A DNA stretch of 64,000 bases from Oscillatoria sp. FACHB-1407 (GTDB lineage Bacteria; Cyanobacteriota; Cyanobacteriia; Elainellales; Elainellaceae): contig NZ_JACJSA010000002.1 of the NCBI RefSeq assembly GCF_014697545.1, forward strand, positions 124,001 to 188,000, given 5' to 3'. Shown in pieces: positions 1 to 64,000 of this stretch. The notes beneath the pieces were generated by a model. It was given only the letters and a program-made list of their open reading frames with translations, ran no database searches and was not told where the DNA came from. Both the position numbers and the translations under genes were made by a program. Numbering within the stretch: position 1 is the stretch's first letter; each line of letters opens with the position of its first letter.

Positions 1-37
1 AGCAGCATCTCCATCTGTATTAGATGGTGTTGGAAGC

Positions 38-1111
38 ATGAAACTGGCAATCTCGCAGGAGGGATTGCGATCGCTATTGAGTCAAGTTGAAGCAGAGCTT
101 CATCGCAGTGAGGCATACCAAGCCGCATTGAGCAACTTGCAACACGAGGGTACAGATGTATTGAATGGTTCTCAGGCACTCAAAATTGTTGGTAGAGAAG
201 CCATTCGGTTAGCCTTACGCTATCTGGCAAAGCACTATTCCACCCACTCAGCCAGTGCTTTAGAGACGGCTACACCAGCCATGCGGAGCAACTCCCCCGA
301 TGGGGAAGTCACCAGACGCACCGTAGAGTCAACGACTCAGCCTGAGGCTTCAGCCCAACCCTCCGCGTTGATAACCGACAATCATCGGGTTATGGCGACT
401 GCTGTGGTGGCAAATCAGCCCATCAAAGAAACGGTTCAACCCACAAGGGCTCATTTGGCGCGGGTCGAACCGCGTGTGATTGTGTCTCAAACGAAAAAGA
501 CAGGACGGGTGGAAGCTGCCCCCAGTCCTGCGGCGCAAAAACGAGCGACTGTTTTGCGGCAAATCGGATTAGAACTGGGGCATATGCGCCAACAAAAGGG
601 AATATCGCTCGATCGCTTGCATACCCAGACCTGGGTGCCGATTCATCTGATCCGGGCACTGGAATCGGGGGATGTCGATCACTTGCCTGAAGACATCTAT
701 GTCCGTGGCTTTATTCGTCGCATTGCAGATGCTCTGGGTTTAGATGGGGCAAGCATGGCAAATTCTTTGATGGTGCTCGAACAGCCAAAGACCATCGTGC
801 CATCATGGCAACAGCGATCGCCCGAACCGCCTACACTCCGTCCGGTACACCTTTACCTCAGTTACGCTGCTTTGATGGCGGGTGCGTTAGGTGGGTTAGC
901 CTGGATGTCTAATGAAACAGGTTCAACATCGTTGAGTACCCCTGTCGTGCCGGATATGCAGCCACAGCCCATTCCAGAAGCTGTGCAATCAGTCACTCCG
1001 GTCGGTGGGGCTGTTTCAGGAACCGCTTCCCCCACGACTCAACGAGAAGGGGCGATCGCGAATCCAGAAGTCATTCCTCCTGAAACCTCAAGAACCGATA
1101 GTAATCGGTAG
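38..1111 (+). CDS. RodZ-like membrane-anchored helix-turn-helix protein
   Basis: A 357-residue protein with a RodZ-type HTH (HTH_25 family) at about residues 173-245, recognisable from the LRQIGLELGHMRQQKGISL start and the YVRGFIRRIADALGL end, followed by one transmembrane segment at about 273-291 and a Ser/Pro/Thr-rich tail. In other bacteria RodZ links MreB to the cell wall machinery through this HTH. Here a 60-residue helical block (residues 1-65) and a long disordered linker precede the HTH, whereas classical RodZ begins with the HTH, so the protein is an N-terminally extended variant. The topology predicts a cytoplasmic HTH and a short periplasmic tail. The ATG at 38 is the first in frame; an upstream extension beyond the window edge cannot be excluded. 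Confidence 0.72.
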   Translation: MKLAISQEGLRSLLSQVEAELHRSEAYQAALSNLQHEGTDVLNGSQALKIVGREAIRLALRYLAKHYSTHSASALETATPAMRSNSPDGEVTRRTVESTTQPEASAQPSALITDNHRVMATAVVANQPIKETVQPTRAHLARVEPRVIVSQTKKTGRVEAAPSPAAQKRATVLRQIGLELGHMRQQKGISLDRLHTQTWVPIHLIRALESGDVDHLPEDIYVRGFIRRIADALGLDGASMANSLMVLEQPKTIVPSWQQRSPEPPTLRPVHLYLSYAALMAGALGGLAWMSNETGSTSLSTPVVPDMQPQPIPEAVQSVTPVGGAVSGTASPTTQREGAIANPEVIPPETSRTDSNR

Positions 1112-1575
1112 TCATCATTAGAAATCAATTGGGAGGCGATGATTCTCGTTTTGAGAACCTGCACTACATCGTGTGGGTGATTCCCAAAGCAAATTGATTG
1201 CAAAAGAGTCTGATTAGCGTCTGTATTGTTAAATATGGTTTAATATTTTGACCTAGCCTTGGGTAAACTTGAGGTTATAGCAATGCTAAGTTCTTCAGTG
1301 AGTTTTCGCAGGATGGACAACGTTACGAAGTTAACCTTGCCGTATCCGTAGTTCTCCTAGCTTTTTCATCAAAAGCAAAGTTAGTGCGATAATCTAAACA
1401 GTAAGGTGGAGATCCTGAAGTCACTGTTTTTAGCATTGTGATAGTCTTAGTTTTTCGCCAGCGAGGTCGTAGCCTATCTACTCTGAGTGAGCTATTGGGC
1501 AGCTAAAGTAACGTTAGCTACTCTCGATCCGACCGGGCACCTTCTCATTGACTCAGAGTTCGACGCGATGACTCC
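1112..1575. other. Long intergenic region upstream of the Crp/Fnr gene
   Basis: 464 bases with no convincing reading frame on either strand. An AT-rich stretch near 1226-1252 may contain promoter elements for the downstream regulator. A weak inverted repeat (TTCTC/GAGAA) near 1143-1158 could serve as a terminator for the upstream gene but has no T-run. I see no tRNA, riboswitch or known small RNA here. Confidence 0.5.
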
Positions 1576-2277
1576 ATGCAAGATCGGTACAACCCACGAG
1601 ACAATAGAGACAACTCTCTAATTCGCTCAGCTCCCTTCTTTGAAGGGTTGCCTGAGACGGTTGTGGAGAAGGCGACTTCTCACGTTGTCACTCGCAGCCA
1701 CCCTCCTAACCAGGTCATTTTGCTTGAAAATGACTGGGGAAGTTCCGTTTACTTCATTTTGGAGGGGTGGGTCAAGATTCGGACTTACAACTTAGACGGC
1801 AAGGAAGTCACCCTTAATATTCTGGGTAAGGGTGAGGTTTTTGGTGAGATGGCTCCTCTGGATGAGGTGCCTCGCTCTACTGACGTGATTACGCTGGCTC
1901 CGACGATCATCGGTAATATGCCAGCCCAAGACTTTGTGCAGTTGATTAACACCGAGCCGCAAGCTGGAATTCGACTGGCTCAATTCATGGCACGACGGCT
2001 GAGGCAGGTCAATCGTCGCTTGCGCTTGCGAGAATCTGACAGTATGTCTCGTGTGGCAGATATTCTGTTGTTTTTGGCAGAAGGGCAGGGCAAGAAGAGT
2101 GCTGAAGGAATTGAAATCCCAAACCTGCCGCACCGAGAGTTGAGTAGTTTGAGCGGACTGGCACGGGAGACGGTAACGCGAGTGCTCAGTAAGCTAGAAC
2201 GCAAAGGGCTAATCGTGCGCGATCGCGAGATTTTGCGGATTCCCGATATGCACGCGCTGGAACGACTGTTGGTTTAG
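1576..2277 (+). CDS. Crp/Fnr family transcriptional regulator
   Basis: A 233-residue cytoplasmic regulator with an N-terminal cyclic-nucleotide-binding beta-barrel (about 20-135), a long dimerisation helix (about 138-165) and a C-terminal winged HTH (about 170-230; recognition helix around LSGLARETVTRVLSKLERKG). The phosphate-binding cassette reads GEMAPLDEVPRS. It keeps the Glu and Arg-Ser that contact cyclic nucleotide in E. coli CRP but is one residue shorter between them, so the ligand is uncertain. There are no Fe-S cysteines, which argues against an FNR-type sensor. It is preceded by a long gap and so is probably transcribed alone. It could also be a ligand-independent CRP relative of the kind common in cyanobacteria. 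Confidence 0.85.
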   Translation: MQDRYNPRDNRDNSLIRSAPFFEGLPETVVEKATSHVVTRSHPPNQVILLENDWGSSVYFILEGWVKIRTYNLDGKEVTLNILGKGEVFGEMAPLDEVPRSTDVITLAPTIIGNMPAQDFVQLINTEPQAGIRLAQFMARRLRQVNRRLRLRESDSMSRVADILLFLAEGQGKKSAEGIEIPNLPHRELSSLSGLARETVTRVLSKLERKGLIVRDREILRIPDMHALERLLV

Positions 2278-2290
2278 GGCTTAGGAGAGA

Positions 2291-2326
2291 CATAGGAGAG
2301 ACGCCATGCATGGCGTCTCTCCTATG
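2291..2326. repeat. Perfect 36-bp palindrome at a convergent gene junction
   Basis: The two 18-base halves (CATAGGAGAGACGCCATG and its exact reverse complement) form a hairpin or cruciform just after the Crp/Fnr stop codon. The stop codon of the convergent Tab2-like gene (2322-2324) lies inside it. No T-run follows on either side, so it is not a classical intrinsic terminator, although it could block transcription from both sides. The GGCGTCTCT half-site recurs near 36245 and, with one change, near 22397. Confidence 0.8.
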
Positions 2327-3185
2327 CCGTGTTTCTTAATAACCACAAGCCACTGTAGGTCATCCCCGAATTGTCGGGTTGCACGAGTAAAAAGTGCATT
2401 CCTTGAGTTGCTTCTTGCCGTTGCCGAAAGGTCTGAGCAGCCGCGATCGCCTCTTTGTCCTCAAAAGTAGCTATAACCCAGCGATCGACTAACCCTGCCT
2501 CCAGGATCAGCCCATCGGGAGCACCGGGAATGTATTGCAGTGCTACGGGGTTAACCTCTTGCAGCCAGCGAGCTAGGCGCATGGATTGCCGTCCCCCATC
2601 AATCACCACACCCGGAATGGGCAGGTTCGAGGCAAGTTGCAGCGACATCGGCAGCAGGTCAGTCGGCATAGAGCGGATGGGAATGGGTTTGTCGGCAAAA
2701 GCAAGTTCTAGATCTCCAGCGGCGATCGCCGCAAATCGCCATTGTTCTCCCCACAATTGTTCTGGTAGGGGTAGGGGTGGGGGTTGCTCTAGCTTGACTG
2801 GCTCATAAGGTTGCCCGGTGTAGTGGGGCAAGGTGCGGTAGTGGTCTGCCCGTTCCTGTAGCAGTTGTTTGAGGGCTGTGGTGTGGCGAGTTGGCTCTAC
2901 GACGATCCCCAGAGGCTGAGCGGCAGTTTCAAGCAGGCTCAACGCCTGTGGACGAAAGACCTGCAATCGAGTGGGGGGGGTCTTGGTTGTGCTGATCCAT
3001 TGTTGCAACTGGTGGGTCAGCCAGGTGGCATTTGCCTGCGATTGAGGACACCAGGCAAACTCGGCAAAGGGGAAATTGCTCGCTTGGGAGAACTGCCCTG
3101 CATCGCACACGACCAGCTCCCAAAGCGGATTACCTGCCTCATCTTGAACGGGACGTCGATAAAAGTCAGCCTGCCAGGTAGTCAT
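2322..3185 (-). CDS. Tab2/Atab2 family RNA-binding protein (DUF1092)
   Basis: A 287-residue soluble protein matching the cyanobacterial and plastid Tab2/Atab2 family, which in algae and plants promotes translation of photosystem I (psaB) and other thylakoid mRNAs. The family-typical start TTWQADFYRRPV, the central PLPEQLWGEQWRFAA block and the C-terminal FLLVQPDNSGMTYSGLWLL block are all present, and the length is normal. It is transcribed toward the Crp/Fnr gene and its stop lies in the palindrome shared by both. The upstream region is a GA-rich low-complexity tract plus a MITE-like repeat, so its promoter must sit next to repeats. The RNA target in cyanobacteria is inferred from eukaryotic homologues. 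Confidence 0.88.
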   Translation of the reverse strand: MTTWQADFYRRPVQDEAGNPLWELVVCDAGQFSQASNFPFAEFAWCPQSQANATWLTHQLQQWISTTKTPPTRLQVFRPQALSLLETAAQPLGIVVEPTRHTTALKQLLQERADHYRTLPHYTGQPYEPVKLEQPPPLPLPEQLWGEQWRFAAIAAGDLELAFADKPIPIRSMPTDLLPMSLQLASNLPIPGVVIDGGRQSMRLARWLQEVNPVALQYIPGAPDGLILEAGLVDRWVIATFEDKEAIAAAQTFRQRQEATQGMHFLLVQPDNSGMTYSGLWLLRNTA

Positions 3186-3186
3186 A

Positions 3187-3296
3187 AGGGAAAAAAGAAA
3201 AAAGAAAAAAGAAGAGGAAAAATGAAGGATGAAGGCTAAAGGATAAAGGCTAAGAGGGAAGAGGGAAAAAAGAAGAGGGAAAAAGAAGGAAGAAGG
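3187..3296. repeat. GA-rich low-complexity tract (GAAAAAA/GGATGAA type)
   Basis: Purine-only runs of the type gaaaaaagaaaaaagaag, mixed with aaggatgaaggctaaagg units. The complementary pyrimidine tract (cttttttctcttttctttc) appears at about 3490-3530 beyond the E1 element, so the pair could fold across the element. The same units recur at 24895-25125 and near 63510. They are non-coding and probably arise by replication slippage. Confidence 0.8.
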
Positions 3297-3439
3297 CTAA
3301 GGATCGTGAGTCGGATAAAATCGCCAAATTGTTGTTAGGGGCGTGGCATTTGGCAAACAATCTGGCAACTTCGGCAGAGATTTCTACCCAAATGCCGCGC
3401 CCGTACAAAATATCATCTAATTTAATTTCTATTCCTAAG
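3297..3439. mobile_element. MITE-like repeat E, copy 1, flanked by CTAAG
   Basis: About 133 bases (3302-3434) bounded on both sides by CTAAG, with a central inverted pair built on GGGGCGTGGCATTTGG and CCAAATGCCGCGCCC. A related copy lies at 60233-60383 and shares the left end (GGATCGTGA) and the central pair. There is no coding capacity. The short length, inverted structure and identical 5-base flanks suggest a non-autonomous element with a CTAAG target; the mobilising transposase is unknown. The remainder of the gap (3440-3829) holds the pyrimidine tract and the unassigned upstream region of agrE. Confidence 0.65.
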
Positions 3440-3829
3440 AGAAAGAGGGAAGAGGGAGGGTAAGCAAGGATAAGAAATGATTGATCATTCTTTTTTCTCT
3501 TTTCTTTCTTCATTCTTTCTTCGATTTGTCACGAAAAATTGCAGAAAGGTCAGGTTAACCACGACTTGGCATTCTCTAAGCGAGGATGGAGGTAGAGTTT
3601 CACTGGCTAAAGGATATGGGATCAATTTGCAGTGATGATTGTAACTGTGATACGTCCCCAATGCCGTAATAAGATAGAATCTTGACTTTTTTGGGTCTCT
3701 ATGTTCCTTGGTCATGGTGTAAGTTGTCTGTGGGCAAGGGGTTGAACTCCCCGTTTAAGGCTCAAGCTAGAGACTCAGGCTGCCCAATGTCGCATCTACA
3801 CGACCTCTCTGCTACAGGTGCTAATTTTT

Positions 3830-5944
3830 ATGAGTGCTTCAATCCGTTTTCTGATGTGTGCTCCCGACCATTACGACGTGGATTACGTGATTAATCCGTG
3901 GATGGAGGGAAACATTCACAAGTCCTCTCGCGATCGCGCCGTAGACCAGTGGCGATCGCTCTACCACATCCTCAAAGATCAGGCTCTGGTTGACCTGATC
4001 ACCCCGCAAAAAGGGGTGCCGGATATGGTGTTTACTGCCAATGCTGGATTAGTACTCGGCGATAGTGTGGTGCTCAGCCGCTTCTACCATAAGGAACGTC
4101 AGGGTGAAGAGCCGTTCTTTAAGGAGTGGTTTTTGAGTCAGGGTTACACGGTGCATGAGCTACCGAAGGATCTGCCGTTTGAGGGGGCAGGAGATGCATT
4201 GCTCGATCGCGAGGGACGGTGGTTGTGGGCAGGATATGGCTTCCGCTCAGAACTGGATTCGCACCCCTATTTAGCCAAGTGGTTGGATATTGAAGTGCTG
4301 TCGCTGCGGCTGATGGACGAACGGTTCTATCACCTCGACACCTGTTTTTGTCCGTTGACGGATGGCTATTTGCTCTACTACCCACCTGCATTTGATGCCT
4401 ACTCCAATCGGTTGATTGAGATGCGCGTGCCAGAGCACAAACGCATTGTGGTGGAAGAACCGGATGCGATGAATTTTGCCTGCAATGCGGTCAATGTTGA
4501 TCGCACCGTGATCATGAATCAGACGGGTGAGGATCTGAAACGTCGCCTGGATGCCGTGGGCTTTAAGGTGATTCAAACGCCGTTGAATGAGTTTATCAAA
4601 GCCGGGGGTGCGGCGAAGTGCCTGACTCTGCGGGTGACAGAGCCAATTCAGCCAGAGGTACACGCGATCGCCGCAGTTGAGAGCCGCACGATTCAGCTAG
4701 AGGGGCATTTGATCGACTCCGGCACGATGAACCGGGCATTAGATGCCGTTGTGGAAGGCGGTGGCAGCTTCCAGATTCTCAATTTCAAGCTGGGTGAACA
4801 GCGGCAAAGCACATCAACGGCTGAGATTCGCGTGACGGCTCCATCCCATGATGTGATGGAAAAAATCATGTCCCAACTGATCGACATTGGGGCAGTGGCA
4901 TTGCCACAGGAGGTCTGCGATAACCCACTCGAAGTTGTGACACAGGACGGAGTGGCTCCCGATGACTTCTACGTAACCACGATCTACCCAACTGAGGTGC
5001 GGGTCGAGTGTCAGTGGGTGCGTGTGCAAGATCAACGGATGGATGGGGCGATCGTCGTTTCGCGTAGCCCCAGTGGACCTGTAGCACATTGTAAGTTGTT
5101 GCGTGATTTGCGAGTGGGCGATCGCGTCGTGGTCGGGGTAGAAGGTATTCGCACCGTCCGCAAGACCGAAGCTCGCGATCAACGAGGTGCCCAAGAGTTC
5201 AGCTTTATGGGTTCGGGTGTGTCCAGCGAACGCCGAGTCGAACTGGTGGTCGAGCAAATCGCCTGGGAATTGCGCCGCATCCGGGATCAGGGGGGTAAAG
5301 TCGCGGTTGTGGCTGGACCTGTGGTGATTCACACGGGTGGTGGCGAGCATCTGTCAAGCTTGATTCGCGAGGGCTATGTGCAGGCTCTACTAGGAGGTAA
5401 TGCGATCGCCGTTCACGATATCGAGCAGGCGTTAATGGGCACCTCCCTCGGCATGGATATGAAGCGAGGCGTGTCTGTGCGCGGTGGGCACCGTCATCAC
5501 CTCAAGGCGATCAATACTATCCGTCGTTGTGGCAGCATCGCCAACGCCGTGGAACAGGGTGTGCTCACCAGTGGCATCTTCTATGAGTGTGTGAAGAAGG
5601 GCGTTCCCTTCTCGCTGGCAGGCTCCATTCGCGATGATGGACCTTTGCCCGACACCCGGATGGATTTGCTGGAGGCGCAAGCCGAGTATGCCAAGCTGAT
5701 TGAGGGAGCCGACATGATTTTGATGCTCTCCTCGATGTTGCACTCCATCGGCGTCGGTAACATGACTCCGGCAGGCGTTAAGCTGGTGTGCGTTGACATC
5801 AACCCCGCCGTTGTCACCAAACTGAGCGATCGCGGCTCTGTAGAGTCCGTCGGCGTTGTGACTGACGTGGGCTTGTTCCTCAGCCTGTTAGTGCAACAGT
5901 TGTCGAAGCTCACCAGTCCCTATCAGACGTTGCAGTTGGTGTAG
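3830..5944 (+). CDS. agrE: Bifunctional arginine dihydrolase / ornithine cyclodeaminase-type enzyme (AgrE/ArgZ)
   Basis: A 704-residue cytoplasmic enzyme. The N-terminal guanidine-group-modifying domain hydrolyses arginine to ornithine, CO2 and ammonia. The C-terminal LOR/SDH-like domain is linked in the Anabaena homologue to conversion of ornithine to proline. Counting from the ATG at 3830 places Asn22, Asn71, His168 and Cys264 exactly where the characterised AgrE/ArgZ enzymes have their catalytic residues (INPWMEGN, FTANAG, RFYHLDTC, GGAAKCLT), which decides this start over the GTG at 3818. It is a central enzyme of cyanobacterial arginine and cyanophycin nitrogen release. It precedes, on the same strand, an adenylating ligase and then two ammonium transporters, consistent with a nitrogen-themed neighbourhood, although repeats separate it from them. 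Confidence 0.95.
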   Translation: MSASIRFLMCAPDHYDVDYVINPWMEGNIHKSSRDRAVDQWRSLYHILKDQALVDLITPQKGVPDMVFTANAGLVLGDSVVLSRFYHKERQGEEPFFKEWFLSQGYTVHELPKDLPFEGAGDALLDREGRWLWAGYGFRSELDSHPYLAKWLDIEVLSLRLMDERFYHLDTCFCPLTDGYLLYYPPAFDAYSNRLIEMRVPEHKRIVVEEPDAMNFACNAVNVDRTVIMNQTGEDLKRRLDAVGFKVIQTPLNEFIKAGGAAKCLTLRVTEPIQPEVHAIAAVESRTIQLEGHLIDSGTMNRALDAVVEGGGSFQILNFKLGEQRQSTSTAEIRVTAPSHDVMEKIMSQLIDIGAVALPQEVCDNPLEVVTQDGVAPDDFYVTTIYPTEVRVECQWVRVQDQRMDGAIVVSRSPSGPVAHCKLLRDLRVGDRVVVGVEGIRTVRKTEARDQRGAQEFSFMGSGVSSERRVELVVEQIAWELRRIRDQGGKVAVVAGPVVIHTGGGEHLSSLIREGYVQALLGGNAIAVHDIEQALMGTSLGMDMKRGVSVRGGHRHHLKAINTIRRCGSIANAVEQGVLTSGIFYECVKKGVPFSLAGSIRDDGPLPDTRMDLLEAQAEYAKLIEGADMILMLSSMLHSIGVGNMTPAGVKLVCVDINPAVVTKLSDRGSVESVGVVTDVGLFLSLLVQQLSKLTSPYQTLQLV

Positions 5945-5984
5945 TTTGAGAAGGATAAAGGATGATAGGTGGAGTGGGAGAAGG

Positions 5985-6108
5985 TGGTCAATGGTCAATG
6001 GTCAATGGTCAATGGTCAGTGGTTGATGGTCAATGGTCAGTGGTCAATGGTTAATGGTCAGTCCTGAAACATGATCAACGATTGACAAATGACAAATGAC
6101 GAATGACT
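5985..6108. repeat. Heptanucleotide array (GGTCAAT) with inverted second half
   Basis: About ten tandem 7-mers of GGTCAAT/GGTCAGT (5985-6061) are followed by a degenerate reverse-complement half (ttgacaaatgacaaatgac, about 6078-6100). This is a typical cyanobacterial short tandemly repeated sequence. The array could fold into an imperfect hairpin between agrE and the next gene. It is non-coding. Confidence 0.85.
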
Positions 6109-6156
6109 AACTAACCAGTACCTCTTCTACTTTTTATCCTTCATCGTTTATCCTTT

Positions 6157-7740
6157 GTGATTAACATTGCAACGATTCTGCAAACGCAAGCTGAGGTTAG
6201 ACCAGGGGCGATCGCCATTCATGATCTCCGTTCTGGTCAGAGCCTCAGCTTTGCGGCGTTGGAGGAGTTATCGAGTCGTGCCGCAGCCTTACTGGAGCGA
6301 TCGGGGTTGCGATCGGGTGATGCGATATTGATTTTTGTGCCGATGTCAGCCCAACTTTATGTGGCGTTGATGGCGGTGTTTCGACTGGGGATGGTGGCGA
6401 TGTTTGTTGACCCCTCCGCTGGACGAGAGCATCTGGAACGCTGTTGTGCACTCCTGCCGCCCAAGGCTCTAATTGCAACGGACAAAGCGCATTTGCTGCG
6501 GTTGCGATCGCTTGCTTTACGTCAGATTCCAATTAAGTTTGGGGTGGGCTTCCCTGTGCCGGGAGCCATTTCCTGGTCACGGATTAAACAAGTCCCCCTG
6601 CTCAAGAAAATTTCCCCTTGCGAAGCCGATACACCTGCTCTGGTGACCTTTACGAGTGGCAGCACCGGACAGCCCAAAGCAGCGTTGAGAACGCATGGGT
6701 TTCTCTTAGCGCAACACAAAGCATTGGCTCACAGTTTAAGTCTGACACCCGATACGGTTGATCTGACCACACTACCGATTTTTGTATTGGCAAATCTCGC
6801 TTCCGGGGTCACTAGCCTGATTCCTGCTGTGGATCTGCGGTTTCCGGGTCGGGTCAACCCAACCCGTCTAATAGCACAGATTCAACGCTATCAACCGATT
6901 AGCACAGCGGCTTCTCCGGCATTGCTGGGGCGATTAACCGATTATTGTCAGCAACGGGGGCTAACACTACCCAGCTTTCAACGCATTTTTAGCGGGGGTG
7001 CCCCTGTCTTTCCTCGGTTGCTGGAGCAGTTACAGGCGATCGCCCCTGACGCTCAAGTATCTGCTGTCTATGGCTCTACCGAAGCAGAGCCGATCGCCCA
7101 CGTTGATTTTCAGGAACTCCAAACCGACGATGTCACCTTCATGTTAAATGGACGAGGTTTGCTGGTCGGAGTTCCCGTGCCAGAGGTGCAGTTACGAATT
7201 CTGCCAAACCAGTGGGGAACGCCGTTGGGGCACTTCACCAACACTGAGTTTGACGCGCTTTGTCTACCCATTGGGGCGATCGGTGAGATTGTAGTCAGTG
7301 GGGAGCATGTGTTGGCGAGTTATCTGCATGGCAAAGGCAACGAGGAAACCAAGTTTCAAGTAGACGGAATGCCCTGGCACCGAACTGGCGATGCGGGCTA
7401 TCTGGATCAGCAGAACCGTCTCTGGTTGATGGGGCGATGTAGTGCCCGGATTCAAGATGCTTGCGGGGAACTGTATCCCTTTGCGGTGGAGACAGCCGCG
7501 AGTTATGTGACCGGGGTTCGCCGTACCGCTATGACTGCCTTTGAAGGGAAACGGGTTCTGGCGATCGAACTGGCTCCCAATGCTCCTGTGAATACGTTGG
7601 ATGCGCTCAAAACCACCCTTGTCTGGGCACAGATTCACACTTACAAGCTCTATCCCAAAATCCCGGTAGATAAACGTCACAACGCTAAAATTGATTACCC
7701 AGCGTTGCACCGTCTGTTGCAGAATACTCTGAGCAAGTAA
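6157..7740 (+). CDS. Adenylate-forming acyl ligase (AMP-binding enzyme, OleC-like)
   Basis: A 527-residue member of the ANL superfamily. It has the P-loop TFTSGSTGQPKAA (about 166-178), the A5 motif VYGSTEAEPI (about 308), the A7 motif HRTGDAGYLDQQNRLWLMGR (about 408) and a C-terminal A10-type Lys in NAKIDY (about 511). It should activate a carboxylate as the acyl-AMP. The VYGSTEAEPI and LWLMGR wording resembles fatty-acyl ligases and the olefin beta-lactone synthetase OleC more than amino-acid A domains, but no OleA, OleB or OleD partner lies nearby. No carrier domain is fused. A GTG start at 6157 follows repeat DNA. A cupin gene begins 16 bases downstream, which suggests an operon. The substrate is unknown. 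Confidence 0.8.
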   Translation: MINIATILQTQAEVRPGAIAIHDLRSGQSLSFAALEELSSRAAALLERSGLRSGDAILIFVPMSAQLYVALMAVFRLGMVAMFVDPSAGREHLERCCALLPPKALIATDKAHLLRLRSLALRQIPIKFGVGFPVPGAISWSRIKQVPLLKKISPCEADTPALVTFTSGSTGQPKAALRTHGFLLAQHKALAHSLSLTPDTVDLTTLPIFVLANLASGVTSLIPAVDLRFPGRVNPTRLIAQIQRYQPISTAASPALLGRLTDYCQQRGLTLPSFQRIFSGGAPVFPRLLEQLQAIAPDAQVSAVYGSTEAEPIAHVDFQELQTDDVTFMLNGRGLLVGVPVPEVQLRILPNQWGTPLGHFTNTEFDALCLPIGAIGEIVVSGEHVLASYLHGKGNEETKFQVDGMPWHRTGDAGYLDQQNRLWLMGRCSARIQDACGELYPFAVETAASYVTGVRRTAMTAFEGKRVLAIELAPNAPVNTLDALKTTLVWAQIHTYKLYPKIPVDKRHNAKIDYPALHRLLQNTLSK

Positions 7741-7756
7741 AGCAGTAGTTAGGTTT

Positions 7757-8119
7757 ATGTTGGTACGCAAACTAAATGAGTGTGAAGAGTTTATTGCGGG
7801 TGATAACACCCTGTTGCGAGAGCTATTGCATCCCGATAAGCAACCGTTGGAGTTGCGCTATAGCCTTGCCCACGCGATCGTCTTGCCAGGAGATACCTCC
7901 ACTGCTCATTCCCTAACTACCTCGGAGGTTTATTACATTCTCAGTGGCGTTGGCGAAATGCACATTGATGGGGAAACGCGACGGGTTGAAGTGGGGGATG
8001 CAATTTACATTCCCCCCAATGCCAAACAGTTCATCCACAATTGCGGTACAGAACCGCTGGTCTTTATCTGTATCGTCGATCCAGCGTGGCGCAAGGAAGA
8101 TGAAACGGTGTATTCCTGA
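7757..8119 (+). CDS. Small single-domain cupin protein
   Basis: A 120-residue cupin barrel. Motif 1 is degenerate (HSLTTSEVYYILSG, with Leu at the second metal-binding His position), while motif 2 (GDAIYIPPNAKQFIHN) keeps its His. Metal binding may therefore be altered, and the role could be sugar or acyl isomerisation, dioxygenation or ligand sensing. It starts 16 bases after the AMP-binding ligase and is almost certainly cotranscribed with it, so the two may act on the same small molecule. No signal peptide is seen. Confidence 0.85.
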   Translation: MLVRKLNECEEFIAGDNTLLRELLHPDKQPLELRYSLAHAIVLPGDTSTAHSLTTSEVYYILSGVGEMHIDGETRRVEVGDAIYIPPNAKQFIHNCGTEPLVFICIVDPAWRKEDETVYS

Positions 8120-8256
8120 GGGTTAGGACTCATTGGGCTGTTGAATAACGGTCAATCCTGCATGAATACCACTCTATCCATCTCTCAATAAGCTATCTAT
8201 GGAAGGAAATTTAGTTAATCCTGTTACACATTCTTGTGTCCAGAAGACACCTAAAT

Positions 8257-8270
8257 GTATTTTCAGATAC
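8257..8270 (+). promoter_or_regulatory. NtcA-type box upstream of the first amt gene
   Basis: GTATTTTCAGATAC is an exact GTA-N8-TAC palindrome, the binding site of the nitrogen regulator NtcA. A TAN3T-type -10 (TATCAT, 8302-8307) lies 31 bases downstream, longer than the usual 20-24. The box is 136 bases upstream of the amt start. About one such six-base match is expected per 4 kb by chance, so support comes from its position before a nitrogen gene. Confidence 0.5.
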
Positions 8271-8405
8271 AGAATAACAACCCTAAGAATTGAATCATCT
8301 TTATCATTCCTTAATTCTAAGTATCAACTTTTCTACGGGGAGCTTCGTGCTCACGAACCAATATTCCCCTGGATAAAGAAAAACTAGCCACAACGACTAC
8401 TGACG

Positions 8406-9977
8406 ATGTCTAACCTTCTACTTCGCAAAAAGAAAAGAAATAGGGGCTTGCAAGCTCGCCTCAATAATTCAGATGCGGGCTTATTGGGTAAGCTCAAAGC
8501 GGTTAAATTCTTGTCTCCCACCTGGCAAGCGTGTATTCCTCTAACGGCTTTTGTTGTCGTTATTACTACCTTCTCGGCTGCCTATGCTCAAGATGCTCCT
8601 CCTACCATTGAGGAAGTTGCAGCAGGGCTGAAGGTTGGTATGGATACCATGTGGGTCATGATTGCTGCGTTTTTGGTGTTCTTCATGAACGCCGGATTCG
8701 GCATGTTAGAAACTGGTTTCTGTCGCCAAAAGAACGCGGTTAACGTTCTCTCGAAGAACCTGATCGTGTTTGCTCTGTCTACCATTGCATTCTGGGCGAT
8801 TGGTTTCGGTTTGATGTTTGCTGACGGTAATCCCTTTGTTGGTACAGGTGGATTTTTCCTGACTGGAGCCGACAATAGCCCTGCTACAGGTGATGACTAT
8901 CAGGGCATCTTTAGCTCCCTCAACTGGACGGGTGTACCTCTGGCTGCCAAGTTCTTCTTCCAGTTAGTGTTTGCTGGAACTGCGGCAACTATCGTGTCGG
9001 GTGCAGTTGCAGAGCGGATTAAATTCGTTGACTTCTTGATCTTCAGCTTGTTGCTGGTTGGCATTGCTTACCCCATTACCGGACACTGGATCTGGGGTGG
9101 TGGCTGGCTTTATGGCTTCGGCTTCTGGGATTTTGCAGGTTCTACCGTGGTTCACGCGGTTGGCGGTTGGGCTGCCCTGATGGGTGCGGCTTTCCTTGGC
9201 CCTCGTTTGGGCAAATACAACGACAATGGCACTGCCAATGCGTTGCCCGGTCACAACATGAGTATCGCTACGCTGGGTGCGTTGATTCTCTGGTTGGGTT
9301 GGTTTGGATTTAACCCCGGTTCCACAATGGCGGCTGATCCTGTTGCCATTTCTCACATCGCATTGACGACCAATACTGCGGCTGCATTTGGCGGTGTTGC
9401 GGCAACCATTACGGCTTGGGTTGCATTAGGCAAGCCTGACCTGTCGATGATCATCAACGGTATTCTGGCAGGTCTGGTAGCGGTGACTGCTCCCTGTGCC
9501 TATGTGAGTGTTCCATCTTCAGCCATCATTGGGGCGATCGGTGGAATTTTGGTGGTCTTCGCGGTTGGTTTCTTTGACAAACTCAAGATTGATGACCCTG
9601 TCGGTGCAATCTCCGTTCACCTCGTTAACGGTGTTTGGGGAACTCTGGCAGTGGGTCTGTTTGCTCAGGGTGATGCCTTCTATGCAGGTGGTCCTGTTGG
9701 TCTGTTTTTTGGTAACCCTGGTCAACTCTGGATTCAGTTCGTTGGTACCATCTCAGTTGGTGGAATGATCGTTCTGCTTTCCAGCATCTTCTGGATCATT
9801 CTGAAGTCCACTCTGGGTATCCGAGTGACCGCAGAAGAAGAACTGTTGGGCTTGGATATCGGCGAACACGGCATGGAAGCCTATGCTGGTATGGCGAAAG
9901 ATGCGACTGGAGCACCTGTTGGGGTTCCTACGTCTGGTACTTCCTCTGGTGGTGTAACCAGCAGCAGCACCCTGTAA
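8406..9977 (+). CDS. amt: Ammonium transporter (Amt), first copy
   Basis: A 523-residue Amt/Mep/Rh permease that moves ammonium across the cytoplasmic membrane. After a basic N-terminus comes a signal-like segment (about 41-62, ending AAYAQD) and eleven predicted membrane spans. The twin pore histidines are visible at about residues 250 ([18 protein letters not shown]) and 405 ([13 protein letters not shown]). The cytosolic C-terminus carries the conserved [13 protein letters not shown] and ends in a Gly/Ser/Thr-rich tail. It lies upstream of a PII-like gene on the opposite strand and a second amt, a layout that suggests PII-controlled transport. A strong terminator follows. The 43-residue N-terminal extension is longer than usual, so a later start is possible. 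Confidence 0.95.
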
Positions 9978-10030
9978 GGGCGATCGCTTGCAGGTTTCAT
10001 TCAACCTGAAATGATTTCTAAATAAGTCTG

Positions 10031-10070
10031 AAAGGCATCTGCAACAAGTGCGCAGATGCCTTTTCGTTTT
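10031..10070 (+). terminator. Intrinsic terminator of the first amt gene
   Basis: Perfect 11-base stem AAGGCATCTGC/GCAGATGCCTT (10032-10042 and 10052-10062) with a 9-base loop, followed by TTTTCGTTTT. It lies 54 bases after the amt stop codon. Confidence 0.9.
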
Positions 10071-10071
10071 C

Positions 10072-10268
10072 AGGTGGTGTGATGGGGCGAAGGTGAGGCA
10101 GAAAGCCTCCCCAGCATCAGGATTTGCGCCACTATCGTTGTCCTAAGTACAACTCATCGTAAATAAGGGTGGAATCCCTGGCTGGGGGCACCGCCCCACA
10201 CCGCCCTGGTTTTATTTCCAAACCCTATCTGTGAATAGCAGTACTAAGCTTTCTGACCAAAGCTATAA
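10072..10268. repeat. Repeat A, copy interrupted by repeat B
   Basis: The left part (10072-10147, gatggggcgaaggtgaggca ... ccccagcatcaggatttg) and right part (10244-10268, ctaagctttctgaccaaagc) match the two halves of repeat A seen intact at 10741-10848 and 14718-14825. Between them sits repeat B. Removing B and one CTAAG restores the repeat A sequence, which shows B inserted into A. Confidence 0.75.
10143..10248. mobile_element. MITE-like repeat B, copy 1, inserted in repeat A
   Basis: A 96-base unit (10148-10243) flanked on both sides by CTAAG. It reads tacaactcatcgtaaataag at one end and gtgaatagcagta at the other, with a GC-rich core (ccctggctgggggcaccgcc). The reverse complement matches 48225-48333 along its whole length, and that copy is also flanked by CTAAG. 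It is non-coding. Confidence 0.75.
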
Positions 10269-10274
10269 ATCGCT

Positions 10275-10664
<390 letters not shown>

Positions 10665-10740
10665 TTATTACAGGTCAATAGATGTTTTGTTGCCCATCTG
10701 ATGACTAAAATTTCGCATTGAAGCTGAATGATTTTTCTCC

Positions 10741-10848
10741 ATAGCTTTGGTCAGAAAGCTTAAGGCAAAGGTAATAGCTCAAGCCCTGATGCTGGGAAAG
10801 CTTGCTGACTCGCCTCTGCCCCATCGAATGTGGCTACGGCTATAAAGC
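10741..10848. repeat. Repeat A, intact copy in the PII-amt intergenic region
   Basis: A 108-base unit running from atagctttggtcagaaagct to ggctacggctataaagc. The reverse complement matches 14718-14825 closely (shared blocks tatagc-gtagccacattc, ccagcat, cctttgccttaagctttctg). It sits in the regulatory region between the PII-like gene and the second amt and pushes their promoters apart. Confidence 0.75.
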
Positions 10849-10944
10849 TTCTACGTAAAATTGCGTAAGTAATAGATATGTTTCGATACTATTTTTAGTA
10901 TCCCTTCATAGAGCTGATTACGGTTTAGTCACAACCTGTAAAAC

Positions 10945-10958
10945 GTAACTTTTACTAC
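10945..10958 (+). promoter_or_regulatory. NtcA-type box upstream of the second amt gene
   Basis: GTAACTTTTACTAC is an exact GTA-N8-TAC match located 81 bases upstream of the chosen start. TAAAAT (10972-10977), 13 bases downstream, fits the -10 consensus but is closer than normal. An overlapping near-match (GTAAAACGTAAC) lies just upstream. This is a candidate site only. Confidence 0.45.
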
Positions 10959-11039
10959 AGAATAGCCCCGGTAAAATTGGTGCAATTCAAATCTAATCCT
11001 GTTGATTTAACAGGTTTTAATTGTGGAAGGGAAACATAC

Positions 11040-12470
11040 GTGTTAAGAAAAGCTTTGATAATTGGGGCGATCGCCCTTTGGCTACTCAGTGGTCCCCTGA
11101 TGGGCAATGCCTTTGCCCAAGATGCAGCAGAGCCTCCCGCTCCTGACACAGGTGATACCGCTTTTATGCTGGTCTGCGCTGCGTTGGTGTTATTAATGAC
11201 ACCAGGGCTGGCTTTTTTCTATGGTGGGTTTGTGCGATCGCGCAATGTGCTCAACACCATGATGATGAGCTTTGTGCTCATGGGCATTGTCGGGGTTACC
11301 TGGGTTTTGTGGGGTTATAGCCTCGCCTTTGCACCGGGTACTTCGTTTATCGGTGGCTTGCAATGGCTGTTTTTAAATGGGGTTGGGTATGAGACAACCG
11401 ATTATCTGGTGGGTTCCGCCCCCGAAGAGGTGGTTTCTTATGCGACTACCATTCCCCATCAGGCGTTCATGATCTATCAGGCGATGTTTGCCATTATTAC
11501 GCCTGCTCTGATTTCAGGGGCGATCGTTGAGCGGATGAACTTCCGGGCTTATGTGCTTTTTGTCCTGCTGTGGTCAACCTTTGTATACGCCCCCATGGCG
11601 CACATGGTCTGGAGTAAAGGTGGGTTCCTTGGCTTGTATGGAGGGATGGGTGCCCTCGATTTTGCCGGAGGAACGGTCGTCCACATTATTTCTGCGGTTT
11701 CTGGGGTCGTGGCGGTTATGGTGCTGGGTCCACGTCGCAGCTATCCTAACCAACCGTCGGCACCCCACAATGTTCCCTTTATTCTGTTAGGTGCTGGGCT
11801 GCTCTGGTTTGGTTGGTTTGGCTTCAACGCAGGCAGTGCATTAGCAGCAGGGCCGCTGGCAACGGTGGCGTTTGTTTCGACGAATACTGCGGCGGCAGCG
11901 GCTGTTTTAACCTGGCTGATTTTGGAGCAGGTGCTACGTGGTAAACCGACGGCAGTTGGTGCGGCGACGGGTGCTGTTGTGGGGTTGGTGGCAGTCACGC
12001 CTGCCGCAGGGTTTGTCAATCCCATTGGTGCGCTGTTAATCGGAAGTATTGCTGCCGTTTGTTGTTTTTATGCCGTTAGCCTCAAAGCAAAATTGGGCTT
12101 TGATGACTCGCTGGATGTTTTCCCGGTTCATGGGGTAGGCGGAACGACGGGTGCCATCTTAACGGGGATTTTTGCAACCACAACTGTCAACGAATTTGGC
12201 AAGGATGGGTTGCTGTTTGGCAATCCTGGGCAGTTGGTGATTCAAATCCTGGCGGTGCTGATCGCCTATGTATTTGCGGCGATCGCCACCTTTATCATTC
12301 TCAAAATTCTGGATGTCACCGTTGGGTTACGAGTTGCTCCTGAGGTTGAGAATCAAGGACTGGATGTCTTTGAGCATGGTGAAGAGGCTTACAGTGAGCA
12401 GATTGCAGCTGGAGTTGGTCTGATCGGTGCTCCACCAGATATGACTGGACCCTCGGCAGAGTTGCGTTAG
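11040..12470 (+). CDS. amt: Ammonium transporter (Amt), second copy
   Basis: A 476-residue Amt permease starting at GTG 11040, chosen because GGAAGGGAA ends six bases upstream and the product begins with a good signal segment (MLRKALIIGA ... MGNAFAQD). Eleven spans follow. The pore histidines are at about 215 (FAGGTVVHIISAVSG) and 363 (FPVHGVGGTTGAI). The C-terminal RVAPEVENQGLDVFEHGEEAY motif is shared with the first copy, but the paralogues differ strongly elsewhere (FYGGFVRSRNVLNTMM here versus [15 protein letters not shown] there), so this is not a recent duplication. A strong terminator follows. Having two types of Amt suggests different affinities or regulation around the PII-like protein. 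Confidence 0.94.
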   Translation: MLRKALIIGAIALWLLSGPLMGNAFAQDAAEPPAPDTGDTAFMLVCAALVLLMTPGLAFFYGGFVRSRNVLNTMMMSFVLMGIVGVTWVLWGYSLAFAPGTSFIGGLQWLFLNGVGYETTDYLVGSAPEEVVSYATTIPHQAFMIYQAMFAIITPALISGAIVERMNFRAYVLFVLLWSTFVYAPMAHMVWSKGGFLGLYGGMGALDFAGGTVVHIISAVSGVVAVMVLGPRRSYPNQPSAPHNVPFILLGAGLLWFGWFGFNAGSALAAGPLATVAFVSTNTAAAAAVLTWLILEQVLRGKPTAVGAATGAVVGLVAVTPAAGFVNPIGALLIGSIAAVCCFYAVSLKAKLGFDDSLDVFPVHGVGGTTGAILTGIFATTTVNEFGKDGLLFGNPGQLVIQILAVLIAYVFAAIATFIILKILDVTVGLRVAPEVENQGLDVFEHGEEAYSEQIAAGVGLIGAPPDMTGPSAELR

Positions 12471-12493
12471 CGATTCGCTTGAGTTGAGTGATG

Positions 12494-12523
12494 AAGCGTG
12501 GCTCAGATGAGCTACGCTTTTTT
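12494..12523 (+). terminator. Intrinsic terminator of the second amt gene
   Basis: Stem AAGCGTGGCTCA/TGAGCTACGCTT with one G-T step and a 2-base loop, followed by TTTT. It lies 24 bases after the amt stop. Confidence 0.88.
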
Positions 12524-12591
12524 CATGATTGCCTACTTGTTTGAGCAGTGCTCTTCCTGCTAGGTTGTTTACCAAACATTGGGTAAATCTG

Positions 12592-13473
12592 ATGGGCGAT
12601 CGCCATTCCAGATTGTTTGTCAGTCTCGCAAAATCTCGGTCACAGTTTCCCCATTTGCGGGTCTTGCCGGGCTGGGTCTTTTTATCGCTGACCGCGAACG
12701 GGTTTTTGCTGGCATTAGTGATGTTGTCGGTGTTGAGAATTTATAGTCTCTCATTGACGAAACCTGCCACTGCCTCGGCTGCGCAACCTCGGCATTCGAT
12801 TGAGCCAGAGTTGTTAGTGACGCAACTGGGACCGAGGCATCAGTTGACTTATGATCAGTGGGTTGAGTTGCTGGCACAAGAAGCCAGAGTTGTAGCAACG
12901 ACCCAACCCCCCCGACTCACGATTTTGGCGGGTGACTCCCTCAGCCTGTGGTTTCCCAATCAGTTGTTGTCGAGCGATCGCACCTGGCTGAATCAGGGTA
13001 TCTCTGGCGAAACCTCTGCGGGGTTGCTCAAGCGATTAACCGTATTTGATGAGACTCGCCCGGAAACCGTCTTCGTCATGATTGGCATCAATGACTTGAT
13101 TCGGGGCTTTGATGACCAGCAGATTCTCGACAACTACCAGCAGATTATTCGTCACCTCAATGCCACCCACCCCCGGAGTCAAATCGTTGTGCAGTCCATT
13201 CTGCCTCATGCGGCTAGTCTAGCCACCTGGGAAGGACGCGATCGCCTTTTGCGGGTGCCCAATCAGCGGATTCAACGGTTGAACGAAGAACTGGCGGCGA
13301 TCGCCCGTGAAGAGGGTGTTTACTTTCTCGACCTTTATCCACTTTTTGCCAACGCTCAGGGCAATTTGAGAATCGACCTCAGCACCGATGGCTTACACCT
13401 GAATGCTCAAGGGTATTTGGTCTGGCGCACCGCGTTAGAGTTATATAGCAACGTGGAATTGAGCCAGGAATAG
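12592..13473 (+). CDS. SGNH/GDSL-family esterase, membrane-anchored or exported
   Basis: A hydrolase of about 293 residues with the SGNH blocks: GDSLSLWF (nucleophile Ser), GISGET (Gly), GINDL (Asn) and DGLHLN (Asp and His). An N-terminal hydrophobic segment (WVFLSLTANGFLLALVMLSVL) with basic residues before it indicates a signal anchor, so the catalytic part should be periplasmic. SGNH enzymes of this kind deacylate lipids or cell-wall or exopolysaccharide sugars; the substrate cannot be told. The ATG at 12592 is preferred over 12529 because the earlier region looks non-coding, but neither has a strong ribosome-binding site. It is followed after 243 bases by aspartoacylase. Confidence 0.85.
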   Translation: MGDRHSRLFVSLAKSRSQFPHLRVLPGWVFLSLTANGFLLALVMLSVLRIYSLSLTKPATASAAQPRHSIEPELLVTQLGPRHQLTYDQWVELLAQEARVVATTQPPRLTILAGDSLSLWFPNQLLSSDRTWLNQGISGETSAGLLKRLTVFDETRPETVFVMIGINDLIRGFDDQQILDNYQQIIRHLNATHPRSQIVVQSILPHAASLATWEGRDRLLRVPNQRIQRLNEELAAIAREEGVYFLDLYPLFANAQGNLRIDLSTDGLHLNAQGYLVWRTALELYSNVELSQE

Positions 13474-13716
13474 AGATAGCGGATTAGGAAATTGGAGGCG
13501 GGTCGGATCGGGTCATGCATGTACCCATAGCGGTTCCTCCATTCTGTGTTTGGCAAAGCTCGCATGAGCCGTGAGGTTTCGGGAGGTTCGACCGAACTGC
13601 TCACACAAGCCCTGAGCCGATTACGGTTCTGCTGGGCTCACCAAACGTATCGAAGCCTGTACCTCGTTCTCATCTCAATTCGTCCCGCTACATTTCTCTT
13701 CCCGGAGGCAGAAACC

Positions 13717-14616
13717 ATGCAACAAAAGCAACTCAGCCGAGTATTGATTGCAGGGGCAACTCACGGGAATGAGCTGATAGGTGCATTTTTAATTCACAAG
13801 TTTGAGCGATCGCCCCACTTGATCACCCGCTCCAGTTTTGAAACGCAAACGTTGTTGGTTAACCCAAAAGCCCTCGCTGCACGGGTGAGATACATTGACA
13901 CAGATTTGAATCGCAGTTTTAATCGCCCCTGTCCAGCCCATGAGTTAACTGCCTACGAGGACTTGCGCGCCAGGGAAATCGAACAGGTGTTTGGCCCGCA
14001 GGGCAAGGCTCCCGTTGATGTCATTCTGGACTTGCACAGCACCACCTCCAATATGGGGTTGACCCTGATCATTGATCGTGACGATACCTTTTTGCTTCAG
14101 TTAGCAGCCTATCTAAGTGCGATGGACTCATCCATTCGGGTCTATCATTCCGCTCACTCTGGGCGTGGTCACGACTCGTTGCGATCGCTCGCCAGATTTG
14201 GGTTGGGCATTGAGGTAGGGGCGATCGCTCAAGGAATTCTGCTGGCAGATCTTTTTTTCAGAACAGAAGCCCTGATCTACTCCATCCTGGACTACCTCAA
14301 CCAAGTCAATCAGGGAGAACCGCCAGTCATAGATCAACCGCTAACGCTCTATCGCTACATCAGGGCGATCGACTATCCCAGAGATCCGTCGGGTGAAATT
14401 CAAGCCATGATTCATCCGCAACTTCAGTTTCAGGACTATCAGCCTCTTCAGTGTGGCGATCCAATGTTCTTGTCCTTTGATGGCAGCATCATTCCCTATC
14501 AGGAGCCCTCAACGGTCTATCCCATCTTCATCAACGAAGCAGCTTATTACGAAAAGGGGATTGCCATGTGCCTCACCGAAAAGCAGGAGATGGGGGTCGG
14601 TGAATTGGGGAAGTGA
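13717..14616 (+). CDS. Aspartoacylase (AspA/AstE zinc hydrolase family)
   Basis: A 299-residue zinc carboxypeptidase-like enzyme that removes the acyl group from N-acyl-aspartate. Zinc ligands are visible in GATHGNELIG (His and Glu, about residues 13-16) and DLHSTTSNMG (His, about 107). The substrate-binding DTDLNRSF motif lies between them. The length is normal for bacterial aspartoacylase. The ATG at 13717 is supported by GGAGG nine bases upstream; the frame stays open further upstream, but that part does not look protein-like. The physiological substrate in cyanobacteria is not established. Release of aspartate or a related amino acid would fit the local nitrogen theme, but this is inference. 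Confidence 0.9.
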   Translation: MQQKQLSRVLIAGATHGNELIGAFLIHKFERSPHLITRSSFETQTLLVNPKALAARVRYIDTDLNRSFNRPCPAHELTAYEDLRAREIEQVFGPQGKAPVDVILDLHSTTSNMGLTLIIDRDDTFLLQLAAYLSAMDSSIRVYHSAHSGRGHDSLRSLARFGLGIEVGAIAQGILLADLFFRTEALIYSILDYLNQVNQGEPPVIDQPLTLYRYIRAIDYPRDPSGEIQAMIHPQLQFQDYQPLQCGDPMFLSFDGSIIPYQEPSTVYPIFINEAAYYEKGIAMCLTEKQEMGVGELGK

Positions 14617-14643
14617 TACCCATCGGTTGTGCGATCGAGACAG

Positions 14644-14825
14644 TTGAGGCAGGGGGGTGTGGGTCTGCACCCCAGCCAAGGGTTCCACCCCTGCACCCCT
14701 CTGAACTAACCTTTTAGCTGCTATAGCTGTAGCCACATTCATGGGCGGAGGCAAGTCAGGAAGCTTTTCCAGCATCCGGATTTGAGGCATGGCCTTTGCC
14801 TTAAGCTTTCTGACCAAAGCTACAT
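14644..14825. repeat. GC-rich repeat core followed by repeat A, copy 2
   Basis: 14644-14706 carries the GC-rich core shared by several elements in the window (ccagccaagggttccacccc). 14718-14825 is a full copy of repeat A, ending ttaagctttctgaccaaagc. The gap between aspartoacylase and the repeat-protein gene is otherwise only promoter sequence. Confidence 0.7.
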
Positions 14826-14857
14826 AGTCTAAACGAAAAAAGTTTTTACTCAAACAG

Positions 14858-14886
14858 TTGACATTTAAACAATGGCTTGTTAACTT
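14858..14886 (+). promoter_or_regulatory. Candidate sigma-70 promoter of the secreted repeat-protein gene
   Basis: TTGACA at 14858-14863, a 17-base spacer, then TAACTT at 14881-14886, with the overlapping alternative TATAAA at 14886-14891. It would give a leader of about 95 bases containing several copies of a tcAAACA(g/a)t-like word. Confidence 0.55.
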
Positions 14887-14989
14887 ATAAATAACAAGAT
14901 TGTTTGGACTAAAACAATTCAACTCTAAATTGAATCTCTTCAAACAGTCCGGCTCAAACAATTCACAAAAACCTGAAAGGAGATCCACA

Positions 14990-15517
14990 ATGAAACGCCT
15001 AATGCTTGCTAGTTTGTCTGCTCTGGTTTTAAGCACCTATGCTGGAACGGCTAACGCTGCAACTCCTCCATCTGGCGATTCTAATCCCAGTGACCTTCGT
15101 AACCCTACAGTAGATACCAGCGAAGTTATCAGACCTAACACAACCCTGAAAGCCCGCCCGGTTTCTGGCGATTCTAATCCCAGTGACCTTCGCAACCCTA
15201 CAGTAGATACCAGCGAAGTTATCAGACCTAACACAACCCTGAAAGCCCGCCCGGTTTCTGGCGACTCTAACCCCAGTGACCTTCGTAACCCTACAGTAGA
15301 TACCAGCGAAATCATTCGCCCGAATGCGCTCAAGGCACGCCCGGTTTCTGGTGACTCTAACCCCAGTGACCTTCGTAACCCTACAGTAGATACCAGCGAA
15401 GTTATCAGACCTAACACAACCCTGAAAGCCCGCCCGGTTTCTGGTGACTCTAACCCCAGTGATCTTCGCAACCCTACAGTAGACACCAGTGAAGTGATTC
15501 GCCCAAACGCTAAATAG
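14990..15517 (+). CDS. Secreted protein of five near-identical 31-residue repeats
   Basis: A 175-residue protein with a clear signal peptide (MKRLMLASLSALVLSTYAGT followed by ANA), then five tandem units beginning SGDSNPSDLRNPTVDTSE and continuing VIRPNTTLKARPV. Unit three lacks one residue and has its own codon choices; unit five ends at IRPNAK with no further domain. The repeat is polar and rich in Pro, Asp and Asn, contains no cysteine, and I do not recognise a family. It is probably periplasmic or extracellular. AAAGGAGAT seven bases upstream and a plausible promoter support expression from 14990. A second small secreted protein follows 85 bases downstream with an even better ribosome-binding site. 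Confidence 0.88.
   Translation: MKRLMLASLSALVLSTYAGTANAATPPSGDSNPSDLRNPTVDTSEVIRPNTTLKARPVSGDSNPSDLRNPTVDTSEVIRPNTTLKARPVSGDSNPSDLRNPTVDTSEIIRPNALKARPVSGDSNPSDLRNPTVDTSEVIRPNTTLKARPVSGDSNPSDLRNPTVDTSEVIRPNAK
15071..15514 (+). repeat. Tandem 93-bp coding repeats (five units)
   Basis: Units at 15071-15163, 15164-15256, 15257-15346, 15347-15439 and 15440-15514 (the last truncated). Units one, two and four are almost identical at the DNA level. Unit three is 90 bases and differs at synonymous sites toward its 3' end. Near identity of the bases, not only the residues, points to recent expansion or gene conversion. Confidence 0.92.
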
Positions 15518-15602
15518 TTACATCGTTAGTCAAATCGTTTGAGTTCATTTTTTCGTCGATTGTTTGCATAGATACTATACAAGTGCAAACAAAGGAGGTG
15601 CT

Positions 15603-15770
15603 ATGACAACCCGTTTGATGTTTCCAGGTTTGATGAGTTTGATTGTTGCTTTGGCATCGCCTCAAGCCATCTACGCCTATCCAACAATCACTACATCAAC
15701 TGGTCCGACTAACCCTGCACCCAATCTACCCGAATTAATGCCGGGATTCCCAACTATTAGCGTGAACTAG
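15603..15770 (+). CDS. Small secreted Pro/Thr-rich protein
   Basis: A 55-residue product starting at ATG 15603, directly behind an almost perfect Shine-Dalgarno (AAAGGAGGTG). The N-terminus is a signal peptide (MTTRLMFPGLMSLIVALASP, cleavage near IYA-YP). The mature part is about 28 residues, rich in Pro, Thr and Asn (TSTGPTNPAPNLPELMPGFP), with no cysteine. An intrinsic terminator lies 22 bases after the stop. It probably shares a transcript or function with the upstream repeat protein, because both are exported, short, low in complexity and have strong ribosome-binding sites. I do not recognise the family. Confidence 0.75.
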   Translation: MTTRLMFPGLMSLIVALASPQAIYAYPTITTSTGPTNPAPNLPELMPGFPTISVN

Positions 15771-15791
15771 GCGATCGCAAGACATAACCTG

Positions 15792-15827
15792 AAAACAGAC
15801 ATCTTTTATAGGTGTCTGTTTTTTTCA
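15792..15827 (+). terminator. Intrinsic terminator after the small secreted protein
   Basis: Ten-base stem AAAACAGACA/TGTCTGTTTT (15792-15801 and 15813-15822) with an 11-base loop and a T-rich tail. Confidence 0.88.
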
Positions 15828-15842
15828 GTTTTAAATGAGTTG

Positions 15843-15964
15843 TAAGTAGGTGGTTGTAAATAAGTGTAGGAAAGGGGGTTTGGAGGCGTTGCCCCCAAGA
15901 AGGGGGATACATCCCCCTCCACCCCCTCCTCTATCTGATGTTTAATTACACCAAGCTACTTAAT
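15843..15964. repeat. MITE-like repeat D, copy 1
   Basis: A 122-base unit with imperfect terminal inverted repeats (TAAGTAGGTGGTTGTAAATA at the left; reverse complement of the right end TTAAGTAGCTTGGTGTAATT) and a GC-rich hairpin core (ttgcccccaagaagggggat). A near-identical 111-base copy lies at 47176-47286, the difference being mainly a short core indel. It is non-coding. Confidence 0.8.
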
Positions 15965-16032
15965 ATAAGAGGCTTGTGAGAAGTACACTCCGTCGGGGGC
16001 GTCACACAACCCATTTGAGATTGCTATACAAA

Positions 16033-17340
16033 TCATGCTAATTGTTTAGCATCCCGATTAATTGGAACATGGATAATAAATTCTGCGCCCCCTGTCGGAC
16101 AAGCCTGGTAACTCAAGTGTCCTTTATGCAGTCTGGCAATTATTTGATGGCTGGTGAATAGCCCTAAACCAACCCCTTGTCCAATCGGTTTTGTCGTGAA
16201 AAAGGGTTCAAAGAGATGAATTTCATCTGCTTGAGAAACACCAATACCATTATCTTTAATACACAGTTGAATCTCCTGTTCATCTGTTACCCGTACATCA
16301 ATCCAAATGGTAGGTTGAAATGGCTCTTGTGTCCCTCGATCAATTTTTAGTAACAATGCGTCGATCGCATTCTGCAATAAGTTCAGTAGAGCTTGATTAA
16401 ATAGATTGGCGTGACCTAAAAAGGGTGGAATCTCCTGATAGCTTTTCGACACTGCAATCTCAATTGACTCATCTTTTAACTTCAATTGATAATGCAAAAT
16501 GGTCAAAACGCTATCAATACTCGCGCACACATCAATAGGTTTGATGCCTGATTCATCCATGCGGGAGAAAATGCGTAAAGCATTTACTACTGAACGAATT
16601 CGCTCTGCGCCTGTATTAATCGATTGCAGCAATTTGAGAAAATCTGGAACCAAAAAATCCAGGTCAATATCCTCTATGAATTCTTTGATTTCTGGAGATG
16701 CATCTGGATAGCTTTTTTGATAAAGCTGAATTAGCGTGATCAATTTTTGGCTGTAATCAGCCGCAGGTGGCAGGTTGCCCAGGATAAAACTCAGAGGATT
16801 GTTAATTTCATGAAAAATTCCCGCTGCAATCCGATTAGCGTTGACTAGTTTTTCTTTTTGGACTAACTCAGCTTGCGTATTTTGAAGAGCCAACAGCATA
16901 TTTTGCAGTTGGTCATTGCGGTTTTTTAACTCTTTCTGCAAATTTTGTAGGGTCAATTGAGTTTGCACCCTGGCTAACACTTCCTCTAATTGGAAGGGTT
17001 TTGTAATGTAATCGATCCCCCCAACTTGAAATGCCCGAACTTTATCGGCGACATTATTTCCCGCACTCAGAAAAATAACCGGAATTGAAGCTGTTTCAGG
17101 GTTATTTTTGAGGTTTTCACAAACCTCATAGCCCCCCATTCCTGGCATATTAACATCCAGTAAGATCAAATCGGGTGGTAAAACTTTTGCAGCCATGAGA
17201 GCCGCTTGACCGTTTACAGCTTTGCGAACTTGATAGTTTTGTTTTGATAAGAAGTCAGACAAAAAACGGATATTCTCAAGTTTGTCATCAACGATGAGAA
17301 TATCTGCTGTAGCTGTGTCATGGTCAAGGCACATATCCAT
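16033..17340 (-). CDS. Receiver-first sensor histidine kinase (REC-HisKA-HATPase)
   Basis: A 435-residue soluble protein. A receiver domain comes first (residues 14-130; acid pocket Asp18-Asp19, phospho-acceptor Asp62 in DLILLDVNMPG, Lys114), then a coiled coil (130-170), a dimerisation domain with phospho-His177 (FHEINNPLSFILGN) and a HATPase domain (N box NLLQNAIDALL, G1 DNGIGV, G2 GVGLGLFTS). This order lets an upstream kinase control a second kinase through the receiver. It begins 30 bases after the large hybrid kinase and is transcribed with it, so the hybrid is the obvious phosphodonor. There is no transmembrane segment. It has no output domain, so a further partner is needed. Confidence 0.93.
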   Translation of the reverse strand: MDMCLDHDTATADILIVDDKLENIRFLSDFLSKQNYQVRKAVNGQAALMAAKVLPPDLILLDVNMPGMGGYEVCENLKNNPETASIPVIFLSAGNNVADKVRAFQVGGIDYITKPFQLEEVLARVQTQLTLQNLQKELKNRNDQLQNMLLALQNTQAELVQKEKLVNANRIAAGIFHEINNPLSFILGNLPPAADYSQKLITLIQLYQKSYPDASPEIKEFIEDIDLDFLVPDFLKLLQSINTGAERIRSVVNALRIFSRMDESGIKPIDVCASIDSVLTILHYQLKLKDESIEIAVSKSYQEIPPFLGHANLFNQALLNLLQNAIDALLLKIDRGTQEPFQPTIWIDVRVTDEQEIQLCIKDNGIGVSQADEIHLFEPFFTTKPIGQGVGLGLFTSHQIIARLHKGHLSYQACPTGGAEFIIHVPINRDAKQLA

Positions 17341-17370
17341 ATCATCAAACTTAAAACCTAGGGTTTTGAC

Positions 17371-20300
17371 TCAAGACACATGTGACTGAGTGAGGGTTAT
17401 GAGTTGGTCAAACTGATAGTTTTCTACCAATTGGGTGAGGGTGGCAATTAAGCTAACATGCTCACGGGGAATTTGAGCAATCAGTTTCAGGCTCAGGACA
17501 TCACTTCCTTGAGCCACCGCTAGATGAAATTGATTGATCCAGGAAGGGGGCATAAATGCCAGTGCATCTGCACTGAGAGCAATGGTAGGCGGTTTTGGGG
17601 CAGCCGACTCATTCAGGGTCAGAGGCTGATAAACGAACTGTACACCTAATTGCTCAGACAGTGTTTTGAAGATTGCCTCTCGACGAAATGGTTTGCTGAT
17701 AAAAGCATCACATCCTGCTGTTAAGCTATCTTGTCGCTGTTCTGCAAAGACACTGGCAGTCAAAGCAACTATTTTAGTGACGTGTCTGGTGGCACTGGGG
17801 CTCGTTGATAAAAGAGCATGTTGGGCGATCGCCTCTCGTGCGCGAATCTGGCGGGTTGCCTCATAGCCATCAATAATAGGCATATGCATGTCCATGAAGA
17901 TGAGATGGGGTTGCCACTGCTCCCACAGGGCGATCGCCGCTTGCCCATTCGTGACTTCTTGAACTTCCAGACCCAAATAGCTCAGGAGTTTGTTCAATAC
18001 CAGGCGGTTATCAATATTATCTTCTGCAATCAAAATGCGATAGCGAGTATCGTTAGGAGCAACCCCCACAACTCGTTCCATGGATGCTGTCGTAGCCGCA
18101 GATGGGGATTGTACCAACCCCACCTGAATCGAGAAGCAAAAAGTACTTCCCTGCCCTGGTGTGCTGCGGACGGTGATTTCGCCCCCCATTAACTGCACAA
18201 ACCCCTGGCTAATTCGCAGTCCCAACCCCGTTCCTTCTTTGGACTTCTGCCCCGTTTGGGTTTGTTGAAACGCCTTAAATAAATCCTTGAGTTCATCCGG
18301 TGCAATGCCAGGACCCGTATCATCGATTTCAAAGGTCAACTTATACGGATGAGATGACCCATAGCCGTTGGCAGAAAACAACCCTTCTCGGTGTTGGACA
18401 TTGACTTGTAATGTCACACTGCCCTGTTCTGTAAATTTAATCGCATTCCCCAACAGGTTAATCAACACTTGACGCAGCTTGTTTTCATCTGTTCGGATGT
18501 ACTGCGGCACGTTGGCGGTGTAGTTGAAGTTTAAGCTTAAGCCCTTGGAGTGAGCTTTGAGTTGCAGCATCGACTCCAGGTTATGCAGCAAATTGTGCAG
18601 ATCAAACTCAGTTTCCTGAAGTTCTGATTGCCCTGCTTCAATCTTAGAGAGTTCCAAAACATCGTTGATCAAACCAAGCAAGTGCTCTCCACTTTGATTA
18701 ATAATCTCGATGTATTGTCGGTGGCTTGCAGCCAGATCTGTATCTTGTTGCATCAGTTGGGTAAAGCCCAGAATCGCGTTGAGCGGGGTACGAAGCTCGT
18801 GGCTCATATTGGCGAGAAATTCGCTCTTAGCCTGATTCGCTGCATCAGCGACTTCCTTGGCTTGCTTGAGTTCTTCGGCTTGCTGCTGAGTTTGTGCTAA
18901 TAATTCGGCTTGTTGGACGGCTACGCCCAATTGATTGCCAATCTGAGTAACGACTTGAATCTCAGTGTCCTGCCACGATCGCGGCATGTTGTTTTGGTAG
19001 CTGGCTAACAAACCCCACAATTGGTTGCCCCGAAAGATCGGTGCAATCACATAGGCACGGGCTTGCAACTGCTCCAATAAGTTCAGGTAACAGCGATCGA
19101 ACCCGGCTTCATAGATATCTGTAACGCAGCAGTAACTATTTTTGTGGCGATAAATGCCTCCCTGATGTTCCTGCAAGTAAGTGTCCTTGATCAGGACATC
19201 TGAGCTACTGAGTTGAGTCGTAAGACAATTGGGTTGATCGATCGCCACTTGCGTGAGTGTGGGGTTGCTCATTTGCTCCAGGATCGTCTGTTTCCAACCC
19301 TCTGCTACTGACTCAGCAATAATTTCGCCGCTCCAATCAGGTTTGAATCGATAAATCAGGACGCGATCGCACCCTATTGCCTGTCGCAATTCAGCCGTCG
19401 TCGCCTGGAAAATCGAGTTCAGATCCAGGGTTTGGCGCATTCGTAAGACAACACGGTTAATAGCCTGTTCTCGCTCTGCCATCAGTCTCAGAGCCGCTTC
19501 AGCAGCAATGCGCTCGCGAATTTCAACTTGCAGCGTGGCATTAGTTTCAACCAGTGCAGCCGTGCGTTCTTCTACCCGAAATTCGAGTTGCTCATAGGTT
19601 TGATGTTTTTCATCCTCTGCCCATTTGCGTTGCAACTCTGTAGCCGCCCGCGACGCAAATACATTCATCAGAGTTTTAGTGCGGGTATTTGACTCAAAGG
19701 GCTTGATATCCAGAATGCAAAGTGTCCCAATAACGGCTTGATGGCTATCCAGCAGTGGCACTCCCACATAGCTCTGAGCGTTAATCGCTTGAAACAAGAG
19801 AGCATCTGAAAATCGCTGCTGAAGCTGATCTGGGCAATTAAACAATGCCTTCGCTTCGATTACCTGTTCACAGGCTGTCCCGGCTATCTCATACTCAAAG
19901 TTGTCTGCTAAATGGTCAACTGACCAAAACGCTAACGTACGGAATGCCTGAGGGGATGAGTCACTAATTCGTTCAGTGATGATGGCATAGGAGACGTTGA
20001 GGGCAGTTGCCAGACTTTGAACCAACACCGGAAAGAAATCCTGCCCGGTTACAGAGGCAGTTCCAGCGACGATGGTTTGCAGCGTTTCTTCTGTTTGCTG
20101 GCGTTCCAGGATCTGAGCTTGCAGCGTTTGGTTGACGGCTTCCAGTTGCTCTGGCGACTGCATTGCCAAAAACTGGGGCAACAGTTCTGCCAATCGGAAC
20201 GCTGTATACATAGATATAAAGGCAGTTGCAGCCCGCTCAACCCCACTCACCCAGTAGTCAGGATGCCACAAAGTCCAAATATCCAGCAGGTGCCCGACCC

Positions 20301-20526
20301 CGCACAGAATGATAAACACTCCAAACAAGCCGAAGACGTTCGAGAAAGGCGCATCCTTTCGACGTGACGCGAAATAGATGAGCATCGCCGGAATCGAGAA
20401 ATAGGCGATCGCAATTAGAGCGTCGCTGACCAGATGGAGGGTTACAAGCGGAGGTTGCCAGAGATAACAATGCCCGTGGGGGATGTAAGACAGGAATGAC
20501 ACGAGTGATTGCAGCAGCTTAAACAT
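17371..20526 (-). CDS. Hybrid histidine kinase with ethylene-receptor-like and cyanobacteriochrome-like domains
   Basis: A 1051-residue membrane kinase (ATG 20526 preferred over an upstream GTG). The N-terminus has three or four membrane spans (about 25-115) with Cys75 and His79 in [14 protein letters not shown], matching the copper-binding Cys and His of ethylene receptors. Next are a GAF domain (about 150-300), a coiled coil, and a second GAF (about 355-545) resembling red/green-type cyanobacteriochromes ([46 protein letters not shown]). The bilin Cys479 is kept, but the following His is Tyr. Then come HisKA (His576), HATPase (GTGLGL about 766) and a C-terminal receiver (Asp879). The layout recalls Synechocystis Slr1212 (SynEtr1/UirS). 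It is followed in the operon by a receiver-first kinase. Confidence 0.9.
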
Positions 20527-21413
20527 GGGTGGTGCAGGAGTCAAAATCAGTGTTAGTTGTTTTGGCACCTAAGTGAGAACAGCATCAGATCAACCTGCCC
20601 TACATAACCACATATAGCCGTATGCACTTCGATTTAGAACGGGGTAAAGGAGTGGAACCCCTGGGCTGGGGCAAAGCCCCACACCCCTTGTTCTAAAGCT
20701 AGAGCTACCGCTATAACAATGGCGTTTGAGCTCGTTTATGGTGAATGAACTTAAGCGTATTGGATGGTGAACAACCCTGTGTATGAATTTGAAGCTATAA
20801 CTCGATGCCGATTGGTCGCGCACTGCGACCTGCGGAGGTAGGCTTTTCTGAGGTAGCAGAGAGTCAACTGCAAAGATGAGTAGGGGCTCAAGCTCCTACT
20901 CAGGGATATACAAAATAGTGAGCAAATCTTACGTTAGCCCTTTGGCTAGATGCTACCTTAGAAATTTTGTCTTGAATACCTTAAAGTAACAAGACTACAG
21001 GAATCAGATGCACATTATGTCGTCGAGTCGTGAAAGGTTGATAAACCTTTGTTTCAAATTTTACACTGACTCAAGTTTTGCATTGAGTACAAAAATTTGC
21101 CATCCATGATCGTACTTTAAGTCGGTAATTTAGCCGTTCGGGAGGGAACTTTACTCGTTTGATAGGCATGAATGGATATGACCCGGTTAATTTGGAGTGA
21201 CTGAATTCAGATGTGGCATCCTGATATTGATGAGACTCTTTGTTTAGAGAGTAGAACGTGAACAAACAAGCTCACCTCACCTGATGTAGATTATTCCCAT
21301 CACGGTTTCTCCATGCAACTCCCGTACATGTCAGTCTTATCAGCTCTTTAAATCCGGTATAAGACCCCTTGGAAACGGTGTCCTTGCTCTTGAATTGAAT
21401 CTCGTAACAGCGT
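20527..21413. other. Long intergenic region without genes
   Basis: 887 bases between the divergent hybrid-kinase gene and the decayed AAA-WD40 gene. It contains repeat C (20613-20715) and otherwise unassigned AT-rich sequence. Reading frames here are short and show no protein-like composition. It presumably holds the kinase promoter at its left end. Confidence 0.6.
20613..20715. repeat. MITE-like repeat C, copy 1
   Basis: A 103-base unit with terminal inverted repeats TATAGCCGTATGCAC (left) and TATAGCGGTAGCTC (right, reverse complement) around a GC-rich core (gtggaacccctgggctgggg). It is related to 60547-60653. The left end also resembles the end of repeat A (tatagc-gtagccac). Confidence 0.7.
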
Positions 21414-22787
21414 GTGACTTCTCTTGATCCGATTTCAGAACAGCCCCTACCGCAAAAGCGAAAGCGAGGTGTTGTCCTCAGTTCGCAAGGATGGCAACGG
21501 TTGCAAGCCGCAGAGTATTTGTCGGCTGTAAGAAATAATGGTGGTAACCCCTACACCTTAGAAGAATTGAGCGATCGCACTGGGCTAAGCTCCAAAACCC
21601 TGACCAAGGTGCGACGACGACAAAGCCCCGTTGACCAACCCAGTCTTGCCTCCTACTTTGCAGCCTTTGGCTTATCACTGGTGGCAGATGATTATATCAG
21701 CCATGACTCCGACAGTGAGACATCAAATGTGCTTTTGACTGGGTTGCTGCAAGCTCCCCTCAAGGGACAACTGCCGCTCAGTTCCCCGTTTTACATCTAT
21801 CGACCCCCTGCTGAAAATCTGTTCCTTCGGGAAATCTTTCAACCCGGTTCTCTGGTTCGGATTCGCGCCCCTCGACAGTTTGGCAAGACGTCGCTTGTGG
21901 CTCAAGGGGTCAAACAAGCCGAAGAACGCGGCTTTCGTACGGCGATCGTCAGCTTGCAACTGGCACGCTACTCAATTCCTTGCAAGGGCACGACGCGGCT
22001 ATTTGGGATGTGGCATTTAGCCCCGACAGTCGAGTGCTTGCCTCTGCTGGAGCCGAAAATGTAACCATTCTCTGGAAAACGGAGAGTGAATTCCGGAGAA
22101 CCATTCACGGTCTGACCGCTCTCATCCTGAAGTTGCTATTTACCCAGGATGGTAGCGTCATCGCAACGGCTGGAAACGACAAAAGCATTCAGCTTTGGCC
22201 GTTAGATGGCACTCCCCCCCGCACCATCAACGCTCACGAAGCATCGACAGGCAGAATTGACCTCAGCCCCGACGGCAAAACGTTGGCATCCGTGAGCGAA
22301 GATGCCACGCTGAAACTGTGGACTCTGGATGGCAAACTATAGTCGTAGTCACCCCAGTTAAGACAAGGCACTCAACAGGACAGACGGGATTAATCGCGTC
22401 TCTCGCAGCAGGACTCCAATGCATGTCCTAATGGTTTTGGCGATCGCTATATTACGAGTCTTTGATGATGCCAAAGTTGCTCTCGTCTCAGTATCATGGC
22501 ATCCCAGTGGTCAGAAGATCGCCGCTAGCGGTGCCAATGGCACGATCTGGATATGGAACATAGACGGAACCCTGCTGAAAACTATCAAGGCACATACCGC
22601 CCCTGTCTGGGACATTAAATTTAGCCTTGATGGTCAACGGTTAGCGTCTACCAGTAATGATAAAACTGTGACACTGTGGACAGCAGATGGAACCCTTGTC
22701 AAAACCCTGGAAGGTCATAGTGCTGCCGTTTGGCAAATAGCCTTTAGCCCTGACGGTTCTCTGATAAATCTACTGTCAGTTTGGGTT
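21414..22787 (+). pseudogene. Decayed AAA-like ATPase / WD40-repeat protein
   Basis: The first block (21414-21970) encodes a cyanobacterial effector-type HTH region (KRGVVLSSQGWQRLQAAEYL, LEELSDRTGLSSKTLTKV) and the start of an AAA-like P-loop ATPase (YIYRPPAENLFLREIFQPGS, APRQFGKTSL as Walker A). It breaks off after VSLQLA. A shifted frame from about 21980 enters the middle of a WD40 propeller (GHDAAIWDVAFSPDS, repeats to 22342), stops, and resumes at about 22455-22770 with two or three more WD40 repeats. A complete relative is expected to exceed 1,000 residues, so most of the ATPase and part of the propeller are deleted. A near-palindromic 20-mer (22383-22402) sits in the break. It is non-functional as a single protein. 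Confidence 0.85.
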
Positions 22788-22894
22788 AAGCACGTAGTGA
22801 ATAAATTCGTGGCTATCTATAGCAACCGTTGAGATAGGTGAAACGAGGGGGTGTAAGGGCGGCGTCCTGACCAACCCTTTGGGTGCTCTACCAG

Positions 22895-23656
22895 CTACTC
22901 CTCAATGCGGACTTCGATCTTCATGCGCTGGAGCTTCTCTACTGCCCATTGGTCAAAGAGTTCGTTTTGCAGCATTTGTTGAATTTGAGGATTGTCCAGA
23001 GAGGCAGGCAGCGATCGCTCATAACGAAACACGCTCCAGGTTCCATCCAGTTCCAAAGGTCCCAGCAAATCACCCGGTGTTGCCAAGTCGATCGCCGATC
23101 GCAAGTTATCCGGCAACTCGCCTCGACTCACCAACCCCATCATGCCGTTAAAGATGCCATCCTCCGCTGTAGAATATTCGCTGGCAAGTTGTTCAAAGCT
23201 GGCTCCCTCTTCAATCTGCTGTTTCAACTCCTCGGCTAATTCTGGCGACGCCACCACGATGCGCGACAAAACCACCTGATCGAGGTATAGCTTACGTTCG
23301 ATAAAGTATTCCTGCAATCGGGGTTGGGTCACTTGAGTTCTTAACTGCCCCAGGCGGAGATCCTGCTGAACCCGCTGACGAAATTGGGTTTCATCGATGC
23401 CCTGCTCCGCGAGCCACTCCCGAAACTGGTCAGGTGTTGCAAGTTGGTTTTGCAGTCGAAACTCTGCTGCGACTTGCTCAATCGTTGCAGTCGTCACATT
23501 TAGATCGGTGTTATTTTGGAGCTCCTGCTCCACCACGTATTGCCGCAGGATAACACCAATAAAGCCATCCATTTTCCCTGTGATTTGCAGGTATTGCAGG
23601 ACTTTTGCAATTGGGATGGGTTGATCATCCACAAATAAAAACGTATTTGATCCCAT
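22895..23656 (-). CDS. Parvulin-type peptidylprolyl isomerase
   Basis: A 253-residue protein with a SurA-like N-terminal helical region (residues 1-120) and a PpiC/rotamase-type domain (about 125-225; VVLSRIVVASPELAEELKQQ, GMMGLVSRGELPDNL). It would catalyse cis-trans isomerisation of prolyl bonds and help proteins fold. No signal peptide is visible at MGSNTFLFVDDQPIPIAKVL, so it is probably cytosolic, or exported by a route not seen here. This type is common in cyanobacteria, sometimes near peptide-export systems, but no such neighbours are present. The length matches the family. Confidence 0.85.
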   Translation of the reverse strand: MGSNTFLFVDDQPIPIAKVLQYLQITGKMDGFIGVILRQYVVEQELQNNTDLNVTTATIEQVAAEFRLQNQLATPDQFREWLAEQGIDETQFRQRVQQDLRLGQLRTQVTQPRLQEYFIERKLYLDQVVLSRIVVASPELAEELKQQIEEGASFEQLASEYSTAEDGIFNGMMGLVSRGELPDNLRSAIDLATPGDLLGPLELDGTWSVFRYERSLPASLDNPQIQQMLQNELFDQWAVEKLQRMKIEVRIEE

Positions 23657-23685
23657 GATTTGTTAAGCATTACTACAATGCGTTG

Positions 23686-23932
23686 ATGGTCAGTGGTTAA
23701 TGGTCAGTGGTCAATGGTCAATGGTCAGTGGTCGATGGTCAGTGGTCGATGGTCAGTGTCAGTGGTCGGTGGTCAGTCATTGTTCATTGACCATTGGCTA
23801 TGTAATCTCACGCGCGACTCTTCATCAACCCCTAACTACTGACCTTTAACCCTTAACCATTGACTACTAACCCTTAACCATTGGCGATTAACCATTGACG
23901 ATGGACAACTGACTATTGACTATTAACCCTTC
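23686..23932. repeat. Heptanucleotide array with opposed halves
   Basis: Left half of tandem GGTCAGT/GGTCAAT/GGTCGAT units (23686-23780), right half of the complementary family ACCATTG/ACTGACC (23783-23932). The two halves can pair into a long imperfect hairpin between cysQ (3' side) and the isomerase gene (5' side). Confidence 0.85.
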
Positions 23933-23935
23933 CAC

Positions 23936-24820
23936 TCACCCCAATTCAGCCAAGATTTGGTTAGCCGTATCACACAATTCCCGATGATACGTCCCATTGC
24001 TGGCGATCAGGCATCCCCACTGGTTGACGTCGCCTGTGTTATATCTCAACGGAGAACCATCGGCGTGGGTGAACGCTCCACCTGCCTCGGTCAAGATGAG
24101 TTCTGGGGCGGCCATATCCCAATCTTTGGGGGCTGACTTACCCGAAAGGGAGATATACACATCAGCACGTTGATCGACGATCGCTGCGATTTTGCCACCC
24201 ACACTACCGACAAACAGTTGGTTCTGACAGGGGAGTTGTTTCAACAGGGCATTGAAGCGATCGTCCCGGTGGGTGCGGCTCACGACAACGGTCAGGTCTT
24301 GAGGATGGCTGCGATCGGACACATGGATTCGTTTTGACATTCCATCTGGCGTTTCTACAAAAGCACCGCCCCCCAACGTGGCGTAATATAGCTTGTCTAG
24401 CTCTGGGCAAGCGACCACCGTGAGTACGGGGCGACCCAGATGCGTGAGTGCCAGGTGAAAGGCGTATTCTCCGGTTTTGTCAATGAAGTCGCGAGTGCCA
24501 TCAAGCGGGTCGAGAATCCACACCCACTCATTGGCGATCGCCGCAGACTTGGCTTTATAGGTTTCCTCGCTGAGATAGCCAAAGGCATCCCCAAACGTGG
24601 TGTGCAGTTTGTCGAGGATATAGCGATTGACCGCCAGATCAGCCGCTGTTACAGGACCATCTTTTTTGTCTTGCCCTTCAACCTCGGCTTGGGCTGTGTT
24701 TTGCCACGGTTCACCCCGATAATATGACCGCAGGATTTTGGCAGCACCCCACCCCAACGACCGGGCGATCGCCAAAATATCTTCAACGGGTGTACCAATG
24801 ATGGTTTGCAACGTGTCCAC
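23936..24820 (-). CDS. cysQ: 3'(2'),5'-bisphosphate nucleotidase CysQ-type (inositol monophosphatase family)
   Basis: A Mg2+-dependent, lithium-sensitive-type phosphatase of about 294 residues. Metal and substrate motifs are clear: GPVTAADLAVN, LSEE, WILDPLDGTRDF and WDMAAPELILTEAGG. CysQ dephosphorylates 3'-phosphoadenosine 5'-phosphate from sulfate assimilation and sulfotransfer. Inositol-1-phosphatase or fructose-bisphosphatase activity cannot be excluded from sequence, but the extended N-terminus and LSEE favour CysQ. The start is taken at GTG 24820 (MDTLQTIIGTPVEDIL); an upstream TTG at 24844 adds eight residues. Both ends are bordered by repeat arrays. Confidence 0.85.
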   Translation of the reverse strand: MDTLQTIIGTPVEDILAIARSLGWGAAKILRSYYRGEPWQNTAQAEVEGQDKKDGPVTAADLAVNRYILDKLHTTFGDAFGYLSEETYKAKSAAIANEWVWILDPLDGTRDFIDKTGEYAFHLALTHLGRPVLTVVACPELDKLYYATLGGGAFVETPDGMSKRIHVSDRSHPQDLTVVVSRTHRDDRFNALLKQLPCQNQLFVGSVGGKIAAIVDQRADVYISLSGKSAPKDWDMAAPELILTEAGGAFTHADGSPLRYNTGDVNQWGCLIASNGTYHRELCDTANQILAELG

Positions 24821-24894
24821 TCTGCCTATCCTCAACCACTTCAATAATTAGCCCAATTCACCAGCAATTATAGGAGATAAGGGAACGGGGAGCA

Positions 24895-25125
24895 GGGAGT
24901 GGGGAGTGGGGAGCAAGGATGAAGGATGAAAAAAGAAGAGCGAAGAGAGAAGAAGGATAAAGGATGAAGGATGAAGGATGAAAAAGGAAGAGCGAAGAGA
25001 GAAGGATAAAGGATGAAGGATGAAGGATGAAAAAAGAAGAGCGAAGAGAGAAGAGAGAAGGATGAAGGATGAAGGATGAAAAAGGAAGAGCGAAGAGAGA
25101 AGAGAGATAAAGGATGAAGAGGTAC
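24895..25125. repeat. GA-rich tandem array (GGATGAA units)
   Basis: Four imperfect copies of a unit of about 50 bases combining aaggatgaaggatgaaaaa and gaagagcgaagagagaag, on a 7-base GGATGAA background. It ends directly at the left inverted repeat of the IS256 element. It is non-coding. Confidence 0.85.
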
Positions 25126-25128
25126 TTT

Positions 25129-26495
25129 GAGACTGTAAATTATTTTGTGTAAGCGGTCAAAATTAGTTCAAATATCAGGAGACCGCCCATGCCTCGCCGT
25201 CGTCGCCTGGAAGATAAAGTAGACCACCTGCTCGATGAGTTGCTTGCCGACTACTCCACCCCAGAGCAAATTCTGGGAGAACAAGGACTGCTCAAACAAC
25301 TCACCAAAAGACTGGTAGAACGAGCACTGCAAGCAGAATTAAGCCATCATTTAGAGACTGAAGCTCAGTCCCCACCTGCTGAAGAAACCCATTCCAACAA
25401 GCGTCGCAATAGTCGTAACGGATACTCCTCTAAAACCGTCAAAGCAGATTGTGGAGAATTGGCACTCTCGATTCCCCGCGACCGTGACAGCACCTTTGAG
25501 CCGATTCTGGTACCCAAAGGGGAGCGACGCTTGAGCGGATTAGATGACAAGATCCTGGCAATGTACGCCAGGGGGTTAAGCACCCGCGATATTCAAGAGC
25601 AACTAGAGGAACTCTACGGGGTGGAGGTTTCTCCCACGTTGATTAGCCAAGTCACCGATGCGGTCAGTGACGAGGTGCGTCAGTGGTAAAGCCGCCCCCT
25701 TGCCAAGCTTTACCCGATTGTTCATCTCGATGCGATTCACGTTCATGTACGAGAAGACGGGCGGGTGAGCAATCATGCTGTTTACGTTGTCCTGGGCGTA
25801 ACGCTCGATGGGATCAAGGAAGTCTTAGGGCTGTGGATGTCTGCCAATGAAGGAGCGAAGTTTTGGCTCAAAGTACTGACAGACCTCAAAAATCGCGGCA
25901 TGGAAGACATTTTTATTGCCTGTGTTGATGGACTCAAAGGATTTCCAGAGGCGATTGCCGCCGTCTTTCCCAAAACACGAGTGCAGTTGTGTATCGTGCA
26001 TCTGATTCGCAACTCTTTACGCTATGTGCCTTGGGGCAGCCAAGCCGAAGTGATTGCCGACCTCAAGCCGATTTATCAAGCTGCAACGGTGGAGGAGGCT
26101 GAGACCGCCCTCGAAAACTTCGCTGATAAGTGGGATCAGCTCTATCCGACGATTTCCCAGATCTGGTTGCGTCACTGGGACAACATCATCCCCTTCTTCG
26201 ACTACCCGCCAGACATTCGCGAGGTGATTTACACCACCAATGCCATTGAGTCGCTCAATCGTTCGTTGCGTAAGGTGCTCAAGACAAAGGGGTGTTTCCC
26301 CAATGAAGAATCGGTCTACAAGCTGCTTTACTTGGCGCTCAACAACATTGCCAAAAAGTGGACGATGCCGATTCGTGATTGGAAAGCTGCACTCATGCGT
26401 TTTGCCATTGAGTTCCCCGTGCGCTTCGCGATACCCGCAAGGGGTCGCTTTCCTCACTGTTAGTCAGTGTCTTACACAAAAAAGTTGACACTCTC
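25129..26495 (+). mobile_element. IS256-family insertion sequence
   Basis: A 1367-base element bounded by 25-base imperfect inverted repeats: left GAGACTGTAAATTATTTTGT (25129 onward, ending at 25153) and right 26471-26495, whose reverse complement begins GAGAGTGTCAACTTTTTTGT. About 20 of 25 positions agree. No 8-base target duplication is visible (GGTACTTT versus CTATCTGT), suggesting an old or rearranged copy. It carries one transposase frame with an internal stop. Confidence 0.85.
25189..26463 (+). pseudogene. IS256-family (mutator-type) transposase, broken by an in-frame stop
   Basis: One continuous frame of 425 codons encodes a whole IS256-type transposase, interrupted only by TAA at 25687-25689 (DEVRQW-stop-SRPLAKLYPIVHLDA). 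IS256 relatives usually have Gln or another residue there, so a CAA to TAA change would explain it. The DDE residues are all present beyond the stop: HLDAIHVH, CVDGLKGF and NAIESLNRSLRK. The zinc-like and helical N-terminus is intact. The C-terminus (EFPVRFAIPARGRFPHC) looks as if about ten residues were inserted before FPHC, from a GC-rich segment at 26424-26453. The part after the stop could be translated only by reinitiation or readthrough. Confidence 0.88.
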
Positions 26496-26525
26496 CTATC
26501 TGTTACCTTATGGTCGCCCTATCTG

Positions 26526-27260
26526 CTACCGTTTCACCAGCAACCCTGGCTCCTTTTGAATCGGCAATACATCCAGGCTGTCTAACTCAGCGCAATATTT
26601 CAGATCTTCATGGCAGTCGAGGCGCAATAATCGCTGACCGTGACTAGCATGGTGCAGTAAGCCCAACAGATTGTCTTGCCATTGGGCAAAAAGAGCGATC
26701 GCCGCGATGACTTCGTCGTTGCCTGCCAGTTCACTAAGGGGTGTGCCTGTGCGGGTTAACAGGCTGTGAGCGATCGCTCCGGCACAGACGGTGTCTTCTA
26801 GAGAAAACGAGCCTTCCCAACCCGATCCGGCAATCCAAACGGTTTCAGGTTGTTGCTCTAATACAAAATCGACGGCTGCTTTTCGGTTAATGAGCGCAGC
26901 AGTAATCACTGTTTTGGCATCTCGGACTCGTTCTAAACAGCGCGTCCCATTGGTGGTGCTGATAAAGAGCCGTTTACCTCCAACGCGATCGGGGGTACAG
27001 TCAAGCGGAGAGTTACCCAAATCGCACCCTGCAACGGTTCCACCGCCTCGCTCTCCTGCCCGCAATCGTTTGTCGGGTGCCCACTGTTCGCTGACCTGCA
27101 TCAGCTTATCAATGTTGCTGAACACTTGCACTGCCTCGGCTCCAGCATTTAAAGCTGTAGCGATTGTGCTAGTAGCTCGCAAAACATCAATGGCGATCGC
27201 ACATTCGGATGCTTGATTCGCTGGCACCAGTTCAGGAGTATGAAATACAAATAGTTTCAC
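26526..27260 (-). CDS. ComB-like 2-phosphosulfolactate phosphatase family protein
   Basis: A 244-residue protein of the ComB family, Mg2+-dependent acid phosphatases that in methanogens make sulfolactate for coenzyme M. Family signatures include [38 protein letters not shown] and [13 protein letters not shown]. Cyanobacteria lack coenzyme M, so the true substrate is unknown. The start is placed at GTG 27260 ([12 protein letters not shown]), which fits the family better than the start 15 bases earlier. It stands alone between the IS element and the phycobilin lyase gene. Confidence 0.85.
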
Positions 27261-27366
27261 GAGCAGAGCAACCAACAGTGAAGAACAAACTCCATCTTAC
27301 GGTTAAGCTGGTCTGTAAAAATACCCATTGGGTAAATTGATTTTTGATAATCAGCCAAACCGCTGA

Positions 27367-27906
27367 CTAGGCGAGGCGTTTTTCCAGATATTGCCCGATC
27401 ATCTGTTGCTCTCCTGCCCGCGAGATGATGGTTTGTCGAGTGCGATAGTGACGACCCACGAGCTTCAGTTCTTCTTCAAAGACGGAGTTGCCGTACTCCG
27501 TTCGCAGGCACAGGGTGTCTGGGTTAATGAAGTAAAACTCAGCCGTGACCGGGTTTGGGGTGGCAAAACCGCGATCGCGATACAGGACATTGCCCAGTGC
27601 GCCAAACAGTGTTGTTCCCTGAGACTGCTTGCGTCCAGACACCGCCTCAGTGCTATTCCAGATGATTTCGGTGCCACAGACCATTGCCGTCTCATCGGTG
27701 ATGTTATGGAGCCGAGCCAACTGCCGCAAGGGTTCTGAACCCTGTTCTAAAAACCGGACGGTAATGAAACTGACCATCTCCTTCGTTTCTCCCTCTGGCA
27801 GGGTGTAGTAGCGGCGTTCCGATCGCCATTGTCCTTCTGATTTTTTGAAGAACTCGGTAATCAGAGACTCGCCAGTTGTGGAGTTCAGGATAGGAGAAGG
27901 TATCAC
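27367..27906 (-). CDS. CpcS/CpeS-type phycobiliprotein lyase
   Basis: A lyase of about 179 residues of the CpcS/CpeS/CpcU family, ten-stranded beta-barrels that attach phycocyanobilin to Cys of phycobiliproteins. The diagnostic EFFKKSEGQWRSERRYYTL block, the VSFITVRFLEQGS strand and the C-terminal ELKLVGRHYRTRQTIISRAG are present. The RSERRYYTL wording is closer to CpcU-like members than to CpcS proper, which may imply it works as a heterodimer. The start is uncertain: GTG 27906 or TTG 27948 both leave about 15-30 residues before the usual EFF start. The gene stands alone and no phycobiliprotein structural gene is in the window. Confidence 0.88.
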   Translation of the reverse strand: MIPSPILNSTTGESLITEFFKKSEGQWRSERRYYTLPEGETKEMVSFITVRFLEQGSEPLRQLARLHNITDETAMVCGTEIIWNSTEAVSGRKQSQGTTLFGALGNVLYRDRGFATPNPVTAEFYFINPDTLCLRTEYGNSVFEEELKLVGRHYRTRQTIISRAGEQQMIGQYLEKRLA

Positions 27907-28088
27907 CAAAGTGTAGTCCTCGAAAAGTTTTGGGTAGATCAGTACCAATCAGTAAAAGTAAGTAACGATTAATGTCAGTCTTGCCATCAAAATTGTTACT
28001 TTTCTTAATATAAATGACAGGATTACGGATGACAATTATTCCTGAGTAATAATGCTTAAGCTAGAGTTCAGTTCCCATTGGATATTGC

Positions 28089-28898
28089 ATGAAGCCTCAC
28101 CATCAGATCCCCATTGTGGAATGTCATGAGCCATTAGTGCCTGTCCCAAAGGGTTGGTTTGCCCTGGAGGACCCACATCCCTATGTCAAGCTGGGCGCAC
28201 CTTATCATGACAAATCCCCCTACTATCTGCGACAAACCGTTTTAGAACAACTGATCGCCGCTCAAACTCGATTACAACAGGACTATCCCGGTTGGCGCAT
28301 TCAAATTTTTGATGCTTACCGCCCTCTGGCAGTACAACAGTTCATGGTTGATCACACCTTTGAGGAAATGGTGCGATCGCGAGGTCTGAATGCCAACCAG
28401 TTAAGTGAACCAGAGCGGCAAGCCCTGTTACAGCAGGTCTATCAGTTCTGGGCGATTCCCAGTGCTGACCCCGCTACGCCACCGCCCCACAGCACCGGAG
28501 CCGCGGTGGACGTGACGCTGGTGGATGAACATAACTCCCCCATTGACATGGGTTCGCCCATCGATGAGATGTCGCTGCGGTCTTACCCTGACTACTTTTC
28601 ACCGACTTTTGAACCACCCACTGCTGGTGAAATTTCGGCAGATTTACCGGGACGCCCCAATGTCACCTTTCATCAAAATCGCCAGATTTTACGAGATGCG
28701 ATGACGTCGGCAGGCTTTTTACAACATCCCAACGAATGGTGGCACTTTTCCTGGGGCGATCAAATGTGGATGTGGTTAACTCAGCAACACCATCCTGATA
28801 GGCAATGGGTTGCCCGATATGGGGCGATCGCGCCTGTTAACGAAGGGTTTTTGGATCAAGAGCATCTCGCAAGCCATCGCCAATGTAGTGAATGCTAA
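28089..28898 (+). CDS. D-alanyl-D-alanine dipeptidase (VanX/DdpX-type, peptidase M15D)
   Basis: A 269-residue zinc peptidase. Zinc ligands are His134 and Asp141 (PPHSTGAAVDV) and His219, with catalytic Glu216 (NEWWHFSWGD). Arg78 of FDAYRP matches the transition-state Arg. It should hydrolyse D-Ala-D-Ala or related dipeptides from cell-wall turnover. No signal peptide is evident, which suits cytosolic recycling. It converges on, and overlaps by 62 bases, an oligopeptide-type ABC permease; peptide uptake and dipeptide cleavage would make functional sense together, although they are on opposite strands. The final 20 residues (NEGFLDQEHLASHRQCSEC) lie in the overlap and are probably not conserved. 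Confidence 0.9.
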   Translation: MKPHHQIPIVECHEPLVPVPKGWFALEDPHPYVKLGAPYHDKSPYYLRQTVLEQLIAAQTRLQQDYPGWRIQIFDAYRPLAVQQFMVDHTFEEMVRSRGLNANQLSEPERQALLQQVYQFWAIPSADPATPPPHSTGAAVDVTLVDEHNSPIDMGSPIDEMSLRSYPDYFSPTFEPPTAGEISADLPGRPNVTFHQNRQILRDAMTSAGFLQHPNEWWHFSWGDQMWMWLTQQHHPDRQWVARYGAIAPVNEGFLDQEHLASHRQCSEC

Positions 28899-29754
28899 GG
28901 ACGGTCAAAAAGATTGCCAATCCCGGAAAGATGGCTAGATAGGGAGCCGATTCCAGCCGATTGTAAGCATCAAACAACATGCGTCCCCAGGTCGGCACAT
29001 CAGGCGAAAACCCCAATCCCAAAAAACTGAGGGTTGACTCCGCCAGGATGGCGTTGCCGATTGCAAGGGTCGCTGCCACAATCACAGGGCTAATGACGTT
29101 GGGCAAAATGTGACGCCAGATCAGGGTGATAGGACTTGCCCCCAATGCCCGTGCAGCAGTGACAAAATCGCGTTCGCGTACACTGAGAAATCCGGCTCGC
29201 ACCAGTCGCGCTACTGACATCCACTTCAAGCCACCGATGATCAACACGACCAGGATAAAAATTCCCAGCTCAGGTCCAGCGATCGCCCGTGCCGTATCTC
29301 GAAACAGGTAAATCACCAACAACAACAGAGGAAGCTCTGGCAGCGACAGAAATAGATCGGTGAGCCGCATCAGCATGGCATCTAATACCCCACCATAAAA
29401 GCCAGCGATCGCCCCGACTAATGTCCCCACCGAGACAGAAACGATCATAGCTACGACCCCAACGGCTAGGGAGATGCGTCCACCCACCAGCATTCGTGCC
29501 AGTTGGTCTTGCCCCAGGTCATTGGTGCCAAAGGGATGTGTCCAACTGGGAGGTGATGCGGCTCTGGCAAAATCAATCTGCTCAGCAGATACTGGGTAAA
29601 TCCAGGGTCCAATCAGCACACTGCCGATGATCAAAGCCAATATCACGAGACTGGCGATCGCCATCTGATCCTGGCAAAATCTACGCCACACGTCTTGCCA
29701 TAAAGTTCGTTGCGGCTGAAGGGTGTGTGGTGAGGTATAACCAGTAAGAGACAT
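28837..29754 (-). CDS. ABC transporter permease, DppC/OppC type
   Basis: A 305-residue inner-membrane permease with six predicted spans. It has the EAA loop typical of peptide and nickel importers (VTAARALGASPITLIWRHILPN, about 215-236) and the family-typical HPFGTNDLGQDQLARML near residue 75. It would form half of the channel of an oligopeptide or dipeptide importer. The partner DppB permease, the ATPases and the binding protein are not in the window, so its complex must be encoded elsewhere. Its 3' end overlaps the dipeptidase gene by 62 bases on the opposite strand. Confidence 0.92.
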   Translation of the reverse strand: MSLTGYTSPHTLQPQRTLWQDVWRRFCQDQMAIASLVILALIIGSVLIGPWIYPVSAEQIDFARAASPPSWTHPFGTNDLGQDQLARMLVGGRISLAVGVVAMIVSVSVGTLVGAIAGFYGGVLDAMLMRLTDLFLSLPELPLLLLVIYLFRDTARAIAGPELGIFILVVLIIGGLKWMSVARLVRAGFLSVRERDFVTAARALGASPITLIWRHILPNVISPVIVAATLAIGNAILAESTLSFLGLGFSPDVPTWGRMLFDAYNRLESAPYLAIFPGLAIFLTVLSIHYIGDGLRDALDPKTLR

Positions 29755-29772
29755 ACATTGCTCGCCCTAGTT

Positions 29773-29800
29773 ATGGACGCAAGAGAATGGACGCAAGAGA
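29773..29800 (+). repeat. 14-base tandem duplication at the start of the pentapeptide gene
   Basis: ATGGACGCAAGAGA occurs twice in direct succession. The first ATG opens a ten-codon frame ending at TGA just after the second copy; the second ATG (29787) begins the long protein. Confidence 0.9.
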
Positions 29801-30764
29801 TGTGAGAGCTTTTCTCACGATCGCCATCTTTGTAACTTCTATTTTGATTGTGGCAGGTTTTGTCAAACTCGCTCGTGCAGCCAAGGTCGATCGCGCCAAC
29901 CAACTTTTGGAGACGAGAACCTGCTCTGCTTGCGATCTGGAGGATGTTGACCTGAGAAATGCAGATCTGGAAGATGTCAATTTAGAATCTGCCAATCTGA
30001 GAGGGGCTGATTTTCAGCGAGCCAACTTAAGCAGAGCCAACCTCAACAGCGTCATTCTAAATGAAGCAGACCTGACTGAAGCGAACCTACAAGACATTTA
30101 CCTGGCGGATGCCCTACTCAGTTCTGTGATTTTGAACCGGGCAAATCTCAGACGAGCAAACTTGCGAGGAGCTTATCTGGGAGATGCTGCCCTCAACACC
30201 GCCAATCTGAGCAGTGCTCACCTGGGAGACACCATCTTCAGCCGAGCTTTGCTCAATCAAGCCAATCTTAACGAAGCCAACCTGGGTGGAGCCAATTTAG
30301 GAGAAGCAGACTTGAGTGAAGCCACACTACGAGGGGCAGACCTGCGGATGGCATATCTGGGGGATACCAACTTGAGTGGTGCTCGTCTGCCAGGGGCAAA
30401 TCTGTCACGGAGTAATCTTCCCAGAGCTAACCTGCGGCAAGCCAACCTGCGCCGAGTCAATCTGGGAGAGGCTGATTTGAGAGGTGCCAGCTTAGAAGAG
30501 GCAAGCCTGAATGGTGCAAACCTGCTGCGAGCCAATTTGTTGAGGGCAAGCCTAATCAACGCAAACTTGACTAACGCCAATCTGACTGGAGCCAACCTGC
30601 GTAGAGCGGATTTAAGCCAGGCAAACCTGAGCGGAGCAAACCTGACCGGAGCCAACTTAAGCGCAACAAACCTGGACGGAGTAACCTTCTGTAACACGAC
30701 AATGCCCGATGGCAGGGTTGAAAACCGGGACTGCGGCTTGTCTAATGATGGGTTAAGCCAATAA
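29787..30764 (+). CDS. Membrane-anchored pentapeptide repeat protein
   Basis: A 325-residue protein with one N-terminal transmembrane segment (about 9-28, FLTIAIFVTSILIVAGFV) followed by about 50 consecutive A(D/N)Lxx pentapeptides that should fold as one long right-handed quadrilateral beta-helix, ending in a short Cys-containing cap (FCNTTMPDGRVENRDCGL). The first coil is preceded by TRTCSACDLEDVDL, a Cys pair seen in related cyanobacterial proteins. The topology suggests the helix projects into the periplasm or lumen. The molecular role of such proteins is not established. A 14-base duplication precedes it, placing a decoy ATG upstream. Confidence 0.9.
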   Translation: MDARDVRAFLTIAIFVTSILIVAGFVKLARAAKVDRANQLLETRTCSACDLEDVDLRNADLEDVNLESANLRGADFQRANLSRANLNSVILNEADLTEANLQDIYLADALLSSVILNRANLRRANLRGAYLGDAALNTANLSSAHLGDTIFSRALLNQANLNEANLGGANLGEADLSEATLRGADLRMAYLGDTNLSGARLPGANLSRSNLPRANLRQANLRRVNLGEADLRGASLEEASLNGANLLRANLLRASLINANLTNANLTGANLRRADLSQANLSGANLTGANLSATNLDGVTFCNTTMPDGRVENRDCGLSNDGLSQ

Positions 30765-30785
30765 TGGGTAAGCCAAACTCACATA

Positions 30786-31322
30786 CTACTTGATCGCGCC
30801 CATACGACTGGGAGGCCAAAACCGCCGAGTCACTTTTCCAACGATATTCTCTTGTGGGACAAACCCCCAATAGTGGCTATCAAAAGCGTTGTTGCGGTTA
30901 TCTCCAAAAACCACGTAGGAATTAGCAGGAACCATAATTGGACCCCAGGTATACTCTGGCGGCTCAACGATGTAACTTTCCTGGAGGGGTTGATTGTTGA
31001 TATGAACGGCACCATCCTTCACCTCGATCGTCTCTCCCGGTAAGGCAACGACTCGCTTGACTAAAACAGTCTCCGGATCAAGGTTGGGTGCTAACTGCAC
31101 AATATCGTCTGTCGGCTTGAAGATGATGATATCTCCTCGTTGAGGCAGTTCAGATTGGTAGGCATTGAGATGGGCAACAATGCGATCGTTCACCTGTAGT
31201 GTAGGAGTCATTGACTCTGACGGAATGTAGAAGGCTTTGTAGGCAGGCGAGCAAGCCGTCAGTGTGCCGATCGCCACAAGAATGCCAGCTAACAAATGCC
31301 TTGGACGCTTCTGAGTCAACAT
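30786..31322 (-). CDS. lepB: Type I signal peptidase with a lipobox-like N-terminus
   Basis: A 178-residue signal peptidase. Catalytic Ser37 is in IPSESMTPTL and general-base Lys89 in VLVKRVVALPGE. The conserved GDNRNNAFDSHYWGFVP block is complete, so it should be active on the outer face of the membrane. The single hydrophobic segment (about 9-23) runs directly into LTAC, a good lipobox with Cys24, thirteen residues before the catalytic Ser. The enzyme may therefore be lipid-anchored instead of spanning the membrane, which is unusual. It is shorter than the classical LepB because it lacks the first span and large inserts. It is transcribed toward the pentapeptide gene. Confidence 0.92.
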   Translation of the reverse strand: MLTQKRPRHLLAGILVAIGTLTACSPAYKAFYIPSESMTPTLQVNDRIVAHLNAYQSELPQRGDIIIFKPTDDIVQLAPNLDPETVLVKRVVALPGETIEVKDGAVHINNQPLQESYIVEPPEYTWGPIMVPANSYVVFGDNRNNAFDSHYWGFVPQENIVGKVTRRFWPPSRMGAIK

Positions 31323-31406
31323 ACGGAGTGGTTGGGTAATACATTGAGTAGAGGGTGCTTTGCCAAACGCCCTACAGAGTACCTTGAATTTTAAGGCTAA
31401 AAAGAA

Positions 31407-32330
31407 TTAGGCAGAAGTTAGATTTGCAGAGGATTCGATTGGAGTTGGGTTATCGGTAGATGTATCGCTGGGATTGCCATGCAGCGGAGACGGGTTAGGC
31501 AGAGTAACCGTCGGCACTGGCATGTGTTGTATTTCCCAGACTTTTAACAAAATCAGGTATTCGTAGAAAGCCTGCAATATGCACCAGGCAAAGCCCGCCC
31601 GTCCGTCAAGGAAGCCTCCCAGGAAGATGTACATATACAGAAATCGCACCAGTGGGCGGAAGGGCACTCGCTGGGAGAGATCTTTGAGTGCTCGACGCCG
31701 CTCGACTTCTGTTTGCCCGAAACCGATTTTCCACCAGTCCACCCGACCCGTTTCCAGTTGGCGAATGGTTTCGATCGCCTCATCTGTAGAATAGCGATTA
31801 TGTTTTTCAAGCCAGCGGCTGAAGCCCTTACTACAGGTGTAGTGGGGGTAAGTCTCTTGCAGAAATCCGGTGGAACCCTCACACACTTCCCGCTCGGTAT
31901 GACCGTAGTCGTCATACCAGACCTTACCCCGACGCAACAGCCGCAACTGGTATCGCGGGTATTGCGTGCTGCGACGAATCCAGGTTCCCATGAACATGAC
32001 CCGCTCTGCGACGTAATACCCCACATGCTGGTCACTCTTAATCGCCTCAAGACATTCTTGAAACAACTCTGGAGTCATGCGCTCATCGGCTTCGAGAATA
32101 TAAACCCAATCATGCTTCGGAGGCACAGACTCTAACATCCAGGTGCGTTGTCGTCCGTGGCTCTCAAAAGCATGTTGGACAACCCGAATGGGATAATGAC
32201 GAGCAATTTCGACGGTGCGATCGCTGCTGTTGGAATCAACCACCACCACATCATCTGATAGCAGGGCAGATTCAATACAGGCACCGATATCCAGCTCTTC
32301 GTTATAGGTGAGGATGTAAATCGAGAACAT
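31407..32330 (-). CDS. Family 2 glycosyltransferase
   Basis: A 307-residue GT2 enzyme of the lipopolysaccharide/exopolysaccharide type. It has the N-terminal nucleotide-sugar fold (FSIYILTYNEELDIGACIES), the DxN-like DSNSSDRT, a catalytic-type DER motif in VYILEADERMTPE and a membrane-associated C-terminal helix pair (LVRFLYMYIFLGGFLDG). The last 40 residues are Pro/Ser/Thr-rich and probably disordered. An HpsJ-like gene lies just upstream on the same strand, so both may belong to an exopolysaccharide function. The donor and acceptor are not predictable. Confidence 0.88.
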   Translation of the reverse strand: MFSIYILTYNEELDIGACIESALLSDDVVVVDSNSSDRTVEIARHYPIRVVQHAFESHGRQRTWMLESVPPKHDWVYILEADERMTPELFQECLEAIKSDQHVGYYVAERVMFMGTWIRRSTQYPRYQLRLLRRGKVWYDDYGHTEREVCEGSTGFLQETYPHYTCSKGFSRWLEKHNRYSTDEAIETIRQLETGRVDWWKIGFGQTEVERRRALKDLSQRVPFRPLVRFLYMYIFLGGFLDGRAGFAWCILQAFYEYLILLKVWEIQHMPVPTVTLPNPSPLHGNPSDTSTDNPTPIESSANLTSA

Positions 32331-32412
32331 AGCGGTAAGGGTTTAAGTCATGTCAATCCTGTAGAACGCACCCAGCCGCGATCGCACACCAGTGAACCGG
32401 AAACTGAGTGGA

Positions 32413-33195
32413 TTAAGCATTCTTCCAGTTTCTTAAGCCCAGCCAGCCCACGATGATGTAGCCGATCGCCAACAACAGGCTACCCAACCCAATTCGTAAG
32501 CCCGATTTCAGCGATTCTGCTTTAGCGGTGTTGGTGGCTTGTTCTCGTCGCAGCCCAATTTCAGTTTGAAACTGTTGCCGTAGTTCTCCGACTCGTCGCT
32601 CTACAAACTGGTCGAGAGCTTGAGGGTTCTGCCGAAATTCGCGCAACTGGGTTGCCTGGTCTTCCGGCAATTGACCGCTTGCCAAGACCTGATCTAGCTG
32701 CTCTGGATTGGCTAGCAATTGCTCAAGTTGTTGTCGCTGTTGACCTACCTCAAGTTGTAGACGACCGTCGAGTTGAGTTTCGGCTTGAGTCGCTTCTTCA
32801 TTGATCCGCGCTAAAACCTGCTCATTGTTAATGCGGACATTGTTGAGGTGGAGGAAGAAAACGAGGATAAAAAAGAGCCCCAGGATGCTGGCTAGAATCA
32901 ATCCTAAAAATCCTAAATCGATTGGAGATTTGCGATCGCCCGATCGTAACCCAGAGATGCTGTCTACCCAAGACCCCATCAGCAGCAGGGCGATTCCCAC
33001 CAGAGGGACGATACCGCGATCAACGACTTGAGTGGCAAAGTTAATTTGCCAGACCCGTTCATGCACCTGAAAGGGAATGGGCAAAACGACGATGTCTAGC
33101 AATGCCAGAAGGATAATCACTACACCAGCCGTTTTCAGGGCGCGGGAGACGGTGGGGGAGATTTGACGACTACCAAGTGCTTTTGTTGAACTCAT
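32413..33195 (-). CDS. HpsJ-like membrane protein with coiled-coil region
   Basis: A 260-residue protein with four membrane spans: two near the N-terminus (about 20-42 and 60-78), one at about 95-118 and one at the C-terminus (about 235-254). Between the last two is a long Gln/Glu-rich helical region (130-215). The WQINFATQVVDRGIVPLVGI wording matches cyanobacterial HpsJ-type proteins associated with hormogonium polysaccharide secretion. The assignment is at family level only. It lies upstream of a GT2 gene on the same strand, with an 82-base gap, consistent with a polysaccharide role. Confidence 0.65.
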   Translation of the reverse strand: MSSTKALGSRQISPTVSRALKTAGVVIILLALLDIVVLPIPFQVHERVWQINFATQVVDRGIVPLVGIALLLMGSWVDSISGLRSGDRKSPIDLGFLGLILASILGLFFILVFFLHLNNVRINNEQVLARINEEATQAETQLDGRLQLEVGQQRQQLEQLLANPEQLDQVLASGQLPEDQATQLREFRQNPQALDQFVERRVGELRQQFQTEIGLRREQATNTAKAESLKSGLRIGLGSLLLAIGYIIVGWLGLRNWKNA

Positions 33196-33419
33196 ATTTG
33201 AAAAACTATCGGTTCCCTACTCTGGAGCTTACCTGAATATCTGAAATAGACCAGATACCCAAGGCTTCATTAAACATTATGCTGATGGTAACGACTAGGC
33301 ATCACAGGCTACAGCTATCCTGGCAAAAATAATGGATGGCTAACGTGATTGTGCCGCAATTATAAGAAAACATTACATTTAATGGTCCTAAATTAGATGT
33401 GGGATGAAGGGTCGTTATT

Positions 33420-34859
33420 TTAGGGACAGCGGGATTGTTGCTGATGAATCTTATCCTGCAAGCTAGGGGGAACACCCAGAATAGCATCGGCGTATAGCCG
33501 TTCAAATTCGCGTTGAAAATGAGCCGCAACGGTGCGATCGCTGATCACCAGCAGATTTTCATCATTATTGTTGTTAGCGGCAGCTGTCCAATTGTGAGAA
33601 CCAGTAATCACCAACTGCCCATCGACGACGCCAAATTTGTGATGGAGCAAATCGCCCTCCGGTAATTGGGGAACGCCAACTGTAGCGATCGCCCCACTCC
33701 AGGGTTTATTCCCGGCTTCCACTCGACAGGCATCATCGACTAACGTGACACCCATCATGTCCAACGCCTCACTGTAGTTGCGGTAGGCAAATTGGGGATC
33801 AATCAAAGCCCGAATGGCGGCTCCCCGTTGATGCACTCCCTCTAGCACGTTGCTCAAAGCTTGATCGGACAACACAAACAGTGCCATATCGATGCTTCGA
33901 GTCGCCGTATTCAAGACTCTGCCAATCAAGCCGTTGGTGCTGTATTCCCAGGGTTGTGAAGCGGACGTGGGCGAAAACTGCACGGCGATCGATGCACCCG
34001 ATGGCAGCGCGATCGTCTGTGGCAACCGATAGGGCTTTTGCAACCCAAAGACGCTGTCTGCTTGACCACCAGGACCGTCGCCCCACATCAGCGAAAACTC
34101 CTCTGTAAAAACTTTTGCCACAGCAGGGCTGTTGATTTTAAGCAGGTGATTGGTATTGCCAACACTGTCTGGCTTGAGAAAATCGCCATGCACCTCCGAG
34201 ATTGAATAGTTCACAGAACCCGTTAGCACCAGCGTTTGATCCACGACCATAAACTTGTGGTGCATCAGGGCTGATCCCTGAGAACCATCCGCTGTGTCAT
34301 CGATCAGCGGAATCTGAGCCTGTCGTAAAATGAGAATAGAGTCAGCCTGTTCTGCTTCGGCTTGATCGACCTGACTATCCTGGTTGCGATCGCCCAGTTG
34401 GATAAATTCCTCATATTTATTGCGATCGCGCTCATCCAGTTCACTGGCAGATTGGGGTGTAACTTCGCTCCACAGGTGGTTATAGCCATGCTCGACAATA
34501 ATCCGCACCTGAATCCCTGCCTGATGGCGATCGCGCAATGCTTTAGCGACGCGCGGCAGATGCAATTCCTGCACGGCCAGGTCAATTGAAGACTGAGCCG
34601 ATTGAATGGTGTCAATGATGATTTGTTCGAGATCATCCCCCAGCCGCGATCGCTGGCGATAAGGTTCGGTGTAAACCGCTGCTTGAGAATGGTTGAAATA
34701 GACTTGTATATCGGGGGATTGTGGCAGGGGTCGCAAAGTTGGGGTCAGGGCAACGCTATGCCTCCAGGTATTCACCCCTAAAAACAGCAAGACGCCCACC
34801 ACAAACAACGTTCCCCATCGCAACCCAGAAGACGGTAGACGCACAGTCAAGTACTCCAA
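33420..34859 (-). CDS. Exported phospholipase D-like enzyme with embedded EF-hand loop
   Basis: A 479-residue PLD-superfamily protein with an N-terminal signal anchor (about 14-29) and two HKD motifs, MHHKFMVVDQTLVLTGSVN (about 199-217) and LHHKFGVVDGQLVITGSHN (about 417-435). The two halves should pair to form one active site for phosphodiester cleavage of lipids or DNA. Between the first strand block and HKD1 is a 12-residue calcium loop, DRNQDSQVDQAE (157-168), with Asp, Asn, Asp, Gln, Asp and Glu at the EF-hand ligand positions. That suggests a calcium-dependent fold. It is divergently transcribed from a cysteine desulfurase gene. A periplasmic or outer-surface nuclease is the best guess; lipid hydrolysis remains possible. 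Confidence 0.88.
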   Translation of the reverse strand: MEYLTVRLPSSGLRWGTLFVVGVLLFLGVNTWRHSVALTPTLRPLPQSPDIQVYFNHSQAAVYTEPYRQRSRLGDDLEQIIIDTIQSAQSSIDLAVQELHLPRVAKALRDRHQAGIQVRIIVEHGYNHLWSEVTPQSASELDERDRNKYEEFIQLGDRNQDSQVDQAEAEQADSILILRQAQIPLIDDTADGSQGSALMHHKFMVVDQTLVLTGSVNYSISEVHGDFLKPDSVGNTNHLLKINSPAVAKVFTEEFSLMWGDGPGGQADSVFGLQKPYRLPQTIALPSGASIAVQFSPTSASQPWEYSTNGLIGRVLNTATRSIDMALFVLSDQALSNVLEGVHQRGAAIRALIDPQFAYRNYSEALDMMGVTLVDDACRVEAGNKPWSGAIATVGVPQLPEGDLLHHKFGVVDGQLVITGSHNWTAAANNNNDENLLVISDRTVAAHFQREFERLYADAILGVPPSLQDKIHQQQSRCP

Positions 34860-35049
34860 AGTGGTCGCTTTTAGTTGTGCCCGACGAGAGGAAAATGCTA
34901 ACGCTTGATTAATCGCTCGACTGGTGGAGATTTTTTAACCTTAGCTCAGTAGTTTCTATGGAAGTAGGGCTATATGCTGGGAACAGGAAACGAGACGGGA
35001 TAATCTGCCGACATTGCAGAAATCCTGGTGACAAACCGAGCTTGGTATT

Positions 35050-36219
35050 ATGCAGATTTATCTGGACTACAGTGCTACAACCCCCCCTCGCCCAGAGGCG
35101 ATCGCTGTGATGCAGCAGGTGCTGACTGAGCAGTGGGGTAATCCGTCGAGTTTGCATCAGTGGGGCAATCGAGCTGCCACAGTGTTGGAGCAGGCTCGTG
35201 TCCAGGTGGCAGGGCTAATTAACGCTGTTCCAGAGTCGATGGTTTTTACGGCTGGAGGCACCGAAGCCGATAATTTGGCAATTTTGGGAGTGGCTCAACG
35301 CTATCGCACGCCACAACATTTGATCATTTCTAGTGTTGAGCATTCCGCTGTGTCAGAGCCAGCCCGTTTGTTAGAACAGTGGGGATGGCACATCACCCGC
35401 CTGCCCGTGAACGCTCAGGGACGGGTCGATCCCGCTGATCTGCAAGCGGCTTTGCGCCCCAATACGGTGTTAGTGTCTGTGATTTACGGACAGAGCGAGG
35501 TAGGAACGTTACAACCAGTTGAGGCACTGGGGCAGGTGGTGCGTCATCACGGTGCCCTCTTTCATACCGATGCGGTGCAGGTGGCGGGTCGAGTGTCGAT
35601 CGATGTGCAGCAGTTGCCTGTGGATCTGCTCTCCCTATCCAGCCACAAAATTTATGGACCCCAAGGTGCAGGCGCGCTCTATGTTCGTCCTGGTGTTGAA
35701 TTGGTGCCATTACTGGGTGGTGGTGGACAGGAATTCAAATTGCGATCGGGTACACAGGCACTTCCTGCGATCGCCGGATTTGGGGTCGCTGCCTCTCTCG
35801 CCCTACAAGAAATGGCAACCGAAACACCCCGCCTAATCCAACTGCGCGATCGCTTATTTGACCAGTTAGCCGATGTGTCTGATCTGAGTGTGACGGGCGA
35901 TCGCCTGCATCGTTTGCCTCATCATGTCAGCTTTGTGTTGCGCTGTGCAGATGGCGATCGCCTTAGTGGCAAAACCCTGGTGCGCCAGATGAATCTGGCA
36001 GGTATTGCCATCAGTGCCGGGTCTGCCTGTCATAGCGGCAAATTGTCCCCTAGCCCCATTTTGACGGCAATGGGATATGGCGATCGCGCCGCTAAAAGTG
36101 GCATTCGGCTAACCCTGGGACGACACACGACTGAGGCGGATATCGACTGGACCGCCATGGTGCTCAAACAAATTATTGAGCGACTTGTGCCATCGATGAC
36201 TTTGTGTGCAGAGTGTTAA
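35050..36219 (+). CDS. Cysteine desulfurase (NifS/IscS-type)
   Basis: A 389-residue PLP enzyme that takes sulfur from cysteine for Fe-S clusters and thio-modifications. PLP-binding elements are AGGTEADNLAI, HTDAVQVAG and the Schiff-base Lys in SLSSHKIYGPQGAG. The catalytic persulfide Cys is in SAGSACHSGKLSPS (about residue 324). The loop is short, as in group I NifS/IscS enzymes. No nif genes or iscU are adjacent, so general Fe-S or tRNA thiolation is likely. The ATG start MQIYLDYSATTPP is typical of the family. It is divergent from the PLD gene. Confidence 0.93.
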   Translation: MQIYLDYSATTPPRPEAIAVMQQVLTEQWGNPSSLHQWGNRAATVLEQARVQVAGLINAVPESMVFTAGGTEADNLAILGVAQRYRTPQHLIISSVEHSAVSEPARLLEQWGWHITRLPVNAQGRVDPADLQAALRPNTVLVSVIYGQSEVGTLQPVEALGQVVRHHGALFHTDAVQVAGRVSIDVQQLPVDLLSLSSHKIYGPQGAGALYVRPGVELVPLLGGGGQEFKLRSGTQALPAIAGFGVAASLALQEMATETPRLIQLRDRLFDQLADVSDLSVTGDRLHRLPHHVSFVLRCADGDRLSGKTLVRQMNLAGIAISAGSACHSGKLSPSPILTAMGYGDRAAKSGIRLTLGRHTTEADIDWTAMVLKQIIERLVPSMTLCAEC

Positions 36220-36280
36220 TGAATAAAGCAGAAACACGATTAATGGCGTCTCTGCCCTGTAACCCTCTGCCTCTCTAAAA

Positions 36281-37588
36281 TCAAGCCTGGGGATCAACAA
36301 CGGTTCCCATGAACAAGATCTGCCCCGTTTCGTTGTCCTGAATGGCGTAGAAGAAGGGGCGATCGACAATCATCTCAAACGGAGGACGGGTTGGAGCAGC
36401 GGAGCGGGAAATGCCAACGGCTGTCGATGCGGCTGCTTCAGTGCCTTCCTCATTGACTTCGATAAAGGTTTTGTGTTGCACAAAGCTAATCGCCGTGCGC
36501 TGGTTACTGATCCCCGAAAAGTCGGCTCTGGAGGGATCGAAGGCATTTGCCATGCCGATCGCTTTAAGCACATCACTTAACTCGATGCCATAGTTCAGCT
36601 TAAAGCGAGGCAACTGAAGAGAACCATTCTGGCTCGCAAATTGATAATTCCACTCTGTCCAGTTGTCGGCGGTGAGGGTTTGCACAAAAGCCGTGAGGGT
36701 TGAGCTACTGCGGGGCAAAAACACATACATGCTAAACCGTTCATTGCCATAGGGCAGGCTAATGGCTTGAAACTGAGCCGTCTCCAGGTAAAGGTAGGAG
36801 CCTCGCTGGCTCATCAGGGGATGTGGTTTTGTGGTGCCATTGGACAGATAGAAGGGACGATCAACCGTCGCACTGCGATCGAATGCTCTTGTCCAATTAC
36901 CCTTAAAGTAAATAGCGTTAATCAGAAATAATAGTGCATCGCGATCGATGCGGCTCAAAATTTCAGGAATTCTGCCCTGAGTGTTGCGATTGACCCAACT
37001 GTTGATTGTTGAGAGGGCACTGGGACTGGCAAAGTTGAGACTGGTAACTTCTGCCTGATAAGACTCCCGGTTGTAGCGTAAAAAGTCGGCGTTAAACGTG
37101 ATCCCCTCGCGACACCATAGGGAATTGGCGATCGCCAGTTGTACGTCAGGGTCAGCTGAATCCAGGCTTTGTCGCAGAGCCGCATTGGCTCGATTGACCT
37201 CCTGCAAGCTCATCCCCCGAAACTCCAGGGTTTGTGCCATTGCCCGCTGTGTCTCTGCGTTTGCCCCGTTGTAGGTCATGCTCAGGGCGATCGCCACACT
37301 GCTGGGTGAAACAGTCACGTTCCCAACGCCATTTTGCCGAATCAGTTCTGAAAACAGCTTGAAGCTGAAGCGGGTGTTTGCATCTATCAGGTCAGAGTCA
37401 ACCATAGGATAGGAGTACTGGGCGAGCCGTTGGGGTTGCTCTGGCAATGGTCGGACTGCGGGGCGATCGCCTCTGGTTTCAGTCGCTTCTACAGGCACAC
37501 CTGCCAGTGAACTCAATACCGCGATCGTCAGTACAACAATCCGACTAACTTTGATTAAAACAACCTTGGCAAAAATAGCCTGACCCAT
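36281..37588 (-). CDS. Secreted inhibitory-type serpin
   Basis: A serpin of about 435 residues with a signal peptide (ATG 37588; about residues 14-35, ending VPVEA). Serpin signatures include NVTVSPSSVAIALSMTYNGA, LFLINAIYFKGNW and DRPFFYAIQDNETGQILFMG. The reactive-centre loop has the inhibitory hinge EEGTEAAASTAV, followed by GISRSAAPT, which places Arg or Ser at the cleavage site. It should trap a chymotrypsin- or trypsin-like serine protease in the periplasm or outside. It starts 149 bases after the stop of a subtilase gene on the same strand, so an enzyme-inhibitor or self-protection pair is plausible. Bacterial serpins are uncommon. Confidence 0.92.
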   Translation of the reverse strand: MGQAIFAKVVLIKVSRIVVLTIAVLSSLAGVPVEATETRGDRPAVRPLPEQPQRLAQYSYPMVDSDLIDANTRFSFKLFSELIRQNGVGNVTVSPSSVAIALSMTYNGANAETQRAMAQTLEFRGMSLQEVNRANAALRQSLDSADPDVQLAIANSLWCREGITFNADFLRYNRESYQAEVTSLNFASPSALSTINSWVNRNTQGRIPEILSRIDRDALLFLINAIYFKGNWTRAFDRSATVDRPFYLSNGTTKPHPLMSQRGSYLYLETAQFQAISLPYGNERFSMYVFLPRSSSTLTAFVQTLTADNWTEWNYQFASQNGSLQLPRFKLNYGIELSDVLKAIGMANAFDPSRADFSGISNQRTAISFVQHKTFIEVNEEGTEAAASTAVGISRSAAPTRPPFEMIVDRPFFYAIQDNETGQILFMGTVVDPQA

Positions 37589-37736
37589 AGATGTGTTCCA
37601 CAACGCACTTTAGTTTAAGGGTTTCCATTGCTACATCTCTAGATCAGGAGGCGAAATATAAAGGATTGGAAATAGAGCGGCAGAAGCAGATGGGAAAAGA
37701 AACCCCTTCCTCCGCCCGCTTCTGCCTTTGCCACCA

Positions 37737-39350
37737 TTACCGAGCAGGCATCGCCCACCAGGCAATGGCATAGTTTTGGGTTGCGTCATTCACGCGATCG
37801 CGATACACCACCCGGATCTTATAGCGTCCTGTTTCAGGCACCTGCCGGAAGATATGCTCAACGCTATCGACCTCACTTACCGACGACCAGATACTATCTG
37901 CAACGTCCGTGTCTTCGGCTCGCATCAAGTAAATGTCGAGGTTATTGAGCCCTTGCTCGGTGAAGGTTTCGCCAATGTCGTATTGACCATTTCCATTGGC
38001 ATCCTGTAGCTCAACTGGACGATTCCACGCCAGTGTAACCGATACAAAACTCTCTCCCTGCAAGGGTTGCTCGATAACGTAATCACGGTAAGAGGTCGCG
38101 CCATCACCTTCCGAGACAGAGCTGTAGTCCCAACCGATCGCGGGTACAGGGGCATCGGAACTCCACTGCCCAGGGCTAAACTGCTGAATAGCCCGATAGG
38201 CATTGAGGTGACCCGTCCCTAACTCAGCATGGAGCGGAATCTTGGGATCACGATAGGCATCTGACTCTAACCAGTTGGTATTGGCTTGATCGACCAGTGT
38301 CCGGCTCATACCCAGCAGTAATCCGTCACCCCGGTCTTGAATCTTATCTGCCGAGTTCATTAACACTACTTTTGTCACCTGATGGCGACGGGCATCCAGT
38401 CCCCAGCGAGGTTGGCGTTCCCGAATCTGGCGATCGCCATACTCCTGAATCAATGCCACGGTTGCTGTGACATGGGGAGCTGAGAAACTGGTGCCTGTGG
38501 CGCGAGTCGGACTGCCATCGGGGTTCAACATTTCAATATTAGTGCCGGGGGCAACCAGGCTCACGGAGCGGCGTGGACCTACATTACTCTCGGAATCGGG
38601 CGATCGCCCCACAACAATAGTAGGTTCACTGCCCAAGTTGGAGAAATCAACTTTGCGAAATACTCCATCGACCTGAGTCGAGTTTGCGACGGTAATACCA
38701 TTGAAGTTGTCTGTGGGGATAGGAATACCGCCTCTACCCTGGTTACCAGCAATCACATACAGCACATCATGAATCTGGGCTGACCAGTCTACACACTGCG
38801 TCAACAGCGCATTGCCATCCAAAACCGCATCGGGACGAGGATCTTGCAGCAGCGATTCGCCAAAACTAAAGTTGGTTGCCCGGACATCGCCCCCATTTTG
38901 CAGAGCAACCGTTTGAGACGCGAGGCACTCCTGCGGTTGACCACTACGACGAATAAACCCAACCGCTGAGGAATAGAGCCGAGCACTGGGTGCAACGCCT
39001 GACACCTCTTTGTCCTGGCTGATCATGACACTGGCAACGTTAGCCGCATGACCGTCTACAAAATCATTGGCGCGTGCTAAAGCATCTTGGTGAAACAGCC
39101 GTCCGACGACAACATCTAAATTGGTTGCTCCTGCCTTGTCTAAACCAAATTGGGCAGGACGACCAATTTCGACTTGACCAATCGCGATTTTGGCACCCGT
39201 CAAGTTAAAAGGAGCAGCGCGGAGTCTAAGGGCATCAATGCCTCCTTCTCCGATCGATGAGACAGAAGCCAAGACTGGGGCACTTGCCAGGGAGGCAGCG
39301 ATTCCTCCAACGAACCATGCTAACCGTTTTGCCGTTCGCCATTGAGCCAT
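37737..39350 (-). CDS. Secreted S8 (subtilisin-like) serine peptidase with Glu at the Asp position
   Basis: A 537-residue exported peptidase (ATG 39350 with GGAG about ten bases upstream; signal about 8-28). The His (about 101, FVDGHAANVAS), oxyanion Asn (about 203, VIAGNQGRGG) and nucleophile Ser (about 288, GTSFSAPHVTA) are in place, but the first triad position, normally Asp in the I-D-T-G strand, reads GQVEIGRP (Glu61). A C-terminal beta domain follows, with an EF-hand-like loop DANGNGQYDIGE (about 450), and resembles pre-peptidase or P-type domains. A Glu could still serve as the acid. It is followed by a serpin gene. Likely roles are extracellular processing or nutrient peptide release. 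Confidence 0.9.
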   Translation of the reverse strand: MAQWRTAKRLAWFVGGIAASLASAPVLASVSSIGEGGIDALRLRAAPFNLTGAKIAIGQVEIGRPAQFGLDKAGATNLDVVVGRLFHQDALARANDFVDGHAANVASVMISQDKEVSGVAPSARLYSSAVGFIRRSGQPQECLASQTVALQNGGDVRATNFSFGESLLQDPRPDAVLDGNALLTQCVDWSAQIHDVLYVIAGNQGRGGIPIPTDNFNGITVANSTQVDGVFRKVDFSNLGSEPTIVVGRSPDSESNVGPRRSVSLVAPGTNIEMLNPDGSPTRATGTSFSAPHVTATVALIQEYGDRQIRERQPRWGLDARRHQVTKVVLMNSADKIQDRGDGLLLGMSRTLVDQANTNWLESDAYRDPKIPLHAELGTGHLNAYRAIQQFSPGQWSSDAPVPAIGWDYSSVSEGDGATSYRDYVIEQPLQGESFVSVTLAWNRPVELQDANGNGQYDIGETFTEQGLNNLDIYLMRAEDTDVADSIWSSVSEVDSVEHIFRQVPETGRYKIRVVYRDRVNDATQNYAIAWWAMPAR

Positions 39351-39488
39351 GAAGGTAATCTCCAAACTGAGAGTCAGATAAATTTCTGATAAATTTCTGG
39401 GTTATCGGGGATCAAACCGAGGGGCAGGTAACAAGTTTTGTTAAACTAAGTTACGTGACCGGACGCAGCAGGAAGGACTTTAAGTTAT

Positions 39489-40196
39489 ATGATCACTACC
39501 GCATCTCGAAAACAAACCGTTGTTGCCCCATCCATCCTATCAGCAGATTTTAGTCGCCTGGGGGAAGAGATCAGGGCGGTTGATCAAGCTGGTGCAGATT
39601 GGATCCATGTGGATGTTATGGATGGTCGATTTGTACCCAATATAACGATTGGTCCCCTGATTGTCGAAGCGATTCGTCCTGTTACTCAAAAACCACTCGA
39701 CGTCCACTTGATGATCGTCGAACCTGAAAAGTATGTAGAAGACTTTGCGAAAGCCGGAGCAGATATCATCTCCGTTCACGCAGAGCACAATGCGTCCCCC
39801 CATCTGCACCGCACTCTCTGTCAAATCAAAGAGTTAGGTAAGCAGGCAGGTGTTGTGTTGAACCCCTCCACCCCGTTGGAACTGATTGAATATGTTCTGG
39901 AAGTCTGCGACCTGGTGTTGATCATGAGTGTCAACCCCGGTTTTGGAGGTCAAAGCTTTATTCCTGCGGTGTTGCCCAAGATCCAAAAGCTCCGTCAGAT
40001 CTGCGACGAACGAGGATTGGATCCCTGGATCGAGGTCGATGGTGGCCTGAAAGGCAACAACACCTGGCAAGTACTTGAGGCGGGTGCTAATGCAGTGGTT
40101 GCAGGCTCAGCAGTGTTCAAAGCCAAAGATTATGCAGAGGCGATCGCGGGTATCCGTAATAGCAAGCGTCCTCAACCTGAGTTGGTAACAGCCTAG
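39489..40196 (+). CDS. rpe: Ribulose-phosphate 3-epimerase
   Basis: A 235-residue TIM-barrel enzyme of the Calvin cycle and pentose phosphate pathway that interconverts ribulose-5-phosphate and xylulose-5-phosphate. Signatures are [52 protein letters not shown] and EVDGGL, which include the metal-binding His and Asp residues. The length is normal. It stands alone and divergent from the subtilase gene. AGGAAGG lies 14 bases before the ATG. The 3' side meets a heptamer array and a convergent gene. Confidence 0.97.
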
Positions 40197-40202
40197 AAAG
40201 GG

Positions 40203-40312
40203 TTGGTAGTCAATAGTTAATGGTTAATCGTCAATAGTCTAATGCTTCTCACAATAGACTACTGACGATTAGCTATTGACTGTTGACCATTGACCATTGA
40301 CCATTGACTCTT
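40203..40312. repeat. Heptanucleotide array between convergent genes
   Basis: Left part of AGTCAAT/GTTAATG units, then the complementary family (GACCATT, ACTGTTG) up to 40312. The two parts are inverted and can pair. It lies between the 3' ends of rpe and the LRAT-domain gene and could act as a two-way terminator. Confidence 0.8.
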
Positions 40313-41017
40313 CTACAAATATCCCTTTTGCCGCTGTTCTAAGATCGTATTGTTGCGGTTAAGGTTTTCGCGCATCGTCGCCAGTTCATCCAACCGAGTC
40401 TTGAGTTCAGCGGCCTTGCGTTTGAATTTTACTTTGCGCTCAAGAGCCGATCGCGCCAGGTGCTCTTCCCGTCGCTTCATGGCTGCGAGGGCTACTCGGT
40501 GCCAGTTATTCACCTCGGTCTGTGCCCGATTGTATTGCACCAGGAGTTGTGCCTCGGCGGTTGTAATGTTTTGGTGTGCTTGTTGAAACAGGGCGATCGC
40601 CTGATCAACTCGCCCTGTCCGAGCGGCTTCCTCTACCAACTGATTGGAATCAAACACATCGATACCAAGACTGCTGAGACCGTAGGCTTCCACTTGCTCA
40701 CTCCTGTTAATGCCCGTTTTGCACCACGTTGCGAAGTGTTCACAGTTGTTTGAAACCAGATTATATTGCTGTTCTCCGACCCGGCTTTCGGCCCGTTGTA
40801 TCACCACATCGGCGATCGCGTGAGTGGCGTAACGCTTGATATAAACCGGATTGCCCATCGAAAAAGCGGAATAGGACGTCCGCCGGACGGTTGCAATATC
40901 TTCGGCTTTACTGTAATGGATTACTGTACCATCTCCACAGTCGATGCCATGGTGTTCGTAGACACCATTCAACCCAAGAAAAGGGCGCATGACATAAATT
41001 TGATCACCGCGTGCCAT
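40313..41017 (-). CDS. LRAT-domain protein fused to a PspA/Vipp1-like helical region
   Basis: A 234-residue protein. Residues 1-105 are an LRAT (NlpC/P60-related) thiol acyltransferase or hydrolase domain with His23 (EHHGIDCG), His34 and catalytic Cys92 (NNCEHFATWC). Residues from about 125 to 232 are predicted to be helical. The segment AEAQLLVQYNRAQTEVNNW followed by RREEHLARSALERKVKFK strongly resembles the PspA/IM30 core, in which the EDLARAAL motif recurs. PspA/Vipp1 proteins bind stressed membranes. A membrane-recruited acyl transferase or phospholipase is the natural reading, but neither activity is proven. There is no signal peptide. The gene is flanked on both sides by heptamer arrays. 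Confidence 0.8.
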   Translation of the reverse strand: MARGDQIYVMRPFLGLNGVYEHHGIDCGDGTVIHYSKAEDIATVRRTSYSAFSMGNPVYIKRYATHAIADVVIQRAESRVGEQQYNLVSNNCEHFATWCKTGINRSEQVEAYGLSSLGIDVFDSNQLVEEAARTGRVDQAIALFQQAHQNITTAEAQLLVQYNRAQTEVNNWHRVALAAMKRREEHLARSALERKVKFKRKAAELKTRLDELATMRENLNRNNTILEQRQKGYL

Positions 41018-41059
41018 AGGTGGGAGTGGGGAATGAGGAGGGAGCTAATGAAGGGGATT

Positions 41060-41352
41060 GATGCCTGTAGTCAGGGGTCAATAGTTAGTAGTCAATAGTC
41101 AATAGTCAATAGTCAATAGTCAGGGGTCAATAGTTAGTAGTCAATAGTCAATAGTCAGGGGTCAATAGTTAGTAGTCAGTAGTCAGTGGCTAGTAGTCAA
41201 TAGTCAATAGTCAATAGTCAGGGGTCAATAGTTAGTAGTCAGTAGTCAGTGGCTAGTAGTCATTTAGCCTGGATCGACCATCAACCATCAACCATTAACC
41301 ATCAACCATTGACCATTAACCATCAACCATTGACCATTAACCATTAACCATT
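41060..41352. repeat. Large heptanucleotide array with higher-order units and inverted end
   Basis: Tandem AGTCAAT/AGTTAGT/AGTCAGT units (about 41075-41260), organised into repeated blocks that each begin caggggtcaatagttagtag, followed by the complementary family ACCATCA/ACCATTG (41277-41352). The period is seven bases throughout. It fills the gap between the LRAT gene start and the 3' end of the FHA-kinase gene. Confidence 0.88.
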
Positions 41353-41358
41353 GACAGA

Positions 41359-42816
41359 TTAAACCTGGTGCAATGCGTCAACGAGTACTTTTGCGGAAGG
41401 GTAGCGTTCGTCTGGTTGCGGATGGGTCAGAGTTTGAATAATCTCGGCAAGCTGGGGCGAAATGTTGGGGATGGTGTCAGCGTAGAGGCGGTATCCCTGA
41501 TCGCGATCGCCGTAAAACGTAATTGGGTTTTGTCCAGTCAAAAGATAAGCCAGCAACGGACCGATGGCGTAGAGGTCAGTAGCGGGAGTGGCGTTCATAT
41601 CCAGTTGTTCAGGAGCGGTATAGCCCGTAAACCCAGCGCGGGGGTCGTTTCCTAAAGCGAGCGTTTTGATGGCTCCAAAGTCAACCAGAGCGATCGCATC
41701 TGGAGCATGGGGCAAACTCTGGCGAATCAGGGCGTTGGGTTTGATGCCTCGGTGCAGAATTGGTGGAGTAAAGCTGTGCAAATAGTCCAGGATTTTACAC
41801 AGCTCAATCATCCAGGCGATCGCTTGCTCCTGGGTAATGGCCCCTTCTACAGTCACCGTTTGGGCGAGACTCTGCCCCGGCATCAGTTCCATGACACAAT
41901 AGGGTTGATTGGCAGAGACAAAAAAATCAACCACATGGGGAATTTTGGGATGGTTTAAGCCCCGTAGAATGTCTGCCTCACATTCCAAGGCTTCTCGTGC
42001 CTTTACATTATTGACCCAATCGGTGTTTAAGGTTTTCAACGCCAGGTTTTGTCCGCCACGCCAAGCCTGGTAGGTGATGCCGATATCTCCCTGTCCCAGC
42101 ACTTGTAGGATCTGATAATTTTCAACGACCTGTAACACCTGGAGTGGTTGTCCACAATCCACACAAAATAAATAGCCACCGCGAGGATGGCTACAGGTTG
42201 TCGCAATTGATAGAGGAGCCGTCCTGGGAGCGGGATTAGGTTTTACGGCAAGGGCAATAGGGGTTGGATCTGGGCTGGGGCTATCTGGAATGCCCGTCGT
42301 GTTATGGGTTGGCAATTGTAGATGGGGCGGAACTGGAATTGTGCCCGCTGGGATGCCTGTTGGAATGGAGGTATCGCCATCACTGTCGGAGTCAGGCTCA
42401 ATCACGTCGTCTTCCAAATTACGCTCCATGATTTCAGTGGAGGTAATGGGGTAATTGGGTCCCTGGCTCAGAGTGCGCTCACTTTCCAACTGTTTGGAAG
42501 AATCTTTGAGTGCCTCTTCGCCGATGCGGATCTGAATGTTTGGACCCGATCGCGCCAACCGAATAATGGAGCCATCTTTGACCGGGACTTGGGTAATCCG
42601 CTTGCCATCCAAATAGGTGCCGTTGGTGCCGAGATTGACGATTTCCCAGTTGGCTCCTACCCGTCGCAGCTCAACGTGATGTCGAGACACCACTGCACTG
42701 TAGAGAATGACTTGATTGTCGGTGGAACGACCAATACGAATGGTTGTCTCGTTTGGAAACGTCCAAACCTGAACTGGGATCTGTTTAATAGGATGCAGAA
42801 GTGACAGAGTAATCAC
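41359..42816 (-). CDS. FHA-domain protein with degenerate Ser/Thr kinase domain
   Basis: A 485-residue protein. An N-terminal FHA phosphothreonine-binding domain (about 25-98; IRIGRSTDNQVI, SRHHVEL, NGTYLDGK) is followed by a disordered Pro-rich linker, a small Cys4-type ribbon (about 208-221, CVDCG) and a protein kinase fold (about 235-485). The ATP Lys261, Glu280 and DFG (379-381) remain, but the catalytic loop reads HRGIKPNAL. The catalytic Asp of HRD is Gly357 and the metal-binding Asn is displaced. Phosphotransfer should be absent or strongly reduced. It may be a pseudokinase scaffold. Next upstream on the same strand is a second FHA protein. Confidence 0.88.
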   Translation of the reverse strand: MITLSLLHPIKQIPVQVWTFPNETTIRIGRSTDNQVILYSAVVSRHHVELRRVGANWEIVNLGTNGTYLDGKRITQVPVKDGSIIRLARSGPNIQIRIGEEALKDSSKQLESERTLSQGPNYPITSTEIMERNLEDDVIEPDSDSDGDTSIPTGIPAGTIPVPPHLQLPTHNTTGIPDSPSPDPTPIALAVKPNPAPRTAPLSIATTCSHPRGGYLFCVDCGQPLQVLQVVENYQILQVLGQGDIGITYQAWRGGQNLALKTLNTDWVNNVKAREALECEADILRGLNHPKIPHVVDFFVSANQPYCVMELMPGQSLAQTVTVEGAITQEQAIAWMIELCKILDYLHSFTPPILHRGIKPNALIRQSLPHAPDAIALVDFGAIKTLALGNDPRAGFTGYTAPEQLDMNATPATDLYAIGPLLAYLLTGQNPITFYGDRDQGYRLYADTIPNISPQLAEIIQTLTHPQPDERYPSAKVLVDALHQV

Positions 42817-42993
42817 ACTGAAGCTGTAGGAAATGGAGTCCAGAGTTATTCGAGCAAAGATCTGGATATATCAAGCTCTTATATATCCTATGCTGCTTTT
42901 CTCAAATCGCATTGAAAACTTTGTGCATTACCTTAGTCCTCAACTCGATCGAGTCAGCACCTGATCTACTTCACTATCTTGCGCCGATCGCAC

Positions 42994-43794
42994 CTAAGAC
43001 AGTTGAAATAGAAATGTTACTTTATCTCCTTTGCCAAGCGCGATGCGATCGCCCGGTCGCAGACGATGACGATTGCCCATTGGCAATGGAATGTTGTTGA
43101 TATAGGTGCCATTTGAGCTACCTACATCCTCAACATAAAATGCATCCGCATCGGCGCGAATATCGGCATGAATCCGAGAAACAATCTCAGAGTTGGGGAA
43201 CCCAGACACATCAATATCGGGAGGAATGCGATCGTTGGGCTTGCCAATGTGGATGACAGGTAGATTGGGAGGAAGCTCGATCATCGTATTCGTTTGAACG
43301 TGTAGCAGTCGAGCCGTCTGAACTTGAATTTGAGTCGCACTGTATCTGGGAGTGACTTCTGCCGGGGGAACCGCCATGGGAGGAGCAGGTTGGGCAATGG
43401 TTGGCGGCACGGGTGGAGGCACATTGGGAATTGGGGCTGGGGGTGGAGCCGCTGGCTCAGGTGGCATCTCAGGTGGAGTTGCCTCACCGACTGGTTTGGT
43501 TGGACTGACCTCAGCCACCAATGGATCAGGGGCAATCAGGGGCTCAGGAGGTAACAGGTCAGGAATATCAAAATCAGGGGCGATCGTTGCGGCTGGAGCC
43601 GACGCCTCTTCGTATGCCGATTTACTAGCCGCCGCCTGGAGGTTAAAGCCGCATTGACCACAGAAACTCGCGTCTGCCTGAACCGCAGCATTGCAATTCG
43701 GACAGTTGATCATTGCGGGCAGGGGTGTATAACATGCTTCACACTGAACTGCCCCATCTGGGTTTTGGTGAGTGCAATTAGGACAGACAATCAT
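42994..43794 (-). CDS. FHA-domain protein with double zinc ribbon
   Basis: A 266-residue cytosolic protein (ATG 43794). Two CxxC pairs near the N-terminus (CPNCTHQNPDGAVQCEAC and CPNCNAAVQADASFCGQC) form zinc ribbons, followed by a Pro-rich linker and a C-terminal FHA domain (about 175-264; IHIGKPNDRIPPDIDV, SRIHADI, GSSNGTYINN). The upstream TTG alternative adds 14 residues that do not look conserved. FHA domains read phosphothreonine. The neighbouring FHA pseudokinase-like gene is transcribed in the same direction, with a 177-base gap, so the two may act in one phospho-signalling pathway. Confidence 0.9.
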   Translation of the reverse strand: MIVCPNCTHQNPDGAVQCEACYTPLPAMINCPNCNAAVQADASFCGQCGFNLQAAASKSAYEEASAPAATIAPDFDIPDLLPPEPLIAPDPLVAEVSPTKPVGEATPPEMPPEPAAPPPAPIPNVPPPVPPTIAQPAPPMAVPPAEVTPRYSATQIQVQTARLLHVQTNTMIELPPNLPVIHIGKPNDRIPPDIDVSGFPNSEIVSRIHADIRADADAFYVEDVGSSNGTYINNIPLPMGNRHRLRPGDRIALGKGDKVTFLFQLS

Positions 43795-43846
43795 GCCTTT
43801 CTCTCTTGTAACGCCGTAATCCCTTCTATCGCTCAATCATAGCCAA

Positions 43847-44578
43847 TTAAGGGACGAAATCATTGATTTGTTCGCCTGCTGCCTGGTCTAACAACCACCA
43901 CAGCTGACCTTGGGGTTGGATCAAGCGGGCTGGATAGGTAGATGAATCCCCAGTCGGAGCCAGAATATGGCTCAGGGCTATTTGCTTGTTTGCCCCAGTG
44001 ACCATAAAGATGACACAACGAGCGTGGTTAATAAAAGGGGCGGTAAAGGTAATGCGAGGTTCTCCTGACTTGTTGCCCACCGTAACCAGGCGATCGCTCA
44101 CTTGCAAGGCTTCCGTATGGGGAAAAAGAGAGGCGGTGTGCCCATCGTCGCCAATCCCCAGCAGCACCACATCTAGAGAAGGAAACTCACTCACCTGACT
44201 GGGGAAGAAATCTTGCAGCAGTTGTTCGTGGGTTTGAGCGGCGATCGCCGGATCAGCGGCATCCGTCGCGATGGGGTGAATGTTGCTGGCTGGGATGGGG
44301 ACGCGATCTAACCAGGCTCGACGCGCCATGCCCTGATTGCTGTCGGGGTGGTCGGGGGGTACGTACCGCTCATCGCCCCAAAACACATGGATTTTATCCC
44401 ACGGCAAATTCTCTTGAGCGATCGCCTCGTATAACGGTTTTGGCGTGTTGCCACCCGCCAGGGCAATGGTAAAGATGTCGCGTTCGGCGACTGCCTGTTG
44501 CATTTGCTCCAACACAATCGAGAGCGATCGTTGCACGAGTGCTCCCAGATCGGGCAAGACCTCAACCGTTCTACTCAT
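43847..44578 (-). CDS. pgl: 6-phosphogluconolactonase
   Basis: A 243-residue enzyme of the oxidative pentose phosphate pathway that hydrolyses 6-phosphogluconolactone. Signatures are ALAGGNTPKPLYEAI, HVFWGDERYVPPDHPDSN and LGIGDDGHTASLFP, which match the NagB/Pgl fold and its phosphate-binding loop. The length is normal. The related glucosamine-6-phosphate deaminase has a different C-terminal motif, so Pgl is clear. It lies upstream of the FHA genes on the same strand, 52 bases away, which may be coincidence. Confidence 0.96.
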   Translation of the reverse strand: MSRTVEVLPDLGALVQRSLSIVLEQMQQAVAERDIFTIALAGGNTPKPLYEAIAQENLPWDKIHVFWGDERYVPPDHPDSNQGMARRAWLDRVPIPASNIHPIATDAADPAIAAQTHEQLLQDFFPSQVSEFPSLDVVLLGIGDDGHTASLFPHTEALQVSDRLVTVGNKSGEPRITFTAPFINHARCVIFMVTGANKQIALSHILAPTGDSSTYPARLIQPQGQLWWLLDQAAGEQINDFVP

Positions 44579-44916
44579 GGTTGCTTCATCAACTCCACCA
44601 GGGTCTACATGTTGAAGTGTATCTGCTTATGGATTCAGCAAAACCATAAGGAATAATTGAGAATTGCAACAGACATCGCAGGCGAAAACCTGTCTCGGTC
44701 TGGCTATAACGGTTGCTATAGAATAATGGAATTACTTTTGGGTTAAACCCTTGGGTTTAAGTAGCTGGCTGAAAGTCTTCGACTTTCTTTAACTTAAGGA
44801 GGAAAGCCACAGGTAAGGGATTGAATTGGAGCAAAACGTAAAATATCAAGCCCTTCCTAACCGCCTTTTAAGAATTGACCCTTTTGGATCGGGGTGCGCT
44901 ACCAGAGTCAATTCAC
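44579..44916. other. Divergent intergenic region between pgl and the cyclase gene
   Basis: 338 bases with two inverted features: a GGGTTAAACCC palindrome (about 44740-44750) and a 7-base hairpin GAAAGTC-ttc-GACTTTC (44771-44787) followed by TTTAA. A ribosome-binding-site-like AAGGAGGAAAG at 44797-44807 has no good start codon behind it in the cyclase frame (TAA at 44869). It could be a leader with regulatory structure. The first part of the cyclase frame (TTG 44875) is an alternative start. Confidence 0.45.
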
Positions 44917-46044
44917 ATGGGGGAGCAACAGGCAGTGCTGAAACTGTATAGACAACGCCGACACATTACCGAAGCTGTAGCCGCACTCGAACCCTACGGG
45001 GTGAGTTCCTTGGTTCGGGAGAGGCTGGTCACCATTTTGGATGAGCATGATGGGCGCGAACTCTATCGCTTTAATCCCCGACTGATGGCAACTCACTTGC
45101 AACTCCCTGAGCGCGAGATGCTGGGGATTTTGGTGATGGGCTTAAAAGAGGGTATCTTCACCTTGAATTGGGAGATTCAGTGCCCTATCTGCCAGTCGAT
45201 CGACTTTCGCCCCAAACACCTCCACGACTTGCAGACGTTGCACACCTGCCCGGTTTGCCACAGCATCCACACAACCGACGCTGATGAGCAGGTGCGCATC
45301 ACCTTTAGCCTGGATGAGCGACTACGAAAGCTGGAACCCAATACGGATGATCCAGACTTTCGAGCCCGGATGGATCGGCGGTACGGTGTGGTGTCGGGGC
45401 ATCGAATGTTAACGCTGCAAACCTTTCGAGATTTGTTCCCACGCGAGACACTGCCCCCCAGTGAGAGCCTACAGATTCGCCGAGTCGCCATTTTGTTTAC
45501 TGATTTGACTGGGTCTACAGCCCTCTACAGTCGTCGAGGAGATGCGCGTGCCTTTGATTTAGTGCGCCAACACTTTAATTTACTGTTCCAACTGGTAGAT
45601 GAGAACAATGGGGTCGTGGTCAAAACCATTGGTGATGCGGTCATGGGGGCTTTTACAAACCCTGCTGATGCGTTACAGGCGGCGATCGCCATGCACCGCA
45701 AACTCGCCATCCTCAACCAAGACCTGGCATTGCCCCCCGAAGATCATCTAATTCTCAAAGTGGGAATTGATGTGGGTCCGTGCATTTGTGTGACGCTAAA
45801 CGATCGCCCCGATTATTTTGGGATCACGGTTAACACAGCCGCACGGGTACAGGCGACCAGTACAGGCAATGCGATCGCCATCACCGATGCCCTGGTCAAT
45901 GATCGATCGGTCGCCGACACCTTAAGAGACTGCACCTGGCAACGCCGCGATCTATTGCTCAAGGGGCTAGATGCTCCTGTGATGGTTCACTACATTTTTC
46001 CAAATGCGATCGATAACTCGGCTCAGCGGGTCGAGCCGACCTAA
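44917..46044 (+). CDS. Class III adenylate/guanylate cyclase with N-terminal DUF5939-like region
   Basis: A cyclase of about 375 residues. An N-terminal helical region typical of cyclase-associated DUF5939 (residues 1-85) is followed by a four-Cys ribbon (CPICQSIDF, CPVCHS) and a class III catalytic domain. Its metal-binding Asp residues are in ILFTDLTGSTALYSRRGD and KTIGDAVMGAF, and the transition-state Asn-Arg pair in FGITVNTAARVQ. The Lys next to GDAVMG favours ATP over GTP as substrate, though not decisively. It should make a cyclic nucleotide, possibly read by Crp/Fnr proteins such as the one at 1576-2277. There is no membrane span. ATG 44917 is chosen; TTG 44875 is possible and neither has a clear ribosome-binding site. 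Confidence 0.85.
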   Translation: MGEQQAVLKLYRQRRHITEAVAALEPYGVSSLVRERLVTILDEHDGRELYRFNPRLMATHLQLPEREMLGILVMGLKEGIFTLNWEIQCPICQSIDFRPKHLHDLQTLHTCPVCHSIHTTDADEQVRITFSLDERLRKLEPNTDDPDFRARMDRRYGVVSGHRMLTLQTFRDLFPRETLPPSESLQIRRVAILFTDLTGSTALYSRRGDARAFDLVRQHFNLLFQLVDENNGVVVKTIGDAVMGAFTNPADALQAAIAMHRKLAILNQDLALPPEDHLILKVGIDVGPCICVTLNDRPDYFGITVNTAARVQATSTGNAIAITDALVNDRSVADTLRDCTWQRRDLLLKGLDAPVMVHYIFPNAIDNSAQRVEPT

Positions 46045-46098
46045 ATCAAGCGATGATGAAACTATCAGGTAAACAGTTTTACACCAGGAATTGGAGCG

Positions 46099-47109
46099 AT
46101 GGGTATGGTTGATGGGGGTGCCAACGGAGTGACGGCAACGAATGACACAGCAGCACGCGAGGCAGTGCGATCGGGGGTGGCAGTGGGCGATCGCTCCCAC
46201 TGGGGACGGCTGCAAGTCTCTGATGCTGATCGGTTGCGCTATCTGCACAATCAAACCACCAACAACTTCAACAGTTTGCAACCGGGGCAGGGGTGTGACA
46301 CCGTTTTTGTCACCTCCACTGGGCGCACGATCGACCTCGTCACGGCTTACGTTACAGATAATGCGGTCTTGCTGCTCGTCTCACCCAACCGCCGCACCTA
46401 CTTAATGGAGTGGATGGATCGGTTCATTTTCTTTGCCGATAAGGTGGCAATCAAAGACCTCACCGACAGCACCGCAACCTTCAGTCTGTTGGGAACTAGA
46501 AGCGATGCGCTCTTAGAAAAGCTGGGGGCAGGGGACATGGTCGGTAAACCTTACGCCAGTCATGCCATCTACTCGATCAACGGCATTGAGGCTCGTGTGG
46601 CGGTTGGCAGTGGATTGACAACACCGGGCTACACGCTTTTAACATCAGCAACGGATGCCCCAGCTTTGTGGCAGGTGCTGACGGAAATGGGAGTTGTGCC
46701 CATGAGCAACACCCTCTGGGAGCAACTCCGGATTGAACAGGGTCGTCCATTGCCTGACCATGAGCTAACCGAGGACTTTAACCCGTTGGAAGCGGGGCTG
46801 TGGCATACCATTTCATTGAGCAAAGGCTGTTATATCGGGCAAGAGACGATCGCCCGTTTGCATACCTATCGTGGAGTCAAACAACAATTGTGGGGGGTTC
46901 GCCTCAGTGCTCCTGCCGAAACTGGCAGCGCAATCATGGCAGGTGATGAAAAAGTGGGCGTTTTAACGAGTTGTACTAACACCGACCAGGGAATCATCGG
47001 ACTGGCTTACATTCGTACCAAAGCGGTTGCTCCTGACCTCAAAGTGCAGATTGGATCGAGTCAGGGAGAGTTAGTCTCTCTGCCCTTTGTCAGCCATGAG
47101 TATTTGTAA
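46099..47109 (+). CDS. ygfZ: Folate-binding YgfZ/GcvT-like Fe-S cluster protein
   Basis: A 336-residue protein of the YgfZ/IBA57 family, which uses folate to support Fe-S enzymes and tRNA modification. The diagnostic motif KGCYIGQETIARLHTYRGV (about 240-258) is complete with its Cys. The N-terminal GcvT-like fold (RLQVSDADRLRYLHNQTTNN) is normal. Length is typical of cyanobacterial members. GGAG precedes the ATG by a few bases. It follows the cyclase gene on the same strand with a 54-base gap, so they may be cotranscribed, though functionally unrelated. Confidence 0.92.
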   Translation: MGMVDGGANGVTATNDTAAREAVRSGVAVGDRSHWGRLQVSDADRLRYLHNQTTNNFNSLQPGQGCDTVFVTSTGRTIDLVTAYVTDNAVLLLVSPNRRTYLMEWMDRFIFFADKVAIKDLTDSTATFSLLGTRSDALLEKLGAGDMVGKPYASHAIYSINGIEARVAVGSGLTTPGYTLLTSATDAPALWQVLTEMGVVPMSNTLWEQLRIEQGRPLPDHELTEDFNPLEAGLWHTISLSKGCYIGQETIARLHTYRGVKQQLWGVRLSAPAETGSAIMAGDEKVGVLTSCTNTDQGIIGLAYIRTKAVAPDLKVQIGSSQGELVSLPFVSHEYL

Positions 47110-47175
47110 CCCTCTTCGGTCACTCTTGCGACTCGCCTCCGCCCTGTCGAATTTAGCTACAGCCACAATGAAAAT

Positions 47176-47286
47176 TAAGTAGGTGGTTGTAAATAAGTGT
47201 AGGAAAGGGGGGTTGGGGCGTTGCCCCCAAGAAGGGGGATATATCCCCCTCCTCTATCTGACGTTTAATTACGCCAAGCTACTTAC
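47176..47286. repeat. MITE-like repeat D, copy 2
   Basis: A 111-base copy nearly identical to 15843-15964, with inverted ends TAAGTAGGTGGTTGTAAATA and the reverse complement of aattacgccaagctacttac. It sits in the convergent gap between ygfZ and a response regulator gene. Confidence 0.82.
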
Positions 47287-47294
47287 TATCAATT

Positions 47295-47678
47295 CTATTG
47301 ACTCAACAAAAGCCGTTTGACGAGTTGGAGAGTTGTCTCCAATCCAGCATCTTTTGCTAAAAATGCATCTGCATTGGGGCAGAGTTGCATTCCTTCTCCC
47401 AGGTCGCGGCGACTGATAAACCCTGAGACTAAAATTGCCAGAGGTGGGGGTTGTCTTGTTGTTTTTAAGTGATGAATCAGCTCACAACCATTCATCACAG
47501 TTTCATATTCACTAGAGGGTAAGATCGTAAAGTCAATCAGGACTAAGTCGTAAGTTTGGTGATGGTCTAATAACTCAGAAACGGTGGTGAAAATCGTGAT
47601 ATCAAATTCTTGTTTGAGAAATCGCTGAATAGATAAACACCAATTTTCGTCGTCATCAACGACTGCAACTTTATACAC
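47295..47678 (-). CDS. Stand-alone receiver-domain response regulator
   Basis: A 127-residue single REC domain with acid pocket Asp8-Asp10 (VVDDDEN), phospho-acceptor Asp at about 49 (DLVLIDFTILP) and the switch Lys in FLAKDAG (about 109). No output domain is attached, so it acts as a phosphate shuttle or by protein contact. An insert after the phospho-Asp (SSEYETVMNGCELI) is longer than usual. It is the last gene of a run on the minus strand behind another receiver (30-base gap) and the phytochrome-like kinase. Confidence 0.9.
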   Translation of the reverse strand: MYKVAVVDDDENWCLSIQRFLKQEFDITIFTTVSELLDHHQTYDLVLIDFTILPSSEYETVMNGCELIHHLKTTRQPPPLAILVSGFISRRDLGEGMQLCPNADAFLAKDAGLETTLQLVKRLLLSQ

Positions 47679-47708
47679 ATTATTTGCCTTTTTCCTAATA
47701 GTAAAAAA

Positions 47709-48137
47709 TCAAGACATTTGATTGCGATTGTGTAACCGGGCGATCGCATCCAAAAGCTTTTGATAATCTGTTATGGGTTTTGCAAAAAAATCATCCGCTT
47801 GAGACGTTGATAAGAGTGTTTCTCGTTCTGCAAGCATGGCATAAGCAGTGATCAAAATAATAGGAATATGGGCTGTTTTGGGGTCACTTTTTAAGAATCG
47901 GGCTAGATCTGCTCCACTCACTTCATGATTTTCCCATTCTGCTCCTGGTAAATTGACATCCATCAGTACAAGATCGACCTTTCCAGCCTGACAATACTTA
48001 AAAATTTCGGCTGGTTCATCTGCAATATCGACCTGATGACCACCCAACCGTTGAATCAGTTTGGCAGTTCCTTTTGCTAATAAATAATCGTCGTCTACAA
48101 GAAGGATATTCAGTTGCGATTTCACTTGAAGTTCCAA
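47709..48137 (-). CDS. Stand-alone receiver-domain response regulator
   Basis: A 142-residue REC protein: Asp16-Asp18 pocket (LLVDDDYL), phospho-Asp at about 60 (VDLVLMDVNLPGAEWEN), Thr in LITAYAML and Lys in FFAKPITDYQ. The loop after the phospho-Asp has a short insertion (AEWENHEV) similar in place to that of the next receiver, suggesting a related pair. It lies downstream of the phytochrome-like kinase, separated by 317 bases containing repeat B, so cotranscription is possible but not sure. Confidence 0.92.
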   Translation of the reverse strand: MELQVKSQLNILLVDDDYLLAKGTAKLIQRLGGHQVDIADEPAEIFKYCQAGKVDLVLMDVNLPGAEWENHEVSGADLARFLKSDPKTAHIPIILITAYAMLAERETLLSTSQADDFFAKPITDYQKLLDAIARLHNRNQMS

Positions 48138-48219
48138 GCCTCTGTAGATTACTTTGAAGGAGGATTAGTGATTTGTTTTCATTAAACGGTGTTATCTGTC
48201 GAATCACTGACAGTTCAAG

Positions 48220-48338
48220 CTAAGTACTGCTGTTCCCAGATAGGGTTTGAAAATAAAACCAGGGGGCTGTGCCCCCAGTCAGGGGTTCTACCCCTGCACC
48301 CCAAATTCCCACCCTTATTGACGAAGAGTTGTACTAAG
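48220..48338. mobile_element. MITE-like repeat B, copy 2, flanked by CTAAG
   Basis: A 109-base unit (48225-48333) flanked by CTAAG on both sides, running from tactgctgttcccagatagg to acgaagagttgta. It is the reverse complement of 10148-10243 with a small core indel. It fills most of the gap between the kinase and receiver genes; the rest (48339-48454) holds nothing recognisable. Confidence 0.75.
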
Positions 48339-48454
48339 AATGACTCATGTTAAAAGAATCACTACCATAGCTCAGTCAGACAGTCGGGAAGTACATCTTA
48401 CTTACTCTACCGAAACAAAGCGGTGAAATAGCAGCTAGCCCGTTAGCCGTTCTA

Positions 48455-50716
48455 TTAAATTAATGGAATGGTTGGTAAGGTAAACGTAATTGTGGTGCCC
48501 TGTCCTTTGCCGGGGCTGTCTAACCAGATTTGCCCACCCATTAACTCGACTAACCGCTTACAAATAGTTAGCCCCAAACCTGTACCACCATAACGCCGTT
48601 TAATTGAGCCATCTGCCTGAACAAATGGCTCAAAGAGCGATTCCTGTTTTTGGGTGTTGATTCCGATACCTGTGTCAGTGACCGAGATTTTAATGACCTG
48701 TTGTTGGGCGATCGCCCCATTCGCTGAGCGGTTTTGGCTTGTTTCTAAGGGGGTGTTGCTCTGAATTGCTCGTACCCGCACCTCTCCCTGTTCTGTAAAT
48801 TTGAAAGCGTTAGACAGCAGGTTGGTGAGAATTTGTCGCAATTTGATGGGGTCGCTGGAGATGTTGCCCACCTCACACTCGATCACGAGAGAAATCCCCG
48901 TACGACGGCTCTCCGCCCGAAATAGCATATCTTGCTCTGCCAACAGATCGGGTAGAGAAACGGACTCTATGGTGACAGGCATCCGTCCAGCTTCGACTTT
49001 GGCAATATCCAACACATCGTTGATCAGTGCGACGAGATTTTCGGCTGAGCGATGGGCAATGTGAATGTATTCCTTGAGTTCTTCCTCATCGTTGTAAAAT
49101 CCCTCATTCAACAGCTTCAAATAGTTGAGCATGGATGCCAGAGGTGTACGTAACTCATGGCTGGTAGACGAGAGGAAATTGGACTTGAGGCGACTTGCCT
49201 CCTCAGCAGTGGCACGGGCGTTATGAAGCTCCTGATTGCGCATTTCAACGAGTAACCGTTGCTCGCGTTCACACTGATACAACCGTCTCTGCATGACTGC
49301 CAGGGTGAGGTGAGTGCCGAGCGATCGCACCAGTTCGATGTCATCGGCTGTCCATTCCTGGGGCTGACCTCGCTTGAGTTCACACCAAGCGTCAAACGAG
49401 AGCCGCACCCGATCGCTTCGATAGTCTCTATCCTGTTGACCTGCCCAGACAATATTCGTGTCCACTTCGTTGCGAAAGATGGTCAGGCATCCCAACGAAA
49501 AGTGCCTATGTTGGAGGGGCATCAGGAGAATGCTGCGGATGGTCGTTGGACGGAACAGCGGCACAACATCATACAACCGCTGATCTTGATAGAGGTCGGC
49601 GATCGCCTCCACCGCATGAGGACTATTGTGCAGCAGAGTTAAGTTGTTTCTGTCCGCAACCATCATATCTATCCAGGTGTCCACCTCATCCATCGTCTGA
49701 AAGGGGAGTCGCTCAGAGGTGATGATGTCATGCCAAAGCGGATATTCTTCGAGGAGCAAGCCTTGATCCGGTAACTGGGGCTGTGAGCCGTAGGTATACA
49801 ATTCATGTTCGGTTTCGGCTTCATTCAGCTTAAGATAGAGCCTCCCGCCTGCTGCCTGGGATGCCTGTACAATTCGCTCTAACACCATCTGCAAAACATC
49901 CTGTATCCGCAGCGGCATGTGAAGCAGGGTTGACACTTGATTAATCAGACCCTCTCGATAGGCTCTGTGGCGAGTTTGGCTCAAGATGTCGGATTGGGCG
50001 ATCGCCACTGACACCTGATCTGCCAGGAGTTGCATCGTTTGTAATTCTGCTTCTGAAAACGTTTTGGGTTGGGCGTGGTGTGAGACGAGTAAACCCCATA
50101 GGGTCTGACCGTGCAAAATTGGCACCACTAACGAGGACTGCACACCCATCGCAGTTAGATATTCAACATGACAGGGGTCAACTGGACGTTGCAGAACCTC
50201 AGCCAAAGAATGCTGTTGGAGCGTTTCCAGGGTAAGACTCCCTGTGGTTTTCACATCCGGCAAGCGGTTTAGCGTGATCATTTGATCGGGTACACTGACA
50301 ATCGATCGCTGTCGCGCTTTGATAAACAGTTCCCGTGCCGCTGGGGGAATGTCGGTTGCTGGAAAGTGCAACCCCAACAGTGAAGGCAACCGATGGTCGT
50401 GAACCGACTCGGCGATGACTTGCCCGGTGCCATCGGATTGAAATCGATAAACCTTGATGCGATCGGTCTGCAAAAAGGAGCGAACCTCTGCCACTGTCGC
50501 TGACAAAATTTCCGTCAGTTCAAGGGATTGCCGAATTCGATTGGTCATTCGGTTGAGGAGGGAGGCTTGAATGAATGCTTCTCTCGCTGTCATGGGCTCT
50601 GGCAATGAACAAACAACGTTTAGTTTGGGGCGATTTCCAGAAGACGGATGTGTACTTGAGGGCGAAATAGCACAGAGCCGATTTAGATACAGTTTTGATG
50701 ATGTCAGGTTTCCCAT
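48455..50716 (-). CDS. PAS-less (Cph2-type) phytochrome histidine kinase
   Basis: A 753-residue soluble sensor kinase. The first GAF domain (about 55-245) has the phytochrome signature LHFPATDIPPAARELF (Asp122) and the bilin-attachment Cys182-His183 (VDPCHVEYLTAMGVQSS). The second GAF (about 265-480) contains a tongue-like insertion (FRNEVDTNIVWAGQQ, VRLSFDAW), as in Cph2-type group II phytochromes that lack a PAS domain. A HisKA (His520, [20 protein letters not shown]) and HATPase (TDTGIGI, GGTGLGLTICKRL) finish the protein. It should sense red/far-red light through phycocyanobilin. It begins two bases after the stop of an HD-domain gene and is followed by two receivers. Confidence 0.92.
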   Translation of the reverse strand: MGNLTSSKLYLNRLCAISPSSTHPSSGNRPKLNVVCSLPEPMTAREAFIQASLLNRMTNRIRQSLELTEILSATVAEVRSFLQTDRIKVYRFQSDGTGQVIAESVHDHRLPSLLGLHFPATDIPPAARELFIKARQRSIVSVPDQMITLNRLPDVKTTGSLTLETLQQHSLAEVLQRPVDPCHVEYLTAMGVQSSLVVPILHGQTLWGLLVSHHAQPKTFSEAELQTMQLLADQVSVAIAQSDILSQTRHRAYREGLINQVSTLLHMPLRIQDVLQMVLERIVQASQAAGGRLYLKLNEAETEHELYTYGSQPQLPDQGLLLEEYPLWHDIITSERLPFQTMDEVDTWIDMMVADRNNLTLLHNSPHAVEAIADLYQDQRLYDVVPLFRPTTIRSILLMPLQHRHFSLGCLTIFRNEVDTNIVWAGQQDRDYRSDRVRLSFDAWCELKRGQPQEWTADDIELVRSLGTHLTLAVMQRRLYQCEREQRLLVEMRNQELHNARATAEEASRLKSNFLSSTSHELRTPLASMLNYLKLLNEGFYNDEEELKEYIHIAHRSAENLVALINDVLDIAKVEAGRMPVTIESVSLPDLLAEQDMLFRAESRRTGISLVIECEVGNISSDPIKLRQILTNLLSNAFKFTEQGEVRVRAIQSNTPLETSQNRSANGAIAQQQVIKISVTDTGIGINTQKQESLFEPFVQADGSIKRRYGGTGLGLTICKRLVELMGGQIWLDSPGKGQGTTITFTLPTIPLI

Positions 50717-50718
50717 CC

Positions 50719-52014
50719 CTACTCGGAGTTTGAACCAGTCGTTACAAACTGAAGCGGATCAACATCACGCGGATACAGCAACCACGTTCGTTGCCAGGGT
50801 TGGGTTAAGGTTTGCACCAGAGGAGACAATTCGCTAATTTCTCGCAGATCAGTCTCCGTTTTTAATTTGATACCGCGATGATAAAGCGTGTAGCCCCGAC
50901 TCCAGGTTGTTCGCAACCCAACGTAACGATCGCCAGCGTCAGAAGGGTGGGTGGGGTTCGGGCTGTGACTAAACCTCTGCTGAACCTTCTGCAATAGGTC
51001 TTGTTGCTGCTCTGGTGACAGATGGGTGACATCCAGGGCTTTGAGCAGGTCGCGATCGACCAGACGACGACAGAGATCCGCCAACAGTGGGTCATCGTGT
51101 TGCTGCCACCGTTGCAGATGGTAGAGAAACACCCCATCATCGGCATTGAGATAATCGGTCAAATCGAGGAGATTACAATCATCCTTCAGCCAGGTCGTCA
51201 TGGTGTCGTCCGCCACTAACCTGCCCTCGGCTAATAGTTCTCGTGCCCGTTGAAATGCCTGCTCCAGCAACCATGAAGCGGCAATATTTTTGGGGTGATT
51301 GTAGATTTGGGCATACATGAAGTAGCGCACGATCAGGTAGTGCTCGATCGCAGCCATGCCTTTGCGGGCGACCACCAATTGTTGGCTGACGGGGTCGTAG
51401 TCGAGTGCCAGAATGATGCGATCGAGATCGAGCTTGCCGTAGGAAGCCCCAGTAAAATAGCTGTCTCGCATCAAATAATCGAGGCGATCGCAATCCAACT
51501 GGCTTGACACCAACTGCCATACCAGAGGAATGGGATGTTGTTTGTGATAGACCTGTTCGATCTCGTCGAGCAACGTGGGGCTAAAGGCATCCAACCGCGA
51601 TCGCACAGGTTTTGACTCTCTAAGAATGCGGATTGTCCAGTGTTCGTGGTGGCTGCCAAAAATTTCTTCGCAAGTATGGCTAAAGGGACCGTGCCCGATG
51701 TCGTGCAACAACGCCGCACACAAAACGGTAGCCCGATGGGGTTTGAGTTGCGGATAACGGTGGGCAATGCGGTCAAAGGCACGTCGAGCGATCGCCATCA
51801 CCCCCAGAGAATGGGTAAAGCGTGACCCCTCTGCTCCATGAAACGTGAGACTGGCAGGTCCGAGTTGACGAATCCGCCGCAATCGCTGAAATGCCGGAGT
51901 GTCGATCAGTTGAATCAACAATGCCTCGATTGGGTCGTGTCGATCCAGGGCGATCGCCCCATGTAATGGATCGTGATAGGTTCGACCAGAACCGGGCAAC
52001 TGGGAATTAACCAT
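50719..52014 (-). CDS. HD-domain phosphohydrolase (SAMHD1/dGTPase-like)
   Basis: A 431-residue metal-dependent hydrolase. The HD metal ligands are visible as His68 (SRFTHSLGV), His104-Asp105 (LLHDIGHGPFSH) and Asp174 (SQLDCDRLDYL), followed by the YGKLDLDRII block of the SAMHD1/YpgQ-like group. Such enzymes degrade dNTPs or act on other nucleotides; the exact substrate is not predictable. The start LPGSGRTYHDPLHGAI is typical. Its stop codon is two bases before the phytochrome start, implying translational coupling and one operon, which is an unusual partner for a light sensor. Confidence 0.9.
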   Translation of the reverse strand: MVNSQLPGSGRTYHDPLHGAIALDRHDPIEALLIQLIDTPAFQRLRRIRQLGPASLTFHGAEGSRFTHSLGVMAIARRAFDRIAHRYPQLKPHRATVLCAALLHDIGHGPFSHTCEEIFGSHHEHWTIRILRESKPVRSRLDAFSPTLLDEIEQVYHKQHPIPLVWQLVSSQLDCDRLDYLMRDSYFTGASYGKLDLDRIILALDYDPVSQQLVVARKGMAAIEHYLIVRYFMYAQIYNHPKNIAASWLLEQAFQRARELLAEGRLVADDTMTTWLKDDCNLLDLTDYLNADDGVFLYHLQRWQQHDDPLLADLCRRLVDRDLLKALDVTHLSPEQQQDLLQKVQQRFSHSPNPTHPSDAGDRYVGLRTTWSRGYTLYHRGIKLKTETDLREISELSPLVQTLTQPWQRTWLLYPRDVDPLQFVTTGSNSE

Positions 52015-52059
52015 AGAAGGTAGGGAAATTGAGAACCCAGCTGAAGTCTTACTGATACA

Positions 52060-53001
52060 TCAGTGCTTATGCAGCAGCGTGTCAATCTCAGCCGCCACCC
52101 GTTCTGGTTGCTCTACCATAGCTAGGTGACCACAATCCGAGATTTCAACCACATTGTCAGCACAAAACTGGAACGAATGGTGAAAACTGGCAAGATGACG
52201 CACATACTGAGATTCCATAATCGTGTCATCTGCCCCAGCAATAAAATACACAGGTTGCTTGAGACGAGAGACAACCTGTGGGAGTTGATGCACTTCTTCT
52301 TCGGTGGTGGAGTCTAATAACGTCCCTAACGCAGCTTCTGGGTGGGCTGCAACCAGGTCTAAGAGTCGCTGTCGTCCCCACTGACGCGCCAGTGGACGCA
52401 CGACATTCATGCGAGTCATCACCAGATCGACCAGCGGCAAATAGCAAAGCCAACGTGGGCGCAGCTTAACCAATTGCTCCCCTGCGGAGCGGAACCGTTC
52501 AAATTCTTCTTTTAAGTAAATACCACCGCCAGAGTTAACACAGACAACCCCTTTAACAATGTCTGGCAACATATCGGCTGCCCAAAGCGCAATACTGCCC
52601 CCCAGGGAATGCCCAATTAGCCAGACATTAGTTAACCCAAGGGCTTTGAGCAGATAGGCAAGGTCATTGGCGTAAGCGGCTGGGGAATAGTCTGCTGACG
52701 GAGAGGCGATCGCCGTTGCGCTGGAGACTTCCGTGGCGATAAGACTGTTGGTAGTTGCAATGGCAGCTTGGCTTAGACGTTGTCGTGATAAACCATATTT
52801 CTCTACGGGCTGTGAGTCTCCAAATCCGCGCAGGTCATAGGATAAGCACTGATAGGCAGGGCTTAACTGCTGAATCACGGGTTGCCAATATTCACGGCTC
52901 AGCAACCAGCCGTGAATAAATACCAATGTCACTGGAGAGTCGGTTGCCGGGGTCAGTTCGTAAGCGTGAGGAACCCCAAGGACATCAACGGTTTTGACCA
53001 T
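52060..53001 (-). CDS. Alpha/beta hydrolase
   Basis: A 313-residue alpha/beta-hydrolase with oxyanion HG (FIHGWLLS, His30-Gly31), nucleophile Ser132 (LIGHSLGGSIALW), acid near Asp259 (AGADDTIM) and His292 (SDCGHLAMVEQPE). A Ser/Ala-rich insert at 75-105 lies before the nucleophile strand. No signal peptide is visible. Esterase, lipase or C-C hydrolase activity is possible. It is upstream of the HD-domain gene on the same strand with 45 bases between them, so it may be the first gene of the phytochrome operon. Confidence 0.9.
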   Translation of the reverse strand: MVKTVDVLGVPHAYELTPATDSPVTLVFIHGWLLSREYWQPVIQQLSPAYQCLSYDLRGFGDSQPVEKYGLSRQRLSQAAIATTNSLIATEVSSATAIASPSADYSPAAYANDLAYLLKALGLTNVWLIGHSLGGSIALWAADMLPDIVKGVVCVNSGGGIYLKEEFERFRSAGEQLVKLRPRWLCYLPLVDLVMTRMNVVRPLARQWGRQRLLDLVAAHPEAALGTLLDSTTEEEVHQLPQVVSRLKQPVYFIAGADDTIMESQYVRHLASFHHSFQFCADNVVEISDCGHLAMVEQPERVAAEIDTLLHKH

Positions 53002-53241
53002 ATTTCTATCCTAACTTGAAGTGCCTCAAAATAATGAGCGGTTCTGAGCGGATCGACAGCCGTTACAGTGTCCACAAACGATTTGTGAACATGGGGGGAT
53101 AAGGGGCGGTGCCCTCAGCCAAGGGTTTCATCCTTGCATCCCGTTCCTATCCCAATTGGGATGGTTGTTGTCAATCGTCTTAAACTACACGCCAATAGGA
53201 ATATGGGAACAATGGGCGATCGCCACTGACCCATACCTTAA

Positions 53242-54588
53242 TTATTCATTCATGTTTCTATAAGTAGCAACCGCCGATGGAGAAATCCGGTTCAAATATC
53301 TGAAAATCCAATATTTGAAAATTGTGTCCAAAATAACCGGGAAAGTCGCAATGAAAAGGAAGATAAAACTGCGATTTGCGGGCAAACCAAGATGTTTGGC
53401 GATGCCCTCCAACAGCACCTCCCAGCCGTGGGGAGAGTGAAACCCAACAAATGTATCCGTAAACAAGATGATAATAAAAGCTTTTGCACTATCGCTTAAG
53501 CCATATACCAATTCGTCAATAAATGACTTTAAGACCGCAATTTCTCGCTGACTGGTGATAATAATTCCTGCAAAAGCAGCAATCGAGAAAATATCGGCAA
53601 AGACGTTTTTAACGGCGTCATTACTCTGATAACGAAACTCTTCCTGAAGCTCGATCGCCTTCTCCCTGACTTGAGTTTCAATTTCCTCATCATTGAGTGC
53701 TGGAGCCTGACCAACAAGTGCTCTGAACCTCAACTGCTCCTCAAAGTGGTGCAATTTTGTCAGGGCTTCTTCCTCCATTTCAGGATTCAAAAAAACTTCT
53801 GCTTCTTCGTTACTTCTGAAGCGATCAACGATGGGACCAACAATAAAGTTTTTAGTTAATTGTTGGGTCAAGAGAGGAACGATGATCAGCAGTAAAACAA
53901 GCCTTAGAGAAATAACAGTTCTGGCTTTAGAGTTGCGAAAATTTTCAACAACTTCTTCTTCAGCGTTCGGGTCTAATTCTCGCTTAATGCGATCGACCGT
54001 TTTAAGAATGGAGCGTGGTAAAACTCCCGTTTTATCCACAATGGATGCCACATCCTCGCCCCCGGATTGTGCTCTGACCAGATTGGACTGAGTTCGGGGG
54101 CTACGAGGAGTTTGCCCGTTAAGCTCAAGCTGGCTAGATTCTGGAACGACAATCAATGATGAACTGGAGGGGACGTTTTCATAACGGGCAATCACTTCAT
54201 CAATGATGCGCAGCTTTCTCAGGATGACGGCTTGCTTGTCGATGACGTTGACAATCACGCCTTCGCTCTCTTCATCCTCAACTTCGACTTCGGTGATTGG
54301 GCGGTTAGAGATGCGCATGATTAAACGACTGAATCTAAACTCCGCCAATCTCAATTTGACAATACTTAAATTTGTTTTAAGGTCTTCTTGAAAAACGGCA
54401 CGTTCGCTTTGACTGTAGTTGCCAAAATCAGGCGATATTCTACCGCCACCAAAATGAGCGTCCTCAATCGCCTTAATCATTAAGGCAGCTTCATAGGCTT
54501 CATCTAAAGCCCGTTCAGGTGTCTTAAAAAACCATTGATTAGCAGTTCGAAAATACTCCCTCAGAGTCGAAAAAATGGGACTTCTCAT
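53242..54588 (-). CDS. pcxA: Proton extrusion protein PcxA (CotA/CemA family)
   Basis: A 448-residue cyanobacterial PcxA, required for light-induced proton extrusion and linked to inorganic carbon uptake; the chloroplast relative is CemA. A long soluble N-terminal region (1-225, partly disordered at 140-175) is followed by a first span (about 228-245), a helical hairpin (265-320) and three further spans in the conserved C-terminus (DIFSIAAFAGIIITSQREI, AKAFIIILFTDTFVGFHSPH, FIFLFIATFPVILDTIFKYW). Signatures are fully preserved. It stands alone with 157 bases upstream holding only a small palindrome (gtgttttaaaacac). Confidence 0.96.
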   Translation of the reverse strand: MRSPIFSTLREYFRTANQWFFKTPERALDEAYEAALMIKAIEDAHFGGGRISPDFGNYSQSERAVFQEDLKTNLSIVKLRLAEFRFSRLIMRISNRPITEVEVEDEESEGVIVNVIDKQAVILRKLRIIDEVIARYENVPSSSSLIVVPESSQLELNGQTPRSPRTQSNLVRAQSGGEDVASIVDKTGVLPRSILKTVDRIKRELDPNAEEEVVENFRNSKARTVISLRLVLLLIIVPLLTQQLTKNFIVGPIVDRFRSNEEAEVFLNPEMEEEALTKLHHFEEQLRFRALVGQAPALNDEEIETQVREKAIELQEEFRYQSNDAVKNVFADIFSIAAFAGIIITSQREIAVLKSFIDELVYGLSDSAKAFIIILFTDTFVGFHSPHGWEVLLEGIAKHLGLPANRSFIFLFIATFPVILDTIFKYWIFRYLNRISPSAVATYRNMNE

Positions 54589-54745
54589 AGGTAACTAAGC
54601 GGCATTTGATGTGTTTTAAAACACGTTTTTAAGCATAAATGGAACAGGAACGTTTCTAAAGTTATGCCTTCAAAAACGACAAATAGTGAAGTCACTCACC
54701 AAATTTTAAGAGTGGAGTGGTTAGGATCATAACAAGTGTATCAAA

Positions 54746-56917
54746 GTGAAATTGGTGTCTCCTGATTCTATTTGGATGAGCGGCTCCGCTCGTAGTGGTA
54801 AGACAACCCGGTTGATCGATCGCTTTTGCGCCTGGTCGCAGCCTACCCCGATCGCCCCTCAATCTGTCTCTGCGGCGATCGCCCTGGTGTTTGCCGCAAA
54901 CGGTGACAACCGTCTTGAACTCGCCGATCGTCTAGCAGAGGCAACGCAGGGACAGGTGCCGTTTGACTCCACTACCCCTTTAGGTTTTTTTCAAGATGAA
55001 GTGATTTTGTTTTACCCCCTGCTGGTGGAAAAGCTAGGGTTACCCGCCCAATTTCCCCTGCGGCTGCGCCCGGAAACGGAGCAGGAATTGGCGACTCAAC
55101 TGTGGTCTGAGCCGCTAGAGAGTGGCAGATTGCGTCAGGAAGGGGTGCCGGATTACTACATGGTGCGGCGATCGCTCGACTTGTTGCAGTTAGCCGCTTT
55201 AGCGGAGGTGCCCACCGAAGATATTGCTACGATGCTGAAAAACGGCTTTGCAGGGCAGGAAGGTGGGTCTGATGCGCTGTGGGAGTGTATCGGCGAGGTG
55301 TTGTTGCAATGGCGGGAGTGGTGCCTGGAGCGGGGGTTGTTGACCTATGGCATTCTCACGGAGTTGTATGGGCGGCATTTGTTGCCCGATGCGACCTACC
55401 AACAGCACTTGTTTCGACGTTATAACCGCCTGTTTGCGGATGATGTCGATGAGTATCCAGCGATCGCCCAGACCCTCTTTACCACCTTGCTTGATCACGG
55501 CATTCCAGGTTGTTTTACCTTTAACCCCAATGGCTCTCTGCGGTTGGGCTTAGGGGCTGACCCAGAGTGTTTGGTGAACCTGGCAGATCGCTGTCAGGTT
55601 GAGCCTTGCACCCAACCCGTTGATGCTTCTCTGGGGGCAGAGTGGGGAGCAGCGATCGTCGGTTGGGTTGATGAACCATTCTTACTGCCGGAGTTGCCAG
55701 CAGCGATTCAAGGTATTCAAACGACCTCCAGGGCGCAACTGTTGCGACAGACGGCAGAGACGATCGCCCAGGCGATTCACTCCCGTCAGGTAGAACCGCA
55801 GGAGGTTGCGGTCATTGGTCCTGGTTTGGATGCGATCGCTCGCTACACTCTAAAAGAAATTCTGATGAATCGGGGCATTGCGGTTGAGTCCTTAAGTGAC
55901 CAACAACCGCTGATCAGTTCCTCACTGGTGCGATCGCTGTTGACACTGTTAGCCCTCGTCTACCCTGGCTTGGGGCATCGGTTAACCTCAGATGCGGTGG
56001 CTGAGATGCTGGTTGTTCTCAGTCAGCCTGCGGTGTTTGAGGGACAAACCGGGTTGGAGTTAGCGGCGATTGATCCCGTCCGGGCAGGGCTGCTCACCGA
56101 CCATTGCTTTGTCTCTGATCTCGATCGCCCCCACCTGTTGCCCGCCACCCACTTTCCGCGCTGGGATCGCCTGGGATTTCGAGCGACCCAGTCCTACACA
56201 GCCATTCTGCAATGGCTAGAGGCGCAGATTTTGCAACAGCAACAACGTCTGATCCCCAGCCCAGTGACGCTACTCGATCGCGCCATTCAGCACTTTTTTT
56301 ATGGGGGTAGTCACCTACCCTATGACCAGTTGGCTGCCCTGCGCGAACTGATGGAAACGGCACAGCACTATTGGGATGTGGACAAGCGACTGCGGCAGAG
56401 TGACACCCAACTAGCCCCGACTCAAGCGCGATCGGAGATGCCCATCGGTGCGACAGTAGGACAATTCATCCAGCTTTTGCAAAACGGCACGATTACCGCA
56501 GACCCCTATCCGGCTCGTCCGGTAGGAGGCACGAGTCAAGCGGTGACCCTGGCAACGATCTTTCAATATCGCTCGAATCGACGTGCTCACCGCTGGCAGT
56601 TTTGGTTGGATGCAGGATCATCGCTCTGGTTGACCGGAGGAGGGGCGTTGTTTGGTGCACCATTATTCCTGCAAAGCTGGTCTGGACGGGCATGGACGGC
56701 AGCAGATGCTCTGGCATTTGATCAGCAACGGTTACAGCGGCAATTGCTCGACTTGCTGGGACGGGTGAGCGATGTAAAGCATTTCTCCCCTGGAAATCAC
56801 CGCCTCTACCTATGCCATAGTGACCTGGCAACCAACGGGCAAGAACAAAATGGTCCGCTTTTAACCCTTGTCAATCGAGCGATCCCCGTGACGCAGGAGC
56901 TTGCCCTTGAGGTTTAA
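54746..56917 (+). CDS. Cyanobacterial recombinase/UvrD-like P-loop protein
   Basis: A 723-residue protein with an N-terminal Walker A (SGSARSGKTTRLIDRF, about 12-27) and a Walker B-like acidic strand (RLFADDVDEYPAIAQTLF, about 230-247), arranged as in UvrD/PcrA helicases. Later helicase motifs are weak (EVAVIGPGLDAIARYTLKEI resembles motif IV). Cyanobacterial genomes annotate this family as recombinase or UvrD-like, often with no experimental support. Catalytic helicase activity is uncertain because motifs V and VI are not obvious. GTG start at 54746. It is divergent from pcxA and leads into the coaD region. Confidence 0.7.
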   Translation: MKLVSPDSIWMSGSARSGKTTRLIDRFCAWSQPTPIAPQSVSAAIALVFAANGDNRLELADRLAEATQGQVPFDSTTPLGFFQDEVILFYPLLVEKLGLPAQFPLRLRPETEQELATQLWSEPLESGRLRQEGVPDYYMVRRSLDLLQLAALAEVPTEDIATMLKNGFAGQEGGSDALWECIGEVLLQWREWCLERGLLTYGILTELYGRHLLPDATYQQHLFRRYNRLFADDVDEYPAIAQTLFTTLLDHGIPGCFTFNPNGSLRLGLGADPECLVNLADRCQVEPCTQPVDASLGAEWGAAIVGWVDEPFLLPELPAAIQGIQTTSRAQLLRQTAETIAQAIHSRQVEPQEVAVIGPGLDAIARYTLKEILMNRGIAVESLSDQQPLISSSLVRSLLTLLALVYPGLGHRLTSDAVAEMLVVLSQPAVFEGQTGLELAAIDPVRAGLLTDHCFVSDLDRPHLLPATHFPRWDRLGFRATQSYTAILQWLEAQILQQQQRLIPSPVTLLDRAIQHFFYGGSHLPYDQLAALRELMETAQHYWDVDKRLRQSDTQLAPTQARSEMPIGATVGQFIQLLQNGTITADPYPARPVGGTSQAVTLATIFQYRSNRRAHRWQFWLDAGSSLWLTGGGALFGAPLFLQSWSGRAWTAADALAFDQQRLQRQLLDLLGRVSDVKHFSPGNHRLYLCHSDLATNGQEQNGPLLTLVNRAIPVTQELALEV

Positions 56918-57156
56918 CCCAAAAACGGTGCAAGAAATTTAGAGGCTTCCCTGTATAATGACCTGACACCTTCCGGAACGAGGGTCAGGCTTTCGGTATA
57001 ATGTTCGCTTCAGCCAGTTATCGCTGTACCCCAATGGCTTAAGACACTGGCATCGGAGGGGGTGGGGCAATGTTCCTGCCCGCCGTTCGAGCTGCTGTGT
57101 CTAACCGCCGTGACTGTTACTAAAAACCTATACTCACATCGATGTGATAAATTGCT
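56918..57156 (+). promoter_or_regulatory. Intergenic region with two TATAAT boxes and a hairpin before coaD
   Basis: Two perfect -10 hexamers TATAAT (56954-56959 and 56997-57002) flank a hairpin CCTGAC...GTCAGG (56962-56989, inner CCT/AGG pair). No good -35 is seen for either. The 154 bases from the second box to the coaD GTG are GC-rich and could form a structured leader or a small RNA. Not proven. Confidence 0.4.
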
Positions 57157-57732
57157 GTGATTGCAGTCTACCCTGGTAGCTTTGACCCAATTACCTTGGG
57201 ACATTTAGATGTCATTGAGCGTGCCTGTCGCCTCTATGACACCGTGATTGTCGTCGTTTCACGAAACGTGAGCAAAACTCCTCTGTTTACGATTCAAAAG
57301 CGACTAGAGCAGATCCGCCTGTCAACCAGCCATCTACCCAATGTGGAAGTAGACAGCTTTGACGGCTTGACTGTAACCTATGCGAGAATGCGAAAAGCGG
57401 GGGTTTTGTTGCGGGGCTTGCGAGTTCTCTCCGATTTTGAGAAGGAACTCCAGATGGCGCACACGAACAAAACCCTGTCTGACGATATCGAAACCGTTTT
57501 TTTGGCGACCTCAAACGAGTACAGTTTCCTTAGCAGTAGTCTTGTTAAGGAAATTGCTAAGTTTGGTGGTCCTGTCGATCACCTCGTTCCTCAACCTGTT
57601 GCTCTGGATATTCACCGATGCTACGCCAAGAATCCCCCAGTATCACCCCCGATCGCAGTGGAGCCAACCCCACTTCAGGAGCATCCTCCAACGCCGCTGC
57701 CTATGGAGAGGCAACACGAGTCGGGGGTGTAG
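57157..57732 (+). CDS. coaD: Phosphopantetheine adenylyltransferase with extended C-terminus
   Basis: A 191-residue enzyme that joins ATP and 4'-phosphopantetheine to give dephospho-CoA, the fourth step of CoA synthesis. The nucleotidyltransferase motif [15 protein letters not shown] (T/HxGH, residues 5-19), [20 protein letters not shown] and the [19 protein letters not shown] block are canonical. Typical CoaD is about 160 residues; here about 30 extra Pro-rich residues ([20 protein letters not shown]) lie in the region overlapping the next gene by 115 bases in another frame. GTG start at 57157. Confidence 0.95.
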
Positions 57733-58352
57733 ATATTGCGCGTGAACTCAATAAGCTGGAAGAGATGATTCTGGACAGCCCTCGCATTCCCCTCAGTCGG
57801 CGGACGTTGGTGGATGAGGAGCAGTTTTTAGATCAGCTTGATCTGATCCGGATCAACCTGCCGCCTGCGTTTCAAGAGGCGGTGGAGATCGTCCGACAAA
57901 AGGAAGAAATTTTGTTAGAGGCAGAGCAGTATGCCCAGGAAATTATTGAAACCGCTGAGCGGCGAGCCGCTCAAATTCTCGATGAAACCAATCTGGTGCG
58001 GCAGGCAGAGTTAGAGGTGAATCAGATTCGCCAGCAGATGAAGCAGGAATGTGAAGCAGCCCAGGAACAAACAATGGCTGAGATCGAGCGGATGCGGCGA
58101 CAGGCTCAGCAAGATTTAGAGGAAATTCGACGACGGGCGATCGCCGAAGCTGAAGAGATTCAAGCCGGGGCAGATGCTTACGCTGACAGTGTATTGCGGG
58201 ATATGGAGCAACAATTGGCGGAGATGCTGCGGGTGATTCGCAATGGCCGCCAACAACTTCAGCTTGAATCTGCGCCCCAACCAAGGACAACATCCAACAC
58301 TACGGCAAATCGCCCACCCATCTCAAATAAACCCCCTGAGCGCAAGAGTTGA
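57618..58352 (+). CDS. Coiled-coil protein overlapping coaD
   Basis: A 244-residue soluble protein with a conserved segment [20 protein letters not shown] and [18 protein letters not shown], then a long coiled coil (about 85-205; [20 protein letters not shown], rich in Glu, Ala and Arg) like DivIVA- or ATP-synthase-b-type helices, then a disordered tail. Homologues next to coaD are common in cyanobacteria, function unknown; a cell-shape or division scaffold is one possibility. The ATG at 57618 lies inside coaD. A shorter start nearer the conserved region is possible, for instance ATG 57762, but would remove conserved residues. Confidence 0.75.
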
Positions 58353-58354
58353 TG

Positions 58355-58462
58355 CAGGGAATAGGGAGTGGGGAATAGGGAATGTTCCTTATTCCCTTTA
58401 CCCTTTTACCTCTTCACCGCTTCTTTCCTCTACTCTCCAATCCCCATTCCCTACTCCCCGGG
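58355..58462. repeat. Inverted G-rich/C-rich repeat after the coiled-coil gene
   Basis: gggaatagggagtggggaat (about 58358-58377) faces its complement attccctactcccc (about 58447-58460) across a pyrimidine-rich loop. It lies between convergent genes and could form a long hairpin. Confidence 0.7.
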
Positions 58463-58465
58463 TTC

Positions 58466-58801
58466 CTAATAATTTCCTTGCAATTTCACGGCGGTGCCCG
58501 TCGCGGTGATCAGCAAGAGCACTCCTGCCTGATCGATGTTGATGGTACCCGTGTCTACTTCGATCCCAATAACAGCATTGGCACCCAAGCGATTAGCACG
58601 ATGGGCTAATTCCTCCAGGGCTTCTTGTTGCCCCCGCTCAAACACATGCTCATAACTGGCAGTGCGTCCACCGACGATATCGCGAATGCCAGCAAAAAAG
58701 TCACGCAGGGCGTTGCTACCATAAACCACCTCGGCCGTGACGACCCCTAAGTAGGATTCGACGATCGCACCCTGAATGACATCGGTTGTTGCTAAAATCA
58801 T
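58466..58801 (-). CDS. YbjQ/UPF0145 family protein
   Basis: A 111-residue protein starting at ATG 58801, chosen because CGGAGGAG lies about ten bases upstream and the family begins with an ILATTDVIQG-type strand. It forms a pentamer-type alpha/beta fold (GRTASYEHVFERGQQEALEE, RLGANAVIGIEVD). The family is sometimes called heavy-metal-binding, but no direct function is established. The further upstream frame (58802-58870) looks non-coding. It stands alone. Confidence 0.88.
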   Translation of the reverse strand: MILATTDVIQGAIVESYLGVVTAEVVYGSNALRDFFAGIRDIVGGRTASYEHVFERGQQEALEELAHRANRLGANAVIGIEVDTGTINIDQAGVLLLITATGTAVKLQGNY

Positions 58802-59034
58802 GCCTTGACTCCTCCGACAATTGGGAACACTGAGCAGGAATTGCAATGCCTGCACCCCTAACAATCTCATGAAATTTGGTCAATTCACGCTGCAATTGGG
58901 GATGGACGATTGATAAAAATAATAAATTTCAATAATTTCCCTGATTTCAAATGCAATTTTGTGTAGTGCATTGACAATCTGACCTATTTCAGAAAACATC
59001 ACAAAGGATAGCGGAGTGAATAGGACGGTTAACC

Positions 59035-60144
59035 GTGAATAGATTTCTACTAATGGCGAGCCTTGTATTACTGGGTGGAGTGGCACCGTTCATTCCACAG
59101 GTTGCGCTCGCCCAAACCCCAACGGCAAGTCCAACCCTCCTGGAGGAAAGCGTCGCTCAGAATAGTGCTCAACGCATCAACGCACTGCTGCGGCGGGGGC
59201 GTGAGTTGGTAGAAGCTAATGATTGTGCAGGGGCGATCGCCACGTATCGTGAAGCAGCGGCGTTAGACCCAGACAATGCCAGAATTTTCTCGGCGATCGG
59301 CTTTTGCTATGCCCGTGAGGAAAACTTTGCAGAAGCGGTGGATGCTTATCAACGGGCGATCGCTCTCGACGACCGAAATGCCAATTTTCACTACGCGCTT
59401 GGCTTTAGTTTGGCAAATGCAGGTGATTATGGGGCAGCAGCGACTGCCTACCGTCGGGCAACCGAGCTAGACACCGACAATGTTGAGGCGTTTTTAGGAT
59501 TGGGGGTTGTGCTGACCCGCCAGAGTGACTACGATGGCGCACTTCGGGCATACCAGCGGGTAATCTCCCTGCGTCCTAACAATACTCAAGTGTATGAATT
59601 CATGGGAGCCGTCTACATTCAGCAGGGGCGGTTTCAAGAGGCAGCAGATATCCTGAAGCGAGCATCCGATCTGGCACCCCGTCGTGGCAGTATTCAGGTC
59701 AATTTGGGGGTTGCCCTATTAAGTCTGGGAAACGTCAATGACGGCTTGCTGGCACTCAAACGGGCAGCAGAGTTAGAGCCGCGCAACGTGCAAATTCACC
59801 TGCAAGTCGGCAACATTTTGCGGTCACAGGGCAACGTCGATCGCGCCCTCGAATACTATCAACAGGCGATCGCCGCCGATGCCAGTTCAGTGCAAGCCCA
59901 CGAGTTGATGGGCGAATTGTTGCTAGAGCAGCAAGATTACCTGCGGGCGATCGTCACCTATCGTCGCGTGGTTGAGTTAGCCCCCGACAACCCAAATGGG
60001 CACTATCACCTGGGGTTGGCTCTGCAAGGACGACAACGCAATCAAGAGGCGATCGCCGCTCTGGAAACAGCCCGTAACCTGTACCAACAACAGGGCAACA
60101 GTGAAGGTGTGGACACGGTTGAGGCAGTGCTGCGAGAACTTTAA
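59035..60144 (+). CDS. Exported tetratricopeptide repeat protein
   Basis: A 369-residue protein with a signal peptide (MNRFLLMASLVLLGGVAPFI, ending ALAQ at about 27) and about nine TPR units covering residues 45-365 (for example AEAVDAYQRAIALDDRNANF and AALETARNLYQQQGN). The TPRs should form a superhelical protein-binding scaffold in the periplasm or thylakoid lumen. There is no lipobox. The start is GTG 59035. It has no conserved operon partner here and the partner protein is not predictable. Confidence 0.9.
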   Translation: MNRFLLMASLVLLGGVAPFIPQVALAQTPTASPTLLEESVAQNSAQRINALLRRGRELVEANDCAGAIATYREAAALDPDNARIFSAIGFCYAREENFAEAVDAYQRAIALDDRNANFHYALGFSLANAGDYGAAATAYRRATELDTDNVEAFLGLGVVLTRQSDYDGALRAYQRVISLRPNNTQVYEFMGAVYIQQGRFQEAADILKRASDLAPRRGSIQVNLGVALLSLGNVNDGLLALKRAAELEPRNVQIHLQVGNILRSQGNVDRALEYYQQAIAADASSVQAHELMGELLLEQQDYLRAIVTYRRVVELAPDNPNGHYHLGLALQGRQRNQEAIAALETARNLYQQQGNSEGVDTVEAVLREL

Positions 60145-60232
60145 GGCGTGCATCTGACGGTTAGGGGAGTGGCGGTTAAAACCGCAGACTTCGGCGTGAG
60201 CCTCAGCCGAACGCTACCAGAACAAAATCTGC

Positions 60233-60383
60233 CTAAGGATCGTGAATTAAATAACCTGAAAATGCCAACCTCCTGTACGGGCGTGGCATTCGGCAGAGGG
60301 TTCTGGAACAATGGCAAGGGCTTTTGACCGAATGCTGCGCCCCTACGCCAGGAATTACACCTTCATAAATTCGCGATCCTAAG
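60233..60383. mobile_element. MITE-like repeat E, copy 2, flanked by CTAAG
   Basis: A 141-base unit (60238-60378) with CTAAG on each side and terminal inverted repeats GGATCGTGAATTAAAT / GGATCGCGAATTTATG (right end as reverse complement). The centre carries acgggcgtggcattcggc facing gaccgaatgctgcgcccc. Related to copy 1 at 3297-3439. It is non-coding and lies in a 626-base gap (60145-60770) that also holds repeat C. Confidence 0.75.
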
Positions 60384-60546
60384 CTTGCTCCATGCCCATT
60401 TTTTGCTGGAGTGTCCTGCCTAACTTTAATTTCTGTGTGGATGGGATTGACTGAACGGACGGGATTGACAATGCTGATCAACAGATCGCTAATCTAATAC
60501 CATTTCTATAAATTTGAGTTATAGATCTATACATCTGTAAGGCATG

Positions 60547-60653
60547 TATAGCCGTAGCCACTTGGGTTAGGACGGGGTGCAGGGATAGAACCCCTGGCTG
60601 CGGGGCGCAGCCCCCACACCCCCTCTGCCCTCAATAAAGTGGTAATCGCTATA
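60547..60653. repeat. MITE-like repeat C, copy 2
   Basis: A 107-base unit with terminal inverted repeats TATAGCCGTAGCCAC / TATAGCGATTACCAC (right end as reverse complement) and a core gaacccctggctgcggggcg that could form a strong hairpin. Related to 20613-20715. Confidence 0.72.
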
Positions 60654-60770
60654 TCTGTAAGGGCGGTTCGCGAACTGCCCCTAACGCATCTGTCGTTCTC
60701 CTTTTGAGAATTGGTATACCCTCTAAAGGTTAGGATTAGCATCGTCAGTTCACATTCCTCCAGGCAACCA

Positions 60771-62801
60771 ATGGGTATTAAACGCCTTTACGATCGCGCT
60801 CCCTTTTCGTGGGATGAAAAATCGGCTCAAACTATCCAGAACGATCGCAACTGGCTGGAATCCATTACTCGTAATGCGGCACCCCTGTCGGATTGGTGGA
60901 CTAAGGCGCGGATCGTCCAACTGGCGTATCCCGTTCCAGCGGAGGGAGGGGTGGCAAAAACAGCGGGCAAACGCATCTACGCCGGGTTAAACGAAACAGA
61001 GATTGTTCAACTCTTGCGAGAGGGTGTCGATCCGGCTCAACACCCTGATTTTGACAAGCAGGTCACAGAAGACTTTGTCATCAACACCCTCAACGCCTGG
61101 AAATCTCAGCGATTTGCGCAATCCATCAGCCGCAACTTTGATATTTACGCCGATCGCATTCATCCCAATACGTTTTTGGTGGTCAGCACTGCGCCCGTAT
61201 CGCTGGAGGTCGATCGTGTGTTGCCCCCAAGCGATCGCTTTCGTCCGTTGTTTAATGTAGACGAACTCGCCAAACTGGTTCACGCTCACGATGTCAATCG
61301 ACTGACATTACGAACCCATGGTTATTCCAACCATGCCGAGAGCTTTTATCACATCTTTCAGGATGAGGCGAAGGGATTCAACACCCCCGACACTGAAACC
61401 GGGACTCCACCCTTCACCCCCGACCACTTCTTTATTGGATATCACTGGCCCAGCGAACAGCCCGTTACCAGTCCGGGCTTGTGGAATGACTATCGCAGAG
61501 CACCGGGCATTGTGCTGAAGTTTTTGCTGGTGTTAAGTGTGCTGTCTGCTATTTTTGGCACGCTGCTTTATCTGTTTCTGCGGCTTCTGGGCATTCCTCT
61601 ATTGACCTTGCTGGAACGGGTTCCACCACTGGTTCCGCTTTTAGAATGGAGCCGTATTCGCCTGGTAGCGGACTATGCCGTGCAATTGCACTGGCTCATT
61701 CCCACTATTTTTATGTTGTGGTTGCTGCTGTTTTTGCTGTTGCGGATTGTGGTTTACCAGCGCGATCGCTACCGGGCAATTCACTATGGCGCACCCGATC
61801 TGGCAGAGTTTTTCTGGCGACTCGACAAAGCCCTAAACAAGCCTGAAAACTGGGCAGTGCGATCGAGCCAAAACGGCAAATCGGATCGCAATCGCCGCAT
61901 CAAGGTGAATTTGTTGGGACACAGTATGGGGGCATTGGTGGTGGTTAACATGCTGCGAACCCTGTCAGAACGATTTGGTAAGGACGATCACGGCACTCTC
62001 AAACCTGACTCAGATCTGAACTTCAACGAAGATGAAACCGATGATATTGGGGAACATCTGGAACTTGACAAACTGATCCTGGCATCGCCAGACATTCCCT
62101 TAGAGTTTTTGCGGGAGGGACGCAACAACTATGTGCGGTCTGCCATGCGGCGATGTCGGCGGATCTATCTGATGTCGAGCGATCGCGATTTTGTGTTGCG
62201 CTATCTTTCAACCCTGGCGAATTGGTTCATTGAACCGAGCATTCAAATGGCAGGATTGCGCTTAGGGAATGTGTATCTGCGCGAAGCCCCCAAAGCCAAA
62301 TCTAGAAAACAGTTCAAATCCAACGCTCCGACCAGGCAAGACATCCGTGTTGAGAAACCCACTGTGCCGGAGTATCTGCCCTACATTCGCATCATGTTGC
62401 ACTCGGAAAAGGCCGTGCAACCGACCTCCTCGTATGAGTTGTTTCGCAAGTTTAACTATCTGGACTGCTCTGAGATGGGAGGTTCTGGTAAAGATGGTGG
62501 GGTGAATAGCGTTCCCTTCAAGCTGAATGGCATCAATGGATTGTTGATTGATGCGCTGAATATTGCCTGGTTTGCGTTGGGATCAACCACAGGTATTAAT
62601 CGCCTCGATATTCATGGGGGATACTTTCAGACGCAGACCCGCTCCTTTCAAATTCTGCAATTTTTGCTAACTGCCAGTCCTTTTCTCTCGGATGAGGTGA
62701 TCAAAGCCGAGATCGCGAGACTGGTCGAGGGGAGTCCAATTCGCTTTCTACCCAGTCAACCGTGGGTTATGCCGAAGTCTGAAAACGTTGCCGGAGAATA
62801 A
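60771..62801 (+). CDS. Membrane protein with alpha/beta-hydrolase (GHSMG) domain
   Basis: A 676-residue protein (ATG 60771, [18 protein letters not shown]). Residues 1-245 are a soluble part related to the hydrolase fold ([20 protein letters not shown]), followed by two membrane spans (about 248-272 and 310-332) and a second soluble half with the nucleophile motif [20 protein letters not shown] (about 378-397). The split hydrolase core around a membrane insert is unusual. Lipase or esterase activity on membrane lipids is a possible function, not shown. The 3' end overlaps the convergent ispD gene by 35 bases. Confidence 0.78.
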
Positions 62802-63462
62802 ACTCAGCGATCGCCAAGTCTACCGGGGTCGTGACCTTAAGATTCGTTTCTTCCCCTTCCACAATCTGAACGGGCAACCCACATTGCTCAAACAACGCCG
62901 CATCATCGGTAACTTCCCAGTTCTGGCGCACACCCTCTGCGTGACAGCGCAACAGTTGCTCTACCCCAAACCCTTGCGGAGTCTGGGCTGCCCATAAGCG
63001 ACTGCGATCGGGCGTGTCTTCGATCAACCGACTGCCTGGGGAGACAACCTTGATCGTGTCCTTCACAGGGATCGCCGCAATTAAGCCTGAACAGTTCATC
63101 ACCGCCTCAGAACAGCGATCGAATAGCTCTGGTGTAGCGAGACAACGTGCCCCATCGTGGATCAACACCCGCTCAGCGATCGCCGGAAGCCCCTGTAAGC
63201 CGCGATAGACCGACTCCTGCCGGGTTGACCCTCCGGGGATCAGATGCACCATTTTCGTTAATTCCAAACTGGTGACAATTTCCTTGAAATCTTGCCAATC
63301 ATCAGGTTGACCGATAATGCCAATCCAATGAATGTGTTGGGATTGCTTTGCAGCTAACAATGTCCAAGCCAGCAAAGGGCGATCTAAAAGAGGTAGGAGC
63401 AATTTGTTGCGGTTGCTCCCCATGCGTCGTCCTGATCCTGCGGCTGGAATTAACAGATACAC
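62767..63462 (-). CDS. ispD: 2-C-methyl-D-erythritol 4-phosphate cytidylyltransferase
   Basis: A 231-residue enzyme of the MEP isoprenoid pathway that makes CDP-methylerythritol and so feeds carotenoid, chlorophyll phytyl and quinone synthesis. The nucleotide loop [50 protein letters not shown] and EVTDDAAL are all present. GTG start at 63462 with a GAGGA box upstream. The last 12 codons overlap the convergent hydrolase gene. Confidence 0.96.
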
Positions 63463-63656
63463 AATGTGTTCCTCATGACTTTAATCAATTTGCCATGGGA
63501 AGTGGGAAGTGGGAAGGGGAAGACTGAAAAAAGAAGGGAAAAACGAGTGAAAGGCGACTTGTGAATCATGAGTTGATCATGAATCGTGAACAGACCTTGT
63601 TAATGGCATCGCCGTTAGCCGTTAATGGCATCGTTAATAGCATCTCAACATTTGAC

Positions 63657-63838
63657 CACAATATCCATTGGCTAATACTCACTGGTTAATACTTATTGAC
63701 TAATAACCACTGACCATTGACCATTAACCACTGACCATTGACCATTGACCATTAACCACTGACCATTAACCATTGACCACTGACCATTAACCATTAACCA
63801 TTGACCATTAACCATTAACCACTGACCATTAACCATCC
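63657..63838. repeat. Heptanucleotide array (ACCATTG) upstream of the last gene
   Basis: About 20 units of ACCATTG/ACCATTA/ACCACTG in one direction from 63700 to 63835. A short purine tract (gggaagtgggaagtgggaag) lies at 63494-63520. The array sits between ispD and a rightward gene and shows only one orientation, unlike most others here. Confidence 0.88.
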
Positions 63839-63911
63839 ATCTTTCCCGAATTTTCACCCTTTAATTTGTTGCAAGAAACTATGATCAAATAGTTTTTGAG
63901 TTCCTGAACTT

Positions 63912-64000
63912 ATGGGCAATCGCTTCTTCTGGGTGGTGTTTATTCTTTCGTTAATGACAGTACTCATCATTGGGTTCTCGTTACGGAGTGACATGATATC
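63912..64000 (+). CDS. Start of a membrane or exported protein, cut by the window edge
   Basis: ATG 63912 opens a frame that runs to the end of the window (29 codons). It begins MGNRFFWVVFILSLMTVLII, followed by GFSLRSDM, a hydrophobic segment flanked by Arg residues that suits a signal anchor or first transmembrane helix. There is no strong ribosome-binding site. The family cannot be named. Confidence 0.45.
   Translation, partial: MGNRFFWVVFILSLMTVLIIGFSLRSDMI

Follow-up and report, generated by a model that had tools for sequence, protein, structure and literature searches.

The subtilase and serpin genes of the window

The DNA analyzed here is a 64,000-nucleotide stretch (the window) of the genome of Oscillatoria sp. 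FACHB-1407, which measures 8.13 Mb in 66 contigs. On its minus strand, an open reading frame at 37737..39350 with an ATG start at 39350 encodes a subtilase-like (S8-fold) protein of 537 aa matched by PF00082, and 148 bp further on, an open reading frame at 36281..37588 with an ATG start at 37588 encodes a serpin of 435 aa matched by PF00079, the only serpin in the genome. This arrangement is as described in an earlier note on this DNA, which had placed a secreted S8 peptidase and a secreted serpin on the same strand; the Pfam matches agree with that description, both N-termini resemble Sec signals by eye, and export of the two proteins is predicted. The divergent neighbor of the subtilase gene, at 39489..40196 (plus strand), is a gene that we take to be rpe, i.e., to encode ribulose-phosphate 3-epimerase, and is also the most constant neighbor of the subtilase in other cyanobacteria. 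At 40313-41017 (minus strand), a single protein combines an LRAT domain with a subsequent PspA/IM30-like coiled coil, the coiled coil scoring just below the Pfam cut-off. The named loci related to that of the window are nearly all cyanobacterial.

The gap between the two genes holds a strong RNA hairpin (37679..37726, minus strand) that follows the subtilase stop codon directly. It is a G+C-rich stem-loop with a further stem inside its loop, terminator-like or stabilising in character and with no long T run; the 106-nt stretch that contains it has a folding energy of -37.9 kcal/mol (z -2.3). Hairpins at the same place are frequent in the other loci where subtilase and serpin are linked, as judged against a coarse null model, and the gap across these loci varies from 22 to 982 bp. 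Scanning the region between the genes for promoter and terminator consensus sequences gave no more than shuffled sequence would. These features do not point to a simple two-gene operon, and read-through from the subtilase into the serpin may occur.

Fold and active site of the subtilase

The subtilase scored 63.4 bits against PF00082 (Peptidase_S8; cut-off 21.8), in a poor match that leaves out the region of the catalytic Asp. A probable Sec signal peptide (residues ~1-28) precedes a domain of catalytic type (~34-395) and a C-terminal beta domain (~400-537); between signal peptide and catalytic domain no propeptide domain was recognised, and none of I9 type is visible. Compared to solved structures, the AlphaFold model of the protein (pLDDT 81.4, pTM 0.86) is most similar to the alkaline protease KP-43 of Bacillus (1wmd; Z 32.5, rmsd 2.8 over 361 residues), in a match that spans both the catalytic and the C-terminal beta domains, and it also superposes on subtilisin BPN' (1lw6; Z 26.7, rmsd 2.8 over 253 residues). 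With a score above the curated cut-off and a fold of the subtilisin type, the protein falls within S8.

Three of the expected active-site residues are in place and invariant in 35 of 35 diverse orthologues: the catalytic His101 (39048..39050, minus strand, as for all residues here), the oxyanion-hole Asn203 in the motif AGNQG (38742..38744) and the nucleophile Ser288 in GTSFSAPH (38487..38489). The canonical D-[ST]-G motif is absent, and where V-D-[ST]-G is usual the protein reads IGQVEIGRP, with Glu61 (39168..39170) at the place of the canonical catalytic Asp. All 35 orthologues carry this Glu. The motif across cyanobacterial orthologues, drawn from loci L031-L060, L141-L180 and L201-L220, is IGQVE[IVLP][GS]RP, and the Glu is invariant in every aligned sequence, even those below 50% identity. 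In the AlphaFold model, Glu61 lies at the end of a predicted strand (residues 56-62), and in most orthologues 40 residues separate it from His101; the equivalent distance from Asp to His in KP-43 is presumably 38. Strand position, invariance and spacing to the His suggest that Glu61 fills the role of the triad Asp. When the subtilase was aligned profile to profile with canonical S8 proteins encoded in this genome, the N-terminal strand was put in the wrong place, and the register of Glu and Asp stayed unfixed.

KP-43 has the canonical Asp-His-Ser triad, so that the window subtilase resembles its best structural match in fold but differs from it in having Glu at the Asp place. Glu can serve as the acid of such a triad, as in sedolisins. 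Since the canonical Asp motif is missing, we class the protein as a homologue with the S8 fold and an atypical triad rather than as a canonical S8 peptidase; it is probably an exported, KP-43-like protein with an unusual Glu-His-Ser site and is predicted to be an active peptidase. In one of the linked loci (L066:81-1672), the subtilase frame is split in two by a frameshift or an assembly error.

The serpin, its reactive-centre loop and known relatives

The serpin scored 398 bits against PF00079 (cut-off 27) over profile positions 2-370 of 370, i.e., as a full-length domain. Its nearest solved structure is miropin (5ncs, E 1.5e-73), followed by conserpin. The hinge of inhibitory type claimed for it earlier is present as EEGTEAAASTAV and conforms to the small-residue hinge E-E-G-T-E-A-A-A of inhibitory serpins (MEROPS I4), and by this motif the protein is clearly predicted to be of the inhibitory type. 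The reactive-centre loop, aligned to miropin and conserpin to set the register, extends from P17 to P1 as EEGTEAAASTAVGISRS (36401..36451, minus strand), which by counting places the scissile bond at S-A.

P1 is Ser and P2 is Arg in the window serpin, and most of its relatives have Thr at P1. Counting from the hinge puts Thr at P1 in 53/57 serpins linked to the subtilase and in 43/73 unlinked cyanobacterial serpins. These raw counts were suggestive of an enrichment in the linked group, which was gone after near-copies had been removed (p 0.05, 0.50 and 0.20 at identity thresholds of 80%, 70% and 65%, respectively). Thr is also found at P1 in all four serpins examined from genomes that lack the subtilase. 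Because P1 Thr is kept in the absence of the subtilase and does not differ significantly between linked and unlinked serpins, the residue that sets specificity appears independent of this subtilase. The host genome contains 8 S8 and 13 trypsin-family matches as candidate targets. Searched by motif for further S8 or S1 peptidase genes, the surroundings of the unlinked serpins yielded a few scattered S1-like matches and no second recurrent partner.

Some lineages have Arg, Leu or Ala at P1. At three loci from the family of the window organism in which the serpin lies away from the subtilase (L223, L231 and L232), P1 has apparently changed from Thr to Arg. In Okeania, five or more serpin genes with differing reactive loops lie in tandem (L126:4196-13113), and tandem serpins were seen at four further loci (L123, L124, L127 and L139). 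A serpin in a bin labelled KSB1 (L091:9863-11122) groups with the cyanobacterial serpins at 55% identity to that of the window, reflecting either transfer or a binning error.

Inhibition of subtilisin by prokaryotic serpins has been reported for the cellulosomal Clotm-serpin 1 of Clostridium thermocellum, for which control of the bacterium's own subtilisin-like protease was proposed (review PMC6718151), for miropin of Tannerella forsythia, which inhibits subtilisin among other proteases (PMC6718151), and for the archaeal Pnserpin (PMC5297747). Clotm-serpin 1 is borne on the cellulosome and its inhibition was measured, whereas the window serpin is a predicted inhibitor. Miropin, the closest solved serpin, aligns with the window serpin across the loop without a gap, but it is the protein of an oral pathogen directed against host and bacterial proteases and has KT at P2-P1 where the window serpin has RS. 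In the thaumarchaeal sponge symbiont Ca. N. ianthellae, serpins frequently adjoin S8A peptidases and were proposed to regulate the symbiont's own peptidases and/or those of the sponge (PMC6790972). There, as in the window, a gene for a predicted secreted S8 peptidase adjoins one for a predicted secreted serpin; unlike that host-associated archaeon with its 15 serpins and many S8A genes (PMC6790972), the window genome is that of a cyanobacterium with one serpin and with an orthologous gene order across eight families. The earlier description of such pairs as rarely described is accurate for bacteria, but S8A and serpin neighbors had been reported in archaeal sponge symbionts (PMC6790972). The arrangement is already known, and the pair in the window is a new and well-conserved instance of it. 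Our literature search for a serpin-subtilase pair in cyanobacteria found no paper on it; the sole functional hint was the serpin of Nodularia spumigena, the most up-regulated gene at low salinity (PMC5853447).

Gene order in cyanobacteria and the relation of the two genes

To measure linkage we used 78 well-assembled cyanobacterial genomes, from 38 genera, that contain both genes, and scored the genes as adjacent when they lay within 2.5 kb of each other. Absence of the linkage from relatives had been named in the earlier note as evidence against its reading; instead, the genes are adjacent in 24/78 genomes from eight families, with the same order and strand in all 24, the unlinked count possibly including some hidden paralogues or assembly breaks. 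Relative to an expectation of roughly 0.1% per genome under random placement, adjacency is far above chance, and it is not local. Named genomes with rpe(-) subtilase(+) serpin(+) in this order include those of Nostoc, Desmonostoc, Hassallia, Kastovskya and Coleofasciculus. In the serpin tree, linked sequences are scattered among unlinked ones with 13 label changes, as expected from an old linkage that has been lost repeatedly. A linkage found in eight families is probably longer-lived than that of a random gene pair, and weak selection may act on it.

Clustering of the neighboring genes showed that the pair belongs to a wider block, in which rpe, the subtilase and the serpin are joined by three more genes: one for an AI-2E family transporter, encoded on the opposite strand, one for a small membrane protein and one of LytR-CpsA-Psr (LCP) type. 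The other links in this block served as a control. The divergent rpe-subtilase order is kept in 54/78 genomes (33 of 38 genera) and the co-directional serpin-LCP order in 16/78 (12.5 of 38 genera, weighted by genus); the corresponding genus-weighted figure for subtilase-serpin adjacency is 13.7 of 38. Where the rpe-subtilase order is intact, subtilase and serpin are paired in 24/54 genomes, and where it is broken, in 0/24. The serpin has parted from the subtilase and still lies beside the LCP gene in eight genomes; a few others, which have no serpin close by, carry the subtilase next to the LCP gene. Linkage between subtilase and serpin was thus no stronger than linkage to other neighbors in the block, and the two genes were in no case found together after relocation (0/24). 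Selection for the pair should have left at least some cases in which both genes relocated jointly, so this count indicates that the pair never travels as a unit. Neither the subtilase nor the serpin is bound more closely to its partner gene than to the rest of the block, and the pattern is that of one old gene order breaking at random points. The serpin, AI-2E transporter, small membrane protein and LytR-CpsA-Psr gene follow one another at L112:11300-14650 and at L080-L119, L210, L222 and L227, and the serpin-AI-2E-LCP order is seen in many cyanobacteria, including some with the subtilase elsewhere; the small membrane protein had no Pfam match.

In a wider survey of 291 cyanobacterial genomes, the serpin was present in 112 and the subtilase in 180. 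Counted by hand, the subtilase occurs without the serpin in 87/180 genomes and the serpin without the subtilase in 19/112, so that either gene can clearly do without the other. The subtilase is found in 93/112 genomes with a serpin versus 87/179 without one, a difference confounded by small-genome lineages that lack both.

In the earlier note, the two genes were read as a possible pair for self-protection or regulated proteolysis. In such a pair, the serpin would be made together with the subtilase and would trap misplaced active enzyme in the periplasm. The serpin is of the inhibitory type and the linkage is conserved in relatives; the specific pairing is unsupported by our controls. Adjacency and shared direction in all 24 linked genomes of the eight families, a serpin hinge and P1 region that are well conserved, and archaeal serpins beside S8A peptidases as a precedent (PMC6790972) all argue for it, as does the lack of a visible I9-type propeptide, which may leave the subtilase without a built-in inhibitor. 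But the pair is never seen where rpe and subtilase have separated, serpin and LCP gene are linked about equally often when counted by genus, either gene of the pair often stands alone, P1 Thr persists where the subtilase is absent, and the hairpin and variable gap argue against one simple operon. A dedicated pair is therefore an unlikely reading, one that is possible but not favored on weak evidence for a functional pair. We regard as rather improbable a version in which the two genes form an ancient periplasmic module, with a propeptide-less Glu-His-Ser subtilase that would be held in check by the adjacent serpin, acting in trans where the genes have parted.

Two further alternatives were considered. 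If replacement of Asp by Glu had left the subtilase catalytically dead or very weak, the serpin would need other targets. The Glu shared by all 35 orthologues and the poor PF00082 match lacking the Asp region are consistent with this; the invariance of His101, Asn203 and Ser288 is, however, unexpected for a dead enzyme, and sedolisins show that Glu can be the triad acid; we hold this reading to be quite improbable. Alternatively, the serpin could serve mainly in defence against foreign proteases from grazers, lytic bacteria or competitors, its place beside the subtilase being meaningless. Its patchy distribution, increased copy number in some marine genera (five in tandem at the Okeania locus) and shifts of P1 to Arg, Leu or Ala in certain lineages are consistent with such a role, but most of the phylum shows a fairly well conserved loop, which is less expected in an arms race with outside enzymes, and we hold this explanation to be very unlikely.

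We consider it fairly probable that the two genes are neighbors through an eroding ancestral block, not as a dedicated pair, and that the serpin mops up several serine peptidases. On this account, the order rpe (divergent) - subtilase - serpin - [AI-2E transporter] - small membrane protein - LytR/CpsA/Psr would have been inherited and would be eroding piecemeal. The exported serpin would act as a suicide inhibitor: a serine peptidase would cut its loop near P1, the cut loop would insert into the serpin body, and the peptidase would be trapped as an acyl-enzyme. Most likely its job would be directed at several serine peptidases of the periplasm or cell surface, whether the cell's own or of outside origin, of which the neighboring subtilase may be one, as a target and not as a dedicated partner.

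Were the pair nevertheless real, bacteria would have a protease under serpin control whose endogenous partner is known, something for which prokaryotes offer hardly any example, and direct tests would be possible in Nostoc. As it stands, the locus cautions against reading a partnership into conserved adjacency alone. The most useful by-product of the analysis is a widespread family of cyanobacterial subtilases in which Glu invariably stands at the predicted place of the catalytic Asp, which poses a clean and testable question of enzymology.
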